Below, piece by piece: positions 1 through 64,000 of a stretch of 64,000 bases of DNA. This DNA comes from an uncultured Schlesneria sp. GTDB lineage: Bacteria > Planctomycetota > Planctomycetia > Planctomycetales > Planctomycetaceae. The stretch is taken from the NCBI GenBank assembly GCA_903899985.1, contig CAIULL010000018.1:1-64000 (forward strand). Direction: 5' to 3'. The notes under the pieces are model-generated. The model saw only the letters and a list, made by a program, of their open reading frames with translations. It ran no database searches and was not told the DNA's origin. Positions within the stretch are counted from its first letter, which is position 1, and each line of letters starts with the position of its first letter. The translations under genes were made by a program, and so were the position numbers.

Positions 1-17
1 ACGCGAAGGTGAAGGTG

Positions 18-36
18 AAAAGGGGCGACCCCTTTT
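18..36. terminator. Perfect 8-bp hairpin, terminator-like
   Basis: AAAAGGGG (18-25), loop CGA, CCCCTTTT (29-36). The stem ends in a T run on both strands, so it could stop transcription in either direction. The gene it would serve lies left of the window or is the minus-strand gene ending at 438. It is short, so only moderately convincing. Confidence 0.35.
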
Positions 37-175
37 GTCGAGCCTGAGCGGAACTCTTGGATTTCTCTTCTCTTCGCCTTTAAGGTTGGGTTGCGGGTAA
101 AGCCCGCGCCAGGTGTTTCGTGTTTTTCGTGGTGTAAATTCTTTTGATTTGGCCAGCACGTTGTCGTCAGCTTTG

Positions 176-404
176 CGACGTTCGAAGAAATCGGCTGGAC
201 GCCGATTTGCCTGCGCCGTTGGCTGCGGGTTAAACGATTGATTCGCGTCGGTTGTTTTTCTTTCGTTGGAAACGAACGAAGAAAGACCCTCGCTGGCGCG
301 TCGGGCTAATGAATAATCCAAGCAAATTGATTTCTTGGCGGTATCGACGTTCGAAGAAATCGGCTGGACGCCGATTCGCCTGAGCCGATGGCTGCGGGTT
401 AAAC
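176..404. repeat. Pair of 60-bp direct repeats in intergenic DNA
   Basis: Copies at 176-235 and 345-404 differ at only 3 of 60 positions; both begin CGACGTTCGAAGAAATCGG and end GGCTGCGGGTTAAAC. The first 437 bases hold no credible gene. Between the copies, at 287-307, lies CCCTCGCTGGCGCGTCGGGCT, which resembles the arms of the inverted repeat at 1822-1893. The origin of the duplication is unknown. Confidence 0.75.
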
Positions 405-437
405 TAGGAAATCGTGATCGGAATCGTTTGGCAATTT

Positions 438-1616
438 TTAGTTCAATTGTGCGGCGGTTCTTTTTGATGTGGTGACATCGGGAAGAACGAGATCCGATGT
501 GCCGCGGCAGATTTGACGCGCGTGTTCGCGATGGGCTTCGACGCAGCCACCGCCGAAGGTATCCATCGGTTCCTGAATCTGCAGCATTTCTTGCATGACC
601 TTGTCCGTTGCTGCGGGGTCGGCCAGCGTTGATTCGACAAGGCTTTCCACTCGCTGCTCGTCCATCTGCAGGTCGCCGTTGGGATCACGATACGTGGAAT
701 TTCGCCAATGGAAGATCGTCAGGCATTTTGTGGTCAGATCGAAAATTCGATCGGGACGCCAGAAATCGGCGAATAACCCGGAACCGAGATAAAATGTCCA
801 GCTCCCCTCGTAACCTGTCACGTCGGAAGAATCTCGGTCAGGGTTTCGAAACCATGTTCGATCGCCCGGGACGAAAAACCTGACCGGCAGCGGGTTACTG
901 GGTGAGCCGATCTGGCGGAGAAAAGTCCGTTCGAATTCCGAGCCTTTAATCGCTCGTGTTTCCGCCTGCTCGTGCATCCTTTGGAATAATTCCAGGTTGC
1001 AGGTTCGAGCCTCCGTGGCCATCCCTAACAGGCAGATATATTCTGCCGCGCGGCGGCAGGAAAAGGTGTAGCGTGTCCCACACTTTTCCGGCTGTGTCGC
1101 TCGTTCCAAAGCGGTGATTAATGATTGCCCCGGGCGCAGAATGAACCCGCGATCTTCGTCGTAAGTCCAGTATTCCGGGGGGCGTTCCGCTTCGTGAGTG
1201 GCAAACGCCAGGGACGTTTTCCGAGCCGCCTCCACAATGTTTTTTCGGATCCGAATTGACGACATTAATTCGTCAAAGCTCGGGAATTGAAACGGGACGG
1301 GACACAGCAACATGGAAATCACGATTTCCCGTTCAAGATCGGCGGGATTCGCATGAGTGTCCAGGTTGAGTTTTTCACATAAATGGGTCGTGTCTCCGAC
1401 GGGTGCCCATTTTTTGGAACTGAGGTCACGCAATTGAAATCCGCGAAATCCCGGCGAGGTTGCTCGCTCGTCAATCAATTTCACGTACTGGCCAATTCCA
1501 AGGTCTTTCAGATATCGCGAAAACCGCTGTTTCGCGGTGTCCAGCTCGCGTACCGCAGTACCGCGTATCTGGATTCCACCTTCGTTGGAACTGATCCCAT
1601 TGATTGCGCGCTGCAT
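438..1616 (-). CDS. Hypothetical protein, 392 aa
   Basis: I do not recognise the family. The frame is open for about 400 codons with no signal peptide or membrane segment, so a cytoplasmic protein is likely. A Cys/Arg-rich patch (YTFSCRRAAEYICLLG, near residue 195) and a Trp-rich patch (VTGYEGSWTFYLGSGLFADF, near 275) are the most distinctive parts. The start at 1616 (MQRAIN) is preferred over the ATG at 1640 because GAGG lies 8 bases before it. It stands alone, with hairpin-rich spacers on both sides. Confidence 0.7.
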   Translation of the reverse strand: MQRAINGISSNEGGIQIRGTAVRELDTAKQRFSRYLKDLGIGQYVKLIDERATSPGFRGFQLRDLSSKKWAPVGDTTHLCEKLNLDTHANPADLEREIVISMLLCPVPFQFPSFDELMSSIRIRKNIVEAARKTSLAFATHEAERPPEYWTYDEDRGFILRPGQSLITALERATQPEKCGTRYTFSCRRAAEYICLLGMATEARTCNLELFQRMHEQAETRAIKGSEFERTFLRQIGSPSNPLPVRFFVPGDRTWFRNPDRDSSDVTGYEGSWTFYLGSGLFADFWRPDRIFDLTTKCLTIFHWRNSTYRDPNGDLQMDEQRVESLVESTLADPAATDKVMQEMLQIQEPMDTFGGGCVEAHREHARQICRGTSDLVLPDVTTSKRTAAQLN

Positions 1617-1821
1617 CGATGAGCCCTCGTTGAATTCCATTCCGTTCTAACGCAACAGTAGAAGCTTATGCTTTTTATCGATTGTTTTCCAACCAAAGAA
1701 TTCGTCGATAACGCGAAAAACAGGGAATTTCGAAAATTGAAGCAAGGTGTATGAAAAAGAAACACACAACCATGGGAAATTGAAAGAAATAAATCGTTTC
1801 AACGAAGCGGGGTGTTTTAAC

Positions 1822-1893
1822 AGCCGGAAGCGTAAGCGAGGGACCTTATTCCCATTAAAACGAAGAAACGATCTCTCGCTTGCGCGTCAGGCT
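1822..1893. repeat. Imperfect inverted repeat, 22-bp arms
   Basis: Left arm AGCCGGAAGCGTAAGCGAGGGA (1822-1843, read in two parts: AGCCGGAAGCG then TAAGCGAGGGA) pairs with 1872-1893 with about four mismatches across a 28-base spacer. A single arm of similar sequence is at 287-307. It lies in the 314-base spacer between the divergent ends of two minus-strand genes and may act as a transcription end structure or be a dispersed intergenic repeat. No gene is visible in 1617-1930. Confidence 0.5.
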
Positions 1894-1930
1894 CGCGTTT
1901 CAAGTGAATCATCCGAGGCAAGAGGCCGAC

Positions 1931-3238
1931 TCAGGCTGACGAGCTCTTCACTATCCCAATTGGTTCACTCGCCCTCTTGAGTTTCCCAGACCATCGGGCA
2001 CTTGGGGCCTCAACGAATTCGTAAAGAAGGTGTGCGGCACACAGACTGGCGAAAAACGAGGTCAAGAGAATGGCGGATGCTTGAAGCGGGGATGGAGTAT
2101 TCGCGAAGAATTTCCATCCTGCCGAGGTCAGCAGATGGCAGACGGGAAAGTGAATCAGATAAAGACTGTATGAGATCCGTCCGAGATACTGCAGCCAGGG
2201 CCAGTTCAACCACCGATGTAATTGATTTCTTCGACCTGCGATAAAAATCGCGATCGAAGTCGCGAGGGCAACCCCGTTTTCATACCGCCATTCGGCATCG
2301 AAGATCAATTCGACGCCGGCCAGAACCACGATCGCTGCAAACCAGTAGACGGGCAAAGTCCGATCGAGCGTCCACCAGGTGACCATGCCTATGAAAAACA
2401 TCCAGGCAAAGTGCACGACCCAGGGAGAAGTACTTTCCAGCCCCCGCCAATAAAACAACGACACTAACGCCACCGGCAGGAACACAATCAGCAGTCCGGC
2501 AACTGACGGACGTGGTTCGTTTGGCACCGGGCGAGGACATAGATGTTGCGCCAGTCCCCATCCGATAATTGCGACGATGTAAAATTGCATTTCAATGCAG
2601 ATCGTCCACATTCCCGCCCCCAGAGCGTCCAGCCCCAGCACATCCTGCAGAAAGACCATGTGAGCTGCGATGCGCGGGAGCGAGAGGTGACCGTCAAACG
2701 GTGAAGGGAGATCCCAGAAACCTTGGCTGACAACATCGACGATGATGAGGAAACCGATTGCAACCCAGTATGGTGGAACCAGTCGGACGAGTCGTCTGCC
2801 GATAAACGTCAGAATCTCTCGCGGAGTGACCCAGGTGTTTCGCAGGGTATAGGCAATGACGAAGCCGCTGATCACCAGCAGAATCTGCACACCACCGCGC
2901 AGCCTGAGAAAGGCCGCATCGACCAGCAGTTCAGCGGACTTGATCGCAGGCAATGGTTCAGGCTCATGCCACAAGATGGGGAAGCCACGAATCCAGATTA
3001 AGACTGGTTCGATAATCCAATAGGTTGATTCGAGAGCCGGCCACGGCTCGGGTTCGTACCACCAGATGTGGAAGACAACAATCGAAAATGCCGCCAGCCC
3101 ACGAAGTCCATCAACAAATGCAAACCGAGATTGAGAGGGTCCTTCGACTTGTTTCGATCCCGGGGACGCTTCCGATACTTGTGTCATCGAAATCATTTCG
3201 AGCAAGGCGTCATTGTGCGACGCAATCAATGATGACAC
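1931..3238 (-). CDS. Membrane acyltransferase, acyltransferase-3 (OafA/YrhL) family
   Basis: Predicted inner-membrane O-acyltransferase that would move acetyl or another acyl group onto an envelope sugar or lipid. The hallmark FVDGLRGLAAFSIVVFHIWW starts near residue 41, followed by about ten hydrophobic segments; MWTICIEMQFYIVAIIGWG matches the family's W-x-I-x-x-E-x-x-F-Y motif. The insert between the first two membrane segments carries a second 'WHEPEPLP' echoing the earlier 'WYEPEPWP', perhaps a small internal duplication. At 435 aa the size is normal. The GTG at 3238 lacks a clear ribosome site; ATG at 3196 is an alternative. Acceptor unknown. Confidence 0.85.
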   Translation of the reverse strand: MSSLIASHNDALLEMISMTQVSEASPGSKQVEGPSQSRFAFVDGLRGLAAFSIVVFHIWWYEPEPWPALESTYWIIEPVLIWIRGFPILWHEPEPLPAIKSAELLVDAAFLRLRGGVQILLVISGFVIAYTLRNTWVTPREILTFIGRRLVRLVPPYWVAIGFLIIVDVVSQGFWDLPSPFDGHLSLPRIAAHMVFLQDVLGLDALGAGMWTICIEMQFYIVAIIGWGLAQHLCPRPVPNEPRPSVAGLLIVFLPVALVSLFYWRGLESTSPWVVHFAWMFFIGMVTWWTLDRTLPVYWFAAIVVLAGVELIFDAEWRYENGVALATSIAIFIAGRRNQLHRWLNWPWLQYLGRISYSLYLIHFPVCHLLTSAGWKFFANTPSPLQASAILLTSFFASLCAAHLLYEFVEAPSARWSGKLKRASEPIGIVKSSSA

Positions 3239-3275
3239 AAAAAAGAAAGCCCGAATAAAATTCGGGCTTTCGCGA
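3237..3275 (-). terminator. Rho-independent terminator of the exported-protein gene
   Basis: AAAGCCCGAA (3246-3255), five-base loop, TTCGGGCTTT (3261-3270): a 10-bp stem. Read on the minus strand it is followed by CTTTTTTG, a proper T tract, 20-30 bases after the stop codon of the minus-strand gene ending at 3293. It also lies just before the acyltransferase start, separating the two genes. Confidence 0.85.
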
Positions 3276-3292
3276 TTCAGACGATGAAACGG

Positions 3293-5005
3293 CTATTCAC
3301 TTCGCTTCAGCGAATAGGCGACTGACTTGGCACCCTTCTTGTCGGGAATCGTGTAGCTTCCGCTTGGCTGAAAATACTTGGAAATCGTTTCAAACGGCGG
3401 CAGTTTCGAAACATCAATTCCGTCGATGACGTTGTCCGATTTTCTGAGAAGATTGTAGTACGTCTTAAACTGTGCTTCACTTCGCTGGAACGACACCATC
3501 GAGGTTTTCGACGGGAAGTACTTCGAGATCCGCTTGTATTCGGACGAATCAATCAGAGCGGCTCGACCACCCGACTGGCCTCGCAAGATCCCTTCGAGCA
3601 GCGGCGTATCGTTGGTGACGATCAGTTGGCCTTCGGTCACAGCGAGCGAAACTGACTGGTCGGAGTTTGGCGTAAAGATTTCATAGATCGTTTCGCCATT
3701 GAACTCGCGCGTTTCCAGATTCGTCGCGGCAGACTTGGCAGCCGCAGCGAGAGTCTTCTTGATCTTCGCGGCGTCTTTCAAAGCGAATGCAGCCAGCACC
3801 TGGGGTGTCGGCGGCGCGTCATCGTCGGCGTCTTTTGCTTCGGACTGAAGAATATGGATCTTGCCATCAAGGTGATCGAGCAGATCTTTCTTCGCGTGGA
3901 TCATCGGGCCTTGCTCCGCAATCTGATCCAGAACACGTCCGGTGGCACCGCGACCCTGGAACGAATCAACCAGCGTTTCGATGGAAGTATAAGCACCGGC
4001 AATGTTCCAGTTGGCAGCGTTGTACGAACCAATGCTGGCAGGAACCCATTTTGGAGGAACCAGCTCGGTTGCCGGGAACAGGAAGACACCTAACAGGCCT
4101 TTCGGATTCTCAGCATAAATAAACGAATTCGAAATTCCTTCGAATTCCCCTTCGTCGAAATCCAGGTTTCCACCCCATCCCTTCCAACCGTCAACACCGA
4201 ACATCGGCAGAAAAGCGGCCGCCAATCCCGCCTGGGGAATTGTCGCTTGTGCCATCGTGATACCGGATTGAATCAAGCCGATCGGGTTAATAAACCACTT
4301 GACGAGGGGCTCACCACTTTCAAGCTTGGTCTGTGCCTGGATGTACTTGAACTGTTCATTGTCAGCGAGTGAATCATCGCTGTTCCCTTCCCAGCGTTCA
4401 AGAACTTCCTTCAGTGCTTCGACTTCGGTGCTGAAGACCAGGAAATGGTCGTCGGTGAAGTAGGTGATCGTTTTGATCGGGTTGTCTGGTTCTGGATTCT
4501 TCAGCGTGTAAACGTGAACGGCCACCTTTTCGATCTCTTGCGTTGTATGCTCGGCCTGCTCCTTCTCCAGAGCTTCATCAAATTTCTTCAGCAGCTTTTC
4601 GATGGTGGCTTTGTTCTTGCCGAACTCGAGCAGGAACACGAAAGAGAGTTTTCGTGCGGGCTTTTCCAGCAGAGCGACGGTCAATTCGCCTTGTGGCACT
4701 TCCAGGAGATCCGTGATGGAAACTCCGGTTTCGTTTTCCATGTTTTTCGAGGCTTCGTCGATTTTCTTTGCGACGTCATCGAGGAACGGCTTCAACTGAG
4801 GGTCGTGAAGCAACTGGCCGATGGACGTCTTATCCCATTTCTGTCGAAATTCTGGAACGTCTGAGATCGTGAAAAACGCAAGCGTGTCCTTGGGGAGCAA
4901 CTTTTCACCGGGGGTGTTATCGCCCGCCTGCAAAAGGTTCGAAGTTGTCGCAACGAGGGCAAGGCACGTGAACAGTACTGACAAGCGGAGCCACAATCGA
5001 TTCAT
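3293..5005 (-). CDS. Exported protein of unknown function, DUF3352-like
   Basis: 570 aa. A signal peptide (LSVLFTCLALVATTSNLLQAG) ends near residue 28. After it, 'KLLPKDTLAFFTISDVPEF' resembles the opening of DUF3352-type extracellular proteins, which carry repeated halves of unknown role; this match is from memory and weak. The body alternates charged helices and beta segments, e.g. HLDGKIHILQSEAKDADDDA near 385. No Cys pairs or catalytic signature are visible. ATG at 5005 is preferred over TTG at 5017, which sits too close to the GGGA ribosome site. It ends in a strong terminator. Likely periplasmic. Confidence 0.7.
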   Translation of the reverse strand: MNRLWLRLSVLFTCLALVATTSNLLQAGDNTPGEKLLPKDTLAFFTISDVPEFRQKWDKTSIGQLLHDPQLKPFLDDVAKKIDEASKNMENETGVSITDLLEVPQGELTVALLEKPARKLSFVFLLEFGKNKATIEKLLKKFDEALEKEQAEHTTQEIEKVAVHVYTLKNPEPDNPIKTITYFTDDHFLVFSTEVEALKEVLERWEGNSDDSLADNEQFKYIQAQTKLESGEPLVKWFINPIGLIQSGITMAQATIPQAGLAAAFLPMFGVDGWKGWGGNLDFDEGEFEGISNSFIYAENPKGLLGVFLFPATELVPPKWVPASIGSYNAANWNIAGAYTSIETLVDSFQGRGATGRVLDQIAEQGPMIHAKKDLLDHLDGKIHILQSEAKDADDDAPPTPQVLAAFALKDAAKIKKTLAAAAKSAATNLETREFNGETIYEIFTPNSDQSVSLAVTEGQLIVTNDTPLLEGILRGQSGGRAALIDSSEYKRISKYFPSKTSMVSFQRSEAQFKTYYNLLRKSDNVIDGIDVSKLPPFETISKYFQPSGSYTIPDKKGAKSVAYSLKRSE

Positions 5006-5058
5006 GAATGAGTCCAATCCCTTTCAAGGTCTAGTAAAGAGCGATCGCGTTCTTTCGG

Positions 5059-5268
5059 TTAACGCTGCACGCCCACGTTTTTCAATCCGTAAACCAATCT
5101 GAAACCATTGCGGCGAGCATCTTCGCAACTTGTGGCCAATCCAACAACGGCGGCGAGTTGATTTTGCACAGAATTGATATTCGAAAAATGAAGCTCCTGC
5201 TGGCCATTACCCGTCAGAATTAAACGGGGTTTCAACGACCGAACGAAATTCGACACCAATCGGATCAC
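5059..5268 (-). CDS. Possible small gene overlapping the protease stop codon
   Basis: A 69-aa frame starts with GTG at 5268, overlapping the TGA of the protease gene in a GTGA junction, which could allow coupled translation. The product ([20 protein letters not shown] at the start) has no recognised domain; the [19 protein letters not shown] segment only vaguely suggests the end of a STAS domain. There is no good ribosome site. It may equally be untranslated trailer. Confidence 0.2.
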
Positions 5269-6224
5269 GGAGTTTTTGCAGGTTCGCCAATTGTCTTGCG
5301 CCGTGGCGGATCGAGATACCGGAATCCTGAATTGGGATTGTTCCGGTCGAACGCAAAGGCCTCATGATTGTCGAGGAATAATTTCACATAGGGGACGGGG
5401 ATCGCGAAGCCGAGTCCTTCCGCAAACAGCAACTTCATATTCGTGACACCAATAACTTCGCCCCGAGCATTGAAGAGCGGTCCACCACTGTTGCCCGGAT
5501 TAATTTCTGCCGTGGTCTGAATGTAGACCTGACCACGAAAATTGCGATTCTTGGTCCCGATGATTCCTTGTGAAACAGATCTTTCCAGGCCGAGCGGGTT
5601 TCCAATCGCAAAAACCTCTTCACCTTCCTGCAGATCTTCTTCGGCCGCGAGATAAGTCGGCTTGAAAACAAGGTCTTTTTGTACCGGGATCTGCAACAGT
5701 GCCAGATCGAAAAACGGGTTTAAGGCGACGATGCGAACGTCGTCGATCCTGCGTCGATTGAACGACCCGTCCTCACCACGATGGAAAATTGTGGTGGCGA
5801 TGCGTGTCTCTCGTTCAATCACGTGGTAGTTCGTCACGCAAAAACCGTTTTCGTTGACGATGAACCCGGAACCAAGTCCCCCCGGCGTCTGGACAAGCAC
5901 GACCCCTTCGCCAAACTTTTCGGTTAACTCCTTGATACTCCGCCGGGGAAGCTGAGCGGTGCGATAGAGCTGATGCTTTTGCGTGGCATCGGGAACGTTT
6001 GCAGCATCCTTTGCGGCAGTCCGCGACTTGATCTGGTTCAGCGGAACTTTGATCACGTCAATTCCGATATCTACGTACAACGTATCGGCCTGCTGTTTCA
6101 GGACGTCCCCTTCGAGCTTATGTCCTGTTTTCAGTTCAATCAAATCCGCAACCGTTGGCGTGGTTGAGAACGCGGCGACAGTGAGCATTCCCGTGAGAAA
6201 CACAAAACGCATGGCGGACTTCAT
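5265..6224 (-). CDS. Exported trypsin-like serine protease, HtrA/DegP type without PDZ
   Basis: 319 aa, S1C-type periplasmic protease for damaged or misfolded proteins. A signal peptide covers about residues 1-26. Residues 27-66 form a small beta domain ([20 protein letters not shown]) often seen in planctomycete exported proteins. The catalytic triad is visible: His134 in VTNYHVIE, Asp173 in FFDLALLQ, Ser246 in [10 protein letters not shown]. The C-terminus stops soon after the protease domain, so the PDZ domains of DegP are missing. AAGGA five bases before the ATG fixes the start. Transcribed alone or with the small frame overlapping its stop. Confidence 0.9.
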
Positions 6225-6558
6225 AGTGATCCTTCGTCTGACGTGAAGTGCGTTGAATTCGAGATGACAGAACCATAGAGACTTTTGAAAAGTCTGACCA
6301 CTGTCAACGGGCCAGAACGGCGCCGAGCAAGCTGTTTGCCTACTCTTTCGGGACCGAGGAAATCAGACAAGGGCAGGTTTCCGCGACGCGGTTGTCAGTT
6401 TTTGTCAGTCGAAAACGATGAACAATCCGGCTGAGGCCTGGGGGACGAACGCGTTGCACTTGATCAAACCGAGGCTGCAAGCCCTGTCGACAAAAACGTG
6501 ATTCATCGAAGGCACAAAGCCGCGACGACAAGAACTGGAAACTTCGACGCGAGTCCGA
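6225..6558. other. Intergenic, no gene recognised
   Basis: 334 bases between two minus-strand genes. Short open frames are present but have no ribosome site and no recognisable product. It presumably holds the protease promoter and the cytochrome gene's 3' end. Confidence 0.5.
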
Positions 6559-7593
6559 TTAACCGTTTCCGTACGAGGCGTGACAGTCCGTACAAGATTT
6601 ATTGACCTTGTCGACGGCCTGTTTGAATCGATCGTAAGATTCATCCTTCAGAGCCGAGGCCGCTTCTTTACCTCCGTCAATCAGCGTTTTCGCGTGATTT
6701 TGATAGTCATCGTCTGACGTATATTCGTAACCAGACGTGGTAATGACGGAGCCCAAGGCGGAAATCAGTGCCGCTTCGCGCCGGATCTGATCGGACAACG
6801 ATTTGAATTTGGCTTCGCTGTTGACGTCCTGCTTAAGAAAGTTCTTCGCCTTTTCGATCCGTTTCATCAGCCCCTTACGAGAGGCCGCTTCGTTGAACGG
6901 GCGAGTCGAAGGGACATCACCCGCGTCAGCTGGGACCGAACCTTCCAGAACGGACGTCAGCTTCTGAAACGCCGAACGAGTTTTTTCAAAATTGTCCTTC
7001 CCTAAACCAACGGCCGACTGACTGAGTTGAGCACCAAAGTCACGCACGTACTGAGCCTTATCTTTCCAGCTCAGTGACTCGGAATGCTCTTGAACGATTC
7101 CCGCCAGGGCGGCCATTTCCGCGCCGTCAACAGCGATTTCTTTGAAATTCGAGTTATAACTCCCCTGGTTCGCCATCTGCTTGTTCAGGCTGTTGCGAAC
7201 GGATTTGACTTCCCCCTGCAGTTCTTCGATCGGGATCAGTTCCTGCCACTGGATCCCCCCTGCACCTTTGGCAGACGGTGAAGCGGGCGCCGCTACTTGC
7301 GCTGGCTTATCTTCTTTTGCGGTAATGGCTTCCGCCGGAGGAGCCACGCTGTTCTTATTGCTGCTGACGACCCCAAGCGGATCGTCGAAAAATACGTCAA
7401 ACGGGATCTTATTGACAAACTTCCGGCCTTTCTCATCGACCCGGACATTTGCCGATTCTTTCACCTTACCTTGTGCGAAGGCGATCGAGCCAACCGTTAC
7501 GATCAGTACCGCCAGTGCGGGGAACCCTGTTTTCGCAACGTGCCACAGGTCATTCATTTCACGCCGACAGGGGATGTTTCGGAAAAGCGACAT
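6559..7593 (-). CDS. Exported c-type cytochrome with a single C-terminal haem site
   Basis: 344 aa. An N-terminal hydrophobic segment (GFPALAVLIVTVGSIAFAQG) acts as export signal. The only haem c motif, CTDCH, lies within ten residues of the C-terminus (VNKSCTDCHASYGNG), the arrangement of cytochrome c'-like four-helix proteins in which the haem hangs from the last helix. The helical region before it (residues about 125-335) is rich in Lys, Ser and Ala. Start chosen at 7593 because GAGGA is seven bases upstream; the longer frame starts at 7617. Likely a periplasmic electron carrier or gas-binding protein; partner unknown. Confidence 0.75.
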   Translation of the reverse strand: MSLFRNIPCRREMNDLWHVAKTGFPALAVLIVTVGSIAFAQGKVKESANVRVDEKGRKFVNKIPFDVFFDDPLGVVSSNKNSVAPPAEAITAKEDKPAQVAAPASPSAKGAGGIQWQELIPIEELQGEVKSVRNSLNKQMANQGSYNSNFKEIAVDGAEMAALAGIVQEHSESLSWKDKAQYVRDFGAQLSQSAVGLGKDNFEKTRSAFQKLTSVLEGSVPADAGDVPSTRPFNEAASRKGLMKRIEKAKNFLKQDVNSEAKFKSLSDQIRREAALISALGSVITTSGYEYTSDDDYQNHAKTLIDGGKEAASALKDESYDRFKQAVDKVNKSCTDCHASYGNG

Positions 7594-7921
7594 GACGGAA
7601 TCCTCGTCGAAAGCCAATTCGAGTTTCGTCGAAACCGCGCGACCAGAAAGGGAAATCCGGCGCCGCGATCAATTTGCGCATTATGCTTGTCTCAGTTAGC
7701 TGACGCAATCGCACTCGGTCTGAGTTTCTCACCCGGTCCCCTTGCGTCGGTAATGTCAACCTATTATTCCTATTCTTCTGATGCTGTTCGAGTTTCACGA
7801 CGAGATTGGCTCGTGAGCGATGTTTCCGCTACGGAGTACGGGAATCATCTGCAAGAATTACTGAGTTGCGAATCGATGCCTGGGCGGAGATTCAACTGTT
7901 TTGCGATTGGAGAAGTCGAAA
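7594..7921. other. Divergent promoter region, no gene recognised
   Basis: About 330 bases between the minus-strand cytochrome gene and the plus-strand small exported protein. It should contain promoters for both; I could not pick a convincing -35/-10 pair. Confidence 0.4.
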
Positions 7922-8470
7922 ATGAAGAGAACACTGTTGTTTGGATTGAGTCTGGCGATGATGGCGACCGCCATCGGTGCCGCTGAAAGTCGTGCGATGC
8001 GGTCAGCGCTGCCGCTGTCGATCGGACCTGCTTTGACTGGGCAAGTCAATTCCATCCCGATGCCGGCCCCACTGTCACCGGTTCCTGATCCGGTTTACAG
8101 CGAACCTTCCTACGGTTCACCTGCCTACAGTTCACCCGCTCAGCCATCATTCAGCCAATACCCGTCAGGTCCTGTTGAGTATGGCTACACGCTGGCTCCG
8201 CCGACAGCCGTGGCCTACCAGAACGTCAAGTACCGGGGCACTCGTAATATCGCCCCGTGTGCTGTTCCGACGCTCGTTCAGGTTCCTGATCCCTGCAACA
8301 AGAACGCCTGCTGCAAGTCCTGCGTTAACGTCGAGATCTGTGTTCCTCCTTGCGATCCACGGAAAGTGAAAGTGACACACGACGGCAACAAAGTTCGTTA
8401 CGATTACGGAAAATATGCCGTTTCCGTTCGATCCATCGGAAATCACGTCGTAGTTCACTACGAAGACTGA
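7922..8470 (+). CDS. Small exported Pro/Ser/Tyr-rich and Cys-rich protein
   Basis: 182 aa. A signal peptide (MKRTLLFGLSLAMMATAIGA) is followed by a low-complexity Pro/Ser/Tyr stretch (PVYSEPSYGSPAYSSPAQPS), then a cysteine cluster (CNKNACCKSCVNVEICVPPC) and a beta-rich tail ending VHYED. Such tails are common in small planctomycete surface proteins; function unknown. GGAG nine bases before the ATG at 7922 decides the start, seven codons inside the longer open frame. The cysteines suggest disulphide-stabilised extracellular placement. Confidence 0.7.
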   Translation: MKRTLLFGLSLAMMATAIGAAESRAMRSALPLSIGPALTGQVNSIPMPAPLSPVPDPVYSEPSYGSPAYSSPAQPSFSQYPSGPVEYGYTLAPPTAVAYQNVKYRGTRNIAPCAVPTLVQVPDPCNKNACCKSCVNVEICVPPCDPRKVKVTHDGNKVRYDYGKYAVSVRSIGNHVVVHYED

Positions 8471-8516
8471 TTAATCCACGCTGATGATCTGACACGGGCA
8501 AGGCTCGCAACCCAAC

Positions 8517-8594
8517 GGGAGGGCGAGGCTCCTGCCGAGCCCCCCAGTCGATGCGTCTACCTACTTCGAGGCTCGGCGGGAGCCTCGCCCTCCC
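8517..8594. repeat. 25-bp near-perfect inverted repeat
   Basis: Arms at 8517-8541 and 8570-8594 pair with one G-U mismatch over 25 bases; the right arm begins GGCTCGGCGGGAGCCTCGCC. The loop is 28 bases. I recall similar GC-rich GAGGCT/GCCGAGCC hairpins as frequent intergenic repeats in planctomycete genomes, so a dispersed repeat is the best reading. It lies 46 bases after the small exported protein gene. Confidence 0.8.
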
Positions 8595-8700
8595 TCGAAA
8601 AATCTTCGCGGCGGGGTTAGTCGTCCAAGTAACCCGATTTTCAATCATGAGGTCATCGCCTCTCTGGAAATTCCGGTTCTAAGTCTCGTAAAAAAAACCG

Positions 8701-8738
8701 ACGAGCCACGTTCATTTGAACGTGGCTCGTTTTCTTTG
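8701..8738 (+). terminator. Strong bidirectional terminator
   Basis: ACGAGCCACGTTCA (8701-8714), TT, TGAACGTGGCTCGT (8717-8730): a 14-bp perfect stem with a T-rich tail (TTTTCTTT) on the plus strand and an A run (AAAAAAA) just before it, so it can work both ways. It ends the transcript of the exported protein gene at 7922-8470 and isolates the lipoprotein gene starting at 8873. Confidence 0.9.
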
Positions 8739-8872
8739 CTGAGCCGGACGTCGAAGGAATGAAATTCCTCGCGCAAGCGCCTATCATGCGACATCTTTGT
8801 CGGTCAACGCTTTTGATCTCTTCGTCGTATGTGGCGAAGTTGCAATCAATTCCACTTTTTCGGGTCGATGAC

Positions 8873-10438
8873 ATGCGTTCGCTTAGTCTGACTTTTCTGA
8901 TGATTCTGGCCTTTACCGTCGCTGGATGCGGCTCCAGAAAGGTCTCTCCGACCGCGTCCTCCTCCAACGCGCCTGCCACGGCAACTTCGGATGACGTGTT
9001 GACGAGTGCGATCCATCAATTGCGTCCAGAAAACTTCGGAGTGAATTCGACTCCCGATAAACCAGTCAGTCTGCTGAATTCCTGGCGATTCAAACAGGCT
9101 GAGCTGCAGAAGATTACTGATCAAGCGACGATCGATAAGCCCGTTGCGGTGAAGTTTCCGTCCGGCTGGCTTTCGCCGGATGACAAGCCTCGGCTTGAGC
9201 AAGCCAAGTACGATTCTATGGACGCAAACCATGTTCGCGATGCCCTCTTTAATCGCGTCGTTGCCGGATACTTGTCCGATCGTGGCCAGGGAGAATTGCA
9301 GAAAGTTGCGATTATCGTCGATTTTGTCTGTCGCAACGTGGCATTGTGGAAAGATGACGAAATCGAACTGCCACTCCTTCCCTATCTGTGTCTGCAACTG
9401 GGACGTGGGTCGACGGAAGACCGCGCCTGGATCTGTTCCGAGATCTTGAAGCAACTTCGTATTGATACGATTATCGTTCGACCAAAGTCCGCAAAGAAAT
9501 CAACGGGAGACAACTGGCTGCTCGGTGTTCTCGTTGAAGGACAAGTTTATCTGTTTGATCTGCGGCTCGGGCTGCCCGTCACGAATGATTCAAACTCCAG
9601 TGATACGCCTATCGCGACACTCGCCGAAATCACGTCCCATCCGGAATGGCTCGAGCAAATGTCGGTCAACGAACCCTATCGACTGACCGTTGATGACCTG
9701 CAAGAACCGGCTATTTTTCTGATTACGAATGCCAATTTCTGGTGTTATCGAATGCACAACCTGGAGCAGGCACTGCCGCCGAGCGATCTTTGCGTCCTTT
9801 ACGATCCGTTGATGGACGAAGAGGGGCGAATCGGCCAGTTGAATCGCGTTGCAAAATTTGGCGGCTGGCCCGTTGACAGCCTGAAGTCGTGGACATACCC
9901 ACGCCTTCAATTGATCGAACTTCGCTCGCCGACAGAAGAAAAAGTTCAGGAAGGTCAGCGGTTAACCGTGCCGTTCAGCGTTCCCATCCCCGTAAAGATC
10001 GACGACGAGGGGAAGGCAACGATTGGTGTTCCCGAACGCAAGATGCAAAAAACCCGGGCCGAACACTTACTCGGAAAGTTCGCCGATGCCACCTCGAAAT
10101 ATCTGCGAATCCGGCATCTTGAGGTCGAGCCAAACCCGCCTGAAATCGCCCGTATTAACAGACTTGCGGCGGAAGACGCCTTCTACTGGACGACACTTTG
10201 TAAATACGAAATGGGTGAATACGCCACCGCCGTCGAACTTTTGACAGACTACATCAAGAAATACGACCGGAAAGGACGGTGGTACTTTCCCGCCCGATCA
10301 CTTCTCGCGCAAAGTTATGCCAGACTTGATCAGCTTCCCAAGGCGATTTCGACGCTCGAACGGTCATCGTCCGACGATCCCTATCGTCAGGCAAATGCCG
10401 TTCGCATGAAACGTTGGGGAGCACAGGCCAAAAAATAA
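8873..10438 (+). CDS. Lipoprotein with transglutaminase-like and TPR-like regions
   Basis: 521 aa. Starting at 8873 gives a classic lipoprotein signal (MRSLSLTFLMILAFTVAGCG, lipobox VAGC); the longer frame from 8759 would bury it. The middle part (PYLCLQLGRGSTEDRAWICS, then LGVLVEGQVYLFDLRLGLP) resembles a transglutaminase-like fold, where the Trp-containing helix precedes a strand pair; I cannot confirm the Cys/His/Asp triad. The C-terminal 100 residues (YEMGEYATAVELLTDYIKKY, LAQSYARLDQLPKAISTLE) read as tetratricopeptide repeats. Probably periplasmic-face, protein-interacting. Its start follows the 8701 terminator by 135 bases. Confidence 0.75.
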   Translation: MRSLSLTFLMILAFTVAGCGSRKVSPTASSSNAPATATSDDVLTSAIHQLRPENFGVNSTPDKPVSLLNSWRFKQAELQKITDQATIDKPVAVKFPSGWLSPDDKPRLEQAKYDSMDANHVRDALFNRVVAGYLSDRGQGELQKVAIIVDFVCRNVALWKDDEIELPLLPYLCLQLGRGSTEDRAWICSEILKQLRIDTIIVRPKSAKKSTGDNWLLGVLVEGQVYLFDLRLGLPVTNDSNSSDTPIATLAEITSHPEWLEQMSVNEPYRLTVDDLQEPAIFLITNANFWCYRMHNLEQALPPSDLCVLYDPLMDEEGRIGQLNRVAKFGGWPVDSLKSWTYPRLQLIELRSPTEEKVQEGQRLTVPFSVPIPVKIDDEGKATIGVPERKMQKTRAEHLLGKFADATSKYLRIRHLEVEPNPPEIARINRLAAEDAFYWTTLCKYEMGEYATAVELLTDYIKKYDRKGRWYFPARSLLAQSYARLDQLPKAISTLERSSSDDPYRQANAVRMKRWGAQAKK

Positions 10439-10586
10439 TTGATGACATCGCCGCGACTTTGTCGGGATCTTTGATGCTGCTTTTGATTCTTGGATGAGTC
10501 GACCCGATCAACGGAACCACGGTATAGTCATTTTCCAAGTGTTTGGACTTTTTCGGCAACAAGATTCCGTGGAATGGAGCCCGTCA

Positions 10587-11510
10587 ATGTTTCGATTCTG
10601 GAAGTGCGGATTGTACCTCGCATGTCTTTCGACGTTTGCCGGTTCCTGGTTGAAGGGACATGCCGAAGACAATGTCACGATTGAATCGGGTACCGAGGGA
10701 ATTGTCGTCAAAATTGCCGGCGAAGAATTCACGGTCTTCCATCACGGGGCTTCGCTCCCCAAGCCGTATTTCTGGCCGGTACGAGCGGCCGGTGGTGCGA
10801 TTCTGACCCGTCCAATTGATCCGAACGAAAAAGAACATCCTCACCATCGAGGCATCTGGTTGTCCGTGGATGAAGTGAACGATATCAAATTCTGGGCGGA
10901 ACGGGGTCGAATCACGACTCGCGAAGTCAAATTCCATTCGGGAAATCCTGGAACATTCCAGTTAATCAATGACTGGATCGGAACTGACGGGACACCCGCA
11001 TTGATCGAGACAACGAACATCGCGATTTATCCGAACCGGCTGATCACTTACGACACCACGATCGCGCCCCCCAAAGGAAAACTTGCCAGATTCGATGATA
11101 CGAAGGAAGGACTTTTCGGTATCCGTATCGCGCAATCCATGCGTGAAAAAGAAGGTGGCAAAGTCCTGAACTCCGATGGGAAGAAAACAACTCAAGAATG
11201 CTGGGGACAACCCGCAAGATGGGTCGATTATTCCGGGATGGTCGAAGCCAAAGAATATGGTGTCACTCTGATGGACCATCCGAGTAATTTCCGTCCGTCA
11301 CGGTACCACGTCAGAGATTACGGTCTGTTTTCCATGAGTCCTTTTGGCGAAGGTGCCTATCAAAACGATCCCAATAAATCCAAACCGGTGATTCTGGATG
11401 ACGTCACACCATCGCTCAGGTTGCGGTACGGCTTGTTTATCCATCCAGGAAACTCGGCAGACGGGCATGTCGCAGAGGCGTACGAACAGTTCCTCAAGTC
11501 CACGAAATGA
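10587..11510 (+). CDS. Exported PmoA/DUF6807 family protein
   Basis: 307 aa. A signal peptide (residues 1-26) precedes the family's core: PYFWPVRAAGGAILTRPIDP, then KEHPHHRGIWLSVDEVNDI with paired histidines, and later CWGQPARWVDYSG and MDHPSNFRPSRYHVRDYG. These motifs match the family once named after 'methane oxygenase PmoA', common in planctomycetes and Bacteroidetes near sugar-degradation genes; the name does not mean methane oxidation. GGAG seven bases before the ATG at 10587 supports the start. Followed 50 bases later by an SDR gene on the same strand. Confidence 0.85.
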   Translation: MFRFWKCGLYLACLSTFAGSWLKGHAEDNVTIESGTEGIVVKIAGEEFTVFHHGASLPKPYFWPVRAAGGAILTRPIDPNEKEHPHHRGIWLSVDEVNDIKFWAERGRITTREVKFHSGNPGTFQLINDWIGTDGTPALIETTNIAIYPNRLITYDTTIAPPKGKLARFDDTKEGLFGIRIAQSMREKEGGKVLNSDGKKTTQECWGQPARWVDYSGMVEAKEYGVTLMDHPSNFRPSRYHVRDYGLFSMSPFGEGAYQNDPNKSKPVILDDVTPSLRLRYGLFIHPGNSADGHVAEAYEQFLKSTK

Positions 11511-11560
11511 TTTCCGAAGTGCGTGTCGCGAACTTGGAACGCTGACGTGAGCATTACACC

Positions 11561-12325
11561 ATGCGGCTGGCTGGCAAAACGGTACTGATTACGGGTGGTC
11601 GGCGTCTCGGAGCCAGGCTGGCACTGCTGCTGGCGGAACGAGGCGCAAATCTCGCATTCAGCTATCACACGAGTCCGGATGGAATGCAGAAGGTCGTTGA
11701 TGAATGCCGACTGATCGGAGTTGAAGCTGAAGCGTTCCGAGCAGATCTGCGAAATCCCGAAGAAGCCGATTTGCTGGTTCAAAAAACGGTCACACGATTT
11801 GGATCGCTTGACGTCCTGGTCAATCTCACCAGTATCTACACGCGAACGCCATTCGATACTCTTCAGCCAAACGATTATTACGAAGCGATCGCATCCAATC
11901 TCTCCGCGCCTTACTTTACGGCTGTCGCAGCTGCCAAGGCGATGCTTCAGCAACCCGTCGAGAACGGATTGCAGGGAAAGATAATCCATTTTACGGACTG
12001 GGCTGTTGATCGGCCTTACCGTTACTTCCTTCCTTACCTCGTTGCCAAAGGTGGATTGGCGACGCTGACGAAGGCTCTTGCCGTCGAACTGGCCCCGACA
12101 ATCACGGTGAACGCAATCGCTCCGGGAACGGTTGAGCCATCCGCCAACGCTTCCGATCAGAAACTCGAACAGATTCGAAGTTCGTCGGCCCTGCATCGCA
12201 TCGGCTCGGCTGATGATGTTAATCGAGCAGTTATGTACTTGCTTGAAGGGACTGATTTCGTCACAGGCGAAGTCTATCGCGTCGACGGGGGTCGATTCCT
12301 GGGGGCGACGACGGGGGACGTCTAG
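11561..12325 (+). CDS. Short-chain dehydrogenase/reductase, pteridine-reductase-like
   Basis: 254 aa Rossmann-fold oxidoreductase. The nucleotide motif TGGRRLG (residues 11-17), with Arg-Arg in the loop, favours NADPH and resembles pteridine reductases. The Tyr-x3-Lys pair is Tyr159/Lys163 in LPYLVAKGG. Two family landmarks are altered: the NNAG motif reads VNLTS (88-91) and the strand that usually carries the catalytic Ser reads IIHFTDWAV with no Ser. The C-terminal GEVYRVDGGRFLG is normal for the family. Substrate unknown; the gene follows the PmoA-like gene by 50 bases. Confidence 0.85.
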   Translation: MRLAGKTVLITGGRRLGARLALLLAERGANLAFSYHTSPDGMQKVVDECRLIGVEAEAFRADLRNPEEADLLVQKTVTRFGSLDVLVNLTSIYTRTPFDTLQPNDYYEAIASNLSAPYFTAVAAAKAMLQQPVENGLQGKIIHFTDWAVDRPYRYFLPYLVAKGGLATLTKALAVELAPTITVNAIAPGTVEPSANASDQKLEQIRSSSALHRIGSADDVNRAVMYLLEGTDFVTGEVYRVDGGRFLGATTGDV

Positions 12326-12608
12326 CGCGATATCAAAACTCGAAGTTCGGCGTGTGTGCCTCTGCTTCGGAGTCTTCGGCGACGCAGTCTCTTTCCTCTT
12401 TTCGAAGCAATCGAAGAGTCCCGGATGACCGAAGTGGGTCATACGTTGGCCTCCTGAATCGTTCGCTTTGACGTGGCACTCGCCGAGATCTCAAACAACA
12501 GTTCCTCTGGACGTTATCGTCAACGATCTGACGAACGCTTTGCTCAAGCTCAATTTCGCTCTACGATTCACGAACCATTGTTGTCGTGTTTCTCACAGGA
12601 AAACTGTC

Positions 12609-13970
12609 ATGCTGTCGAAGGCCTCGGGAATTGAAGCAGCGTATCGAGCCAGATTCGGTGAATCGGCACGACTTTTCGAACGGGGTCTTTCCGTTTTTCC
12701 GAATGGAGTCACCCATGACGCCCGATATCTGCAACCATTTTCGGTCTATGTGAGGGAAGCAGCAGGCTCGCGCAAAATCACCGTCGAAGGACATTCGCTA
12801 ATCGACTATTGGGTTGGTCATGGAGCCCTGCTTTTAGGACACGGCTATCCCGATGTTGTCGCGGCCGTCCAGCATCAAATGGCTCGCGGGACGCACTTTT
12901 CCGCCTGCCATGAACTTGAAATCGAGTGGGGTGAACGCGTTCTGCGTCTTGTCCCTTCCGCCGAACGAATCAGATTCACCAGCAGCGGTACGGAAGCGAC
13001 GCTGATGGCCTTACGCATCGCGCGGCTCGTCACAGGCCGGATCAAGGTTGCGAAATTCATTGGCCATTTTCACGGCTGGCACGATCTGCTTGTCCCCGCC
13101 GCCTATGCTCCCTACACGGTTGACGACTGGTCCATGCCGGGTGTGACGCCCGGCGTTCTCAGCGACCTGGTGGCGATTCCGCCGAACGACCTTCAAGCGG
13201 TCGAACAGGTGTTTCGTGAGCAGCAGCCGGCCTGTGTGATCCTTGAGCCGACCGGGGGACATTGGGGGCTTGTGCCGATTCAGGGAGAATTCCTGCGAGG
13301 ATTACGCGACCTTTGTTCGCGTTATGGCGTCATCCTGATTTTCGATGAGGTGATTTCCGGTTTTCGAGTTGCTCCTGGCGGGGCTCAGGCCCATTACAAT
13401 GTCACACCCGACATGACCACATTGGCAAAAATCCTTGCAGGGGGATTGCCCGGTGGGGCCGTTTGCGGCCGGGCCGATCTTCTCGACGCCATTGCTTTCG
13501 GTAATCGGCACGGGAAAAAAATAAAACATCCCGGCACGTTTAACGGAAATCCCTTATCTGCAGCAGCGGGCTGTGCCGCTCTGGACGCTTTAAAAGATGG
13601 AGCGGCAGGCGGTCGAGCCATCGAAACGGCTCGTCAATTACGCCGTCGCCTGAACGATCTCTTCGCACAAAAATCGATACCCTGGGTTGCATACGGTGAG
13701 TTTTCGATGGTCCACATCCTGCCCGGCTACGAAGGCCCTCGCCCAACCAATGACGAGTTTATTCCTCACGGTGGTAAATACGAAAAGCTTGATGTCGAGC
13801 AGCCTGCGGCCCTGAAGCATGCCTTCAGAACCGCACTGATTACGAACGGAGTCGACTGGTTTGGCTGGAGCGGCATGACTTCGGCCGCTCACAGCGACAG
13901 TGACATCAACGAAACCGTCGACGCATTTGCTCGAACAATCGATCAACTGATTGCCGACGGGTTCGTTTGA
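12609..13970 (+). CDS. Class III aminotransferase, glutamate-1-semialdehyde aminomutase-like
   Basis: 453 aa PLP enzyme. SGTEA (126-130) binds phosphate, Asp246 in LIFDEVISGFR pairs with the PLP ring, and Lys274 in TTLAKILAGGLPGG is the Schiff-base lysine; HPGTFNGNPLSAAAG is also typical. The opening (FPNGVTHDARYLQPFSVYVR) differs from the PGGVNSPVR start of true HemL, so this is more likely a relative acting on another amino acid or ketone. AGGA nine bases before ATG 12609 supports the start, well inside a longer frame from 12468. It ends nine bases from the stop of the convergent amidohydrolase. Confidence 0.85.
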   Translation: MLSKASGIEAAYRARFGESARLFERGLSVFPNGVTHDARYLQPFSVYVREAAGSRKITVEGHSLIDYWVGHGALLLGHGYPDVVAAVQHQMARGTHFSACHELEIEWGERVLRLVPSAERIRFTSSGTEATLMALRIARLVTGRIKVAKFIGHFHGWHDLLVPAAYAPYTVDDWSMPGVTPGVLSDLVAIPPNDLQAVEQVFREQQPACVILEPTGGHWGLVPIQGEFLRGLRDLCSRYGVILIFDEVISGFRVAPGGAQAHYNVTPDMTTLAKILAGGLPGGAVCGRADLLDAIAFGNRHGKKIKHPGTFNGNPLSAAAGCAALDALKDGAAGGRAIETARQLRRRLNDLFAQKSIPWVAYGEFSMVHILPGYEGPRPTNDEFIPHGGKYEKLDVEQPAALKHAFRTALITNGVDWFGWSGMTSAAHSDSDINETVDAFARTIDQLIADGFV

Positions 13971-13979
13971 TCCCGAAAC

Positions 13980-14963
13980 TCAAATTCCATAGAACCTCGC
14001 GGCGTTGTCGTGGAACAGCTTTTTCTGGAAGGCAACGGGTCGGTCTTTCACGATCTGCTTGAGCGCGTTCACCCACTGGGCAAACGACGCCTTCAACGTA
14101 CAGACAGGCCAGTCGCCCGCAAAGATCACACGGTCTTCGCCGAACGTGTCTAATGTGAAGTTGATGTTCTGAGCAAGGTCGGCTGGTTTCCAGTCCTTGT
14201 TGGCCGTCACGATAATCCCGGAGACCTTGCAGATCACGTTCGGCTTCTGGGCCAGTTCCTGCATCCCCTGCTCCCATTTCCTACGGAGCGCCAGATCCGT
14301 TGATGTCACGCTCATGTTTCCACAATGGTCGAGGATGAAACGAGTCTTGGGACACTGACCGACAAGCTTCGCGGCGTGAACGACTTCAGCAGGCCGTACG
14401 CACAGGTCGAAACTTTTACCGAGTTCGCCCAGCAACTGAATACTTTCGACGAACTTTGGTTGCAGGCAGAATTCGGCCGGGGTCGAATCACCGTGCAGTA
14501 CCTGGCGGATACCTTTGATGTACTTGTTGTCGGCAAGGCGACGAATGTAGGGTTCAAAACCCGGAGTGCCGGGGCGACCTGACACGACAGCCGCGGCCAT
14601 GGGATTGTCGTCACGTTTGCAAAGATCGGTCACGTAGTCAGCCTCTGCCACCTGCTGGTCAGGTTCGACATCGACTTCCATGTAGACCGTCTTGACGACG
14701 TTCAGACCCTTCGTCGCTTCGAGATAGTCAGACATGACAAAACTGCGTTGCAGCGGTTTCGTATCGTCACCTTGATGCCAGGGTAACTTGAACTTCGTCA
14801 GGTCCCACAGGTGCTGATGAGTGTCAATGATTGGCAATTGATCTGGCATGGATTTGTCCTGAGCCGAAGCGAATGATTGAAGACCGGTTGTCATTGAACT
14901 TGCCGTCGCGGCCGCAGCGACCGTCGTCGCCAGGAAGTCTCGTCGCGATACGTTGTCGATCAT
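13980..14963 (-). CDS. Tat-exported amidohydrolase-2 (TIM-barrel metal hydrolase)
   Basis: 327 aa. The N-terminus has a twin-arginine signal (SRRDFLATTVAAAATASS). The mature protein opens IIDTHQHLWDL, the metal-binding His-x-His of the amidohydrolase-2/COG3618 group (lactonase-like enzymes such as L-fuconolactonase), and ends with IFAGDWPVCT, which supplies the conserved Asp. GGAG seven bases before the ATG at 14963 supports the start. Third gene of a minus-strand operon; 22 bases separate it from the DUF7691-like gene. With the oxidoreductase two genes upstream it suggests sugar or lactone breakdown. Confidence 0.85.
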   Translation of the reverse strand: MIDNVSRRDFLATTVAAAATASSMTTGLQSFASAQDKSMPDQLPIIDTHQHLWDLTKFKLPWHQGDDTKPLQRSFVMSDYLEATKGLNVVKTVYMEVDVEPDQQVAEADYVTDLCKRDDNPMAAAVVSGRPGTPGFEPYIRRLADNKYIKGIRQVLHGDSTPAEFCLQPKFVESIQLLGELGKSFDLCVRPAEVVHAAKLVGQCPKTRFILDHCGNMSVTSTDLALRRKWEQGMQELAQKPNVICKVSGIIVTANKDWKPADLAQNINFTLDTFGEDRVIFAGDWPVCTLKASFAQWVNALKQIVKDRPVAFQKKLFHDNAARFYGI

Positions 14964-14985
14964 GCTGGTCTCCTCGTGTTTTAGG

Positions 14986-15609
14986 TCAGTAATAAAAGCA
15001 AACAAGATCGGACTTGTCACGCTGACAGGTTTCCAGCCAGTCGCGAACCTGCTTGAGCGCGTTTCGAATCTCTTCTCCACCGTCACACTTAATAAGCGAT
15101 AATTGCTTGTCCGTTAACGCGGCCAGCGCGCCGGGAATTTCTTCTAAGGTGACGTAGCCGATACACGGAAAATCGTCGATTTCTGGAATTTCGATGGGAG
15201 ATCCACGATAGAAAAGATGCCCGAAGATCGAGAATGTTTCTGCCGTCACACCCGATTCCAGCAGGCTGTCGTTGATTGTTTCGGCCCAGCCGAGCGAAAT
15301 TCCCGACCATTGATCGTTGGGAAGGATATGGCCGTAAAACGAACACATCAATTCTACGGCGTAAGCGTATTTGGCTCCTTCGTAATCCCATCGGTCTTCA
15401 CCGAGAATCAGATGCCGCAGCGCGCGTTCCAGGGATAATTCCGGATCAAATTCGTCGTCTTCGTTCGCTTCCTCGACCTGTTCGCGATCTTCGGCAAGCT
15501 CGTCTGCAAACTCTTCGCGAAGGTCACGGTAAATCGATTTGCTTCGCGAACCTGCGGCTTTGCGAATTTGTTTCAAGCTGACGGCGAATGGCGTGACGCC
15601 ATAAGTCAT
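14986..15609 (-). CDS. DUF7691-like acidic protein
   Basis: 207 aa, cytoplasmic, very acidic. An EDREQVEEANEDDEFDPELS stretch is followed by LERALRHLILGEDRWDYEGA and LMCSFYGHILPNDQWSG. The layout resembles the DUF7691 family of unknown function, from memory. AGGA five bases before the ATG at 15609 supports this start over the longer frame. It sits between an oxidoreductase (10 bases upstream) and a Tat-exported hydrolase (22 bases downstream), so it is co-transcribed with them, although nothing in it points to sugar metabolism. Confidence 0.65.
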   Translation of the reverse strand: MTYGVTPFAVSLKQIRKAAGSRSKSIYRDLREEFADELAEDREQVEEANEDDEFDPELSLERALRHLILGEDRWDYEGAKYAYAVELMCSFYGHILPNDQWSGISLGWAETINDSLLESGVTAETFSIFGHLFYRGSPIEIPEIDDFPCIGYVTLEEIPGALAALTDKQLSLIKCDGGEEIRNALKQVRDWLETCQRDKSDLVCFYY

Positions 15610-15619
15610 GTCTGTCCTT

Positions 15620-16678
15620 TCAGAGCAATGGCAGATCGACGGGTAACGACTTTGCCGCACTCATGGCGACAGCTTCCGTAAATTCCATGTAGTGAAGTCC
15701 ACTGGCGAAGTCCGTCCGCCGGACAGATTCCTCGCCGCGAATCGCGCCGATAAACTCGGCTTCAGTTCGCCATCCACCGAGCTTTTCGGACGGAATCGTC
15801 AGTTCACGCAGTCGAGCGTCTCCGACCCGACCAATAAAGACCCGCTCCTCAGCACCAAACGTGAATTTGATTGTGCCTGAAGTGCCGTACAAATGAATCT
15901 GCTTTCCAGGCCCGTGCAGATCGATCCCGCTGAAATGGTAGATCCCACGTGCTCCACCGGGCATTTGTGTCAGCACCTGGACACTGTCAGGGACTGTAAC
16001 CGGAATGTTACCGGCTCCCGCCGGATTGGGCCGGGTTGGTTCAAAAATGTGAGTCTGGGCGAAAACGCGAGTCGGCTGGGGCACCCATCGCAGCGCGGTT
16101 TCGTGCATGATTCCCAATGTTAAAACATTCAGTCCACTGATGTTCGCGTCCTGACGCCAATGCAAAAACTTTGAATAATCGAAAAACTGGTCGTCGGCAC
16201 CCAGCACGACGAGCTCCCGAAGATCGCCGATGAAATGGTCGCGCAGTAGTTGCTGGATTTCAGGGTCGACCTGCAATCCAAACGGGCTGGGAACAAGCAT
16301 CGCGACGCGGTCCGGTCGCGCAGCTGCGGCCTGCTGCATCAGCCGGGCTTCGGCAAGGTTGCGAGCCATCCTCGCCTCGCACAATACGTGTTTCCCCGCC
16401 GCCAGGGCAGCACAGGTCACGTCACAATGCAGATCCGGCCACGTGCCGACAACGACCGCATCGATCGCGGGATCGGCAACAAGTTCCTGCCAGTTGGGAA
16501 ATTGCCGAGGGATGTCATATTCCGTTGCGACACGAGCCGTCGAAGCGGGAGTCCGATTGACGACTCCCTCGATTTTGACATCTTTTATCGCGGCTAAACC
16601 TGGGATATGCCGCAAGCGAGTATTTTCGCCGGCTCCCACGATGCCAATTCGAATACTTGAAGAGCTGGTCGACGCCAT
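15620..16678 (-). CDS. Gfo/Idh/MocA family oxidoreductase
   Basis: 352 aa, NAD(P)-dependent oxidoreductase of the glucose-fructose oxidoreductase/inositol dehydrogenase type. Dinucleotide motif IGIVGAGENTRLRHIPG (residues 11-27), then DAVVVGTWPDLH and the AGKHVLCEARMARN segment. The family's usual Glu-Lys-Pro is Glu101-Ala-Arg here, so the catalytic/cofactor lysine is missing. The C-terminal domain begins near 125 and has the family's beta-sheet (SGLHYMEFTEAVAMSAA at the end). First gene of the three-gene minus-strand operon; no ribosome site was obvious upstream of 16678. Confidence 0.85.
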   Translation of the reverse strand: MASTSSSSIRIGIVGAGENTRLRHIPGLAAIKDVKIEGVVNRTPASTARVATEYDIPRQFPNWQELVADPAIDAVVVGTWPDLHCDVTCAALAAGKHVLCEARMARNLAEARLMQQAAAARPDRVAMLVPSPFGLQVDPEIQQLLRDHFIGDLRELVVLGADDQFFDYSKFLHWRQDANISGLNVLTLGIMHETALRWVPQPTRVFAQTHIFEPTRPNPAGAGNIPVTVPDSVQVLTQMPGGARGIYHFSGIDLHGPGKQIHLYGTSGTIKFTFGAEERVFIGRVGDARLRELTIPSEKLGGWRTEAEFIGAIRGEESVRRTDFASGLHYMEFTEAVAMSAAKSLPVDLPLL

Positions 16679-17091
16679 GCGAGGTGTTTTGCCTTAATAA
16701 AACCAGAATTTCCACCAGATTGCGCTGAACTCTGCTACGTAAAGGGCTGAGGGTGGGGACAAGATTCTAGCGGTCTGACGGTCCGTTTACTACGAGCCGG
16801 GATCTCGTGATTTTCGACCCTCTTGCAGGCGACCAAATTCAATGACAGACTTTTTATTCCGCAGACGTTCGTCGCACTCGTGAGTCAGGAAGTCTTCGAC
16901 GGACGAATGTTATCGCAGAACCTGGAAAGCCGCTGCAAGCGGCTATGTATTCTTTCCCCGATTTGAAATCCTGACAAATTCAAAATCCGCCATAGGGGGA
17001 ATTCGCTTTAGTCCTCAGAGTTACGTCAATTCCGACATCTTCCAAAGCCATTCAACTGAAACATGCTCTTGAGATCTCAAACGCGCAACTT
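16679..17091. other. Intergenic, no gene; one small hairpin
   Basis: About 410 bases upstream of the oxidoreductase operon. AGCCGC-TGCAA-GCGGCT (16928-16944) is a 6-bp hairpin without a T tract. No coding frame of quality was seen. Confidence 0.4.
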
Positions 17092-17538
17092 CTAAGGCTT
17101 CTTGTTACGGTCTTGCCAATCCTTAACAGACTCGCGAGTGAACGACCGCATCTGTTCGAGCGCAATTTCAGGCTGCTCGATAAGTTGCTCTTACCGCTCT
17201 TTCCAGAGATGGCTGGGCAAAAAGCACATCAACTCATAGACCGCATTTTCGCTTACAGCGTCTGCCAAGCTCCCTGAATCACCCCGTTTCAAACCACTTC
17301 GGTCGTCGCGATGAAATCCATCATCGTCCTGAAAATGGATCCTTTGACTACAGATACGGCGCTCTTTCGGCAGCCTTTGGCCTCTGTCAAACAAACGAAG
17401 GGAACTCAGTAAAAGCGGGCGCTTATTACTGAATCCCCAACATGTCACGTCGCAATCCATCGACTGACGCAAAGCCTTAAGAAAACGCTTGCAGTCGCGC
17501 GTGCGAACAGGTACACTAAATTGGATATCCGACTCCAC
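17092..17538 (-). pseudogene. Possible decayed gene with an in-frame stop
   Basis: Read on the minus strand, SENAVYELMCFLPSHLWKER is followed by TAA and then, in the same frame, EQLIEQPEIALEQMRSFTRE and SVKDWQDRNKKP before TAG at 17092-17094. Both halves have ordinary protein composition and would join into one chain if the TAA were a sense codon. The upstream part (to 17538) is low quality. Family not recognised. A single sequencing error would also explain it. Confidence 0.3.
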
Positions 17539-17624
17539 TTATCCAGTTTTTGCGCCGTACCATTGAGTCAGGCTCTGGTGGTCGACTCATGTCTTCTACA
17601 CTGCACCCTGAACGGAGAACCGCA

Positions 17625-18353
17625 ATGAGAACCGATCATTCGACTCGATCAACGTTTACGGCAAAACTTTTCTCCTTCTATCAACTTGTATTATTCACAG
17701 CAGTCATGTGTCAGCCTGTAAACGACATCTATGCCAGTAATATATTTCCAGGTCTTCCGATTGACGACAACGTGAAGTACGACGTTGTGGACACCTTAAC
17801 GAGCTTCACATTAACGCTGAACGGCGGCGCTATTAATGAAGGGGGTAACTCAGGGCCACAGGATGTCGATACTGCAAATTGGCATATTTCAATGACAATC
17901 AATCTTTACGCCGCAAGTGACCCAATTCCCGGCGGCGGTGCCAGAGGCGTAGATTCATTTACGATCACAGGCACAGCCTTTCATGCAAGTGAACCACACC
18001 CTGTCATTGATGGCGGTCCAGGTACGGCCGTGAGTTTCTCGGCGTCAGGAAGCTTCAATGAGTTGCAGAAATTGAGCTACGTTGCGGGATTCAATGGCGG
18101 AGGACTGTCCATTGAGGTGAGTCACGGTGATCACTTTGACGACTATTCATTTCCTGGCGGAGAAGTCGTTGGAGGCTACGATTATAGTACTCATCACTTG
18201 GAAATTACTGGATGGAGCTTGGCAATCAGTGGCGCACATGTCACTGTTGCTATCCCTGAGCCATCATGTGCAGCACTGATCGGAAGTGCTTCAACGATGC
18301 TGGCATTCTCCTACTGGATCAAGAAAAATCTCGGGCAGATACGCGGTACATGA
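17625..18353 (+). CDS. PEP-CTERM exported protein
   Basis: 242 aa. Hydrophobic signal near residues 15-37 (LFSFYQLVLFTAVMCQ), Gly/Ser-rich beta body, and a C-terminal sorting tail: IPEPSCAALIGSASTM, a hydrophobic stretch, then basic residues (WIKKN). This tail is the PEP-CTERM signal cut by exosortase; proteins carrying it are exported and often linked to extracellular matrix. GGAG eight bases before the ATG at 17625 supports the start. No exosortase is in the window. Confidence 0.75.
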   Translation: MRTDHSTRSTFTAKLFSFYQLVLFTAVMCQPVNDIYASNIFPGLPIDDNVKYDVVDTLTSFTLTLNGGAINEGGNSGPQDVDTANWHISMTINLYAASDPIPGGGARGVDSFTITGTAFHASEPHPVIDGGPGTAVSFSASGSFNELQKLSYVAGFNGGGLSIEVSHGDHFDDYSFPGGEVVGGYDYSTHHLEITGWSLAISGAHVTVAIPEPSCAALIGSASTMLAFSYWIKKNLGQIRGT

Positions 18354-18550
18354 TTGCAGACATGAGTTTCGCTGGCATCTGAGGAAAAGTGGACAGGCGG
18401 AATAAGGTTGAAAACATCTGGACCTGCCCCCCTGCGCCCCCTGGCGTCAATTCGCAGGAAGATCAACGAGATTCGCGAACAATCTCGACGAGCGAAACGG
18501 ATCAGAAGCCGGCCCGACATTGACCGTTGACTTCTGACTAAATCAACCAG

Positions 18551-18935
18551 TCAAACCATAACGACAAGCACCCGGGACGACCGAAGATCGATGTACGCAC
18601 TTTGGTAAAGTGACGAATACTGTTCTTCGAATTTGGACCAGTCGAACTGCCGAACCGACGCGGGGACACCTTGACTCAGGCGGCATAGTTCCGTCGGGAC
18701 GTCGATCAATCGTTGAAGATTCTCGGTCAATGCTTCTGCATTCTCGTTTGGAAAGAGAACTCCATTCTGACCTGCACGAACGAGTTCCGGATTACTGCCC
18801 CGCCGACAATTGGAAAAAACGAGTTAGCGAGAAAACCAATCCGTATGGGGTCTCGCTTCACCGACGATTTCATGACGTTCGGGAACATCGCCTCGATCCG
18901 TTCATGGTTTGCCGATTTCGAGAGTCATTGTCGTG
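18551..18935 (-). pseudogene. Remnant of a GT4 glycosyltransferase C-terminal half
   Basis: Minus-strand frame ending at TGA 18551 reads NPELVRAGQNGVLFPNENAE, then ALTENLQRLIDVP and QFDWSKFEEQYSSLYQ, the standard C-terminal end of family-4 glycosyltransferases (Pro-Glu-Leu-Val, Gly-x-x-Gly, Asp-Trp). Upstream in another frame is ERIEAMFPNVM, matching the E-x-x-P-N-V motif that normally lies about 25 residues earlier. A stop (TAA) and a frameshift separate the two, and the N-terminal half is gone. It lies directly downstream of a sulfotransferase gene, so both may once have served envelope polysaccharide synthesis. Confidence 0.6.
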
Positions 18936-18959
18936 TTTCGGCGACGCGCGCTTCTGCCG

Positions 18960-19784
18960 TCAGGCCGGGAATCCAACGGCGGAAAAATCGATATCGGCAT
19001 AGTAGCTTCGCATTCGAGCGAGTGTTGCCTTCTGGTCGTCGGAAAGAATTGCTCCACGTCCAATCACCCCGTGGTTCAGTCGGGTCGGTTGTGACGCAGC
19101 ACGTTCGATCGCCGAGTGCGCTCGACTTTCGTTGACCGGTAAACCGAAGTGCTCGCAGATCTTGATCAGCTCAACGTACGGATCGCTCTTCAGATTCTCG
19201 TAGCGACAGACGTACGCAATCTTGTTACGTACGAGATCGCTGGCAAACCAACCCGCGTAAAAGTTGAAATACCAGGGTGCCACCATATCGATCATAAACT
19301 GAGTCCGGGCGGCATCATCTAAACGGCGCCATTGCACGTCGTCCATATAGGCCATCGGACAAATTGTCGATTCGTGGTGAAAATGATCGGAAAAACTAAT
19401 CACCGTATCGTGAATATCCCGCGTCTGAATGATGGGCAAAATCGCGGCCTGGCGAATGAGATCGATCGTGGATTTCGACGCCCGAGTGTGCTGATGCCTC
19501 CAGAGAACTTTGTCGATTGACGCGGACTGGGCCAGTGCGCGCAAGCTTGGTTCCTGTTCGCGCCGATCATAGGCACCTGTCAGCGAACGTACGTCCCAAC
19601 CAAGATAGTTTTCGAGAATTTTCGAAAGCCAGGTCGAACCTGTTTTCGGCGCCGCAATCACCCACAGATGCGAACGCCTTCTTGGCAGCAACGAATAGAT
19701 AAAACTATCGGAATAGACCACCGGCGACGGCTTGTACAGCAACGAGGAAAGTATCTCCCGCGGACGAAAATCAATCAGCTTCAT
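18960..19784 (-). CDS. Sulfotransferase (PAPS-dependent)
   Basis: 274 aa, predicted to move sulfate from 3'-phosphoadenylyl sulfate to a sugar or other acceptor. The 5'-phosphosulfate loop is APKTGSTWLSKIL (PKTGSTWL at residues 46-53). A mid-protein ILPIIQTRDIHDTVISFSDH holds the Arg/Ser that bind the 3'-phosphate, and later VCRYENLKSDP and a Gly-x-Gly near the C-terminus complete the fold. Normal length; cytoplasmic. No clear ribosome site at 19784. Downstream is the glycosyltransferase remnant. A sulfating enzyme here contrasts with the sulfatases at 34.7-43.8 kb. Confidence 0.85.
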   Translation of the reverse strand: MKLIDFRPREILSSLLYKPSPVVYSDSFIYSLLPRRRSHLWVIAAPKTGSTWLSKILENYLGWDVRSLTGAYDRREQEPSLRALAQSASIDKVLWRHQHTRASKSTIDLIRQAAILPIIQTRDIHDTVISFSDHFHHESTICPMAYMDDVQWRRLDDAARTQFMIDMVAPWYFNFYAGWFASDLVRNKIAYVCRYENLKSDPYVELIKICEHFGLPVNESRAHSAIERAASQPTRLNHGVIGRGAILSDDQKATLARMRSYYADIDFSAVGFPA

Positions 19785-20264
19785 GCCAAAGTCCCGTCTG
19801 TTCTTCCGTTTGTGGCAATCAGTGCCGTTTCGTTCAGCCGGTACGTGCCATTTCCCAATCGAGTTCTTGAATGAATTAATTGGGCTTCATCCATTTCGAG
19901 CGAGAAACTTTTGAAGATTGACAGAGCGTCCGTGGTCGAGGACGGAATTTCATCTGAATTCAAATTCCTTCTATCACAACATCGTCAGGCTAACCCGTAC
20001 AACTGAATTAATTCATTTATTCTCACCAGCCCTTTTAACCGTTCCTCGCCAGCTTGGCGGCCGCCGGTCGTTGAACTGTGTTACGAAACAGCCAGTTTGG
20101 GTGATAAAAACAAGAAATCCAAATTGGTGCTTTCACCTCGAATTCAGGTTTTCGCGATCACAAATTGTGCAGTGGCGATTCGTTTTTCATGCATCCTCAT
20201 TGGATTTTGGAACCCAGACAGCTTGCAGGTACTCCCGTTCATCGAGATACTTGCTCCGTGACAA
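19785..20264. other. Intergenic, no gene recognised
   Basis: 480 bases between the divergent sulfotransferase gene and the tRNA. Short frames exist but have no recognisable product. It should contain both promoters. Confidence 0.4.
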
Positions 20265-20338
20265 GCGCCTGTAGCTCAGCTGGATAGAGCAACGGATTTC
20301 TAATCCGTCGGTCGGGGGTTCGAATCCCTCCAGGCGTA
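20265..20338 (+). tRNA. tRNA-Arg, anticodon TCT
   Basis: Full cloverleaf: acceptor GCGCCTG (20265-20271) pairs with CAGGCGT (20331-20337) with one G-U at the end, discriminator A at 20338. D arm GTAGCTCAGCTGG, anticodon stem ACGGA/TCCGT with loop TTTCTAA (TCT at 20299-20301), T arm GGGGGTTCGAATCCCTC. It reads AGA arginine codons. The CCA end is not encoded. Stands alone. Confidence 0.97.
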
Positions 20339-20539
20339 TTCAATTCGCGCATCGTTGCCTCTTTCATCGGCATGTCGAGTCGCAGTCCCTCTGTTGCAGT
20401 TGATGCATGATTCAGCCTGTCATCGGCAAAGCCAGCATTTATGCTTTGTTTTTATGATTCTGCTCATGGTATGCTCGGGCATCGGAGTTACACGGTGGTC
20501 GCCTCGTTCGCGGATTTCATTCGTTCCGTCGAGGACGCA

Positions 20540-22402
20540 ATGTTTGTCTGTCGGCTATTTTCCGGCTCGGTCAACAGGTTGCTCCGATGGGTCGCCGGGT
20601 ACCGCATCCCCATTAATGGTTGTCGAGCAAACCGATTCTACGCTGAATGCAGCCTGCTCGCGGCGTGTACGTTCGTTCTCGTAGCAGGGTGCAATCCTGC
20701 CCTTCCTACAACAACCGGTCCTCCCGAAAAGGATTCAAGTCAGCAACATCCGGAATCGGAGACATTCGCAATGGACCGTCCCTCTCTTGAAAGCCTGTTT
20801 GCCAGCCCGAACGACTTTGAATTGACGAATGAGTTATTTAGACGTATCGCGGAATTGACCGATGGTAATGATCTGAATGCCTTGCGCAATTTGCCGGAAC
20901 CTCAGCGCGTCGTGCTTCAAGTTTGTGGTGCATCTGGAATTATCGGTAATGGTGGATTTCGTTATTTATTCGAGGGTGACTTGGCGGATTTCCAGGGAAT
21001 TGCGGAATCCTATGAACTGATCAATGCCACACGGGCTTCGGCTGCCATTCGCGGAGCGCTCGCTTTGTTTCCGAATTCCCAGCCCCCCGCCAATGTTGAT
21101 CAACGGTTGACGTACCTTGAGAAACTTGGCGGCCCCGCGCTGGAAAAGTTGAACCAGTGCAGCGAGGCGTTTTGGGATAGCGGTCGGGAAACGAAGCGAC
21201 TTCTGGGGATCTACATTCGAGCGCACAAGTCAGAGTTCGCCAGCCTCGGGCTTACGTCGGGGGAAAGTACCGGTGAATCGAAAGAACTGCCGTTTCCAGG
21301 GCGAGATGCCAAGGAAGATGCTGTCGTCCTCTGGCTCAAAAGCATCGGTGCCAGCGTGAGTCGCAGATCGGATCTTCCTGCCGCCTACTTTACGAATTTG
21401 GGGATCACGCAACCGTCATCGGGTGATCCCGTTGTCACAGTAAATCTCAACGCACATCGAACGTGTACCAACGAAGAGATTCGGCAGCTTTCCGAGTGCG
21501 ACGCGTTGAAATCGCTGAGAGTTCTGGGCCTCCGCGAGTCCTTTGTTACGACTGAGGGATTAGGCCGCCTTTCAGCGATTTCCGCGCTTGAGAAACTTGA
21601 ATTGGAGCATACGGATGTCAAGGACGACTGGCTGCCCCTGCTGGCGGAAAATCGCGAACTGAAGATTCTGGATTTATCCAGCACTCAAATCTCAGACAAT
21701 GGCCTCGCATCACTCGCCGAAATTCGCTCACTTCGAGATCTCACCCTCGCAAGGACAAAGGTCCAAGGACATGCCCTGGCGGAACTCTCCCGGTTACCTA
21801 TGCTCCAGGTGCTTTCCCTGTTCGAAGCGCCAGTTTCTGATGAGGGGCTTGCTCGGCTGTCTGAACTTTCGCATCTCACATACCTGCAGCTTGGTCACAC
21901 GGCCGTCACGGATCGGACGATGGAACAAATTGGCCGCTTGACCGAATTGAGGGCCCTGGGTCTATCGTCGACAGGCGTCACCGATCTCGGCCTGCGACAA
22001 TTGGAACACCTTCAGAAGCTCGAGAATTTGTATTTGGAATCTGATCGTATCGACGGTTCGGGATTCGCTGCGTTGTCGGCGCTTCAACATCTTAAGCGGC
22101 TGGAACTCTACGAGACTAATGTGACTGATGCGGGCGTAAAGCACATTTCTTTGCTGAGCGACTTAATCGAGCTCAATCTTTCATCGACAAGAATCTCGAA
22201 CGTCGCGATTCCTTACCTTGTGAAACTGACGAAACTCAAATCACTGAGCATCTCGGAAACGCGACTGAAAGATGGACCGGAAATCAGGCAGTTCGCGCAA
22301 TTGAAGTCCCTCAAATTTCTTTCCTTCCCTGAAGGTTTCCCGGAAAACAGTCGCCACATCAGTTATCTGCGTAAACAGCTTCCCGACGCAAAAATCGAAT
22401 AA
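20540..22402 (+). CDS. DUF4375 plus leucine-rich-repeat lipoprotein
   Basis: 620 aa. After a long basic N-region, a hydrophobic segment ends in the lipobox LVAGC (Cys51), so the protein should be lipid-anchored. Residues about 100-235 (ASGIIGNGGFRYLFEGD, LEKLNQCSEAFWDSG) resemble DUF4375. From about 330 to the end are some eleven 24-residue leucine-rich repeats, e.g. LKILDLSSTQISDNGLASLA and LRALGLSSTGVTDLGLRQLE. GAGG five bases before the ATG at 20540 supports this start. The LRR array probably binds a partner at the cell surface. Function unknown. Confidence 0.8.
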   Translation: MFVCRLFSGSVNRLLRWVAGYRIPINGCRANRFYAECSLLAACTFVLVAGCNPALPTTTGPPEKDSSQQHPESETFAMDRPSLESLFASPNDFELTNELFRRIAELTDGNDLNALRNLPEPQRVVLQVCGASGIIGNGGFRYLFEGDLADFQGIAESYELINATRASAAIRGALALFPNSQPPANVDQRLTYLEKLGGPALEKLNQCSEAFWDSGRETKRLLGIYIRAHKSEFASLGLTSGESTGESKELPFPGRDAKEDAVVLWLKSIGASVSRRSDLPAAYFTNLGITQPSSGDPVVTVNLNAHRTCTNEEIRQLSECDALKSLRVLGLRESFVTTEGLGRLSAISALEKLELEHTDVKDDWLPLLAENRELKILDLSSTQISDNGLASLAEIRSLRDLTLARTKVQGHALAELSRLPMLQVLSLFEAPVSDEGLARLSELSHLTYLQLGHTAVTDRTMEQIGRLTELRALGLSSTGVTDLGLRQLEHLQKLENLYLESDRIDGSGFAALSALQHLKRLELYETNVTDAGVKHISLLSDLIELNLSSTRISNVAIPYLVKLTKLKSLSISETRLKDGPEIRQFAQLKSLKFLSFPEGFPENSRHISYLRKQLPDAKIE

Positions 22403-22895
22403 TTTCCAGGGCAAGTGCTGATTGGCTCTGACAAAGGATCCTCGAAACACGTGTGATGTTGAGATTGTTTGCATGACCTTCGATGCGGAAATCCCCATGC
22501 AGCAGGGTGTTTGGGAACTGGGCGCACTAATTATGCATGGGTGCTAGTAAGTTTGGCACAATCTGTGTGCTCGGGGAATTCTGCGAGTCGAAATCCTCAA
22601 AAATTCTGCGGGAAAAGACGTTAAGAATCGCTTCGGCGGCTGAGTTGCCGCAAATGGCGGAAATGCTGGCACGCTAATTGCCAAAGTTTGAAACTTCGAG
22701 ATTCTCGGCAGCACGGTGGCTGGTTGCTCGCCCCGTTGATGTGTCATCGCAGGGTTGTGATTCTTCGGCCGTGGCCAGTGGGATCGTCGAGTTCGCGTTG
22801 CCGAGGACGCTGCGCTTTGTGGCGCGAGCCGTAAAAAATTTCCACACCTTTGCATTTGTACCGGATGTCCGTACCCCGCCTTTAAGAGGAACAAT
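22403..22895. other. Intergenic region and long leader of the ammonium transporter
   Basis: 493 bases. Nothing coding was seen. The only clear element is the sigma-54 promoter at 22667-22681; transcription from it would leave a leader of about 200 bases before the transporter start. I compared the leader with glutamine and other nitrogen-linked riboswitch motifs from memory and saw no match. Confidence 0.5.
22667..22681 (+). promoter_or_regulatory. Sigma-54 (RpoN) -24/-12 promoter
   Basis: TGGCACG (22667-22673), four bases, TTGC (22678-22681), preceded by C: CTGGCACGCTAATTGCC fits the consensus YTGGCACGN4TTGCW almost exactly, with only the last base outside W. The predicted transcription start is about 22692. 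The gene downstream is an ammonium transporter, a classical target of nitrogen-regulated sigma-54 transcription, which makes a chance match unlikely. Confidence 0.85.
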
Positions 22896-24659
22896 ATGAA
22901 GTTGAAACGTGTCAAGAAGTGGGTCAGTATTCTGGCGATCGCAATGACTGCGTCTGTCTCAGGGTACTATGCGTCGCTGTACGCTCAAGAAGCGGATCCG
23001 AAACCGGACGCTGCCGCCGTTGCTCCAGCCGAACCAGCCGCTGCCGAGGGTGCCCCGCCAGCAGCAGCACCACCAGCATTGCCCGCATACTTTACAGGGA
23101 CGAACGATCCGAAGGCTCCTTCCTGGCCGGATCCTACTGGCGGTAAAGCCGGTACGTGGGTGACCCCTTCAGACGGACCGATCGGTGATGGTAACCCCGC
23201 AGCAATGACGGTCGATAAATTGTACGACCGGATCGTTCACAACATGTACTCGATCAACATGGTCTGGGTGATGGTCGCGGGCTTCCTCGTGATGTTCATG
23301 CAGACCGGTTTCATGCTGGTGGAAGTCGGTTTGTGCCGGGCGAAAAACGCCTCCCACACCGCTGCCATGAACCTGATGGTTTACCCGCTGGGCTGCCTCG
23401 CGTTCTGGGTTTACGGATTCGCGATCGGCTGGGGCAACTGGTTTAACGGACCTGTGGCTCCCGGCTGGTATGCCTCTCTTGGCCCTGGACTTTCCCTGCT
23501 GAACCAGGGAATCGGACTCGGTCCTGCCAAGAACGATGCCGGAGAACTGACAGGAGCGTTTGCTTACGGATTGATGGGAACAAAGGGCTTTTTCCTCGAA
23601 GGTCTTGACGATGTCAGTGTCCTGGCCATGTTCTTCTTCATGATGGTGTTCATGGATACAACGGCGACGATCCCAACGGGATCGATGGCAGAACGCTGGA
23701 GCTGGAAGAACTTCTGTCTGTACGGTTTCTGGGTCGCTTTGCCTTACTGCCTCTACGCCAACTGGGTTTGGGGTGGAGGTTGGCTGGCCAACTGTGGTGC
23801 GACGATGGGATTTGGCCACGGAGCGGTCGATTTCGCTGGATCAGGAGTTGTGCATGCCATGGGTGGTGCTCTTGCCTTGGCCGGGGCCATCTGTATCGGA
23901 CCACGTAAGGGCAAATTCATCAACGGCAAGCCCGTTCCGATGCCAGCCCACCACGTTCCGATGGTTGTCGCGGGAACGTTCATCCTCGCCTTCGGCTGGT
24001 TCGGGTTTAATCCTGGATCGACACTCTCCGGAACCGACCTGAGAATCAGTGCGGTTGTCGTTAACACGATGATCGCCGGTATCGTCGCCTGCATCACTTC
24101 GATGTTCACTCTGTGGGCTAAGGGGCTGAAGCCAGACACCACCATGCTTTGTAACGGAATGCTGGCTGGTCTCGTCGCGATTACCGCACCGTGTGCGTTC
24201 GTTGACAGCAAGGCATCTGCGATTATCGGTGGAATCGCTGGCGTACTCGTTGTCTTGAGCGTGTTCTTCTGGGAAGGCATGGGCGTCGACGACCCCGTCG
24301 GTGCGATTTCTGTTCACGGCGTGAACGGAACATGGGGCGTGATCTCGCTCGGTCTGTTCGCAAACGGCACCTACGGTGGTGGCTGGAACGGTATCAATCG
24401 GGCTGCATTTGGTGGAACGCCAGAAGCTGCTGCCGACGGTGTGCGTGGTCTCTTTTATGGCGACACTTCTCAGTTGTATGCTCAACTTCTGAGTGCCGCT
24501 GTTGTACTCGTGTTCGGATTCGTCTCCGGAATGATCTGGTTCAAGTTCAGTAATTTGATCACTCCATTGCGAGTCAGTGAAGCTGATGAAGTCGGTGGTC
24601 TCGACGCTCCAGAAATGGGTGTGCTCGGTTACCCTGAATTCACAACCAATCGCGACTGA
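22896..24659 (+). CDS. amt: Ammonium transporter, Amt family, with Pro/Ala-rich N-terminal extension
   Basis: 587 aa inner-membrane ammonium channel. An N-terminal signal peptide (about 1-30) and a Pro/Ala-rich linker with a soluble stretch to about residue 115 precede the eleven membrane helices. The twin pore histidines are His320 (GSGVVHAMGG) and His474 (ISVHGVNGTWG). The conserved MDTTATIPTGSMAERW segment is near 253-268. The C-terminal tail ends GVLGYPEFTTNRD, the cytoplasmic part that PII proteins contact in this family; no PII gene is adjacent. An AGAGGAA site precedes the ATG. It is expressed from the sigma-54 promoter about 200 bases upstream and ends at a strong terminator. Confidence 0.95.
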   Translation: MKLKRVKKWVSILAIAMTASVSGYYASLYAQEADPKPDAAAVAPAEPAAAEGAPPAAAPPALPAYFTGTNDPKAPSWPDPTGGKAGTWVTPSDGPIGDGNPAAMTVDKLYDRIVHNMYSINMVWVMVAGFLVMFMQTGFMLVEVGLCRAKNASHTAAMNLMVYPLGCLAFWVYGFAIGWGNWFNGPVAPGWYASLGPGLSLLNQGIGLGPAKNDAGELTGAFAYGLMGTKGFFLEGLDDVSVLAMFFFMMVFMDTTATIPTGSMAERWSWKNFCLYGFWVALPYCLYANWVWGGGWLANCGATMGFGHGAVDFAGSGVVHAMGGALALAGAICIGPRKGKFINGKPVPMPAHHVPMVVAGTFILAFGWFGFNPGSTLSGTDLRISAVVVNTMIAGIVACITSMFTLWAKGLKPDTTMLCNGMLAGLVAITAPCAFVDSKASAIIGGIAGVLVVLSVFFWEGMGVDDPVGAISVHGVNGTWGVISLGLFANGTYGGGWNGINRAAFGGTPEAAADGVRGLFYGDTSQLYAQLLSAAVVLVFGFVSGMIWFKFSNLITPLRVSEADEVGGLDAPEMGVLGYPEFTTNRD

Positions 24660-24679
24660 TTTTTGAATGCTGTTATGCA

Positions 24680-24711
24680 GGGGGTGGCCTGAAAGGGCCA
24701 CCCCCTTTTTT
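24680..24711 (+). terminator. Strong rho-independent terminator of amt
   Basis: GGGGGTGGCC (24680-24689), loop TGAAAG, GGCCACCCCC (24696-24705), then TTTTTT (24706-24711). A 10-bp all-GC-rich stem 20 bases after the stop codon of the ammonium transporter. Confidence 0.95.
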
Positions 24712-24904
24712 CGTTTGGAACGGCCGTGATCGAACGGATAACTTATTTGGTCCGTCAGAGAGTCCGACGGCCGAGCGATTTAATGGAGTCGCCGACCCAA
24801 TGTCGTTGTTAGCATGGGGCGCGAGCGAGGAGCTTACGTTGTTCTCCGCTCCTCTCATGAGCGTGTCGTTGCGACCTGGCTCAGGCAATATTGGTCTGCC
24901 TCTT

Positions 24905-25065
24905 GACGGAAAATGTTTTCCGTCGAGTCACTGTGACTGAGAGAATCATCCGGGCTGACACGATTGCTCTCGATCAGCAGGTTCTCTCAGGGAAAAGTTC
25001 CACACCTCGCCACTAATACGTTTTCCGTGTCACGGTCTGGATGCTGCAGATCGTGACACTTTCTT
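24905..25065 (+). other. Hairpin-rich non-coding block, possible structured RNA
   Basis: Within the 626-base gap between amt and the convergent ThuA-fusion gene are four successive palindromes: GACGGAAAA-TG-TTTTCCGTC (24905-24924), AGTCA-CTG-TGACT (24926-24938), CTGAGAGAA (24937-24945) with TTCTCTCAG (24982-24990) enclosing GCTGA/TCAGC, and GTGTCACGGTCTG (25027-25039) with CAGATCGTGACAC (25047-25059) followed by TTTCTT. The last looks like a terminator. This could be a small RNA ending near 25065 or mobile-element ends. No promoter was identified. The rest of 24712-25337 shows nothing. Confidence 0.35.
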
Positions 25066-25337
25066 GGCGATGCGGCGAAGCACTTTAGTTCGAGACAGAA
25101 CCGGTTTCGCCAATAATGATCACCGATTGACTGTCATCCACAAGGCGGCACTGGGTGTCAAAATGCGTTTCCGTGCGAAGCGACTAACCACCATGACGAC
25201 TCCGAAACGGCGGCACACGACGTTGAAGTCGATTGATGTTTCGCCTCACTCTCGTGACGAGTCTTCTTCGATGTCAGCAGCATCGGAATCACGGCCGTTG
25301 CGGCCAACATCGGAGGCAACGAAAAATCCACCGACGA

Positions 25338-28300
25338 CTACTTCTTCAGCGACTCCAAATAGGCCAGGATCGACGCAAGCTGATCAGGATTCAACTTATC
25401 CACCAGTCCATTCGGCATGATCGACGCCTCTCGCTTGCCCCGCTCTTCGATGTCTGTTTTTTTCAACGTCGTGGCGAGTCCTGACACGTTTCGGAATTCG
25501 ATTTCGTCACCTGATTCGCGCACGACGAATCCGTCAAACACTTTCCCTTCGTGTGTGACGAAGAACTGACTTTCAAACCCTTGAGCAATCTTGGCGCTGG
25601 GCTTCACGATCGATTCGATCAGCTCTTCTCTTTTATACCGCTTCGTGATGTCCTGAAGCAGAGGCCCCTTCAGTGGCTCGGTGGGTGAAACGGTGTGACA
25701 GGCAGAACATCCTTGTCGCGTAAACAATCGAGCCCCCAGTTTGGCGTCGCCTTTGACTTTCACGGTATCAGCAACAGTCGCATCATAGGCGAGGTTTGCG
25801 ATCAACGGCTTATTGGGATCGAATGCAGGTTCCTGATCGAGTTCCATCTTTGCTGCAGCAAACTCAGCCGCAGCGCGAACTTCAGGAATTTTGGAATTCC
25901 GCAGTGCTCGAACCTGTAACGCTTGTGATTCGGCACGGGAACGCCCGATGGCGCGAAGCAGGCTGACCGTTGACTCAGGGTGAGTCCAGGCGAGTTCGAC
26001 GACTTTCAGTGCCTGGTCTCGTTCCGACTTTCCCGCGCGAGCGTTGTCAGCCAAGGCCTGTAAAACGGCGTAAGCGGCTTCTTTGGCATTCAGTGCTGCT
26101 GCCGAAGATTGGTTTCCGCCTTCGCTGACAAGTTTGACAAATTCACCAAGATGAGCACCGAGTTTTGATTCACGGATAAAATCATCCCAAACCCTCGCCG
26201 TTTCCCCCTGCTGAGCGTTCTCATTTACGCTGACGAAGCTCCGAATGCCTGCATTCGAGATCGCTGGTTGATCAATTCGACGCAGAAGAGTCCGCAGCGC
26301 CTTTGATCGGTTCTCATCACTTGAAGCAGTTGCGGTGACAACCCGTTCCAGCAATTGACCTGACTGTTCCGATAGAGGTGAATTCATGGCACTGAGGAGG
26401 TCGATAGCGGTAGGAACAAACGCTTGATCTTCTGCCGCATACGCCACAATCAAAGATTGTGAGTTCGGTAATTCGATCTTGTGCCGTTTCATTTCAACTA
26501 ACAGTCGTTTTCCGGTATCGGAATCAGCTTTGGAGAGAGCGTCTCCAAGTCCTTTCAGGATTCGTTCCGACTCCGACCAGGCAACTGGCTTATAGAATGG
26601 ACCGCTGGTGTCCGGGCGGGTCCCCCACCAATCACCCGTCCACGCAGCCTCTCGCGAGTTCAACCGGCAAAGCGTTGCCAGGATCGCTAATCTCGTCCGC
26701 TGGTCAGCTTCCGTTTCGCTCGTCTTTACGTTGCTGCTCGCAGCACGGCTCGCATGAGTCTCCAGCCAACTGAAAAGCGTACTGATGCTTGCGGGATCGT
26801 ACAGATGCCGCAGGACGTTCAACGCCCCCAAACGACGTTCCAGCGAATCATCTTTTAGCGCATCCAGACAGGCTTCGACGGCGTTAAATTGAACCAGGCT
26901 ATGAATCGCAATGTGAGCAACCAGAGGATCTCGGTCTGATGCCAACGGAACAAGCTCGTTTGTCGTCTGACGAAGCTGATTCGAATCGACATTGTTTAAC
27001 ATGGCGAATCGCCCGACCGCACGAGCAGCCACCAGACGTACCCTTGGATTCGGGTCTTTCAATGCAGTGCTGAATGGTGCGACGGATGTCGTGTCTAATT
27101 GCGTCTTTCGATCAGCAATCGCTTTCAACGCGTATTCTCTGATCGTAGCGTTCTGTGCCAATTCAAGCAGAACGGAGTGGGACTTCTGACCTTGCAACTG
27201 CTTGAGCGTGAAAATCGCTGCCACTCGAACGGCAACGCTGGCATCGTTCGACGCAGCCAGCTTTTGCAAGCCTTTCGCCAGATCAGGCCGATCACCACGA
27301 CTTAAGATTTCTCGCTGAATGTTTAGCCGAATCGTATGGCTGGGCGAATTCAGGAGCTGAACGAGTTCGCTGTCAGTGGGGGACGATTTCAACGGCGTTC
27401 CCTGTTTCAATGACGAAATCAAAGTCCCCGTGATTCCCGCCAGTGTATCGACGCCAGATGCAGGGGGCTTCACTTTGATCACATAGCCGACGTTCGGGCC
27501 GCTGAACGTAAACCCGCCATCTTTCCAACTGGTCACGTAAAGGTTTCCACTGGCATCGACATCAATGTCTGTCGGGCGCGGAATTTCGATAAACGGCTCC
27601 TGCTCGGCGATAAATCCCGCTCCGTTTGCCACGAGGGGATGCCGGTAAACGATGCTGCGTCCCCAGTCACACGTCAGTAATTGATGTCCGATTGCGCCAG
27701 GAAGAGTCGGCTCGTCGACGTACAACGTGCCACACGGCGAACCACCTCCGTAATCGGCCAATGGTTGAACAATCTCGTCAGAAAAATTGATAAACAGAGA
27801 CGGATAGCCCATCTGAGCATCCTGAGGAACGTGACTCAAACGGACATTCCAGCCACCGCCATCATTCGTGTTATCTCGCGTGAACAGATCCATCGTCGGG
27901 CTGATCCCGACGTCATAGATATTACGCTGTCCGCGAGAAACAATTTCCAGTTCTGTTCCATCCGGCCGAACTCGCGCGATGCCACCTCCTCGAAGCTGGA
28001 CCGACTGACCGTCGGTACCAACCGCATTCACGAATCCGTAGTCCCCCACCGCCACGTAGATCCAGCCATCGATTCCGACTTGAATTCCGTTCGTGGTGTG
28101 ATCTGCCCCGCGCTTATTCAGGTCAAATCCGATTCCTTTGACGAGAACATCGGATCGATCGGAAACGCCATCACCATTGTCGTCATGGAAGGCCGTCAAT
28201 GTCGGCGGGTGCAAAACGATCAACGAGGTCTTTCGCGTCGATTGCTGGTTTTGAACAGCGGTCAACGGTTCTGACACCACGACAATTCCGCGAGGGCTGT

Positions 28301-29789
28301 CCATGCTGGCGAACGTCTTGAATTCATCGGCCTTTCCGTCACCATCCAGATCTCGACATCGGACAATACGGCCTCGGTTTGCCTTATTGTCGAGCGAACC
28401 GTTTTCGTCGACTCCCACATAAACGATTCCATCCGGTGTCGTCGCCACACAGGTGGGATAGCCCACGTCGGGCGGCGCGGCAAATAGGGTTGCTTCAAAA
28501 CCTGCCGGGACTTTAACGCCCGACAACCCTTTGACGTTACGTGGACGCAGTGACGGGTCACTTTCGGAAACTCGTTCTTCGGTTTTTGTTCCATGCACCT
28601 CAAATTCGAAGAAACTGCCCCAGCAGCCGGGAGTCAATTGAGTTGTGGTCAATCTGACATACTGAATTTGCTTCGCCGCAAACTTCAGTCGCTGATCCTG
28701 CTCACGATCGTCGGTTTTCGTCTGGTCTGACAGCATCTGCCACTTTTGGCCGTCTGCTGACCCCTCGATTTTATAACGATAGTTCACTCCGTCCTGTTCC
28801 CAGACGATGCGAAATCCGGTCAATTCTTCCTGCTGGCCCAGGTCGACCTGCCACCATTGCCCGGGGTTGTTGTCCGGCGAACACCATCGTGTATCGGGAT
28901 TCGAGTCGATTGCATGTTCCGGCGGATGACCATCCTGTGATGCGGAGGCCGAGGCCTTTTTGCCACGGGCCAGGTTCACGGGAACAATTTCTTTTTTAGC
29001 AACCGCAAAGGGTTGAAGGTAGTCGGGATTGAGCTTGTCACAGGCCCAGAGCAATCCTCGCGTCACCATGTCCAGATATCTCGGGTCGGCGACGGTCTCG
29101 GTGTTATGACCGAGAGTTGTGCTGAAGACCTTTCCTTTTCCAAACTCGTTCGTCCAGACCACGACAAAATCATCGACACGGCTACCAACATCCTGTCGAC
29201 CGCGCGCCAGCGGCTTGGCAGTCGGAAACAGCTTGATGTTGTTGTAGAGCTCTTCTTTGATCGTGGTCCAGTTTCCGAGCGACTTTGTGACAGGGTGATC
29301 ACGATCAATAAACGTCACATCGATCGGCAACTGTGGACCGTGAGCCGAAGACTGAATCCCCACAAATTGAAACCAGTCATCGCGTCCCGGCAGTCGATAA
29401 CTGTGCATTGCGCAATGCAGGTTGACGGCGGGAACGCCATTCTTATGGGCGTTCAGAATGTTTTCGACATAGGGCAGTTCCACAACGTCTGCGGTACATT
29501 CATCGTGAAGAATGACGTCGTAGCCTTTGGCCCATTCGGGATTATCGTAGATGTCAAAGCGAGCCTTGACGCTCGAATCCCTGGTGTGGACCTGGGTCAC
29601 TTCGACCATGGCGCGGGCTTCAATACCCCTCTTCAGCACATCCTTCTGCTTGCCATAATCGTGACAGCATCCCCCCGTGATCAGTAACGCCTTCAGCGGC
29701 TTTGGCTTTGCCGATTCCTGAGCTGAAACAAGATTTCCCGTCATGCCACTGACGATGATGCAAATCAGACAGAGTCGAGCCCGAAACAT
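25338..29789 (-). CDS. ThuA / discoidin / PVC-type haem-binding dehydrogenase fusion
   Basis: 1483 aa, exported (signal peptide about 1-23). Domains in order: ThuA-like glutamine-amidotransferase fold (33-245; ALLITGGCCHDYG, NLHCAMHSYR); F5/8 type C discoidin domain (about 275-385; HAIDSNPDTRWCSPDNNPGQ), which usually binds carbohydrate; a beta-propeller of the PVC-type membrane-bound dehydrogenase group (about 415-790; VATTPDGIVYVGVDENGSLD); HEAT-like helical repeats (about 800-1330); and a cytochrome c domain with CSACH (residues 1361-1365) and the KPSAKIAQGFES segment. A periplasmic sugar oxidase passing electrons to its own haem is the likeliest role. 110 bases downstream of the aspartokinase gene. 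Confidence 0.85.
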   Translation of the reverse strand: MFRARLCLICIIVSGMTGNLVSAQESAKPKPLKALLITGGCCHDYGKQKDVLKRGIEARAMVEVTQVHTRDSSVKARFDIYDNPEWAKGYDVILHDECTADVVELPYVENILNAHKNGVPAVNLHCAMHSYRLPGRDDWFQFVGIQSSAHGPQLPIDVTFIDRDHPVTKSLGNWTTIKEELYNNIKLFPTAKPLARGRQDVGSRVDDFVVVWTNEFGKGKVFSTTLGHNTETVADPRYLDMVTRGLLWACDKLNPDYLQPFAVAKKEIVPVNLARGKKASASASQDGHPPEHAIDSNPDTRWCSPDNNPGQWWQVDLGQQEELTGFRIVWEQDGVNYRYKIEGSADGQKWQMLSDQTKTDDREQDQRLKFAAKQIQYVRLTTTQLTPGCWGSFFEFEVHGTKTEERVSESDPSLRPRNVKGLSGVKVPAGFEATLFAAPPDVGYPTCVATTPDGIVYVGVDENGSLDNKANRGRIVRCRDLDGDGKADEFKTFASMDSPRGIVVVSEPLTAVQNQQSTRKTSLIVLHPPTLTAFHDDNGDGVSDRSDVLVKGIGFDLNKRGADHTTNGIQVGIDGWIYVAVGDYGFVNAVGTDGQSVQLRGGGIARVRPDGTELEIVSRGQRNIYDVGISPTMDLFTRDNTNDGGGWNVRLSHVPQDAQMGYPSLFINFSDEIVQPLADYGGGSPCGTLYVDEPTLPGAIGHQLLTCDWGRSIVYRHPLVANGAGFIAEQEPFIEIPRPTDIDVDASGNLYVTSWKDGGFTFSGPNVGYVIKVKPPASGVDTLAGITGTLISSLKQGTPLKSSPTDSELVQLLNSPSHTIRLNIQREILSRGDRPDLAKGLQKLAASNDASVAVRVAAIFTLKQLQGQKSHSVLLELAQNATIREYALKAIADRKTQLDTTSVAPFSTALKDPNPRVRLVAARAVGRFAMLNNVDSNQLRQTTNELVPLASDRDPLVAHIAIHSLVQFNAVEACLDALKDDSLERRLGALNVLRHLYDPASISTLFSWLETHASRAASSNVKTSETEADQRTRLAILATLCRLNSREAAWTGDWWGTRPDTSGPFYKPVAWSESERILKGLGDALSKADSDTGKRLLVEMKRHKIELPNSQSLIVAYAAEDQAFVPTAIDLLSAMNSPLSEQSGQLLERVVTATASSDENRSKALRTLLRRIDQPAISNAGIRSFVSVNENAQQGETARVWDDFIRESKLGAHLGEFVKLVSEGGNQSSAAALNAKEAAYAVLQALADNARAGKSERDQALKVVELAWTHPESTVSLLRAIGRSRAESQALQVRALRNSKIPEVRAAAEFAAAKMELDQEPAFDPNKPLIANLAYDATVADTVKVKGDAKLGARLFTRQGCSACHTVSPTEPLKGPLLQDITKRYKREELIESIVKPSAKIAQGFESQFFVTHEGKVFDGFVVRESGDEIEFRNVSGLATTLKKTDIEERGKREASIMPNGLVDKLNPDQLASILAYLESLKK

Positions 29790-29899
29790 TCAGGTAATTC
29801 CTTGAGAGCCGCAGCAGGCGGTTTGTCAGGAGCTTTCGCTCCTTAAAGCAGAGGAACTTTGCCAAGACTTTCGACGTCAACGTCCTCGAAAGCCGTTTA

Positions 29900-31687
29900 T
29901 TATTCCAATCCAAACGTCGACAACAGTGCATGATGAGCTTTGTTCGCATCTTTTGGTGCGACGACTGCGCTGATGCGGATTTCGCTCGTATTGACCATTT
30001 GCACGTTAACCACGGCGTTGGCGAGCGCTCGAAACATCTTTTCTCCGACGCCTGTGTGACTTCGCAGACCGATGCCCATCACAGACAGCATTGCGATTTC
30101 TTTCTCGAAACTGACGCCAGTCCCCGGCCATCGCTCGACTAACTCTCGCAGAAGAAGCAGACACCGTTCAAGATCGTCACGTGGGACCGTGAACGAGATA
30201 TCGGCCTGATGTCCATGTCCGATGTTCTGCACGATCAAATCGACCATCACGCCACCATCGGCAACAGCGGCGAAAACGGCGGCAGCCACACCAGGTTCGT
30301 CAGCGATGTTACGGACGGTAATTCGAGATTGATTCGTGTCGAGCTGAACTTCACTGACGACGATATCTTCCATGCTTCCCAGGCGAGAAACGACGTCCCG
30401 TTCCAGTTCGTCACGCGAAACCTTGGGTTTGCCCCGTTCGATTTGCGAGAAGCCAATTGCCGGAGGTGCCGACACCTCTTGATCCAACGCAAATCCTTCG
30501 TGAACAGACCGCAGGGCCAGTTCGCGCTGGTCCCGATTCACCAGCACCGAAATCTTGATTTCGCTGGTGGTAATCATCTGAATGTTGACGCCCGAATCGG
30601 ACAGCGATTTGAACATCTGCGCCGCGACACCAGTGTGCTTACGCATCCCGGCACCAACGACGGAAACTTTCGCCACATTTGTCCCGTGTCGAACTTCGCC
30701 TGATCCCAACGCTCGGACGGCCTGTTCGGCGGCGGTTAATGCGTCAGCCAGATCGTCCTGCGGGACGGTAAAAGTGACTTCGGCGATCCCTTCTTCCGCA
30801 ACGTCCTGAATCACCATGTCGATCGGAATTTTTCGTTCGGCCATTTTCGAAAACAGTGCGGCCAGAACACCCGGGCGATCGGGCAGCTTTCGAAGGTTGA
30901 CGATCGCTTCGCTTTTCACCATGGCCACACCGGTAACCATCGGGACGTCGTCGTCCTTCAGTGGCGCGATCAACGTTCCTTCGCCGTCGGTATACGCGGG
31001 TCGGACTTGCAACAGCACTCGGTATTTCTTTGCGAATTCGATCGAGCGGGAGTGCATCTTACCACCACCAAGGCTGGTCAGTTCCAGCATCTCGTCATAC
31101 GCGATCTGATGCAGTTTGCGAGCGTTCTTAATCAGTCGCGGGTCGGTTGTGAAAATCCCTTCGACATCGGTGTAAATCTCGCAGACATCCGCTTCCAGAA
31201 CGGCGGCCAGGGCGGTCGCCGTCGTATCGCTACCGCCGCGTCCGAGGGTGGTGATGTTGAAATCCTCGTCGATCCCCTGGAAACCCGCCGCGACCACGAT
31301 TTTGCCTTCGCTCAATGCCTGTCGCATCCGATCGGTTTTGATTTCGCGAATTCGAGCCTTGGTGTAGGTCGAATCGGTCAGAATCCCGATCTGATACCCC
31401 GTCAGGCTGATGGCCGGTTCGCCCAATTCCTGCACGGCCATCGCAACCAGGGCGACGGATTCCTGTTCGCCGGTGGCGAGCAACATATCCATTTCACGAG
31501 GCGGTGGTACGTCGCTGATCTGTTTGGCAAGCGTGATCAGTTCGTCCGTTTTATCTCCGCGAGCACTGATCACCATCACGACCTGATTCCCGGCCCGTTT
31601 GGCGTTCACCGCTCGTTTTGCTGCCGACATAATCCGCTGAGCATCCGCGACGCTCGAACCACCAAACTTCTGTACAATCAATGCCAC
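29900..31687 (-). CDS. lysC: Aspartate kinase with four ACT domains
   Basis: 595 aa from GTG 31687 (the longer frame to 31831 adds residues unlike any aspartokinase). Phosphorylates aspartate, the first step to lysine, threonine and methionine. The start VALIVQKFGGSSVADAQRI carries the K-F-G-G-S-S motif; TTLGRGGSDTTATALA and MHSRSIEFAKKY follow. After about residue 265 come two ACT-domain pairs: VNIQMITTSEIKISVLVNRD is echoed later by VNVQMVNTSEIRISAVVAPK. Most bacterial enzymes have only two ACT domains and about 400-450 residues; four are known in cyanobacterial aspartokinases. Allosteric control by end-product amino acids is expected. Confidence 0.93.
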   Translation of the reverse strand: MALIVQKFGGSSVADAQRIMSAAKRAVNAKRAGNQVVMVISARGDKTDELITLAKQISDVPPPREMDMLLATGEQESVALVAMAVQELGEPAISLTGYQIGILTDSTYTKARIREIKTDRMRQALSEGKIVVAAGFQGIDEDFNITTLGRGGSDTTATALAAVLEADVCEIYTDVEGIFTTDPRLIKNARKLHQIAYDEMLELTSLGGGKMHSRSIEFAKKYRVLLQVRPAYTDGEGTLIAPLKDDDVPMVTGVAMVKSEAIVNLRKLPDRPGVLAALFSKMAERKIPIDMVIQDVAEEGIAEVTFTVPQDDLADALTAAEQAVRALGSGEVRHGTNVAKVSVVGAGMRKHTGVAAQMFKSLSDSGVNIQMITTSEIKISVLVNRDQRELALRSVHEGFALDQEVSAPPAIGFSQIERGKPKVSRDELERDVVSRLGSMEDIVVSEVQLDTNQSRITVRNIADEPGVAAAVFAAVADGGVMVDLIVQNIGHGHQADISFTVPRDDLERCLLLLRELVERWPGTGVSFEKEIAMLSVMGIGLRSHTGVGEKMFRALANAVVNVQMVNTSEIRISAVVAPKDANKAHHALLSTFGLE

Positions 31688-33008
31688 TTGAAAATTCCGC
31701 GAAAAGTTCCAATTGCCACGAGAACAAGAGCGCCTTCCAACGGCGCATCCGCCACAACACCACGGTTTAAACGCACACCGTGACGAACGGGACAGAATAG
31801 CAAATGTCGGCGATGGCGACGATATTCGCAAGATTCCGGCACTTGAACGTCGTGGTTGATTTTCTCAAGTCAGCTCTATTAATCGTCGTTCTCGATCAGG
31901 ACATGAGGCCCTCGAATGATTTCAATTCGATCGCTGCTTGCCAGGAATTCCTTCTCTGCACAAACCGACTCTGCAGAATTCGCGGCTGAATTTCTTCTGA
32001 CGACGGCCCTACTGACAGATGAAAATTCGTAGTCGACAAGCGGCCGTCCCCCGCTCCCGAACCGTTTCCCGCCATTTCCTCACCCCGAATCAATCGACCT
32101 TACCTCAGTGACCTTTGCCCAATCGAGATGATTCAAGGCCATAGAATTCCTTCCGAGAATATGGCCAACCCTTGCTTAAACCGTCGGCTCAAAACTGATT
32201 GCGGTCACATGCTGCTGTCGAAAACCGAATCTCGGCGAGAGGCCGGACATTGAGGATTTCCAGATATTTTTTTAAACCTTGTCTCGCTCGAAAAACGGAA
32301 GAATGTTCGAAGTCAGACTCACTTAAGTCCAAGCGGACTCTTCCCAGAAAACGAGAAAATCATCAACCACTAAAAGAGTGATATACACCCCGAAATTAAG
32401 GGGCGACCGTCAAAGATCTGGATAGAAACGCCAACCGGAACAAGCTCTTTAAAACAGTATAATCGACTATTCAACTTGTCCTTCTCAGCACGATTGACAA
32501 ATCGCGCGAAACAAGCAATAAATATACACGACTAAGATAGTCATTCATATGGACGAGGCCAAAGGCCCGCCATCGTCTACGGATTTGCGACACTGACCGG
32601 CAAAAGCTGGAGGTGCCTGCAGAGACCATGGAGGTCTCTATGATCGTCTGTCGAAGCCCCGACCTGAAGCGCCTCCAAGAAAATGCGGATGGGGCAAACG
32701 TTTTTTCCGACACGTCATCGGTTTTTGGTGCGGTCGAAACATCCAGCAATTCATCGCGCTGTGGATGGCAAGTGGCACTTATGCCATGTCGCGCGCCGTT
32801 GATTTTTGCATTGGTTCGCGATTGATCCATGAGTGTCATCGAACGTGATTTCAGGTCGCCAGCAGCAATGCTGCGTTCGCAATTTGTTGCATCTCTTCTT
32901 CATAGCTTCGTGACACACACGGAAGTGAGCGTCTCGTCCGCAGCCATGCAAGTCATGAGTTCTTTGTGTTTTTATTTTCAAATGAGTTTGTTTTCGAGGA
33001 TGACAGAA
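31688..33008. other. Long non-coding stretch, 1.3 kb
   Basis: No convincing gene on either strand. Open frames such as that at 32471-32839 (minus) have no ribosome site and unlikely composition. GGCCATA (32137-32143) and TATGGCC (32160-32166) form a small inverted repeat. The region separates the divergent aspartokinase gene and the sulfatase array, so it should contain promoters for both; an old deletion or decayed gene is possible. Confidence 0.45.
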
Positions 33009-34100
33009 ATGCGTTTAAAAGAAGTTAGCCGGATACGTCGACACGACCCGAGTCGGGTTTCCTATCCATTGAAATTTGGAAAAAAATCACGAGCGTTTAC
33101 GCTCATTGAGCTGCTGGTCGTGATCGCGATTATTGCCGTCTTAATTGCGCTGCTACTCCCTGCGGTTCAGCAGGCGCGAGAAGCCGCCCGGCGGACCCAA
33201 TGCAGAAACAACCTGAAGCAATTGGGTCTCGCACTTCATAATTATGTTGATATCACTGGTTTTCTGCCTCCAGGTCACATGTGGGCGAGCAATGCGTCGG
33301 ATGCTGAGGCAACCGGAACAGGGTGGCTCTGGGGAGTTCACATCCTTCCTCAACTTGACCAGGCCCCACTCTATAATTTGATTGACTTCAATTCGAAATG
33401 CTGCCTTCAAACACCTGTTTCGCCAGGTGAGATTCAAAACGCGGCTCTTGTCCAAAAGACACTACCCATCTTTCTCTGCCCATCGGATATCGCGCCAAAA
33501 GTCGCGAGCACGCCGGCGTTCGACGGCGTTCACCCGCAGGCGGTCACAAGCTACTGCGGAAATGGTGGCTCGTTTGATAACAGCCATTACAACGAAGACG
33601 GGCCTCAGCATGCGAACGGGCTTTTTGTACGTTTCCGACTTCCGTCTGCAACGACGACCAGTCCTGCATGCCGAAAGCTGAGCGAAATCACCGATGGGAC
33701 AACGAATACATTTATGACTTCGGAATCGACGTGGGCCATCTCGGTCAGCAACGAAGGTACCGCAGGAAACGTGGGTAGAAAACGCTTCTATGGTTCCGGT
33801 GCAGGTTCGAACCGGTCAATTAACGAGGGCGATGTCCCGATGAATCCACCCAACTCAGCGGCAAACAATATCATCCGCCGCGCCGCGTGCAGCCTGCATG
33901 TGGGTGGTTCTCATTTTGGAATGGCTGACGGCAGTGTTCGATTTGTGAGCGAGAACATTAACCACACAGGTCGTTTGTGGGCGCAGCGCAATACGCCGAA
34001 CACCGGTGATCCGTTCGACTTTCAGAGAGGCGGCCAGGGGTATGGCCTGTATCAGCGACTTTGGTCTATCGCAGACGGAATTGTGCTTGGTGAATTCTAA
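33009..34100 (+). CDS. DUF1559 prepilin-like protein
   Basis: 363 aa. A basic leader is followed by the type IV prepilin signature: SRAFTLIELLVVIAIIAVLI (cleavage after the small residue before F-T-L-I-E), then ALLLPAVQQAREAARRTQCR and NNLKQLGLALHNYVD, the hallmark of DUF1559, a family greatly expanded in planctomycetes. The C-terminal HVGGSHFGMADGSVRFVSEN is the family's H-x-G-G-x-x-x-x-x-DGS motif. GAGG eight bases before ATG 33009 decides the start. First gene of the plus-strand run that continues with a lipoprotein and six sulfatases. Probably pseudopilin-like, envelope anchored. Confidence 0.92.
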   Translation: MRLKEVSRIRRHDPSRVSYPLKFGKKSRAFTLIELLVVIAIIAVLIALLLPAVQQAREAARRTQCRNNLKQLGLALHNYVDITGFLPPGHMWASNASDAEATGTGWLWGVHILPQLDQAPLYNLIDFNSKCCLQTPVSPGEIQNAALVQKTLPIFLCPSDIAPKVASTPAFDGVHPQAVTSYCGNGGSFDNSHYNEDGPQHANGLFVRFRLPSATTTSPACRKLSEITDGTTNTFMTSESTWAISVSNEGTAGNVGRKRFYGSGAGSNRSINEGDVPMNPPNSAANNIIRRAACSLHVGGSHFGMADGSVRFVSENINHTGRLWAQRNTPNTGDPFDFQRGGQGYGLYQRLWSIADGIVLGEF

Positions 34101-34196
34101 AATTCGGCGTGCGTGACTGGTTCGTGGCCAAATTGGAGAAACTCAATCGATGACATCAAATTAACAGGAATTATTTTGAAAAGGATGGATGTTGAC

Positions 34197-34664
34197 ATGA
34201 ATCAGAAACGAATCTCGTCGCACAGATGGATTCTTATCTTGGGTTTCAGCCTGCCAGCCATTGTGATTTTCTGCTTAACGACAGGATGTCGTCAGCAGAA
34301 ACTTCGGGACGGTTTCGTCGATGTTCGTGGCACTGTCACTTTGGACGGCGATCCGTTACCGAATGCTCAAGTCGTATTCGAAACTGAAACCGGGAAGAGT
34401 TTTGCCAGAACCGATCGATACGGCAAATACACGGCTCAATACAACAAAACGAAGAGAGGCGCCGGTACCGGACGAGCGGTCGTTCGGATCAGTACTAAAG
34501 AGGTATTTCCAGATGATGACGTGACCGACCTCGAAATTGACCCCAAATCAGGGGAACACATCAAACCCGAGCTTGTGCCGGACAAGTACAATCAAAAGTC
34601 AGAGTTGTTGATTGAAATTACCGATGGCGGTGCACCCTATGATTTCGAGCTTGAGTCGACTTAG
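34197..34664 (+). CDS. Small lipoprotein with carboxypeptidase-regulatory-like domain
   Basis: 155 aa. Signal segment ILILGFSLPAIVIFCLTTGC ends in a lipobox (LTTGC). The mature part opens FVDVRGTVTLDGDPLPNAQV, the usual start of a carboxypeptidase-regulatory-like (transthyretin-type) beta-sandwich, and runs to about residue 150. Such lipoproteins regularly follow DUF1559 genes in planctomycetes, as here (97 bases after). The ATG at 34197 is chosen over 34185 because the AGGATGG ribosome site is properly spaced from it. Role unknown; probably a surface or periplasmic binding module. Confidence 0.8.
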   Translation: MNQKRISSHRWILILGFSLPAIVIFCLTTGCRQQKLRDGFVDVRGTVTLDGDPLPNAQVVFETETGKSFARTDRYGKYTAQYNKTKRGAGTGRAVVRISTKEVFPDDDVTDLEIDPKSGEHIKPELVPDKYNQKSELLIEITDGGAPYDFELEST

Positions 34665-34746
34665 ATTGATCGATCACTCGTCACTAAACACTGACGCTAG
34701 TCGTCATTCGTCACAACGTCGAATTCAAATACGAGAAAAGCGGAAT

Positions 34747-36081
34747 ATGAAATCTCAATTTTGTATTTTCATTGCCACGTTCGCGGTATTTCTTGCTTCC
34801 ATTGGCGCAGCTCATTCTAACGACGCAAAGATCGGTGAAAGGCCCAACATCGTAGTCATCCTTGCCGATGACTTCGGGTACGAGTGTGTCGGCGCGAATG
34901 GTGGCACGTCTTATGCCACTCCCCATCTCAATCGACTGGCCGCCGGAGGGGCACGCTATGAGCATTGTTATACACAGCCGTTATGCACGCCTACGCGGGC
35001 GCAATTGTTGACGGGTCAACTGAACATCCGAAATTACGTTCGGTTTGGATTTCTTGATCCTCAACTGACCACATTTGCCCATCTCGTGAAGCGATCAGGC
35101 TACGCGACAGGAATCTTCGGCAAGTGGCAACTCGGGAACGGCCCCGACGGTCCAAAACATTTCGGTTTTGACGAGCATGTCCTGTGGCAACTGACTCGAC
35201 GACCGCCCAGGTATGCAAACCCGGGACTAGAAATTGATGGTCGCGAAGTGGACTTCCGCAACGGTGAATATGGTCCCGATCTGGTCCAGGATGCTGCGTT
35301 GAAGTTCATTTACAGGCACCAGGACCATCCGTTCCTGATGTATTATCCGATGATGTTAACCCATGCTCCATTCCAGCCAACACCGGAAAGCAAGGATTGG
35401 GACCCGAAAGCGATTGGAGAGGAAGTCAATCATGACCCCAGCCATTTTGCGGACATGGTGGCGCACCTTGATGGACATATCGGGCAGCTCGTCGCGCATC
35501 TTGAAAAACTAAAACTACGCGAACGAACGTTGATCCTGTTCGTGGGGGACAACGGAACCAAGGCAAAGCACCCGTCCGAATGGCTCGGTCAGACCGTGCA
35601 GGGGGGAAAATCGAATACCACCGACGCCGGAATGAGAGTCCCATTAATCGTCAACTGGCCAGGGCGGGTGAGCAGTGGCCGAGTTGTCAAAGACCTCGTG
35701 GATACGACCGATTTTCTTCCGACAATTTGCGAGGCAGCGAACATCAAATTGCCCGAAGGGATTGTCCTTGACGGCCATAGCCTGCTGCCGTCGGCAACGG
35801 GCCAGAAATCAGAACCCCGAAAATGGCTCTATTCCTGGTACTGGCCAAATCAGAATGCAGAATCAGGCGCCAGGAAGCCGGTTGAACTGGCGCGAACCCA
35901 TCGCTACAAGCTTTATGGTGACGGACGGCTACTTGAACTCGATGGCCACTACGGCGAAGTGGAACTTGATTTGAAGAAGCTCGACGCAGATGCCACCGCG
36001 GCCCAAAAGCTGTTGTCCGAAGCGTTGCAGCAGTTCAAGAATGCGCGTCCCCAATCATTGATCAACGCCAGCCTTCGATAG
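34747..36081 (+). CDS. Sulfatase 1 of 6 (arylsulfatase family)
   Basis: 444 aa secreted sulfate-ester hydrolase. Signal peptide about 1-24. RPNIVVILADDFGYECVGAN holds the metal-binding Asp41/Asp42; LCTPTRAQLLTG (Cys80-x-Pro-x-Arg) is the site where Cys must become formylglycine. YPMMLTHAPF and LFVGDNGTKAKHPSEW provide later conserved His and Asp-Asn. It is the shortest of the array. The ATG at 34747 follows GCGGAAT; the longer frame from 34612 overlaps the lipoprotein gene and is rejected. Substrate not evident from sequence. Confidence 0.9.
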   Translation: MKSQFCIFIATFAVFLASIGAAHSNDAKIGERPNIVVILADDFGYECVGANGGTSYATPHLNRLAAGGARYEHCYTQPLCTPTRAQLLTGQLNIRNYVRFGFLDPQLTTFAHLVKRSGYATGIFGKWQLGNGPDGPKHFGFDEHVLWQLTRRPPRYANPGLEIDGREVDFRNGEYGPDLVQDAALKFIYRHQDHPFLMYYPMMLTHAPFQPTPESKDWDPKAIGEEVNHDPSHFADMVAHLDGHIGQLVAHLEKLKLRERTLILFVGDNGTKAKHPSEWLGQTVQGGKSNTTDAGMRVPLIVNWPGRVSSGRVVKDLVDTTDFLPTICEAANIKLPEGIVLDGHSLLPSATGQKSEPRKWLYSWYWPNQNAESGARKPVELARTHRYKLYGDGRLLELDGHYGEVELDLKKLDADATAAQKLLSEALQQFKNARPQSLINASLR

Positions 36082-36207
36082 AGATGAACGTTCAGAGTCG
36101 CTGAAACGTGGCATCTGGGGACAAATCTCTCTCCAGGCCAACCTGAAGAGAGTACGGCGGCGAACAGTGTTGATGTTTAACCCCCCTTCCAGAACAAACA
36201 ACCGATC

Positions 36208-37710
36208 ATGAAGAAAATATTTCGTTTCATTAGCCTCGTAATAGCCGTCCAACTCTCACTTTCACCACACACTGCGTCGGCTCAAAACAAAAGCAGCGGC
36301 GAACGAAAACCGAACATCGTTCTCATTCTGGCGGATGACCTCGGGATCGGCGACGTCAGCGCCTACCATAAAAACCATATCCCGACACCTCATATCGACA
36401 GCCTAGGGACGCACGGGATTCGATTCACCGATGCTCACGTCAGCGCCGCCGTCTGTATGCCATCGCGAGCTGGTTTGATCACGGGCCGACAAGGAACCCG
36501 ACATGGTTCCGAATTCAATGCGGGGCCGGGCCTGAATCTGAATGAGCAGAATATCGGTGAACTTCTCAAGCAATCCGGCTACGCAACAGCCGTGATCGGA
36601 AAATGGCATCTCGGTGAAAAAGGGGGACGGGACCCACTCAGCCGGGGATTTGATGAATATTTTGGTGCCCCTTCAGGAAGTCAATATATCAACCCGCGAC
36701 ATCCTGATGCGGTCAACGGTTCTGGGATCAACGTCACTGACGATCTGAAAAACGATAAGCCAAGCCTCACCGTTACGCGCGGCAGCGAACAAGTCGTTGA
36801 ACATGAACATCTGACCGACGCATTTGGACGTGAAGCGGTGAATTTCATCGGTCGTCACAAACATGATCCTTTCTTTCTGTACGTCGCCTTTACGGCCCCG
36901 CATGCTCCGCTTCAAACAACAAAAAAGTACTACAATCGATTCCCTGAAATCGCAGATCATAAAGCACGCATCTACGCGGGCATGGTGAGCGCTCTGGATG
37001 ATGCCGTCGGCTCAATCCTGAAGAAGCTCGAAGGAGATGGACACGATCGCAATACCCTCGTGATCTTTCTGTCAGACAATGGCGGCCCCGACTATTTTCG
37101 CGGCGGCCCCTCGAACGCACAGTACAGTGGCTGGAAGCGATACCACCTGGAAGGTGGTCATCGTATCCCGTTCTTCATTCGATGGCCTGCCGTGATTGCC
37201 GGCGGAAAAGTCGATTCGCGTTTGACAAGTTCGCTGGATCTCTTTCCCACTATCGCAGCAGCCGCCAGAACGACGATCCCATCAAAACAGCCGCTCGATG
37301 GCGTCAACCTCATACCCTTTCTCAATGGCGAACGATCAGATTCGCCACATCGAGATTTATACTGGCGAGCAGGGGCCAACTTTGCTGTTCGCGATGGTCG
37401 ATGGAAGCTGGTTGTTGTGAACAAGGCCGATGTCGACTTGTCGCTCGAGACATCTCGCACTGACGGCGGAGGATTATTGCCCGGTGGGCCCTATCCGGGT
37501 GTCTCGCCATTCGGCCAGCATCAAGCTCTTTACGATCTGGATTCAGATATTGAAGAGAAGCATAACCTTGCGAAGACACATCCCGAGATTGTCGCGAAGC
37601 TTCTCAAACAATACGACGCTTGGAACCAGTCCAATGTGACAGCCAACGCGAAGTCAACGCGAGGCATTAATACCGTGATCGATGGTGTTACGGTTCAATT
37701 GGCATTCTAG
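36208..37710 (+). CDS. Sulfatase 2 of 6 (arylsulfatase family)
   Basis: 500 aa. Signal peptide about 1-25 (FISLVIAVQLSLSPHTASA). KPNIVLILADDLGIGDVSAY carries the metal site and CMPSRAGLITG (Cys83) the formylglycine site, with Ser in the third position as in classical sulfatases. Also visible: GKWHLGEKGGRDPLSRGFDE, AFTAPHAPLQ and FLSDNGGPDYF. The lysine/histidine in GKWHLG is a substrate-sulfate contact in the family. Resembles the aryl/GalNAc-sulfatase type more than the iduronate type. 127 bases after sulfatase 1. Confidence 0.93.
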   Translation: MKKIFRFISLVIAVQLSLSPHTASAQNKSSGERKPNIVLILADDLGIGDVSAYHKNHIPTPHIDSLGTHGIRFTDAHVSAAVCMPSRAGLITGRQGTRHGSEFNAGPGLNLNEQNIGELLKQSGYATAVIGKWHLGEKGGRDPLSRGFDEYFGAPSGSQYINPRHPDAVNGSGINVTDDLKNDKPSLTVTRGSEQVVEHEHLTDAFGREAVNFIGRHKHDPFFLYVAFTAPHAPLQTTKKYYNRFPEIADHKARIYAGMVSALDDAVGSILKKLEGDGHDRNTLVIFLSDNGGPDYFRGGPSNAQYSGWKRYHLEGGHRIPFFIRWPAVIAGGKVDSRLTSSLDLFPTIAAAARTTIPSKQPLDGVNLIPFLNGERSDSPHRDLYWRAGANFAVRDGRWKLVVVNKADVDLSLETSRTDGGGLLPGGPYPGVSPFGQHQALYDLDSDIEEKHNLAKTHPEIVAKLLKQYDAWNQSNVTANAKSTRGINTVIDGVTVQLAF

Positions 37711-37761
37711 CGACTGACATTATTTACAGCGGTGTAATTTACGGGACCTGAAAGAAATCTT

Positions 37762-39120
37762 ATGCGACACATCTTCAAGTTGATCGAGCGGACTTTAATC
37801 GTTTCGCTGGCTTTACTCGGACCAGGCATTTTCGCGGCTGACACACCCAGACGTCCGAATATCCTGGTGATTGTTGCGGACGACTTAGGCTATGGTGATC
37901 TGGGATTTCAAGGGGGTGCCGACATCCCGACACCGCACATCAACTCGATTGCCGGAAACGGTGCGCGGTTCACGAATGGCTATGTTTCCGGCCCGTACTG
38001 CAGTCCGACACGAGCGGGCTTACTGACCGGCAGATATCAACAACGTTTCGGCCATGAGTTTAATCCGGGCGGCGAAGGTGCTGCAGCAGCGGGCAGAGGC
38101 GAGATCGGCCTACCGCTGTCTGAGACGACCATCGCCAATCGATTCAAGGATGCAGGATATACAACCGGTCTTGTTGGAAAATGGCATCTCGGTGCAAGCC
38201 CGAAGTTCCACCCGCAAAAGCGAGGCTTTGATGAGTACTTTGGCTTTCTCGGAGGATCAAACACCTATTTCAACAAAGAGACCACGACAATCCTGCGAGG
38301 AACAGAGAAGCAGTCTGAGCCAACCTATCTGACCGATGCATTCGGTCGCGAAGCGGTCTCGTTCATCGACCGGCACCAGACTAAGCCCTTCTTCCTGTAC
38401 CTTGCGTTCAACGCTGTCCATACACCTCTGGAGGCCGACGAGGAGAGGCTTGAAAAATTTGCGGCCATTAATGAGAACCAGAGGAAGACATATGCTGCGA
38501 TGTTGTCTGCCATGGACGACGCTGTTGGAAACGTGCTCAAGAAACTCCGCCAATCTCAGTTAGAAGAGAATACACTGATCTTCTTCATCAGCGATAACGG
38601 TGGGCCGACGATGAGAGGTACCACGATCAATGGCAGCATCAACACACCACTTCGTGGCAGCAAACGAACAACTCTTGAAGGGGGTGTTCGGGTCCCCTTT
38701 GCAATTCAGTGGAAGGGACATATTGCCCCAGGTACGGTGTTTAACCGCCCCGTGATTCAGCTCGACATTCAACCCACGGCTCTTGCAGCAGCCGGCGTGG
38801 AAATCCGTCCGGAATGGAAGTTTGACGGGGTCAATTTGCTTCCGTTCATCACCGGTCAGGCCAGCGGGGTGCCTCACGAGACACTTTTCTGGCGTTTAGG
38901 GGAACAGAATGCCATTCGCCATGGAGACTGGAAGCTGGTGCAATACGACCTTAATGTTGAGGGGGGACCAACAAAAGAAGTCTCGCAGAAAAAGCTCTAT
39001 CACCTTGCGAAAGACATTAGCGAATCACGGGACCTTGCCGCCGAGTACCCCGATAAGGTCAAAGAACTGGAAACGATTTACCAGAAGTGGAACAGTGAGC
39101 TGGTCAAACCACTTTGGTAA
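37762..39120 (+). CDS. Sulfatase 3 of 6 (arylsulfatase family)
   Basis: 452 aa. Signal peptide about 1-26. RPNILVIVADDLGYGDLGFQ (metal site), PYCSPTRAGLLTGRYQQRFG (Cys80), GKWHLGASPKFHPQKRGFDE, LAFNAVHTPLEA and FISDNGGPTMRGTTING are all in order, so the enzyme should be active once matured. It is most like sulfatase 2 in architecture (shared GREAVSFIDRH segment versus GREAVNFIGRH), pointing to a duplication. 52 bases after sulfatase 2. Confidence 0.93.
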   Translation: MRHIFKLIERTLIVSLALLGPGIFAADTPRRPNILVIVADDLGYGDLGFQGGADIPTPHINSIAGNGARFTNGYVSGPYCSPTRAGLLTGRYQQRFGHEFNPGGEGAAAAGRGEIGLPLSETTIANRFKDAGYTTGLVGKWHLGASPKFHPQKRGFDEYFGFLGGSNTYFNKETTTILRGTEKQSEPTYLTDAFGREAVSFIDRHQTKPFFLYLAFNAVHTPLEADEERLEKFAAINENQRKTYAAMLSAMDDAVGNVLKKLRQSQLEENTLIFFISDNGGPTMRGTTINGSINTPLRGSKRTTLEGGVRVPFAIQWKGHIAPGTVFNRPVIQLDIQPTALAAAGVEIRPEWKFDGVNLLPFITGQASGVPHETLFWRLGEQNAIRHGDWKLVQYDLNVEGGPTKEVSQKKLYHLAKDISESRDLAAEYPDKVKELETIYQKWNSELVKPLW

Positions 39121-39214
39121 TTGCTTTCGAGCAACGAACAAATCGCAAGACGATCTGGAGCAGGCCTGAACCTTATCCTCGGCGAAATTCAAACGCAAAA
39201 AAGTAATACACTTC

Positions 39215-40693
39215 ATGAAATTCAACCTGTATTTGTGCATCGGGTTCTTTCTACAGTCCGTCTGCCTGGTTGTTTCCTCGCGCACCGTCGCAGGGGAAGA
39301 ACGGCGGCCGAATGTGGTTTGGATCATTGTTGACGACATGTCCGCCAATTTTTCGTCCTACGGCGAAACGTTGATTCAGACACCTCACGTCGACCGGCTG
39401 GCTCGCGAAGGGACACTCTTTCGGCACGCGTATGTCACGGCACCGGTTTGCTCGCCCTGCCGTTCGGCACTCATCACAGGGATGTATCAAACGTCAATGG
39501 GCGCGCAAAATCATCGCAGCGGTCGCGGTGTGGAAAAAATCCATCTTCCCGAGGGTGTCGAGCCTGTACCTGCCCTGTTCAAACGAGCCGGTTACTTTAC
39601 GGCCATTGGCGGCCCCCTGGTCAAAGGGAATGACCTTGCGAAGACCGATTATAATTTCGAGTGGGACCGGGCCATTTATGACAGCAACGATTGGTCAGGG
39701 CGTAAGCCCGGTCAGCCATTCTTCATGCAAGTCCAGTTGCATGGTGGCAAATACCGCGAAGGCAAAAATTGGGCCGAGACCGTTCGAAAATCACTGGGGA
39801 CGGCAACGTCTCCGGCAGCGGTCAAGCTCCCGCCGTACTACCCTCGTGATCAGGTTCTACTGGAAGACTGGGCGAACTATCTCGACGCTGTTCGCTATAC
39901 CGATCTACAAGTGGGTCAAGTCATCTCCAGACTGGAAAGTGAAGGGATTCTCGAACAGACCGTGATCTGCTTCATGACCGATCACGGGATCAGCCACGCA
40001 CGAGGTAAACAGTTTCTTTATGACGAGGGGATTCATGTTCCGCTGATCCTCCGAGGGCCAGGAATCGGTCGAGGTGAAATTCACGATGACCTGGTCTCGC
40101 ACATCGATCTCACGGCAACGACGTTGGCTCTCGCCGGTATCGCAATACCCAAAACCATGCAGGGACAAAATCTGCTGGCTACAGACAGCCCTCGACGTGA
40201 CGCCGTATTTTCGGCTCGGGACCGATGCGATGAAACCGTCGAACATCTCAGAAGTGTTCGGACGGCATCATTCAAGTACATCCGAAACGGCTATCCCAAT
40301 CGTCCTCATTTGCAGCCTAACGCTTATAAGGACGCCAAACCGATTGTCATCCGGCTGCGCGAACTTCACGAAAAACGTCAGCTTGATCCTCTTCCAGAGC
40401 AAATCCTTTTTGCCGAGACCCGACCACAGGAAGAACTTTACGACCTTCGTAACGATCCACAGGAAATTCGAAACCTGGCTGGCGATCCGTCCCATCAAAC
40501 GACGCTCAATGAGTTACGGAAACGCCTTGACCGCTGGATCGAAGAGACGGGTGATCGTGGGCGACAGCCAGAACCTCAAGCCATGTACGATAGCGATATG
40601 GATGTCTATCTTGGCAATAAAGCCACAAATCAGTCAGCGATTCTGCAAGCGAATATCAAGCTGATGAAGCAATGGGCAGCCCAAGGAAAATAA
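39215..40693 (+). CDS. Sulfatase 4 of 6, heparan-N-sulfatase-like
   Basis: 492 aa. Signal peptide about 1-26. RPNVVWIIVDDMSANFSSYG (metal site) and PVCSPCRSALITGMYQTSMG (Cys79) with Cys also at the fourth motif position. The segment TSMGAQNHRSG and the later FMTDHGISHARGKQFLYDEG resemble sulfamidase (N-sulfoglucosamine sulfohydrolase) and related sulfatases rather than arylsulfatases; this is inference from motif style. The C-terminal part is long and ends in a charged helix. 95 bases after sulfatase 3. Confidence 0.9.
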   Translation: MKFNLYLCIGFFLQSVCLVVSSRTVAGEERRPNVVWIIVDDMSANFSSYGETLIQTPHVDRLAREGTLFRHAYVTAPVCSPCRSALITGMYQTSMGAQNHRSGRGVEKIHLPEGVEPVPALFKRAGYFTAIGGPLVKGNDLAKTDYNFEWDRAIYDSNDWSGRKPGQPFFMQVQLHGGKYREGKNWAETVRKSLGTATSPAAVKLPPYYPRDQVLLEDWANYLDAVRYTDLQVGQVISRLESEGILEQTVICFMTDHGISHARGKQFLYDEGIHVPLILRGPGIGRGEIHDDLVSHIDLTATTLALAGIAIPKTMQGQNLLATDSPRRDAVFSARDRCDETVEHLRSVRTASFKYIRNGYPNRPHLQPNAYKDAKPIVIRLRELHEKRQLDPLPEQILFAETRPQEELYDLRNDPQEIRNLAGDPSHQTTLNELRKRLDRWIEETGDRGRQPEPQAMYDSDMDVYLGNKATNQSAILQANIKLMKQWAAQGK

Positions 40694-40872
40694 CGTTGTG
40701 ATTTCGCTGAGCGCAGAAGTCCGATCATTGAATTCGGTGCATGTCTCCCCCGTCACTGCAACAAAAAGATTTTGAAGTATGGCCCAGCGATAATTCTTCT
40801 TACTGTAGGAATTCGCATGGTCTTTCAAGAAAAGCCCTTTTGAAACGAATAGACAGCTTAGAGGATCGCTTT

Positions 40873-42261
40873 ATGTTTACCCGGCTAACACTTCTGAGAT
40901 TGAAAGCCGCTTCTTTATGCGTTGTCGGGATTGCCCTCGCCGCAATACCACTCAGTGCGGCCGAACCCAAAAAGCCGAATGTGATCTTCATCGCGATCGA
41001 TGATTTGAATCATTGGGTCGGATACTTTGGACGTAATCCGCAAACGATTACGCCAAATATCGATCGACTTGCCTCACATGGCACTCGATTCACTCACAGC
41101 TATTGCGCGGCACCGGTCTGCAACCCTTCGCGTGCGGCATTATTAACAGGAGTTCGTCCGTTTACGTCAGGAGTTTATGAAAACAATGACGACTGGCGAC
41201 AAGTCATATCCGAAGAACTTCCGCTGACGACAACATTTCGCAAGGCGGGTTATACCGTTAAGGGAGCAGGGAAGATCTATCACGGCAGTTACCCGCGCCG
41301 GAGTGAATGGGATGACTATCTTGCAAATGAAGGATCAGAACCCAAGCCGAAAGGTGACACGGGGGTTGGTGGCATCAAATTTGCGCCGCTTGATTGCCGT
41401 GACGACGAGCTGCACGACTGGAAAATCGTTCAATATGGCATTGATGAATTGAAGAAGCCGCATGATCGGCCATTCTTTCTGGCAATCGGGCTGCATAAGC
41501 CCCATATGCCATGGAATGTCCCCCGCAAGTATTATGACATGCACCCGCTTGCCGATATCAAACTTCCTCCAACACAACCCGGCGACTTAAGCGACGTCCC
41601 GTCCGCAGGAATCGCGATGGCGAGACCAGACGGTGATCATCGCGAGATACTCGAATCAGGTCGGTGGAAGGACGCCATTCAGGGGTATCTGGCTGCGATC
41701 TCATACTGCGATGCGATGATCGGACGCCTGATCGATGCCTACGATCATTCAGCCGAACGCGATAATACGATCATCGTGTTCTGGGGCGATCACGGATGGC
41801 ATCTGGGTGAAAAGCAGCATTGGCGTAAATTCGCCCTTTGGGAAGAGTCAACAAGGGCGCCATTAATCTGGGTCGCCCCGGGAGTGACCAAACCGAACAC
41901 GGTTTGTGATCGCACCGTCGATTTCATGAGTATCTATCCGACACTCACAGACCTCTGCGGCCTGGCGACCCCCAAACACATCGAAGGACGCAGTATTCGT
42001 TCATTACTCGAAAACCCGGAATCGAAATGGGATTCTCCGGCAGTGACCACTTATCGATTCGGCAATCACGCCATTCGAACTGAACGCTGGCGATATATTC
42101 GTTACAACAATGGCGATGAAGAGCTTTACGATGAAGCGGCGGACCCCTACGAATGGACCAATCTGGCTCTCGACCCCAATTATGCGGACGCAAAGGAAGC
42201 ATTGAAACAGCACTTGCCCAGGCACAACCAACCTGACGTGAATATTTCGACGACTCGATAA
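40873..42261 (+). CDS. Sulfatase 5 of 6, iduronate-2-sulfatase-like
   Basis: 462 aa. Signal peptide about 1-30. KPNVIFIAIDDLNHWVGYFG (metal site) and PVCNPSRAALLTGVRPFTSG (Cys83). The DDLN start, FLAIGLHKPHMPWNVPRKYY and WGDHGWHLGEKQHWRKFALW segments are characteristic of the iduronate-2-sulfatase branch. GAGG eight bases before ATG 40873 supports the start over a frame beginning at 40741. 180 bases after sulfatase 4, the widest gap in the array, so a separate promoter is possible. Confidence 0.92.
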   Translation: MFTRLTLLRLKAASLCVVGIALAAIPLSAAEPKKPNVIFIAIDDLNHWVGYFGRNPQTITPNIDRLASHGTRFTHSYCAAPVCNPSRAALLTGVRPFTSGVYENNDDWRQVISEELPLTTTFRKAGYTVKGAGKIYHGSYPRRSEWDDYLANEGSEPKPKGDTGVGGIKFAPLDCRDDELHDWKIVQYGIDELKKPHDRPFFLAIGLHKPHMPWNVPRKYYDMHPLADIKLPPTQPGDLSDVPSAGIAMARPDGDHREILESGRWKDAIQGYLAAISYCDAMIGRLIDAYDHSAERDNTIIVFWGDHGWHLGEKQHWRKFALWEESTRAPLIWVAPGVTKPNTVCDRTVDFMSIYPTLTDLCGLATPKHIEGRSIRSLLENPESKWDSPAVTTYRFGNHAIRTERWRYIRYNNGDEELYDEAADPYEWTNLALDPNYADAKEALKQHLPRHNQPDVNISTTR

Positions 42262-42308
42262 TTCAGTCCATAGATCGACATCATTGCCTCAGTTTAAGGA
42301 TTTACGAA

Positions 42309-43811
42309 ATGGTATTGATATCTTTGACCCATTCGGGTGCGCATGACGCGGCTCGTCACCCCGTTGATACAAGTCGATTCGCTGGCAGTCATCGCTGGCT
42401 GAAAGTCATTTACGGGTTCGTTCTGTTTGCCGTTGTGACTCAGTCGGTCGGCATCGCCGCCGATCCCGTGCGATTCAATGTTTTGCATATTGTCTCGGAC
42501 GACTTGAATACTCGACTCGGTTGTTACGGTGATCCTCAAGTGAAATCACCGAATATCGACCGGCTGGCGGCTCGTGGAGTTCGGTTCGAGCGAGCCTATT
42601 GCCAGTTTCCTCTGTGCAATCCTTCGCGAGCATCGTTCCTGACGGGCCTGCGACCGGATACGACGAAAGTTCTGGAAAATGCCACTCAATTCCGCAAGAA
42701 CGTTCCCAACGCCGTCAGCCTGCCACAAACCTTTCGAAAAGGGGGCTATTTCGTTTCTCGAATCGGCAAACTTTTTCATTACGGCGTGCCTGGCCAGATT
42801 GGAACCGATGGTCTGGATGATCCGGTCTCCTGGGAAACAGTTTACAACCCGCGCGGTCGGGACAAAGATGAAGAAGAAAAGATTTTCACGCTGAAACCTG
42901 ATGCCAAGAATGAGGGCCGATTTGGTGCAGTACTCAGCTGGCTGGCGGCAGACGGTGAAGATGCGGAACAGACCGACGGAATCGGAGCCAACGAAGCGAT
43001 CCGGTTACTTGAAAAACACAAAGATCAGCCGTTTTATCTCGCCGTTGGATTCTATCGACCTCATACGCCGTATGTGGCGCCGAAGAAATATTTCGATTTA
43101 TATCCGCTCAGCTCGATTCAGCTTCCGACGTCACCAGACGAATTGCGCAAACATTTTCCCGCCCCTGCTCTGGCGTCGATTCGAAACGAGGAAGAAGCAA
43201 TGACTGACAATCAGCGGCGTGAGGCAATTCAAGCTTACTTTGCTTCAACAACGTTTATGGACGCACAGGTTGGACGAGTTCTCGACGCACTTGATCGATT
43301 GAAATTAACGGAAAAGACGATCGTCGTGTTCCACAGCGACCACGGCTATCACTTGGGCGAAAAACACCTCTGGCAAAAGATGACATTGTTCGAAGAATCG
43401 ATTCGGGTTCCTTTGATTATCTCTGTTCCGGGAAACCCGGCCAACGGAAAGGCCAGCCGACGGACGGTCGAACTGGTTGACTTGCATCGGACTCTTGCGG
43501 ATGTCTGTGGTTTACCGCCCGACCCTGCCACTGAAGGAGCCAGCCTCAAACCATTGATCGAGAACCCGGAGGCTGAATGGACGAAACCCGCGCGCACTCA
43601 AATTGTGCGAGGGGGCGCAAACAATCAGGTCGTCGGCCGAACTCTTCGAACAGAGAAGTGGCGTTATACAGAATGGAATGACGGCCAGCGCGGCGTTGAA
43701 CTTTATGACCATGAGGCTGATCCGAAGGAACTGAATAACCTCGCCACCAATCCTCAATTCGAAACGACGGTGACGCTGCTGAAGCTGCTACTTCGTCAGC
43801 CGACACGCTAA
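42309..43811 (+). CDS. Sulfatase 6 of 6, iduronate-2-sulfatase-like
   Basis: 500 aa. A 30-residue hydrophilic N-region precedes the hydrophobic segment VIYGFVLFAVVTQSVGIAA, so it may be membrane-anchored or exported with a long leader. VLHIVSDDLNTRLGCYGDPQ (metal site), PLCNPSRASFLTGLRPDTTK (Cys103), VGFYRPHTPYVAPKKYF and HSDHGYHLGEKHLWQKMTLF align with the previous sulfatase, so the two are probably duplicates of one iduronate-sulfatase-type ancestor. AAGGA eight bases before the ATG supports the start. 48 bases after sulfatase 5. Confidence 0.92.
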   Translation: MVLISLTHSGAHDAARHPVDTSRFAGSHRWLKVIYGFVLFAVVTQSVGIAADPVRFNVLHIVSDDLNTRLGCYGDPQVKSPNIDRLAARGVRFERAYCQFPLCNPSRASFLTGLRPDTTKVLENATQFRKNVPNAVSLPQTFRKGGYFVSRIGKLFHYGVPGQIGTDGLDDPVSWETVYNPRGRDKDEEEKIFTLKPDAKNEGRFGAVLSWLAADGEDAEQTDGIGANEAIRLLEKHKDQPFYLAVGFYRPHTPYVAPKKYFDLYPLSSIQLPTSPDELRKHFPAPALASIRNEEEAMTDNQRREAIQAYFASTTFMDAQVGRVLDALDRLKLTEKTIVVFHSDHGYHLGEKHLWQKMTLFEESIRVPLIISVPGNPANGKASRRTVELVDLHRTLADVCGLPPDPATEGASLKPLIENPEAEWTKPARTQIVRGGANNQVVGRTLRTEKWRYTEWNDGQRGVELYDHEADPKELNNLATNPQFETTVTLLKLLLRQPTR

Positions 43812-43884
43812 ACCGAGATCTGTTTGTTATTCTTATCACGTCGCAGCAGCAGACAGGAGATTGCGAACCAGAGGGATTTCGGAA

Positions 43885-44304
43885 ATGCCTTGGCGGAGAC
43901 TATTTTTATACCTTTGGGCGTTTCCTGGCACGCTTGTCGGCTTGTTACTCGTTCCCATCGCCCTGACAACCGGTGGAGGGGCACAGGTTGTCGAAGGGGT
44001 GCTTGAAGCCTACGGAGGCCAACTGGCAACGCTTCTTCGGCAGCCATTCTGGGTCAGCGGCCCGATCGCGGCAATCACTTTCGGACATGTTGTGCTCGGT
44101 TGCGATCAACCCACCCTGTTACGAACCCGCCGCCACGAACGGGTTCACGTCAGACAATATGAACGCTGGGGCCCATTTTTTATCCCGGCCTACGTACTGG
44201 CCAGTTTCTGGATCGGATGTCGAGGCGGAAATGCCTACCTGGATAACCCGTTTGAAGTCGAGGCTTACGCGATTGACGATGGATGGAGCGACCCGACGAA
44301 TTGA
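43885..44304 (+). CDS. Small membrane protein with an HExxH motif
   Basis: 139 aa with two or three hydrophobic segments (FLYLWAFPGTLVGLLLVPIA; PIAAITFGHVV; FFIPAYVLASFWIG). Between them lies RRHERVHVRQYERWG: HERVH (residues 84-88) is an exact HExxH zinc signature, and NPFEVEAYA near 121-129 supplies a Glu that could be the third ligand. This layout would fit a small membrane metallopeptidase, but no substrate or family name is certain. GAGGG upstream of the ATG at 43885 supports the start. It closes the plus-strand sulfatase run, 74 bases after the last sulfatase. Confidence 0.65.
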   Translation: MPWRRLFLYLWAFPGTLVGLLLVPIALTTGGGAQVVEGVLEAYGGQLATLLRQPFWVSGPIAAITFGHVVLGCDQPTLLRTRRHERVHVRQYERWGPFFIPAYVLASFWIGCRGGNAYLDNPFEVEAYAIDDGWSDPTN

Positions 44305-44646
44305 CGGCACTTTTTTGCACGCATGCGGGAAAAATATCACCGAAACATCGTAAACGATCCGGTCGGGGGTTTGGCCCACAACCCAATCACGAGAAGAATC
44401 TGAACTACAGAACCGACGAATCACACCAGTCGAGGCAAGCCATGGTGCCCGGCACAGCCGGTTCATTCGCGTCGCACGACGGGTTCAGAATAGCCACGTC
44501 AATCGCGCGTTGCCCCGGCGAGCCGGGGTGCGTCAGCCCTCGGACTCTTTTTTCGGCGAATACGGAGTGCCGATCGTTTTGTGTAACCCACTCCCCCGTT
44601 TGCGTGGTTAATACCGTCGCTGAACGTGACGAACAAAGAGGAACGC
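44305..44646. other. Intergenic, GC hairpin left of the RAYT unit
   Basis: About 340 bases with no gene. CCCCGGC-GA-GCCGGGG (44513-44528) is a perfect 7-bp hairpin of the REP type, 118 bases before the left motif of the transposase unit. No T tract follows closely. Confidence 0.4.
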
Positions 44647-45449
44647 AAAGGGGACAGGTCCAGTCGTTTTTAATTTGGACTTGAAACTGTTCAGAGGTCG
44701 AAGCGCGGATTATTTCAGTCGGCTTTTCTTGGTCTTCCGCGGGGGCGGAGAGTTGACTCGAGGTTCAGTTGCCGGGCGGTCTCTTCGATCCATTGATCGG
44801 CCCCAAAGGGTTGGCCGCGTTGAACGCAGCGACGTAGCGATTCCAACTCCGCTTCCGTTTCAGCCTCGTTCACAAATGACACCCATTTCCGTGGGCGAGG
44901 TAATGGCCATTTCGACAGCAGGCGCTTCTGTTCGGCGGTCCCGGCCTCCCGTCGCCAGAGACTCGACCACTGCCAGTCTTCCGCATGCGGAACCAGATTG
45001 GCGCGTAACGCATTCCGCTCGACGTACCTGACGAGTTGATAGAAGTACTCGTCCGTCTCGACGGGAAACGATTTAAAGCGACCCTGATACACATGCCCCT
45101 CGCCGACTCGCTGTCGACTCTTCTGCCAGCGAGTTACGTGGGTAACCGTCAAACGCTGCATGAACTGGGCCAGATCGCCATCGTGCTCCGGCCACAAGAC
45201 GAGATGCCAGTGGTTTGGCATCACGCAGTACGAGCAAATCCGCATCGGGACTTTATCGAGCGTCTCTTCCACGCAGTCTTCAAACGCCGAGTAGTCGGCA
45301 GGCTTGCGAAACAAAGCCTGCCGACCCACTCCACGATTTAACACGTGAAACACCATTCCACCGGGAGCAACGCGACTGATTCTTGGCATGATGCCAATCG
45401 ATGCTATCGCTGGCCGTCTATTTCGTCAATAAAGGACCTGTCCCCTTTT
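44647..45449 (-). mobile_element. RAYT (REP-associated tyrosine transposase) unit with inverted end motifs
   Basis: AAAGGGGACAGGTCC at 44647-44661 and its inverted copy GGACCTGTCCCCTTTT at 45434-45449 flank the transposase gene, giving a unit of about 800 bases. A third copy (AACGGGGACAGGTCC, 46457-46471) lies 1 kb to the right in the left copy's orientation. Y1 transposases of this group act on short hairpin or tetranucleotide-tagged ends rather than long inverted repeats; the paired short motifs are presumably their recognition or boundary marks. No target-site duplication was identified. Confidence 0.7.
44715..45389 (-). CDS. REP-associated tyrosine transposase (Y1/HUH family)
   Basis: 224 aa. 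MPNHWHLVLW holds the HUH metal motif (His60-Trp61-His62), and the helix YFYQLVRYVERNALRANLV (residues 115-133) contains the tyrosines, one of which would attack single-stranded DNA; it matches the family's Y-x-x-x-N-P-x-R-A-x-L-type helix. HVYQGRFKSFPVETDE is also typical. The C-terminus is basic (RPRGRPRKAD), an AT-hook-like end probably for DNA binding. All catalytic residues seem present, so it may be active. Enclosed by inverted GGGGACAGGTCC motifs. Confidence 0.92.
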   Translation of the reverse strand: MPRISRVAPGGMVFHVLNRGVGRQALFRKPADYSAFEDCVEETLDKVPMRICSYCVMPNHWHLVLWPEHDGDLAQFMQRLTVTHVTRWQKSRQRVGEGHVYQGRFKSFPVETDEYFYQLVRYVERNALRANLVPHAEDWQWSSLWRREAGTAEQKRLLSKWPLPRPRKWVSFVNEAETEAELESLRRCVQRGQPFGADQWIEETARQLNLESTLRPRGRPRKAD

Positions 45450-45464
45450 CGTGTCTCGCCGTTA

Positions 45465-46151
45465 TTACTTCCGTGCACGAGCGAGAGCATACGCCAAGGC
45501 TGACAGGCCGCCGACTGCCGCCAGCACCACAGTTGATGGCTCGGGGACCGATGGAGCACTTTGCACGACAAGGTCGTTACTAATCCCATAAAGATTGTAA
45601 GTTGAGGAATTGAAATCTACAGAAGCGTGTACCCATATACCGGTCTTGGAAGTCGGACTGCCAAATTCTACCAGCGAGCCACCCCCCAATGGCGATGAGC
45701 TAGATCCGTTTGTAGCAGTACCGGTCCACGTAGTGGCAGTGCTTGCCAATGTCCCGTTCAGGTACTCGTCGGGTGCATTCAGCAGGCCACCCGACCAAAG
45801 CCCGGATAAGCCATCTGAAGAAGCAACCTTTGTCCCGTCTACAAGATAGACCGCATCACCAGTGGTACCGATGTGCGTGATGGCGTTGACGGAACTCGTA
45901 GAGCCGATGGCTTGCCACGTGATCGTTGATCCATTGTAAGTCGCGCCGTTGGCATCGGTGTTGACAAAACTGTCATACGTGCTGATGGAGGTTGACGTTG
46001 CGGTGGTTGTTCCGGTCGTGACAAACATGATCCGGAAATGATCACCCGGATTAAGCCCATTTGGGGTCGAAACGATCAGACCGGCCGATGCGGTGCCGAC
46101 GGCTGATGCCATCACGAGCATGGACAAACAAATTGACAGCGCGATTCTCAT
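45465..46151 (-). CDS. PEP-CTERM exported protein
   Basis: 228 aa. Clear signal peptide (MRIALSICLSMLVMASAVG, cut after ASA). The body is rich in Thr, Ser and Gly (TTGTTTATSTSISTYDS), typical for an extracellular, perhaps glycosylated, protein. The tail SVPEPSTVVLAAVGGLSALA then YALARARK is a textbook PEP-CTERM sorting signal. It begins 15 bases from the right end motif of the RAYT unit and is bracketed by that motif and the third copy at 46457. Role unknown; no exosortase nearby. Confidence 0.88.
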   Translation of the reverse strand: MRIALSICLSMLVMASAVGTASAGLIVSTPNGLNPGDHFRIMFVTTGTTTATSTSISTYDSFVNTDANGATYNGSTITWQAIGSTSSVNAITHIGTTGDAVYLVDGTKVASSDGLSGLWSGGLLNAPDEYLNGTLASTATTWTGTATNGSSSSPLGGGSLVEFGSPTSKTGIWVHASVDFNSSTYNLYGISNDLVVQSAPSVPEPSTVVLAAVGGLSALAYALARARK

Positions 46152-46456
46152 CTGAAGACTTTCCTTCTTCGATTGTGACTGGCGAAGTACACCGGGACGA
46201 TGATATCCCGGGCACGCCTGGGAACATGAGTTGGTAACGCAGGTTGATGCTCAACGTCGTTTCGGCGTTTAAAATGGTGTACTGAAATGAACTTGAACTA
46301 AGACCACCTGTAGTGAATTTACGTGCGCGAACCCGACGCCTGGGCGTATTGTTTTGAATCGGCTGTCTCGAGAAAGATCAGGTCTTGGGCAGATTCTTGA
46401 ATGCCGTGAAATCGGAAAAGAAGTTTGCAGACGTGCTTGAGCGGGTTAGCTGAAGA

Positions 46457-46471
46457 AACGGGGACAGGTCC
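46457..46471 (+). repeat. Third, solitary copy of the RAYT end motif
   Basis: AACGGGGACAGGTCC matches the left RAYT end at 14 of 15 bases, in the same orientation, with AG following in both. It has no transposase of its own. With the inverted copy at 45434-45449 it brackets the PEP-CTERM gene. Confidence 0.7.
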
Positions 46472-46653
46472 AGCTGTTCTCCAATTAGTGACGAGACCAA
46501 CGACCAATTGGAAATGAACGATTCATTCTTTTGGCTGTTTTGAGCCGCAAGCAGTGGCTTTTCTTTCATCGCCGGGAAGCAAGAGCACTGGCAAGCGAAG
46601 ACGCACGCCAATCGCATCAAGTGACGTGTCTTATTCTGATGCCGTTCGAAGAG

Positions 46654-46683
46654 CACTGCTTGACCGAGGACGGTCAAGCAGTG
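46654..46683. repeat. Palindromic repeat, copy A
   Basis: CACTGCTTGACC (46654-46665), loop GAGGAC, GGTCAAGCAGTG (46672-46683): 12-bp perfect stem. A second copy is at 57589-57618, 11 kb away, with the same arms, loop GAAGAC and same flank (GCACA). Probably a dispersed genomic repeat. No T tract follows, so not a terminator. Confidence 0.8.
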
Positions 46684-46810
46684 GCACATGAATTTAGAAG
46701 ATTGACTTCGCACTGGACTCTTGTCAGAGAAATGGTTTAACTAACGTATTGGAGTTTGTTTGCGCGTTTCCTCGAGGAGCACGCTGATGCCGGAAAGGAA
46801 GAATTAAAGA

Positions 46811-48235
46811 ATGCTGCCGCTGCCATTTTCTGCGGGATCGCCGATTGATCGCAGAACGTTGCTGGTTGCCGGGACAAGCGCGCTGGGACTTGTTTCTCCC
46901 GCGTTTCAATCCTCGTCTTTCGCAGCACCTGTTCCCCGGACGAAAGTCGCCAAGTCGACGATCATGATCTGGTTGAGCGGCGGAGCGTCCCATATCGACA
47001 CTTGGGATATGAAGCCACAAGCTCCCCTGGAATACCGAGGTCTGTTCTCACCCGTCAGTACGTCTGCGCCCGCGATACAGCTGTGCGAACATCTGCCGCA
47101 CCTCGCGAAACAGGCACATCACCTGGCGATTATCCGTTCGCTGGGAGACCATGGCCGTGGAACCGGCGATCATCATGCGGGCTATTATTATAACTTGACT
47201 GGACACGCACCTGACCCGACCTTTCATCGATTGCTGAACGCCAGAACGCCGTACCCGACCGACTGGCCCTCGATGGCGTCTGTCGTGGCGTTGAAGCGCC
47301 CGCCGCATCCGTCGCTGCCGCAAGCGATCACCCTGCCTCAAAAAGAGGGGGCGCCGGAATACACTCGCCCGGGACAGTTTGCCGCAAGAATCGGTCTGGA
47401 GTGTGACCCGGTCTTCGTTGACGGGTCACGCGAAAAGCCGATGGATTTCGCGGCCCCGGCATTAAAGCTTCAAGGAGAAATCTCAGCCAGCCGATTGCGA
47501 TCCCGTCGCGAACTGCTGACCACTCTGGATGAGAGTCGAAGTCGTTTCGAGAAGACGATTGCTTCTGGAAGTTATTCCAAGCAGCAGCAGAAAGCATTCA
47601 CCTTGCTGGGATCGAGCCAGACGAAATCGGCATTTGATCTTAGCCAGGAATCGGAGGCGATGCTCGATCGGTATGGTCGGGGGATCAACTCCACAACGAT
47701 GCTGATCGCACGCCGACTGGTCGAAGCAGGTGTCCCCTTCGTCACTGTTTTCTGGAAGGACGATCGGGAACTCGACAAGTTATGTAAGAGCGGCGGAGGC
47801 TGGGACACTCATGGAAACAATTTCAATTGCCTGAAGGACCGGCTGCTGCCGGAGTTTGACCGCCCCTTTTCTGCATTGCTCGCCGATTTGCACGAGCGCG
47901 GGATGCTGGATGAGACGCTGGTCATGGTGAGCAGTGAAATGGGCCGCAAGCCAAAAGTGGGTGATCCGCGATCAGGGGGACCGAATGGCGCGGGTCGAGA
48001 CCACTGGACATCGAGCATGTCGATTCTGATGGCCGGTGGCGGAATTCGTGGTGGCCAGGTTTATGGTTCCAGCGACCGCTACGCTGAGTTTCCTGCCGCG
48101 AACCCGACGGCTCCTGAAGACATTGCTCATACGGTATTCCATGCGATGGGGATTGACGATCTGACTGCCCAGGACGCGGAAGGTCGTCCGCTGCAGCTCA
48201 TGGCGGAAGGTCGTCCACTTTTGGAATTATTTTAA
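46811..48235 (+). CDS. DUF1501 family protein
   Basis: 474 aa. A Tat-like N-terminus (DRRTLLVAGTSALGLVSPAF) is followed by the family's opening: KSTIMIWLSGGASHIDTWDM, then LGDHGRGTGDHHAGYYYNLT, GGGWDTHGNNFNCLKDRLLP and SSEMGRKPKVG. DUF1501 proteins share the alkaline-phosphatase/sulfatase fold and are very common in planctomycetes, usually paired with DUF1553/DUF1549 cytochromes; no such partner is next to it here. Periplasmic; activity unknown. Normal length. Confidence 0.92.
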   Translation: MLPLPFSAGSPIDRRTLLVAGTSALGLVSPAFQSSSFAAPVPRTKVAKSTIMIWLSGGASHIDTWDMKPQAPLEYRGLFSPVSTSAPAIQLCEHLPHLAKQAHHLAIIRSLGDHGRGTGDHHAGYYYNLTGHAPDPTFHRLLNARTPYPTDWPSMASVVALKRPPHPSLPQAITLPQKEGAPEYTRPGQFAARIGLECDPVFVDGSREKPMDFAAPALKLQGEISASRLRSRRELLTTLDESRSRFEKTIASGSYSKQQQKAFTLLGSSQTKSAFDLSQESEAMLDRYGRGINSTTMLIARRLVEAGVPFVTVFWKDDRELDKLCKSGGGWDTHGNNFNCLKDRLLPEFDRPFSALLADLHERGMLDETLVMVSSEMGRKPKVGDPRSGGPNGAGRDHWTSSMSILMAGGGIRGGQVYGSSDRYAEFPAANPTAPEDIAHTVFHAMGIDDLTAQDAEGRPLQLMAEGRPLLELF

Positions 48236-48536
48236 CTTCTCGCACGGTATCCTGAGCGTCTTGAATGTGCTCCAGCGGCTCGATAGCATCCTAGGTGAAT
48301 CCTCTGGGATTCGAGAAACCTCTGCCGTGTTCGATACGGGGCTTGTGCGTTGACCCTACAACTTAATCATGCGGGAGTTATCTCGTTCGGCTGCGTGTAT
48401 ATCTGCGACTGCATTTCGGTGTAATCCCGGCTCACACAACCCGGACATGAGGCTCCCCCCTGAATCCTTTGGGTTCAGAACCTCAGCATTCCAACGGCAT
48501 GGCGGAGGTCTCTTTTTTGGCTGCGAGAAGATAAAC
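48236..48536. other. Intergenic leader of rarA with nested hairpin
   Basis: No gene seen. Just before rarA, TGAGG (from 48448) and CCTCA (from about 48481) enclose CTGAATCC (48460-48467) paired with GGGTTCAG (48471-48478). GAATCC-TCTG-GGATTC lies near 48297. Possibly a leader or a terminator of the upstream gene. Confidence 0.35.
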
Positions 48537-49901
48537 ATGGCGTTGTTCGATCGACTCGAAGCAGATCACCGAGCCGCAGTTCGACCTCTGGCGGCTCGAA
48601 TGCGGCCAAGATCTCTGGACGAATTCGTCGGCCAGTCTCATATCCTTGCCCCAGGAAAACTGTTGCGGCGAATGCTGGAAGCCGACCGGATTTCTTCGGT
48701 CGTGTTTTACGGTCCGCCCGGAACCGGAAAAACTTCGCTGGCCGAACTGATCGCCAAGCATACGAAACGTACTTTTCGATCCCTGAACGCAGCGGCGGCA
48801 GGGGTCAAAGAGCTTCGAGAAGTTCTCGATAAAGCGCGGGACGACGTTTCCACAGGAGGCCAGCGGACGGTGTTGTTCATCGATGAATTACACCATTTCA
48901 ATAAACAGCAGCAGAATGTCCTGCTGCCGGACGTCGAGGAAGGAGTCGTGGCGCTGGTGGCTGCGACAACTGCAAACCCATTTTTTGCTCTTATTTCTCC
49001 ACTGCTCAGTCGCAGTCAGATCTTTGAACTGAAACCGCTTTCCGAAAATGACGTCGTCCGGCTATTAGAAGCGGCGTTGAAGGATTCGGTCCGTGGTCTC
49101 GGATCACGAAAAGTCACCGGGACGCCGGAGGCTCTTCAATTTCTGGCATCGATTTGTGACGGCGACGCTCGCCGAGCACTTTCCGCACTGGAAATCGGGG
49201 TCCTTTCCTTAGAGCCGAACGAAAAGACCTTCGGTCTCACGGCTGCGGAAGAATCGATCCAGAAAAAGCAAATTCGATACGACGCCGATGGCGACGATCA
49301 TTACGACGCAGCGAGTGCCATGATTAAGAGTATTCGTGGCAGCGATCCTGACGCCGCAGTCTATTGGATGGCCCGGATGTTAGCCGCTGGAGAAGAACCT
49401 CGATTTGTCGCGCGAAGACTGGTAATTGCCGCTTCAGAGGATATTGGAAACGCGGACCCGCAAGGGTTGATTCTGGCTCAATCTGCCGCGGCCGCGACGG
49501 AATTCATCGGGATGCCCGAATGCCGGATCATTCTGGCACAGGCCGTGACCTATCTCGCCTTGGCTGAGAAGTCGAATGCGAGCTACAAAGCCATCGATGC
49601 AGCGATGGACGATGTTCAGAACGATCGTCTGCTGCCAGTGCCGATTCATCTCCGCGACAGTCACTATCAAGGTGCAGCGAGGCTTGGGCATGGCGATGGA
49701 TACGAATATCCGCACGATTCCCGCGAAGGCTGGGTCGCTCAAGACTACCTCGGAGTCGATCGACGCTACTACGAACCGGTTGATCGTGGAGCGGAAGCCC
49801 CAATGAAAAAGAAACTGGACAATCTGCGCAATCAGCGAAAGATTGGTTTGCAATCCGATTCCATTAAGAGCCCTGGAAAAGGGGTACCTGACGGGGAGTA
49901 G
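48537..49901 (+). CDS. rarA: Replication-associated recombination protein A (RarA/MgsA)
   Basis: 454 aa AAA+ ATPase that acts at stalled replication forks, in the clamp-loader/RuvB superfamily. MRPRSLDEFVGQSHILAPGK is the RarA start; Walker A YGPPGTGKTSLAEL, Walker B VLFIDELHHFNKQQQ, sensor 1 LVAATTANPFF and the sensor-2 Arg region follow. The C-terminal RarA tetramer domain is present (SAMIKSIRGSDPDAAVYWMA, QGAARLGHGDGYEYPHD). ATG 48537 is chosen over a longer frame from 48369 because the protein then begins as in relatives. Confidence 0.95.
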   Translation: MALFDRLEADHRAAVRPLAARMRPRSLDEFVGQSHILAPGKLLRRMLEADRISSVVFYGPPGTGKTSLAELIAKHTKRTFRSLNAAAAGVKELREVLDKARDDVSTGGQRTVLFIDELHHFNKQQQNVLLPDVEEGVVALVAATTANPFFALISPLLSRSQIFELKPLSENDVVRLLEAALKDSVRGLGSRKVTGTPEALQFLASICDGDARRALSALEIGVLSLEPNEKTFGLTAAEESIQKKQIRYDADGDDHYDAASAMIKSIRGSDPDAAVYWMARMLAAGEEPRFVARRLVIAASEDIGNADPQGLILAQSAAAATEFIGMPECRIILAQAVTYLALAEKSNASYKAIDAAMDDVQNDRLLPVPIHLRDSHYQGAARLGHGDGYEYPHDSREGWVAQDYLGVDRRYYEPVDRGAEAPMKKKLDNLRNQRKIGLQSDSIKSPGKGVPDGE

Positions 49902-50183
49902 TTTGAAACGGAGGATCCGGCAGTAACTTGAGGCAGATTTCGGTTTTCGTGGTCGATTTTGACCGATTTTGGTGCCTCCGAGAGGTTTTCCGGCAACTAC
50001 TGCCTGCGTTGGACGTGATTTTCAGATTCTGACGCGAAATGTCTGGCAAACTTATGGCCATTCGTCTGGACAGTAATTTCGCTTTCTCTTATCAATCGCC
50101 CACTCATCTCCTTCCCCAATTCAATTCGTTCTACATCAATTCACCGCCCGGTGATGCGATCATTTCGTTTCCGTGGAGGCATT

Positions 50184-52391
50184 ATGTCCACTGATGACGC
50201 CGGTCAAGGTCCGCGCATCGTTGCCAGCAGTTCGCTGGGATTGGTTTTTCCAATCCTGGTCGTGCTGTCCGTGCTGGTACTCGTTGCTCCCGTACCACCG
50301 GTCGTGCTGGATTTGTTGCTTGCCGCGAATGTGACAGCGTCAGTGCTGATTCTCTTAACGACCATTTCGGTTCGTCGACCACTTGAATTCAGTGTCTTCC
50401 CATCGCTGCTGCTCGTGACAACACTTGTTCGCCTGGTCTTGAATGTAGCTTCGACACGACTGATTCTGACACAGGCTCAGATCGCAGGTACGGATGCAGC
50501 CGGTAGTGTGATTGAAGCCTTCGGTAAATTTGTGGCACAGGGTCAGTTGCTGGTTGGGTTGATCCTGTTCGCCATCGTGGTGGTCATCCAATTCGTGGTC
50601 GTCACGAAAGGTTCAACACGGATCAGCGAAGTCGCTGCTCGATTCGCCCTGGACAGCCTTCCTGGCAAGCAGCTTGCCATTGATGCTGATCTCGCCGCCG
50701 GTTTTATTACTTCAGAACAGGCACGCAGTCGACGTGAAGAACTCGCTGACCACGCCGATTTTCATGCAGCGATGGATGGAGCCGGAAAGTTTGTGCGTGG
50801 CGACGCGATTGCCGGGATCATGATCACCTTGATCAACCTGATCGGGGGATTGGCAATCGGCGTTCTGCAACATCGAATGTCCATCAGTCGTGCCGTGGAA
50901 GTCTACGCGACACTGACGATTGGTGACGGCCTGGTTTCGCAGATTCCCGGGTTCCTGATCTCGGTCGCCGCAGGGTTATTGGTCACACGATCTTCTCGCG
51001 AAAGCGAACTCTCGAAAGATGTCATTCATCAGTTGTTCAGCGAACCGCAGGCGCTGTTCCTTGCAGCATTATTTGTCGCAGGTCTGGCTTTTACGGGCCT
51101 TCCAATGCTTCCCCTGCTTGGTCTCGGTTTCGGGTGTGCCTATATTGGCTTCCAGTTGAGAAAACCGGTTCGGCCAGTGAGCGTTCAAGTGCGACCTCAA
51201 ACCAGTCTCGTGTCGAAGACGTCTGACAAAGTCGTTTCGAACGCCATTGAAGCAACTGTCGTCAATCGCGTTGTTCGTGAACACAAGCCAGAGGACAAAC
51301 TCGTCGTCGAGCCAATCGAGCTGGAACTCGGCTTTCGATTGATCAAGCTGGCCGACCCTGATGCAGGTGGCGACTTGATGGAGCGGGTGACTCAACTTCG
51401 AAATCGGATTGCCGCCGAGTTGGGGATTATTCTTCCCAAAGTCAAGATTCGCGATAGTCTGCGACTGAAAGATACCGGTTATCGGATTAAGTTTCGTGAC
51501 GTTGCGGTCGCATCCGGTGACCTGCGTATGGACGCTCTTCTGGCCATCGATAACGGTCTGGTCAGCGGTGAGTTGTCCGGCGAAAGCTTTGTCGAACCAT
51601 CCAGCGGTCGCGCTGCATATTGGATCGAACCGTCTCATGCTGAGCACGCAAAGTCCTTAGGCTATAAGGTTGTTGAACCTGCAGTCGCCCTGATGGCCCA
51701 TCTGACAGAAATCGTCAAGTCGCACGCCGACGAACTGCTGACTCGGCAACAAGTGCATCAATTACTCGACAATTTGAAAAAGTCTTCGCCAAAAGTCGTT
51801 GATGAATTGATCCCTGAACTTCTGAAGCCTTCACAAGTACACCAGATTCTGGGCAATCTCTTGCGTGAGCAAGTTCCCGTTCGAGACCTGGAAACAATTC
51901 TGGAAACGCTGGGCGACTACGCCGGTCAAACGAAGGACATCACGATCCTGACCGAATACACACGACATTCACTCAGCCGGACGATTTGCCAGCAATACCG
52001 TGACTCAACGCGCACGATCCACGCGATCACGCTAGATCCTGCCCTGGAAGACGTTATTGCAGGTGGATTCGAATTCGGCGAGCGGGGGCTTGTTGTCAAG
52101 CTGACCCCACAAGTCATCGACGGAGTCACTAACGAACTGTTACGTCAATCGAATAAGCTTGTGCGAGCGGGACATCCTGCTGTCGTTGTTTGCTCGGCTC
52201 AGGTTCGTCCAGTTCTCAGGCATATCGTGCGTTCCAGTATGCCCAAGCTGGCGGTGCTTAGCCTTCAGGAAATGACACGAGATACGTTTGTGCGACCAAT
52301 CAGTCAAATTCCGGTCAATGCGATTAAGATTCCTTCGAAGCGAACAGAAGAAGTCAAACAGTATATGTCCCTCGCGGCAGCGATGAATTAG
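50184..52391 (+). CDS. flhA: Flagellar export gate protein FlhA
   Basis: 735 aa. Eight membrane segments in the first 330 residues (e.g. SSLGLVFPILVVLSVLVLVA), with the family motif PGKQLAIDADLAAGFITSEQ and the FHIPEP-like DFHAAMDGAGKFVRGDAIAG. A long cytoplasmic C-terminal domain (about 340-735) binds export substrates and chaperones. FlhA is the core of the type III flagellar secretion gate; the FlhF/FlhG-like/FliA genes that follow rule out an injectisome homologue. GGAGG four bases before the ATG at 50184 supports the start. First gene of the flagellar block. Confidence 0.97.
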   Translation: MSTDDAGQGPRIVASSSLGLVFPILVVLSVLVLVAPVPPVVLDLLLAANVTASVLILLTTISVRRPLEFSVFPSLLLVTTLVRLVLNVASTRLILTQAQIAGTDAAGSVIEAFGKFVAQGQLLVGLILFAIVVVIQFVVVTKGSTRISEVAARFALDSLPGKQLAIDADLAAGFITSEQARSRREELADHADFHAAMDGAGKFVRGDAIAGIMITLINLIGGLAIGVLQHRMSISRAVEVYATLTIGDGLVSQIPGFLISVAAGLLVTRSSRESELSKDVIHQLFSEPQALFLAALFVAGLAFTGLPMLPLLGLGFGCAYIGFQLRKPVRPVSVQVRPQTSLVSKTSDKVVSNAIEATVVNRVVREHKPEDKLVVEPIELELGFRLIKLADPDAGGDLMERVTQLRNRIAAELGIILPKVKIRDSLRLKDTGYRIKFRDVAVASGDLRMDALLAIDNGLVSGELSGESFVEPSSGRAAYWIEPSHAEHAKSLGYKVVEPAVALMAHLTEIVKSHADELLTRQQVHQLLDNLKKSSPKVVDELIPELLKPSQVHQILGNLLREQVPVRDLETILETLGDYAGQTKDITILTEYTRHSLSRTICQQYRDSTRTIHAITLDPALEDVIAGGFEFGERGLVVKLTPQVIDGVTNELLRQSNKLVRAGHPAVVVCSAQVRPVLRHIVRSSMPKLAVLSLQEMTRDTFVRPISQIPVNAIKIPSKRTEEVKQYMSLAAAMN

Positions 52392-52446
52392 TTCGAACAA
52401 GCGGCACCACTACCAGGTTCACGTTCCGTTTTTTTGAGTTCCTACG

Positions 52447-53826
52447 ATGAAGCACAGAATTCATACATTTCGAGCAGCCACAATGGACGAGGCGATGGAA
52501 ATGGTTCGCCGCGAACTGGGCGAAGAGGCCATCGTGGTGGAATCGAAGGAAATTGCCACTCGACGACTTCTTCCCTGGCCTGCAGTTCGCCAGGAAATCG
52601 AGGTGAGCGCGCAACGGGCTTCCAGCAGTAAGTCATCGGCAAAAAAAGATCGTGATCAGAAAACGCAGTCGGCAGCTCCTCGCACGATCCAGACGCTCGC
52701 CGAAAAGATGTCCGCTTCGCCAGCAGTGGCGGAAACGAATCTCGCTGTCGTGGTCGAAGCTTCCGATGGAAGCCCCCAGGACAACAACGTATTAGCAGCT
52801 CCGCCAGCTTGGCTGAAACCAGACACAAACTCCAGCTCACCCAAAACTCGCGAAAAGCCCCGCAGTGTGATCGCGAAAACGACGGCACCCGTTGTTCCTT
52901 CTCCTTCCGTCGAGCCGGTGAAATCAACGTCCGAAGAGACGTCATCTCCGGCTGTTGAGCCACAAATGGCTTCCTTGCAACTTTTGCTCTCACAGTTGGT
53001 TTCGCAGGCTCGTCTGGGTGGAATGACGGACATTCCTGCCGAATACCTTGAGCACTATCTGAAATTGACTGCAGCGGGAATCGAAGAGAACCTCGCTCGC
53101 GATTTAATCTCCCGAGTCCGCCGCCAGATGTTGCCGGAAACCAGCAATTTCACCGCAGCCGTCCAGGACATGTTGACCGCATTTGTCGAGCAGGACATTC
53201 AATGCGTCTCGCCCATCAGCCCAACTCCAGGTCGCCGCGAGATTGTGACGTTCGTCGGCCCCACTGGTGTTGGTAAAACGACGACGCTCGCCAAAATAGC
53301 AGGGCATTTTGCTCTTCGCGAAGGGCGACGAATTGGAATCATCACCATCGACAACTATCGGGTCGGTGCCGTGGACCAGGTTCGAAGCTACTGTGAAATT
53401 CTTGAAGTCCCGATGCGAACTGCCGCGAACGCGACAGAATTGCGAAGTGCCATCGACGAACTTGCCGACGTTGACATGATCCTGATCGACACCGCTGGAA
53501 AAAGCCCGTCGGATGGGTCAAAGCTCAATGAACTTCGAGAGATTCTTCAAGTGGCGTCTTCTGATCACATCCTGCTGGTCATGAGCCTGGCTGGTGGAGC
53601 GAGCATGCTTCAGAATATCGCCGCCTCGTTTAGCAATCTTCTTCCCACGTCACTTGTCCTGACGAAGCTTGACGAATTAGTCACGTGCGGCTGCTTACTG
53701 TCGGTTGCGCACCAGATTTCGATTCCGATCAGTTACGTCACGACAGGACAGGACGTCCCCGCTCAATTTGAACCTGCCAACGCCACCCGCCTGACTCGAC
53801 TTTGCCTTGGTTTGGACAAGATTTGA
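52447..53826 (+). CDS. flhF: Flagellar placement GTPase FlhF
   Basis: 459 aa. SRP-type GTPase that sets the position and number of polar flagella. The N-terminal B domain begins MKHRIHTFRAATMDEAMEMV; a long Ser/Pro-rich linker (about 55-170) is followed by the helical N domain and the G domain: G1 FVGPTGVGKTTTLAKIAG, G3 DMILIDTAGKSPSDG, G4 TKLDE, and the C-terminal TGQDVPAQFEPANATRLTRL. All GTPase motifs look intact. 55 bases after flhA and 67 before the FlhG-like start, so probably one transcript. Confidence 0.95.
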   Translation: MKHRIHTFRAATMDEAMEMVRRELGEEAIVVESKEIATRRLLPWPAVRQEIEVSAQRASSSKSSAKKDRDQKTQSAAPRTIQTLAEKMSASPAVAETNLAVVVEASDGSPQDNNVLAAPPAWLKPDTNSSSPKTREKPRSVIAKTTAPVVPSPSVEPVKSTSEETSSPAVEPQMASLQLLLSQLVSQARLGGMTDIPAEYLEHYLKLTAAGIEENLARDLISRVRRQMLPETSNFTAAVQDMLTAFVEQDIQCVSPISPTPGRREIVTFVGPTGVGKTTTLAKIAGHFALREGRRIGIITIDNYRVGAVDQVRSYCEILEVPMRTAANATELRSAIDELADVDMILIDTAGKSPSDGSKLNELREILQVASSDHILLVMSLAGGASMLQNIAASFSNLLPTSLVLTKLDELVTCGCLLSVAHQISIPISYVTTGQDVPAQFEPANATRLTRLCLGLDKI

Positions 53827-53893
53827 GGGAATCCCCTCGACTGATATCGCCAACCTTCGGTTTTCGCAATCAACCAATCATTTGAAGTTCACA

Positions 53894-54793
53894 ATGACAA
53901 CATCGCTGTCCGCACAGACCGATCAAATTCTTCGAGCCGATCAAGCTCAGGAATTGCGTGCGCTCGTTGCGAAGCGAAAGGATTCGGCGACAGTCGGATC
54001 ATCGAACAATCGTCATTGTCACTCGATCGCAATCGCCGGCGGAAAGGGTGGAGTGGGACGTTCAGTCATTGCTTTGAACCTCGCGGTCGGCCTCGCACAA
54101 CGTGGAGCATCCGTGGGACTGATCGATGCAAGTCAGGACCTTGGAAGTCTTCAACTCCTTTGCGGCTTGAACGGTTATTGGAACCTGTCGCATGTCGTTC
54201 AAGGAAGTCGACAGGTCAGCGACATCGTGCAGACGGGCCCCTCAGGTATCCGCGTCGTGACGGGCGCAAGCTGCCTCTTGAATACAGACATCGGTCAGAA
54301 TCTCCAGCGAAACAGCCTGTTAACTCAACTGAAAGCATTTGAACAAGAACTCGACTGGCTGATCATTGACGGTAGTGGTGGCGCCTGCGGAATGGCTCAG
54401 AAATTCGCACTCGCCGCCGACGACGTCTTAGTTGTGACAACGCCTGAGCCAACGGCACTGGCAGAAGCGTATTCATCGGTCAAGGGGCTGGCAAAATCTG
54501 CCGGGCCGCGACTGGGACTGCTTGTGAATCAAGCGGAATCGGCACACCAGGCACAACGAATTCTCGATCAACTTCAGAATGCGGCTCATTCGTTCTTGCG
54601 AATCGACCTTCATCGTCGCGGATACCTGCCACACGATCATGCGGTTCAAGCATCGGTCAACGGACGAAGCCCGTTCGTCGTTCAGTCGCCACAATCTTCT
54701 GTCTCTGCGGCTCTTTTCGAGTTGATTCAGCGGTGGAGTCGACCCCAGTCAACGGTTTCAGTGAATGATTATTTTACTCGTTTGCTATCTTAA
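53894..54793 (+). CDS. flhG: FlhG/MinD-like ATPase with altered P-loop
   Basis: 299 aa, ParA/MinD-type ATPase expected to pair with FlhF. The N-terminal part has the FlhG-like helix DQAQELRALVAKR. The deviant Walker A reads GGKGGVGRSVIALNLA (KGGVGRS, 51-57): the first, signature lysine (51) is kept, but the P-loop lysine is Arg56. The usual DADLGLANLD is DASQDLGSLQ, and the Walker B reads LIIDGSGGACGM rather than D-T-P-A-G. These changes suggest weak or no ATP hydrolysis, or a divergent subfamily. The start at 53894 is ATG inside a longer frame. Third gene of the flagellar run. Confidence 0.85.
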   Translation: MTTSLSAQTDQILRADQAQELRALVAKRKDSATVGSSNNRHCHSIAIAGGKGGVGRSVIALNLAVGLAQRGASVGLIDASQDLGSLQLLCGLNGYWNLSHVVQGSRQVSDIVQTGPSGIRVVTGASCLLNTDIGQNLQRNSLLTQLKAFEQELDWLIIDGSGGACGMAQKFALAADDVLVVTTPEPTALAEAYSSVKGLAKSAGPRLGLLVNQAESAHQAQRILDQLQNAAHSFLRIDLHRRGYLPHDHAVQASVNGRSPFVVQSPQSSVSAALFELIQRWSRPQSTVSVNDYFTRLLS

Positions 54794-55143
54794 AAGGGAT
54801 TTTCACCTCATGCATCAGGCGATGAACTTGAGTCAATTTAGAGTTTTTCAATCAAATTGTTCGAAGTCGGTCCGGTTACAACGTTCAGGGGAAATAAGGT
54901 GATTTCATTCATATTCCGCGTGATGAAATGCCGATACTAGGTTGGTAGGTCATCGCGAAACGATCAGTGAATTGAGATAAAGAATTACCCCTGCCGGGTA
55001 ATTGGATTCAAGTGTGGTCAGGCCGTCAGCGCAAGTCGGCTTCGACCGAAATAACGAGTGACATTAGTAACCACGGCGCGGGCATCGACGCCAGATCCAC
55101 AGCAAGATGCTGTGGGAGCCGGTGACTCACCATGGAGGGTTCG
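54794..55143 (+). other. Leader of fliA with two small hairpins
   Basis: 350 bases with no gene. AATTACCC-CTGCC-GGGTAATT (54983-55003) and CCACAGCA-AGA-TGCTGTGG (55097-55115) are 8-bp hairpins; the second ends 19 bases before the GGAGGG ribosome site. I compared it with the c-di-GMP GEMM riboswitch motif and saw no match. Confidence 0.4.
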
Positions 55144-55929
55144 ATGGTAATGAAGGTTGCAACAGAAGAAGAGATCGCCCAAGTCTGGTTGGATTTCAAA
55201 CGAGACCAATCAAACCAAAACTTGCGCAATGCCCTGATCGAGCGATTTTTGCCTCTGGTCCGCTATAACGCGGAACGGGTGTGGGCAAAGTTGCCGGACG
55301 GAGTGGATCTGAACGATCTTATTTCGGCAGGTGTGTTTGGCCTGATGGACGCGATCGAAGCCTTCGATCTGGATCGCGGAGTCAAGTTCGAAACATATTG
55401 CGTTCCCCGTATTCGCGGGGCAATGCTCGACGAACTGCGAACCATGGACTGGGTTCCTCGTCTGGTCCGCAGTAAGGCCAGCAAGCTGGAAGCGGCCCGC
55501 AAAGAAGCGGAAGCGGAACTCGGCCGACCCCCGTCAGATGCTGAAATTGCCAAGAAAATGGGCTTGCCCATGGAAGAATACGACAAGCACAAGTCCGAAG
55601 CCTCGGCGGTGAATCTTGTCAGCCTGAACAAGAAATGGTACGAGACTGACAGCTATAAAGATGTTCGTGAAATCGACATCATCGAGGATACCAAGGGTGA
55701 AGACCCGACCGACGGTATCCAGAAACGCGATGTCATGAAGCTCGTAACCAAGGGGCTTAATCGCAACGAACGCCTGATCATCATCCTCTATTATTATGAA
55801 GAGTTGACGATGAAGGAAATCGGCACCACCCTCGGGTTGTCCGAATCACGCGTCAGCCAGATGCATTCCAGCATCGTCGCTCGATTGAAAGATCAATTGA
55901 ATCGACGCCGTCCGGAATTTGCTCAGTAA
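55144..55929 (+). CDS. fliA: Sigma-28 flagellar sigma factor FliA
   Basis: 261 aa. Directs transcription of late flagellar genes. Region 2: NALIERFLPLVRYNAERVWA and LNDLISAGVFGLMDAIEAFD, GVKFETYCVPRIRGAMLDEL and RTMDWVPRLVR; region 3: EAELGRPPSDAEIAKKMGLP; region 4: LTMKEIGTTLGLSESRVSQM, all in the order of FliA/WhiG-type factors. Length and motifs are normal. ATG 55144 has GGAGGG five bases upstream; an in-frame ATG at 55132 is too close to the ribosome site. It follows the FlhG-like gene after a 350-base leader and ends in a stem-loop. Confidence 0.95.
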   Translation: MVMKVATEEEIAQVWLDFKRDQSNQNLRNALIERFLPLVRYNAERVWAKLPDGVDLNDLISAGVFGLMDAIEAFDLDRGVKFETYCVPRIRGAMLDELRTMDWVPRLVRSKASKLEAARKEAEAELGRPPSDAEIAKKMGLPMEEYDKHKSEASAVNLVSLNKKWYETDSYKDVREIDIIEDTKGEDPTDGIQKRDVMKLVTKGLNRNERLIIILYYYEELTMKEIGTTLGLSESRVSQMHSSIVARLKDQLNRRRPEFAQ

Positions 55930-55960
55930 TCTACGGCAGACCAACCCAGCCGATCACAGA

Positions 55961-56001
55961 TGCCAGCACCTCGACCAACAACAACGGTTGAGGTGCTGGC
56001 A
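55961..56001 (+). terminator. Stem-loop after fliA
   Basis: TGCCAGCACCTC (55961-55972) pairs perfectly with GAGGTGCTGGCA (55990-56001); 17-base loop, followed by TTTCC. The short T run makes it a moderate terminator, or a processing/stability hairpin. It lies 32 bases after the stop of fliA. Confidence 0.65.
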
Positions 56002-56305
56002 TTTCCGGCTTATGGCAGGGGGGTTGGCCGTTTCCACCAGAGCCTGACGTGACAGTGAGGAATCCTCACGGACCATGACACCTGGTCAGCGTAAGACTCC
56101 GATTGACGATTGGTGTCAGGACGACATATACCGTCGCAATCAAGGCTATCGTCTGGGGATGGCTGGCCAAGAGTCGATCCCAGTCGACGACAAGTTGACC
56201 TGCAATCTGTACGAAGTCGATGGGCCGTTTAGTAGAATTCTTACATGGCTATCGTGACGATGGAACTCATCACTCTGAACGCGACAAGACCAGGGAGCAT
56301 CTCAG
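56002..56305. other. Spacer before fliN
   Basis: A 60-codon frame at 56075-56257 is unsupported. GTGAGGA-A-TCCTCAC (56055-56069) is a perfect 7-bp palindrome that could be an operator. Any fliN promoter would be here; none was certain. Confidence 0.35.
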
Positions 56306-56911
56306 GTGCCATCACACGATAACGGTCAGCAATCCGGGGGAAGAAATCCCCTTAGCTCAGACGAAATGAAAGCCATCCTGGAGGCCGCCCGGGAAAATGC
56401 TCGGGTGCCAACAGACGATGTCTCTGATGCCGAATTCGAGCCGGGTGACATCCAGCATCTGAGAGGGACTTCCAAGTCAGGATCGAATGTGACCAATCCC
56501 GAGTTACCTCCGTTAAGTTGGCACCAGACCTCGGTCAGTCCCGATCAATTGCTGGAAACAGCCGAGCGACACGTCGCTGAGGCGATCATGGACTTCAGCA
56601 GTCCTCCCCCTGCCCGAGCAACAAACATGACTTCGCCCGGACAACAGGCGGATTCCGGGATGAAACAAGTCCGTTCTCAAGGCTTGACGCTGGAAGATCT
56701 CGGCGAGATGGATCTGGATATCACGATTGAACTCGGTCGATCCGAGATCCTGATCGAAGACGTCCTGAAATTGCGGGAAGGTTCCGTCGTGTCATTAGAC
56801 AAACGAGCCGGCGACCCGGTCGATATCTTCGCAAACGGACGACTGATCGCACGGGGCGAACTGCTGGTCATCGACGGCAAGTTCGGCGTCCGCCTCAGCG
56901 AAGTTCTGTAG
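56306..56911 (+). CDS. fliN: Flagellar motor switch protein FliN
   Basis: 201 aa starting with GTG, which has GGGAG eight bases upstream. The first 120 residues are a low-complexity hydrophilic region with no clear domain; the C-terminal SpoA domain (about 127-201: LEDLGEMDLDITIELGRSEI, LREGSVVSLDKRAGDPVDIF, ANGRLIARGELLVIDGKFGV) is the FliN part of the C ring that sets rotation direction. The N-terminal extension is longer than in E. coli FliN but similar ones occur in other phyla. Last gene of the flagellar block; 376 bases after fliA. Confidence 0.93.
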   Translation: MPSHDNGQQSGGRNPLSSDEMKAILEAARENARVPTDDVSDAEFEPGDIQHLRGTSKSGSNVTNPELPPLSWHQTSVSPDQLLETAERHVAEAIMDFSSPPPARATNMTSPGQQADSGMKQVRSQGLTLEDLGEMDLDITIELGRSEILIEDVLKLREGSVVSLDKRAGDPVDIFANGRLIARGELLVIDGKFGVRLSEVL

Positions 56912-56939
56912 TCCGGTTACTTATGACTCGACTCTCGCA

Positions 56940-57476
56940 TCAACGAGTCTCCTGACGCTGATCCGCTTCATTGCATTTCAAGAATGGCCTTAGTTTTTCG
57001 ATTAACTTCAGCCCGAGACCGCGAACTCGATTCAGGTCTTCCACCGAGCGGAAGGGCCCTTTCTGGCTTCGATCGTCCACGATCCGGCGTGCGAGCTTTT
57101 CACCGATTCCGTCGAGCTGAGCCCATTCCACCCAGGAAGCCCGGTTGATGTCGATCGAGTAAAAATATTCCCTCGGTTGCTGATTGGTGATTTCAATCTC
57201 GGCCTTCCCGGACTCAGAAAGTTTCCAGCGATGGGCAATGAGAAGCACCAGCAACGCGATTAAAAGAACGCCCAGGAACAATTGATCGGCGCGGCGCAGC
57301 CACAGGGTACTTCGATCAGAATTCGCATCGATTGTGCGGCCAATGCTTTCGGCGATGGGGGAGGAATCGTTGGAGAGAATGACCGGCGTTTGCGAATCAA
57401 CGTTGGCTGGCACCGGTCCTTGCGAGTCGTTCGCAGCGGCTTCGGCGTGACCGGAATTGATTCGCCCTGACGACAT
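56940..57476 (-). CDS. ComEA-like helix-hairpin-helix membrane protein
   Basis: 178 aa. One membrane segment (LFLGVLLIALLVLLIAHRW, near 67-85) leaves a C-terminal DNA-binding domain outside: SIDINRASWVEWAQLDGIGE, KLARRIVDDRSQKGPFRS, VEDLNRVRGLGLKLIEKLRP, two helix-hairpin-helix turns as in ComEA of natural transformation. The N-terminal 60 residues are polar and unstructured. Convergent with fliN (28 bases apart). A role in DNA uptake or surface DNA binding is inferred only. Confidence 0.8.
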   Translation of the reverse strand: MSSGRINSGHAEAAANDSQGPVPANVDSQTPVILSNDSSPIAESIGRTIDANSDRSTLWLRRADQLFLGVLLIALLVLLIAHRWKLSESGKAEIEITNQQPREYFYSIDINRASWVEWAQLDGIGEKLARRIVDDRSQKGPFRSVEDLNRVRGLGLKLIEKLRPFLKCNEADQRQETR

Positions 57477-57819
57477 TGGCGGCTTTACGGTGAGGAAAGG
57501 GGCTTATGGGACGGAATGTGACGCGAGCGACTGATCATTATTTGAGAGATTTTTCATGAAATTGATAGCATAAGGCGTGGTCGAAGTGCACTGCTTGACC
57601 GAAGACAGTCAAGCAGTGGCACAGGACTCTTTTACCGTAACGAGAGAATTGCACCTTCTTGAAGCGCGATCTTGCTGGCTCAAGTTCTTCCCTTTCCTTC
57701 ACATCTCGCGTAGAGTGATCTGGTGAATTCGCGACTGTTTCTTTCCGATGGACGGAATGAACGGTGTTTTGTGGGGGTGAGGTTGACGATATCAATCTGA
57801 CGCTCGTGGGAGAAATGTC
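57477..57819. other. Divergent promoter region, one dispersed palindrome
   Basis: 343 bases between the HHH protein gene and the repeat-protein gene. It contains the palindrome at 57589-57618; no gene was seen. Promoters for both neighbours are expected. Confidence 0.4.
57589..57618. repeat. Palindromic repeat, copy B
   Basis: CACTGCTTGACC (57589-57600), loop GAAGAC, AGTCAAGCAGTG (57607-57618): 11 paired bases plus one C-A mismatch next to the loop. Matches copy A at 46654-46683, including flanking GCACA. Two near-identical copies 11 kb apart indicate a dispersed element. Confidence 0.8.
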
Positions 57820-58851
57820 ATGCTGCAACGTGTTTCGATCGTCTTGATCGTGTCATGTTCGTTGCTCGGGACGGCGACAGTTGTCCGAGCAGAACCGAAA
57901 GATCCCAAGATTAAACTTGCGGCACAACGGGGACTCGACTGGCTTGTCGGCGAACAGCATCGCAGCGGCTACTGGGAAGCGAATCAAGGCCAGTACCGCG
58001 TTGCCATGACGGCACTGGCTGCCAACGCGATGCTTTGCGAGGGGTCGACGACGACGCGTGGTCGCCTGGCGAAACCGATTTCGAAGGCAGTCGACTATTT
58101 GATCGAAACCGCGCAGCCCAACGGCTTGATCGGTTACAAGCACGATTACCACTACACCTACGGACATGGCTTTTCGATGCTGTTCCTGTCACAGGTTTAC
58201 GGCGAGGAAGAAAACGCCCAGCGACGCGAGAAGCTGAAGGAAGTCCTGACGAAGGCGGTCCAGTTTTGTGGCGAAGCCCAGACGCCCGATGGTGGTTGGG
58301 GCTATGTCTCAGCCAAGGACGGAAACAATTTTGACGAAGGCTCGACCTGTGTCACTCAAGTCCAGGGGCTGCGTGCTTGCCGAAACGCCGGAATTCCTGT
58401 TCCGAAAGAACTGATTGACAAGGCGATCGATTACATTCGCAAGTGCATGTCGCCCGACGGTGGAATTCAATACAGCCTGAGAAATGCCGGCGGGTCACGT
58501 CCGCCGATCACGGCGGCCGCCATCGCTTGCCTGTTCAATTCGGGTGATTATGAAAACGATACCGCGAAGAAACTCTTGAAGTATTGCGAAAAGAACATTG
58601 AAGGGAACAACGGCCAGGCCCAGATGTTCGGTCACTGGCACTACACTCACTATTATTATTCTCAAGTGCAATATCGACTTGGGGAAGAGAAATGGTCGAA
58701 ATACTTTGCAACGATTTCGAAGCAGATCCTCGCCCAGCAGTCCGCGAATGGATCATGGAAAGAAGGTCATGTCGGAGCGGTTTACGTGACCGCCATCAAT
58801 TCGACCGTTCTGCAGCTCGACAACGGATATTTGCCGATTTATCAGCGATAA
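57820..58851 (+). CDS. Exported terpene-cyclase-fold (squalene/prenyltransferase repeat) protein
   Basis: 343 aa. Signal peptide about 1-25. Repeated QW-type motifs, HRSGYWEANQG, EAQTPDGGWGYVSAKDG, CMSPDGGIQYSLRNAG and QSANGSWKEGH, form the alpha-alpha barrel found in squalene cyclases and prenyltransferases; in planctomycetes such exported proteins are common and need not be cyclases. The Asp-rich cyclase motif (DxDDTA) is absent, so enzyme function is doubtful. GGGAG seven bases before the ATG supports the start. Followed 21 bases later by an Hsp20 gene, so co-transcribed. Confidence 0.85.
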   Translation: MLQRVSIVLIVSCSLLGTATVVRAEPKDPKIKLAAQRGLDWLVGEQHRSGYWEANQGQYRVAMTALAANAMLCEGSTTTRGRLAKPISKAVDYLIETAQPNGLIGYKHDYHYTYGHGFSMLFLSQVYGEEENAQRREKLKEVLTKAVQFCGEAQTPDGGWGYVSAKDGNNFDEGSTCVTQVQGLRACRNAGIPVPKELIDKAIDYIRKCMSPDGGIQYSLRNAGGSRPPITAAAIACLFNSGDYENDTAKKLLKYCEKNIEGNNGQAQMFGHWHYTHYYYSQVQYRLGEEKWSKYFATISKQILAQQSANGSWKEGHVGAVYVTAINSTVLQLDNGYLPIYQR

Positions 58852-58872
58852 GAAGTAGAGAAGAGATTTCCC

Positions 58873-59352
58873 ATGAACGATTCAAGTCCCGATAACAGCA
58901 ACGTTCCACCTGTCGAACGAGTGCGACAGGAAGTTGACCGTTGGCTGGAAGTCGTCCGATCAACCGGCGAGCGAACTCTGGAATCGCTTGGCTTGAGCGG
59001 GGCCAATCGGCAGGCAAATCCGCCGGTTGATATCATTGAGCTTCAGGACGAGATTCTGGTTCAGATCGATCTTCCGGGTCTGTCGGCTGAATCAGTCGAA
59101 TTGAGTCTTGTCGGAAACATGCTGACAGTGACGGGAACCCGACCGGCCCATGATTTTACCAGCGATGCTCGGGTCCATCTTAAAGAACGCAGTGTGGGCA
59201 GTTTTCAACGCTCGATCCCACTTCCGGCGGCGGTCAATAATGATGCAATCCGTGCGGAAACGCGGGACGGTCTGTTGACAGTGACGCTGCGCAAGGCCAC
59301 GCTGACATCCGGCCGTTCAATCCCCGTCTCACGCGGTGGCGGAACTGTCTAG
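58873..59352 (+). CDS. Small heat-shock protein, Hsp20/alpha-crystallin family
   Basis: 159 aa ATP-independent chaperone. The alpha-crystallin domain spans about 53-145: VDIIELQDEILVQIDLPGLS, VELSLVGNMLTVTGTRPA, the RSVGSFQRSIPLPAAVN strand and AETRDGLLTVTLRKA (the conserved Gly-x-Leu). The N-terminal arm carries a Val/Arg-rich helix and the C-terminal tail GRSIPVSRGGGTV holds the I-x-V anchor. Overlaps no neighbour; 21 bases after the repeat-protein gene. Cytoplasmic, stress related. Confidence 0.93.
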   Translation: MNDSSPDNSNVPPVERVRQEVDRWLEVVRSTGERTLESLGLSGANRQANPPVDIIELQDEILVQIDLPGLSAESVELSLVGNMLTVTGTRPAHDFTSDARVHLKERSVGSFQRSIPLPAAVNNDAIRAETRDGLLTVTLRKATLTSGRSIPVSRGGGTV

Positions 59353-59586
59353 ACATCGCTTATAAATCAAACTCCGATTTCAACTCAAAATAAGACTCAC
59401 ATCACAGGCACGAATCTCGATTCAGCAGATTCGCGGCCCGCTTCGTCTTTTGTTTTCAGGTTCGAGTTTTAAATCGATTTTTCGCCGAACTAGAAACGGT
59501 CGAATTGAATGCAACATTTCCAGAAAGCATTCGGAACGACTGTCGCTGATGTCTCAAAGCCCCCAACAGGGTTGGAACGGTAATTC

Positions 59587-60420
59587 ATGGCGATCGTTTT
59601 CCGCTGTGACAATTGCGATACACGCTATCGAGTGGAACTCGTAAAGGCGGGTTGTCGCGCGATCTGTCGTCGTTGCGGCAGCGATATCGTCGTTCCTGAT
59701 CCGATGCCGCGAGACCAGTTCCTGGACATTCCCGCACTCCAAGATCGACGGCAGCCTTCGCTCCGATTGCCGCCCCCCGATCCCGCACGAGTTCGTCTCA
59801 TTTCCGAGCATATCGAAGAACATATTGGACCGATCGATTTCGTCTTTCACGAACGGGTCTCGGAATATGTCCATATTGACGTGCATCGTGTCCCCCCGCA
59901 GAAACATCGTCCCTTTTACACGCTTGTCACAAGCGGGATGTCAGAACAGGCGATGAATGTTCCTGATGGAGCGGAGTCCTTGCGAAGGACAGAATTAATG
60001 ATCTGTCTTCCGCCGAACTGGCGATTGAACATTGAAGACTTTCGCGACGAGCGAAATTACTGGCCAATCCGATTGTTGAAGGTGCTGGCTCGATTACCGC
60101 ACGAGTTCCGGACGTGGCTGGGACTTAGTCATTCCGTACCAAACGGCGAACCGCCGAGACACTACGCACCAAACACGAAATTCTGCTGCTCGGTCATTGT
60201 TCCGCCACTGACGTGCCCTGATCCGTTTCGTACGCTGACAATCAATCACGAACAGATCATCCACTTTTACGCAGTGCTGCCGCTGTACCGCGAGGAAGTG
60301 GACTGTAAACTGCGGGAGGGGATGAGCGTCCTGATCGACCGTCCTGATCGATGCCGAGTCACAGAAATCGTCAACATCTACCGAAAAAACTCCTGCCGAA
60401 CGGGTTGGTTCGGCAGTTGA
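59587..60420 (+). CDS. Zinc-ribbon plus SUFU-domain protein
   Basis: 277 aa. Residues 7-32 hold a treble-type zinc ribbon: RCDNC and then ICRRCGSDIVVPDP (Cys-x2-Cys twice). The rest (about 75-275) matches the suppressor-of-fused domain: PFYTLVTSGMSEQAMNVPDG, RRTELMICLPPNW, YWPIRLLKVLARLPHEFRTW and NTKFCCSVIVPPLTCPDPFR. In animals SUFU regulates Gli factors; bacterial SUFU domains are common, of unclear function, and sometimes immunity-like partners of toxins. No toxin is nearby. ATG 59587 with a weak ribosome site. Cytoplasmic. Confidence 0.8.
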   Translation: MAIVFRCDNCDTRYRVELVKAGCRAICRRCGSDIVVPDPMPRDQFLDIPALQDRRQPSLRLPPPDPARVRLISEHIEEHIGPIDFVFHERVSEYVHIDVHRVPPQKHRPFYTLVTSGMSEQAMNVPDGAESLRRTELMICLPPNWRLNIEDFRDERNYWPIRLLKVLARLPHEFRTWLGLSHSVPNGEPPRHYAPNTKFCCSVIVPPLTCPDPFRTLTINHEQIIHFYAVLPLYREEVDCKLREGMSVLIDRPDRCRVTEIVNIYRKNSCRTGWFGS

Positions 60421-60449
60421 GTTTTTACGGACGTCGCAGAGCGTTCGAA

Positions 60450-61448
60450 CTATTTAACGCGGACCAGCTTCATGATCCGACCGGACACGTTCCAGTCCTG
60501 GACGTACAGGTTTCCGTCCTTGTCCCAGTAGGAACCATGCGTGCCGCTGAAGATCCCTTCAATCCACTGGTCCTGAGGAACGTTGTAATTGACTCTCTTT
60601 GCGGGATCAGGGTTGTGGCCCAGAACGGCGATAATCGTGTTGCTCTTGTCCAGGATAACCAGCCGTCCGTGAAGATCAGGTACGGAAACATAATCTCCCT
60701 GCACTGCGGCTGAGGTGGGCATTCCCAGGCCGGTGACAATTTCTTCGATGAATTCGCCATCCAGACTGTAATGCAGCAGTCGGCCCTTTGGCTGATGGTT
60801 CCGATCACAAATCAGCAGGCGAGGTGGATCATAACGAGTATCCAGCACCATGCCGTGGGCGGTGTTGAACTGCTTGAGATCGTTCCCCTTGGTTCCAAAG
60901 TGCATCAGGTATTTGCCCGTCTTGTCGAACTTGAAGATGTGGTTGCTGGCATATCCGTCAGACAGGAAGATGTCCCCATTGGGTGCAACGGTGATCGCAG
61001 TCGGACTGAATTGTTTCAGATCGAGTCCCGACTCTTTAGGAAACGGAAGCTTTAATGCGACGGCACCGGTTTCGGCGTTGAACTTGATCCCTTCCGCATT
61101 CGCGTTTCGGGCACCGTAAATGTATTCGCCATCTTCTTCGACACGAATTTTCATGTCGTGCAGTCTGGTATAATCGCCCTCAAGGAAACGTCGAATCACC
61201 TTCCCATCGGGTGAAAAGACAAAAACACCCTGGTCCGCACTCGTGTAGATATTTCCCGCTTTGTCGACAACCACGCCGCCGTGGGTTGGGCCGATGACGG
61301 ACTTCCCTTCGGGGCTGAGACCCCAACCGGGAACCGTGTCAAAGGTCATGATCCCGCATCCCATGCGAACGGGTTGCCCCTTTTCAGCAGCAAAAGCCGA
61401 TTGCGAAAGCCCGAACAAAACCGCGGCGCAAACCAGTAATCTCTTCAC
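60450..61448 (-). CDS. Exported NHL-type beta-propeller protein
   Basis: 332 aa starting with GTG 61448, which has GGGAG eight bases upstream (a TTG at 61463 lies too close to it). Signal peptide MKRLLVCAAVLFGLSQSAFA. The mature part is a six-bladed propeller of NHL-like repeats: GGVVVDKAGNIYTSADQGVF, TAITVAPNGDIFLSDGYASN, HGMVLDTRYDPPRLLICDRN and GSYWDKDGNLYVQDWNVSGR. Such proteins bind ligands or act as lyases/lactonases (some peptidyl-amidating lyases share the fold); no metal-site set was confirmed. Its stop is 30 bases from that of the convergent zinc-ribbon/SUFU gene. Confidence 0.85.
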   Translation of the reverse strand: MKRLLVCAAVLFGLSQSAFAAEKGQPVRMGCGIMTFDTVPGWGLSPEGKSVIGPTHGGVVVDKAGNIYTSADQGVFVFSPDGKVIRRFLEGDYTRLHDMKIRVEEDGEYIYGARNANAEGIKFNAETGAVALKLPFPKESGLDLKQFSPTAITVAPNGDIFLSDGYASNHIFKFDKTGKYLMHFGTKGNDLKQFNTAHGMVLDTRYDPPRLLICDRNHQPKGRLLHYSLDGEFIEEIVTGLGMPTSAAVQGDYVSVPDLHGRLVILDKSNTIIAVLGHNPDPAKRVNYNVPQDQWIEGIFSGTHGSYWDKDGNLYVQDWNVSGRIMKLVRVK

Positions 61449-61787
61449 AATCAAAACTCCCAATTTTTAAAAGTGCTTACAACGATGACTGCAGCCACGA
61501 TCAACAGACCATCAAAACGGATTACGCCCGAGTCGCGAAGACGCGGAGAAAAGTACAGATAGCGATGAATGTGGTGACGATCGAAAGCCCGATTCCACGG
61601 GACGATCTGATTCTCTTCGATTACGCATCGCAATTCAATAATGCGTTGGGCTCAATCAACTCCATCGATTGAGTCGAATCAAATGGTTGAAGTCGACTGA
61701 CTTCACGAGTTCAGCGAACGAACGGTTTCGATCGACCAATTCCAGGGATCTGAAGATCGACGCGCTCGCCTCGATATTTGGCACCGC
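61449..61787. other. Intergenic, no gene recognised
   Basis: 339 bases between two minus-strand genes (the NHL protein and the M56-POTRA protein). No convincing frame or terminator was seen. It should hold the promoter of the NHL gene. Confidence 0.4.
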
Positions 61788-64000
61788 CTAGAAATCACGG
61801 GAAATTGAATCCTCAACTTCAATACATGGTGAAATTTGAAAGACGAGGTCGATCAAACCACGTTCTTCGGACCAGCGTACTAAAGGCTCAATGTGTGCGA
61901 GCAGATGCCCTCTTTGGTCGAACACGGACTTCATAGCGTCAACGTCTCGATCAATCACGGCGGCATTATAGAACGCGTTATCAGTCACTTTGAGAATACT
62001 TCGAATTTCCGATTCGGGGACGATTGGATTCCCGATGAACTCAACATTTCGAATCTTATACCGATTCCCTTGGTTAATCAGGTAACGGATGATGGGTGTC
62101 CAACGATCTTTTTGTGTCGTCGATTCGGTTTGAATGTCGACATCAAAATAGCCGAGTCGATGGTAATACCGCTTCAATTGTTCAATGACGGTTTCGGATT
62201 GATGATGATCAGAGTTTGCTAAAAGAAGCGTCACAATTTGCGTTTTTGAAATCAGTTTTTTATTGGCGTTAATAATCGTGGACCCGAACGGAATGCTGAC
62301 TCCATCTTTATTGACGTTAATCATCGCGGGTCCGATCGGAATGTTGAATCCATATTTGACGCCCGAGACGCGAGCCTTGGGCCCCTCGTTGATGGAAAAA
62401 ACCACTTCCCGGTCGTTACGGTCGTTCCCTTTTTCCAGTTCGACCGTGGCAAATGCAAAACCCTTCTCGTGATAGTACTCTTCGACCCGCCTTGCACATT
62501 CACGGTTTGAAGAAACATCGAAGGGACTACCCGGCTTAAGCTGGGTCATCGCATCGAAGACCTTTTGTTTCACCTTCTTCAAGCCTTTGTATTCGACACG
62601 CCGAACGATCGGGCGCTCAAGCACGTGAAAGGCAAGAACGACACCTTCATCCGCTTTTTGAAGAGTTGGCTCAACGGTCGCAAACCAGCGAGTTCTCACA
62701 AGGGCATCGACGTCGTCCTTGATCTGCTTTTGAGTCACTGGTCGACCAGGACGTGTCTTGATGTGTTTGGCAATTTCGGAATTCGGAATTGTTGAATTTC
62801 CCTCGATGATGACGTCAACAAGAGTCTCATCTTCGACCGAGTCAAGCTGGCCGACGGAGACCATATCCCCTGGATTCACCACTGGAGTCTCATCTGGAAT
62901 GACGAGATGTTGAGAGATCGCATTCGAATCAATCACTTTCGGTGTTTCGGATTTTGTGCCCGAACGCGAACTCAACGCGATGGACACCAGGATCAACATG
63001 GCGATGACAGAAACCAATCCGCTGAAACCAGCTCGGGTCAACTGAGGCTTCGTTTCTGCTGATTCATCGGCTAAACGCAGAATCCGTTGCTTGAAATCAG
63101 ATGGGCCAGGTCCAAACGCGGAGATGGAAATCGGTGCGACGACGAGCGGTTGTCGCGGCATGGCACACGCTTCGGCCAGGCCGATCAACGCTCGACAATA
63201 ATCCAGCGGACGCCAGCCAGTCGAAATGACAAGATCATCACAGGCGTGCTCTCGTTCGATGCTGATGCAACGGCTGACGTACCAGACCGCCGGATGAAAG
63301 AAAAGTAGCGCCTCAACGACCCGTTGAGCCATATTCACGAGCAAATCCCAACGTCGAATATGAGCCAGTTCATGGGCCAGCAGGGCTTCCAGTTGTTCAA
63401 CGTCACAGCCAGTCACAAGACAGGGAGGAAGCAAGATCATCGGTCGCAGGACGCCGAACACGACGGGGGCAGCGACCTGTTGGCAGGATGCCACAACCGG
63501 CACCACGCTCATCGCCCACTGTTCGCAAAGTCGTTCGACAAACTGCTGAAGCCGATCATTCACGATTTCGATGGAATCCGCTTTGAATTTCCTCACGACG
63601 GAATATCCGATCCCGACGCGACATAACAAGGCCAAGCTGACCATCAGATATACGGTCATCACGTACGGCGACACACGTTCTATCAATTGGTTATTGACGA
63701 TCGAACCAGTCCAACTGCCGATGGCATCGCGTCCCGAAGAAAGTTCGAATTGCGGGTGAACTGTTGGTTGCTCGCTTCGATCGTGGTTCCGTCGCGGCAA
63801 GGACTGAATTTCATCCGGTGAGAATTGATTCTGAGTGCGTAACGATTCAAGGGAGTTTTTGAATGGCGCAATGCTAATCGAATTCGCCGACGACAAAGCA
63901 ATCAATGTGACCGGAGGACAAATCGCAAGAAATGTCATTGCAATCAGGCCGACCACGTAGCGGATATTCGCGTCTTTCTTTCGAAGCCCCTGATTGACAA
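61788..64000 (-). CDS. M56 (BlaR1/MecR1-type) metallopeptidase fused to POTRA-type domains; N-terminus outside window
   Basis: The frame runs open to the right edge (VNQGLRKKDANIRYVVG precedes the first in-window GTG at 63956), so the N-terminus is missing. Numbering from 63956: membrane segments near 2-22 and 98-118, a zinc site HELAHIRRWD (195-199) and IEREHACDDLV as third ligand, as in BlaR1/MecR1 sensor proteases; a hydrophobic anchor near 305-325; then about 390 residues of periplasmic repeats: VDVIIEGNSTIPNSEI, IVRRVEYKGLKKVKQKVF, ISKTQIVTLLLANSD and RNVEFIGNPIVPESEIRSIL, each with the POTRA pattern and YYHEKGF/YYHRLGY turns. Normal BlaR1 ends in a penicillin-binding sensor instead. No BlaI-like repressor gene is in view. 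Confidence 0.85.
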   Translation of the reverse strand, partial: VNQGLRKKDANIRYVVGLIAMTFLAICPPVTLIALSSANSISIAPFKNSLESLRTQNQFSPDEIQSLPRRNHDRSEQPTVHPQFELSSGRDAIGSWTGSIVNNQLIERVSPYVMTVYLMVSLALLCRVGIGYSVVRKFKADSIEIVNDRLQQFVERLCEQWAMSVVPVVASCQQVAAPVVFGVLRPMILLPPCLVTGCDVEQLEALLAHELAHIRRWDLLVNMAQRVVEALLFFHPAVWYVSRCISIEREHACDDLVISTGWRPLDYCRALIGLAEACAMPRQPLVVAPISISAFGPGPSDFKQRILRLADESAETKPQLTRAGFSGLVSVIAMLILVSIALSSRSGTKSETPKVIDSNAISQHLVIPDETPVVNPGDMVSVGQLDSVEDETLVDVIIEGNSTIPNSEIAKHIKTRPGRPVTQKQIKDDVDALVRTRWFATVEPTLQKADEGVVLAFHVLERPIVRRVEYKGLKKVKQKVFDAMTQLKPGSPFDVSSNRECARRVEEYYHEKGFAFATVELEKGNDRNDREVVFSINEGPKARVSGVKYGFNIPIGPAMINVNKDGVSIPFGSTIINANKKLISKTQIVTLLLANSDHHQSETVIEQLKRYYHRLGYFDVDIQTESTTQKDRWTPIIRYLINQGNRYKIRNVEFIGNPIVPESEIRSILKVTDNAFYNAAVIDRDVDAMKSVFDQRGHLLAHIEPLVRWSEERGLIDLVFQISPCIEVEDSISRDF

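Follow-up and report, generated by a model that had tools for sequence, protein, structure and literature searches.

An M56 protease fused to a copy of the host's BamA POTRA array in Schlesneria, a candidate sensor of outer-membrane protein assembly

The right-hand end of the window (the whole 64,000-nucleotide stretch that was analysed) encodes on its minus strand an M56-family metalloprotease fused to four POTRA domains, of which the third is degenerate. Judging from sequence comparisons, the POTRA array of this protein is a copy of POTRA1-4 of the host's own BamA. With moderate confidence, we favour the reading that the protein belongs to a repressor-protease switch of the BlaI/BlaR1 type whose periplasmic sensor is this copy and which would read the assembly of outer-membrane proteins (OMPs); we infer both the sensing and the cleavage of BlaI. 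The presence of a piece of BamA in such a protease suggests a stress alarm made from the very machine under watch.

The fusion gene and its product

A preliminary description, made from the window's letters, had proposed an M56 sensor-type protease joined to four POTRA-like domains. Profile searches bear this out, with both PF05569 and PF07244 above their cut-offs in a single open frame (94.3 and 132.7 bits, respectively). The frame runs open off the right edge of the window, and the contig, which extends to 70,041 bp, supplies the start that had been sought to the right of position 64,000, an ATG at contig position 64133, from which the gene continues on the minus strand to 61788 over 781 codons with no internal stop. 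In-frame fusions are present in seven separate genomes, and thus neither a frameshift nor an assembly join accounts for the gene; the earlier concern that a sequencing error had joined two genes can be set aside. The features are as follows.

61788..64000, minus strand: in-window part of the M56-POTRA fusion gene (full gene at contig 61788-64133, 781 codons)
63138..63680, minus strand: Peptidase_M56 Pfam match, residues 152-332, 94.3 bits (PF05569 cut-off 31)
63360..63374, minus strand: HELAH zinc-site motif, residues 254-258
63237..63251, minus strand: EHACD, E295 to D299, putative second zinc-site motif by BlaR1 spacing (from the available excerpt of PMC9834060)
62955..63044, minus strand: last transmembrane segment, residues 364-393, predicted by BlaR1 homology to lead to the periplasmic part
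62616..62816, minus strand: POTRA1, 87% identical to POTRA1 of the host's own BamA
62382..62612, minus strand: POTRA2, 94% identical to POTRA2 of the host's own BamA; lowest dN/dS in the protein
62058..62378, minus strand: POTRA3 region, degenerate; carries 18 inserted residues and matches the Pfam profile in part (62106-62195)
61830..62060, minus strand: POTRA4, 41% identical to the host's own BamA

The POTRA matches amount to 132.7 bits in all (cut-off 21.3) over four stretches, with that of POTRA3 being partial (profile positions 37-68 of 79, 22.8 bits in a genome-wide profile scan); its 18-residue insertion is common to the window's fusion and one relative (G005). The assignment of HELAH to a zinc site of the BlaR1/MecR1 type holds, as it is followed by E295 and D299 and these are invariant, together with R353, H254, E255 and H258, in an alignment of the seven fusions. 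No Pfam family of the class D beta-lactamase-like penicillin-binding sensor matches the fusion at an E-value of 1, nor does the Omp85 barrel (PF01103), which is present in the host's own BamA. Likewise, the fusion reaches 159.9 bits against the BamA equivalog TIGR03303 (cut-off 297.15), which the host's own BamA passes with 371.1 bits, and 76.7 bits against NCBIfam blaR1_generic (cut-off 400). Thus, having no penicillin sensor the protein is not BlaR1 in the strict sense, and having no barrel it is not BamA.

An AlphaFold2 model of the 736 in-window residues (first 45 residues missing; mean pLDDT 75.5, pTM 0.45) agrees with the expected POTRA fold for POTRA1, 2 and 4, which are modelled as beta-alpha-alpha-beta-beta units at pLDDT of about 90, but not for the N-terminal half of POTRA3, which lies below 50. 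Using VIA-align, model residues 1-299 could be superimposed on S. aureus BlaR1 (PDB identifier 8exs) with a Z-score of 16.5 and an RMSD of 3.9 Å over 229 residues, and residues 386-732 on the POTRA domains of E. coli BamA with a Z-score of 14.8 over 291 residues and an RMSD of 18.5 Å, the angles between domains being different. In Foldseek, the array reaches low TM-scores (about 0.2 relative to the query) and BlaR1 is absent among the best 50 Foldseek matches, the BlaR1 likeness having come from VIA-align. Where a BlaR1-type protein would have four transmembrane helices, hydropathy analysis gives clear segments at residues 57-83, 153-181 and 364-393, while residues 207-243 form an additional hydrophobic stretch and the N-terminal segment (TM1) stayed below the cut-off. 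By homology to BlaR1, the POTRA array would sit outside the inner membrane.

Origin of the POTRA array and selection on it

Only two proteins in the window's genome (G000) match PF07244 at an E-value of 0.001, viz., BamA and the fusion, and over 316 aligned residues the array of the latter shares 62% identity with the former. In trees of the seven fusion arrays and 19 BamA rows, the arrays scatter among the host BamA lineages and form no single fusion clade. For example, the array of G006 pairs with its own BamA (98/97 for POTRA1-2 and 100/96 for POTRA3-4), that of G007 does so in POTRA1-2 only (94/92), that of G012 pairs with the G011/G012 BamA (97/95, POTRA1-2), and those of four close species (G000, G001, G004 and G005) cluster together. 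A single clade of all seven arrays is rejected (p 2.8e-5 and 6.4e-7), as is one of the six orthologues in the AU test (p 1.1e-5 over the whole array, and 3.2e-4 and 2.5e-3 when its halves are taken separately); grouping the G007 array with the four close species gives AU p-values of 0.055 and 0.078. The M56 parts of the same six fusions (G000, G001, G004, G005, G006 and G007) form one clade with support of 100/99. Orthologous proteases with differing sensor histories point either to overwriting of the array from bamA or to repeated fusion to the same protease.

The G006 pair provides a candidate instance of overwriting. Synonymous differences between its array and its own BamA number 13 of 52 sites in POTRA2 and 22 of 57 in POTRA3; they are more frequent in POTRA1 (32 of 52) and POTRA4 (28 of 50), with p 1.1e-4 for POTRA2 and 3 versus POTRA1 and 4, and this pattern indicates that the array carries a recent tract copied from bamA in POTRA2 and POTRA3. 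Among the seven fusion-BamA pairs, with p-values uncorrected, the signal is weaker in G004 (p 0.027) and the other five show nothing.

In the window's fusion, the identities to BamA of 87% in POTRA1 and 94% in POTRA2 persist despite near-saturated synonymous sites (dS 1.45 and 1.30, respectively), so that the likeness is old and kept by selection instead of being due to fresh copying; POTRA3 and POTRA4 are 34% and 41% identical to their BamA counterparts. Among the four close fusions, dN/dS is 0.06-0.09 in POTRA2, 0.14-0.21 in the protease, 0.37-0.74 in POTRA3 and 0.50-0.87 in the linker, and for POTRA1, as for POTRA2 and the protease, it stays far under 1. Since BamA is itself a strongly conserved protein, part of the retention of POTRA1-2 may be a folding constraint; as these two domains are conserved in BamA anyway, their retention need not mean that binding is retained. 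In E. coli, SurA docks on POTRA1-2 of BamA. By analogy, the part that is kept is the chaperone-docking end, and a fusion from another planctomycete (locus L126, discussed below) keeps POTRA1 alone. An array that is a copy of the host BamA with POTRA1-2 under selection fits a sensor of OMP assembly better than a generic POTRA array would.

The blaI operon and related M56 sensors

A BlaI-type repressor gene, whose presence the preliminary description had left to be checked, lies directly upstream (131 aa, contig 64525-64130, PF03965 100.1 bits) and its end overlaps the start of the fusion by 4 bp (ATGA). The other five BlaI proteins of the six orthologous loci are 73-93% identical to it. Upstream of blaI, all six orthologous loci have two operator-like palindromes of the form CTTCTA-N6-TAGAAG, at 40-50 and at 89-98 bp from the gene; the distal one departs from this form in G006, and both do in G007. 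The proximal palindrome had 0 matches in 200 shuffles of the locus. In the loci read, the operon consists of blaI and the fusion gene only; the neighbours of the locus differ between G000, G001, G004 and G005 on the one hand and G006 and G007 on the other, while the palindromes stay. Directly upstream of blaI in G000 is mqnC of the futalosine menaquinone pathway (TIGR03699, 492 bits; L006:4752-5876, contig 64752-65876). No beta-lactamase gene was seen beside the fusion. A frame on the plus strand at 58873-59352 of the window, about 2.4 kb from the fusion, presumably encodes a small heat-shock (Hsp20-like) protein, as judged by eye.

The operator pattern was searched with up to 2 mismatches in G000, G001, G004, G005 and G002. 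Away from the own promoter, this gave one palindromic site common to all four fusion genomes, which was rejected because it lies inside a frame that we take by eye to be groEL-like, and other sites with 2 mismatches, each in one genome, of which that on contig C111 of G005 lies inside an open frame. A second search, with a looser pattern, found beyond the own promoter no exact operator-like sites in G000, G004 and G005 and two in G001, one within an open frame and one intergenic; among its sites with 1 mismatch, one, in G001 only, is within the bamA coding sequence. A weight matrix (11 input sites, one of them misaligned with a score of 2.6) found no operator at bamA in four genomes, the best score being 9.9 against 34-40 for true sites. 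Since exact operators are nearly confined to the own promoter, no stress regulon is visible, and the circuit as read from these sites appears autoregulatory. There are five BlaI-family genes in G000, and cross-talk is therefore possible.

Among 59 genomes searched, 15 of them of the window's genus (G000 included), all fusions among the matches listed are in the genus, where they occur in at least 7 of 15 genomes (G000, G001, G004, G005, G006, G007 and G012). The system is absent from G002, a complete relative, and absences of this kind suggest that it is dispensable; in G003 neither the fusion nor BamA was seen. None of 26 M56 loci outside the genus (L076-L101), each covering about 500 residues past the match, has a POTRA domain in the same frame. 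In a scan of genome contigs, M56 is present in 76 of the best 80 of 530 loci, with a BlaI-type frame in 70 of those 76, and M56 and POTRA share a frame in two of these best 80, viz., L102, which is the G006 fusion, and L126. The latter joins an M56 domain to just one BamA-like POTRA1 and has a BlaI frame next to it; the M56 part falls outside the six orthologues (p 2e-9, in a tree built by a quick method), and its POTRA1 is by a small margin most similar to its own BamA-like frame (score 194 versus 182). The M56 of the G012 fusion also places outside the six, beside its own tandem neighbour, an M56-PPIase protein, and one clade of all seven is rejected (p 1.7e-73). Thus, the six orthologues, G012 and L126 represent three M56 lineages with BamA-type POTRAs. 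The L126 frame (L126:3393-9025, 1703 aa) has a long C-terminus after POTRA1, and its BlaI frame is just upstream. We also note a second POTRA protein, without M56, in G022. Other planctomycete families have frames (L209:1590-3218, L210:1590-3218, and also L140 and L160) that contain a complete POTRA array of the BamA type but, at 543-580 aa, are too short for the usual BamA barrel.

Some other M56 proteins of these genomes carry copies of host proteins too. Of the five M56 genes in G000, the one on contig C254 has BlaI upstream and a C-terminal PPIase region that shares 50% identity with the same genome's free lipoprotein-like PPIase (L009:9073-11655 and L183:1498-2853 on C54, respectively). 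We take this free PPIase to be a SurA/PrsA-like lipoprotein, its lipobox having been judged by eye and the label assigned with no NCBIfam cut-off passed. The tandem neighbour in G012 has a PPIase C-terminus 48% identical to that genome's own free PPIase. In a six-row PPIase tree, each M56 copy is on the side of its own lineage and a grouping of the two copies is rejected (p 0.005), the G000 copy not being resolved among the free PPIases of G000, G006 and G007. On these comparisons, the two genomes appear to have captured an own-lineage PPIase into M56 separately. The G012 cluster on contig C67 (L038:4385-11632) has BlaI, M56-PPIase and M56-POTRA-HEAT side by side; in the last protein (1464 aa), the stretch from POTRA4 to HEAT (residues 730-1140, approximately) has no Pfam match at an E-value of 0.01.

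The remaining three M56 proteins of G000 are less clear-cut or of another type. That on C188 (BlaI and M56; L008:1357-4421) has an LTXXQ-like C-terminus below the Pfam cut-off, 36% identical over about 410 residues to the genome's own free 467-aa protein (L186:1297-2700 on C168). That on C87 (L007:984-3167) has a secretin-like C-terminus, also below the Pfam cut-off, with a weak partner in its own genome and no BlaI gene seen nearby on its 4.8-kb contig; the self-copy pattern was not seen in it, and the fifth M56 is of the WD40 type. The PPIase and POTRA cases, perhaps with the LTXXQ-like one, make envelope-protein folding factors a recurrent choice for the sensor slot of M56 proteins.

Proposed function and its alternatives

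The fusion resembles BlaR1/BlaI and MecR1/MecI of S. aureus in its M56 HExxH motif with downstream E/D, a BlaI-family repressor gene in the same operon, promoter dyads and the BlaR1 fold of its N-terminal half, and differs from them in having a BamA POTRA array in place of the penicillin-binding sensor and no beta-lactamase gene seen beside it. To BamA (Omp85) it is related by its array of POTRA1-4; unlike BamA, it is without the Omp85 barrel, is anchored to an inner-membrane protease and has diverged in POTRA3-4. By analogy, the fusion would work like BlaR1 with a copy of BamA as its sensor. BlaR1 cuts BlaI directly according to the available excerpt of PMC9834060, and the excerpt of PMC7593790 describes the C-terminal outside domain as the sensor that drives BlaR1-type proteins.

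In the favoured reading, the inner-membrane protein would expose its array to the periplasm, where the face of POTRA1-2 could bind partners of BamA, be it a SurA/PrsA-like foldase, alone or together with an unfolded OMP, or else a BAM lipoprotein. Binding at this copy during a backlog in OMP assembly would shift the last transmembrane helix, activating the cytoplasm-facing protease, which would cut BlaI and derepress the blaI-m56 operon. The likeness to the DegS/RseA/sigma-E envelope-stress pathway is confined to this proposed logic, in which a protease senses unassembled OMPs through its periplasmic domain and sets transcription free (from the part of PMC7593790 available); DegS has a PDZ domain, is a serine protease and acts on an anti-sigma factor, and in the fusion system their places are taken by the copy of BamA, a zinc-dependent protease and BlaI as the repressor. 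The preliminary description had already conceived of an envelope-stress sensor, an idea strengthened by the origin of the array and by the selection that keeps POTRA1-2 BamA-like, and weakened by the operators, as in three of the four genomes exact ones are confined to the promoter of the switch and none is at bamA.

The same restriction of operators, along with the two-gene operon whose palindromes stay while neighbours vary and the retention of POTRA1-2, would also be expected if sensor and effector were one, that is, if an inner-membrane BamA POTRA array accumulated under stress to hold or hand on unassembled OMPs and BlaI served for autoregulation only. We consider this unlikely, though the strongest of the alternatives, because a holdase alone would need no conserved protease (dN/dS 0.14-0.21) and there may be operators that are weaker or lie farther away, or cross-talk between the products of the five BlaI genes. 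It is improbable that the array is an integrated decoy guarding BamA from attack (by a BAM-targeting antibiotic, a bacteriocin or a phage factor) and does not read OMP traffic: repeated capture and refreshing of the host's BamA part is the pattern expected of a decoy, but the parallel PPIase copies point to folding and not to attack, and it is the chaperone-docking end that is kept while POTRA3-4 drift. We give an equally low probability to a tether that merely positions the protease near BAM or spans the envelope, with the signal coming from elsewhere; POTRAs are docking modules and the linker is loose (dN/dS 0.50-0.87), which would suit a tether, but BlaR1-type proteins have their sensor in the C-terminal domain on the outside (PMC7593790, in the excerpt available). 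A chance or decaying fusion without function, as the patchy presence in at least 7 of 15 genomes of the genus and the degenerate POTRA3 might suggest, is very improbable given its occurrence in seven genomes, the conserved palindromes and the low dN/dS, far under 1, of POTRA1, POTRA2 and the protease.

The OMP-assembly sensor may also be an instance of something wider. We put forward tentatively, as slightly less than an even chance, that self-copy sensors are a general planctomycete BlaI/M56 design, in which different M56 lineages have repeatedly taken a copied quality-control protein of the host periplasm into the sensor slot. The cases would be three lineages with BamA POTRAs, two genomes with a SurA/PrsA-like foldase and possibly one LTXXQ-like protein. 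The copy in the main POTRA lineage would be refreshed from bamA by gene conversion, and the cell would gauge the state of OMP assembly by how the actual machine and its copy in the inner membrane compete.

It is chiefly as sensors of beta-lactams that BlaR1-type proteases are known. We found no paper on an M56-POTRA fusion in the open-licence PMC text, where POTRA with BlaR1 as whole words, and Planctomycetes with BlaI and BlaR1, likewise returned none and nothing was found on what environmental M56 proteins sense; PMC12578637, as far as its excerpt goes, was a false lead. The origin of the sensor described here can be read as the host's BamA arm, other M56 sensors carry a foldase of the host lineage, and this offers a concrete, testable ligand hypothesis. 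To our knowledge, no OMP-assembly alarm has been described in Planctomycetota, and the fusion is a candidate for one in this phylum. If the proposal is true, the ligand of such a sensor would be predictable from which host protein the sensor copies.
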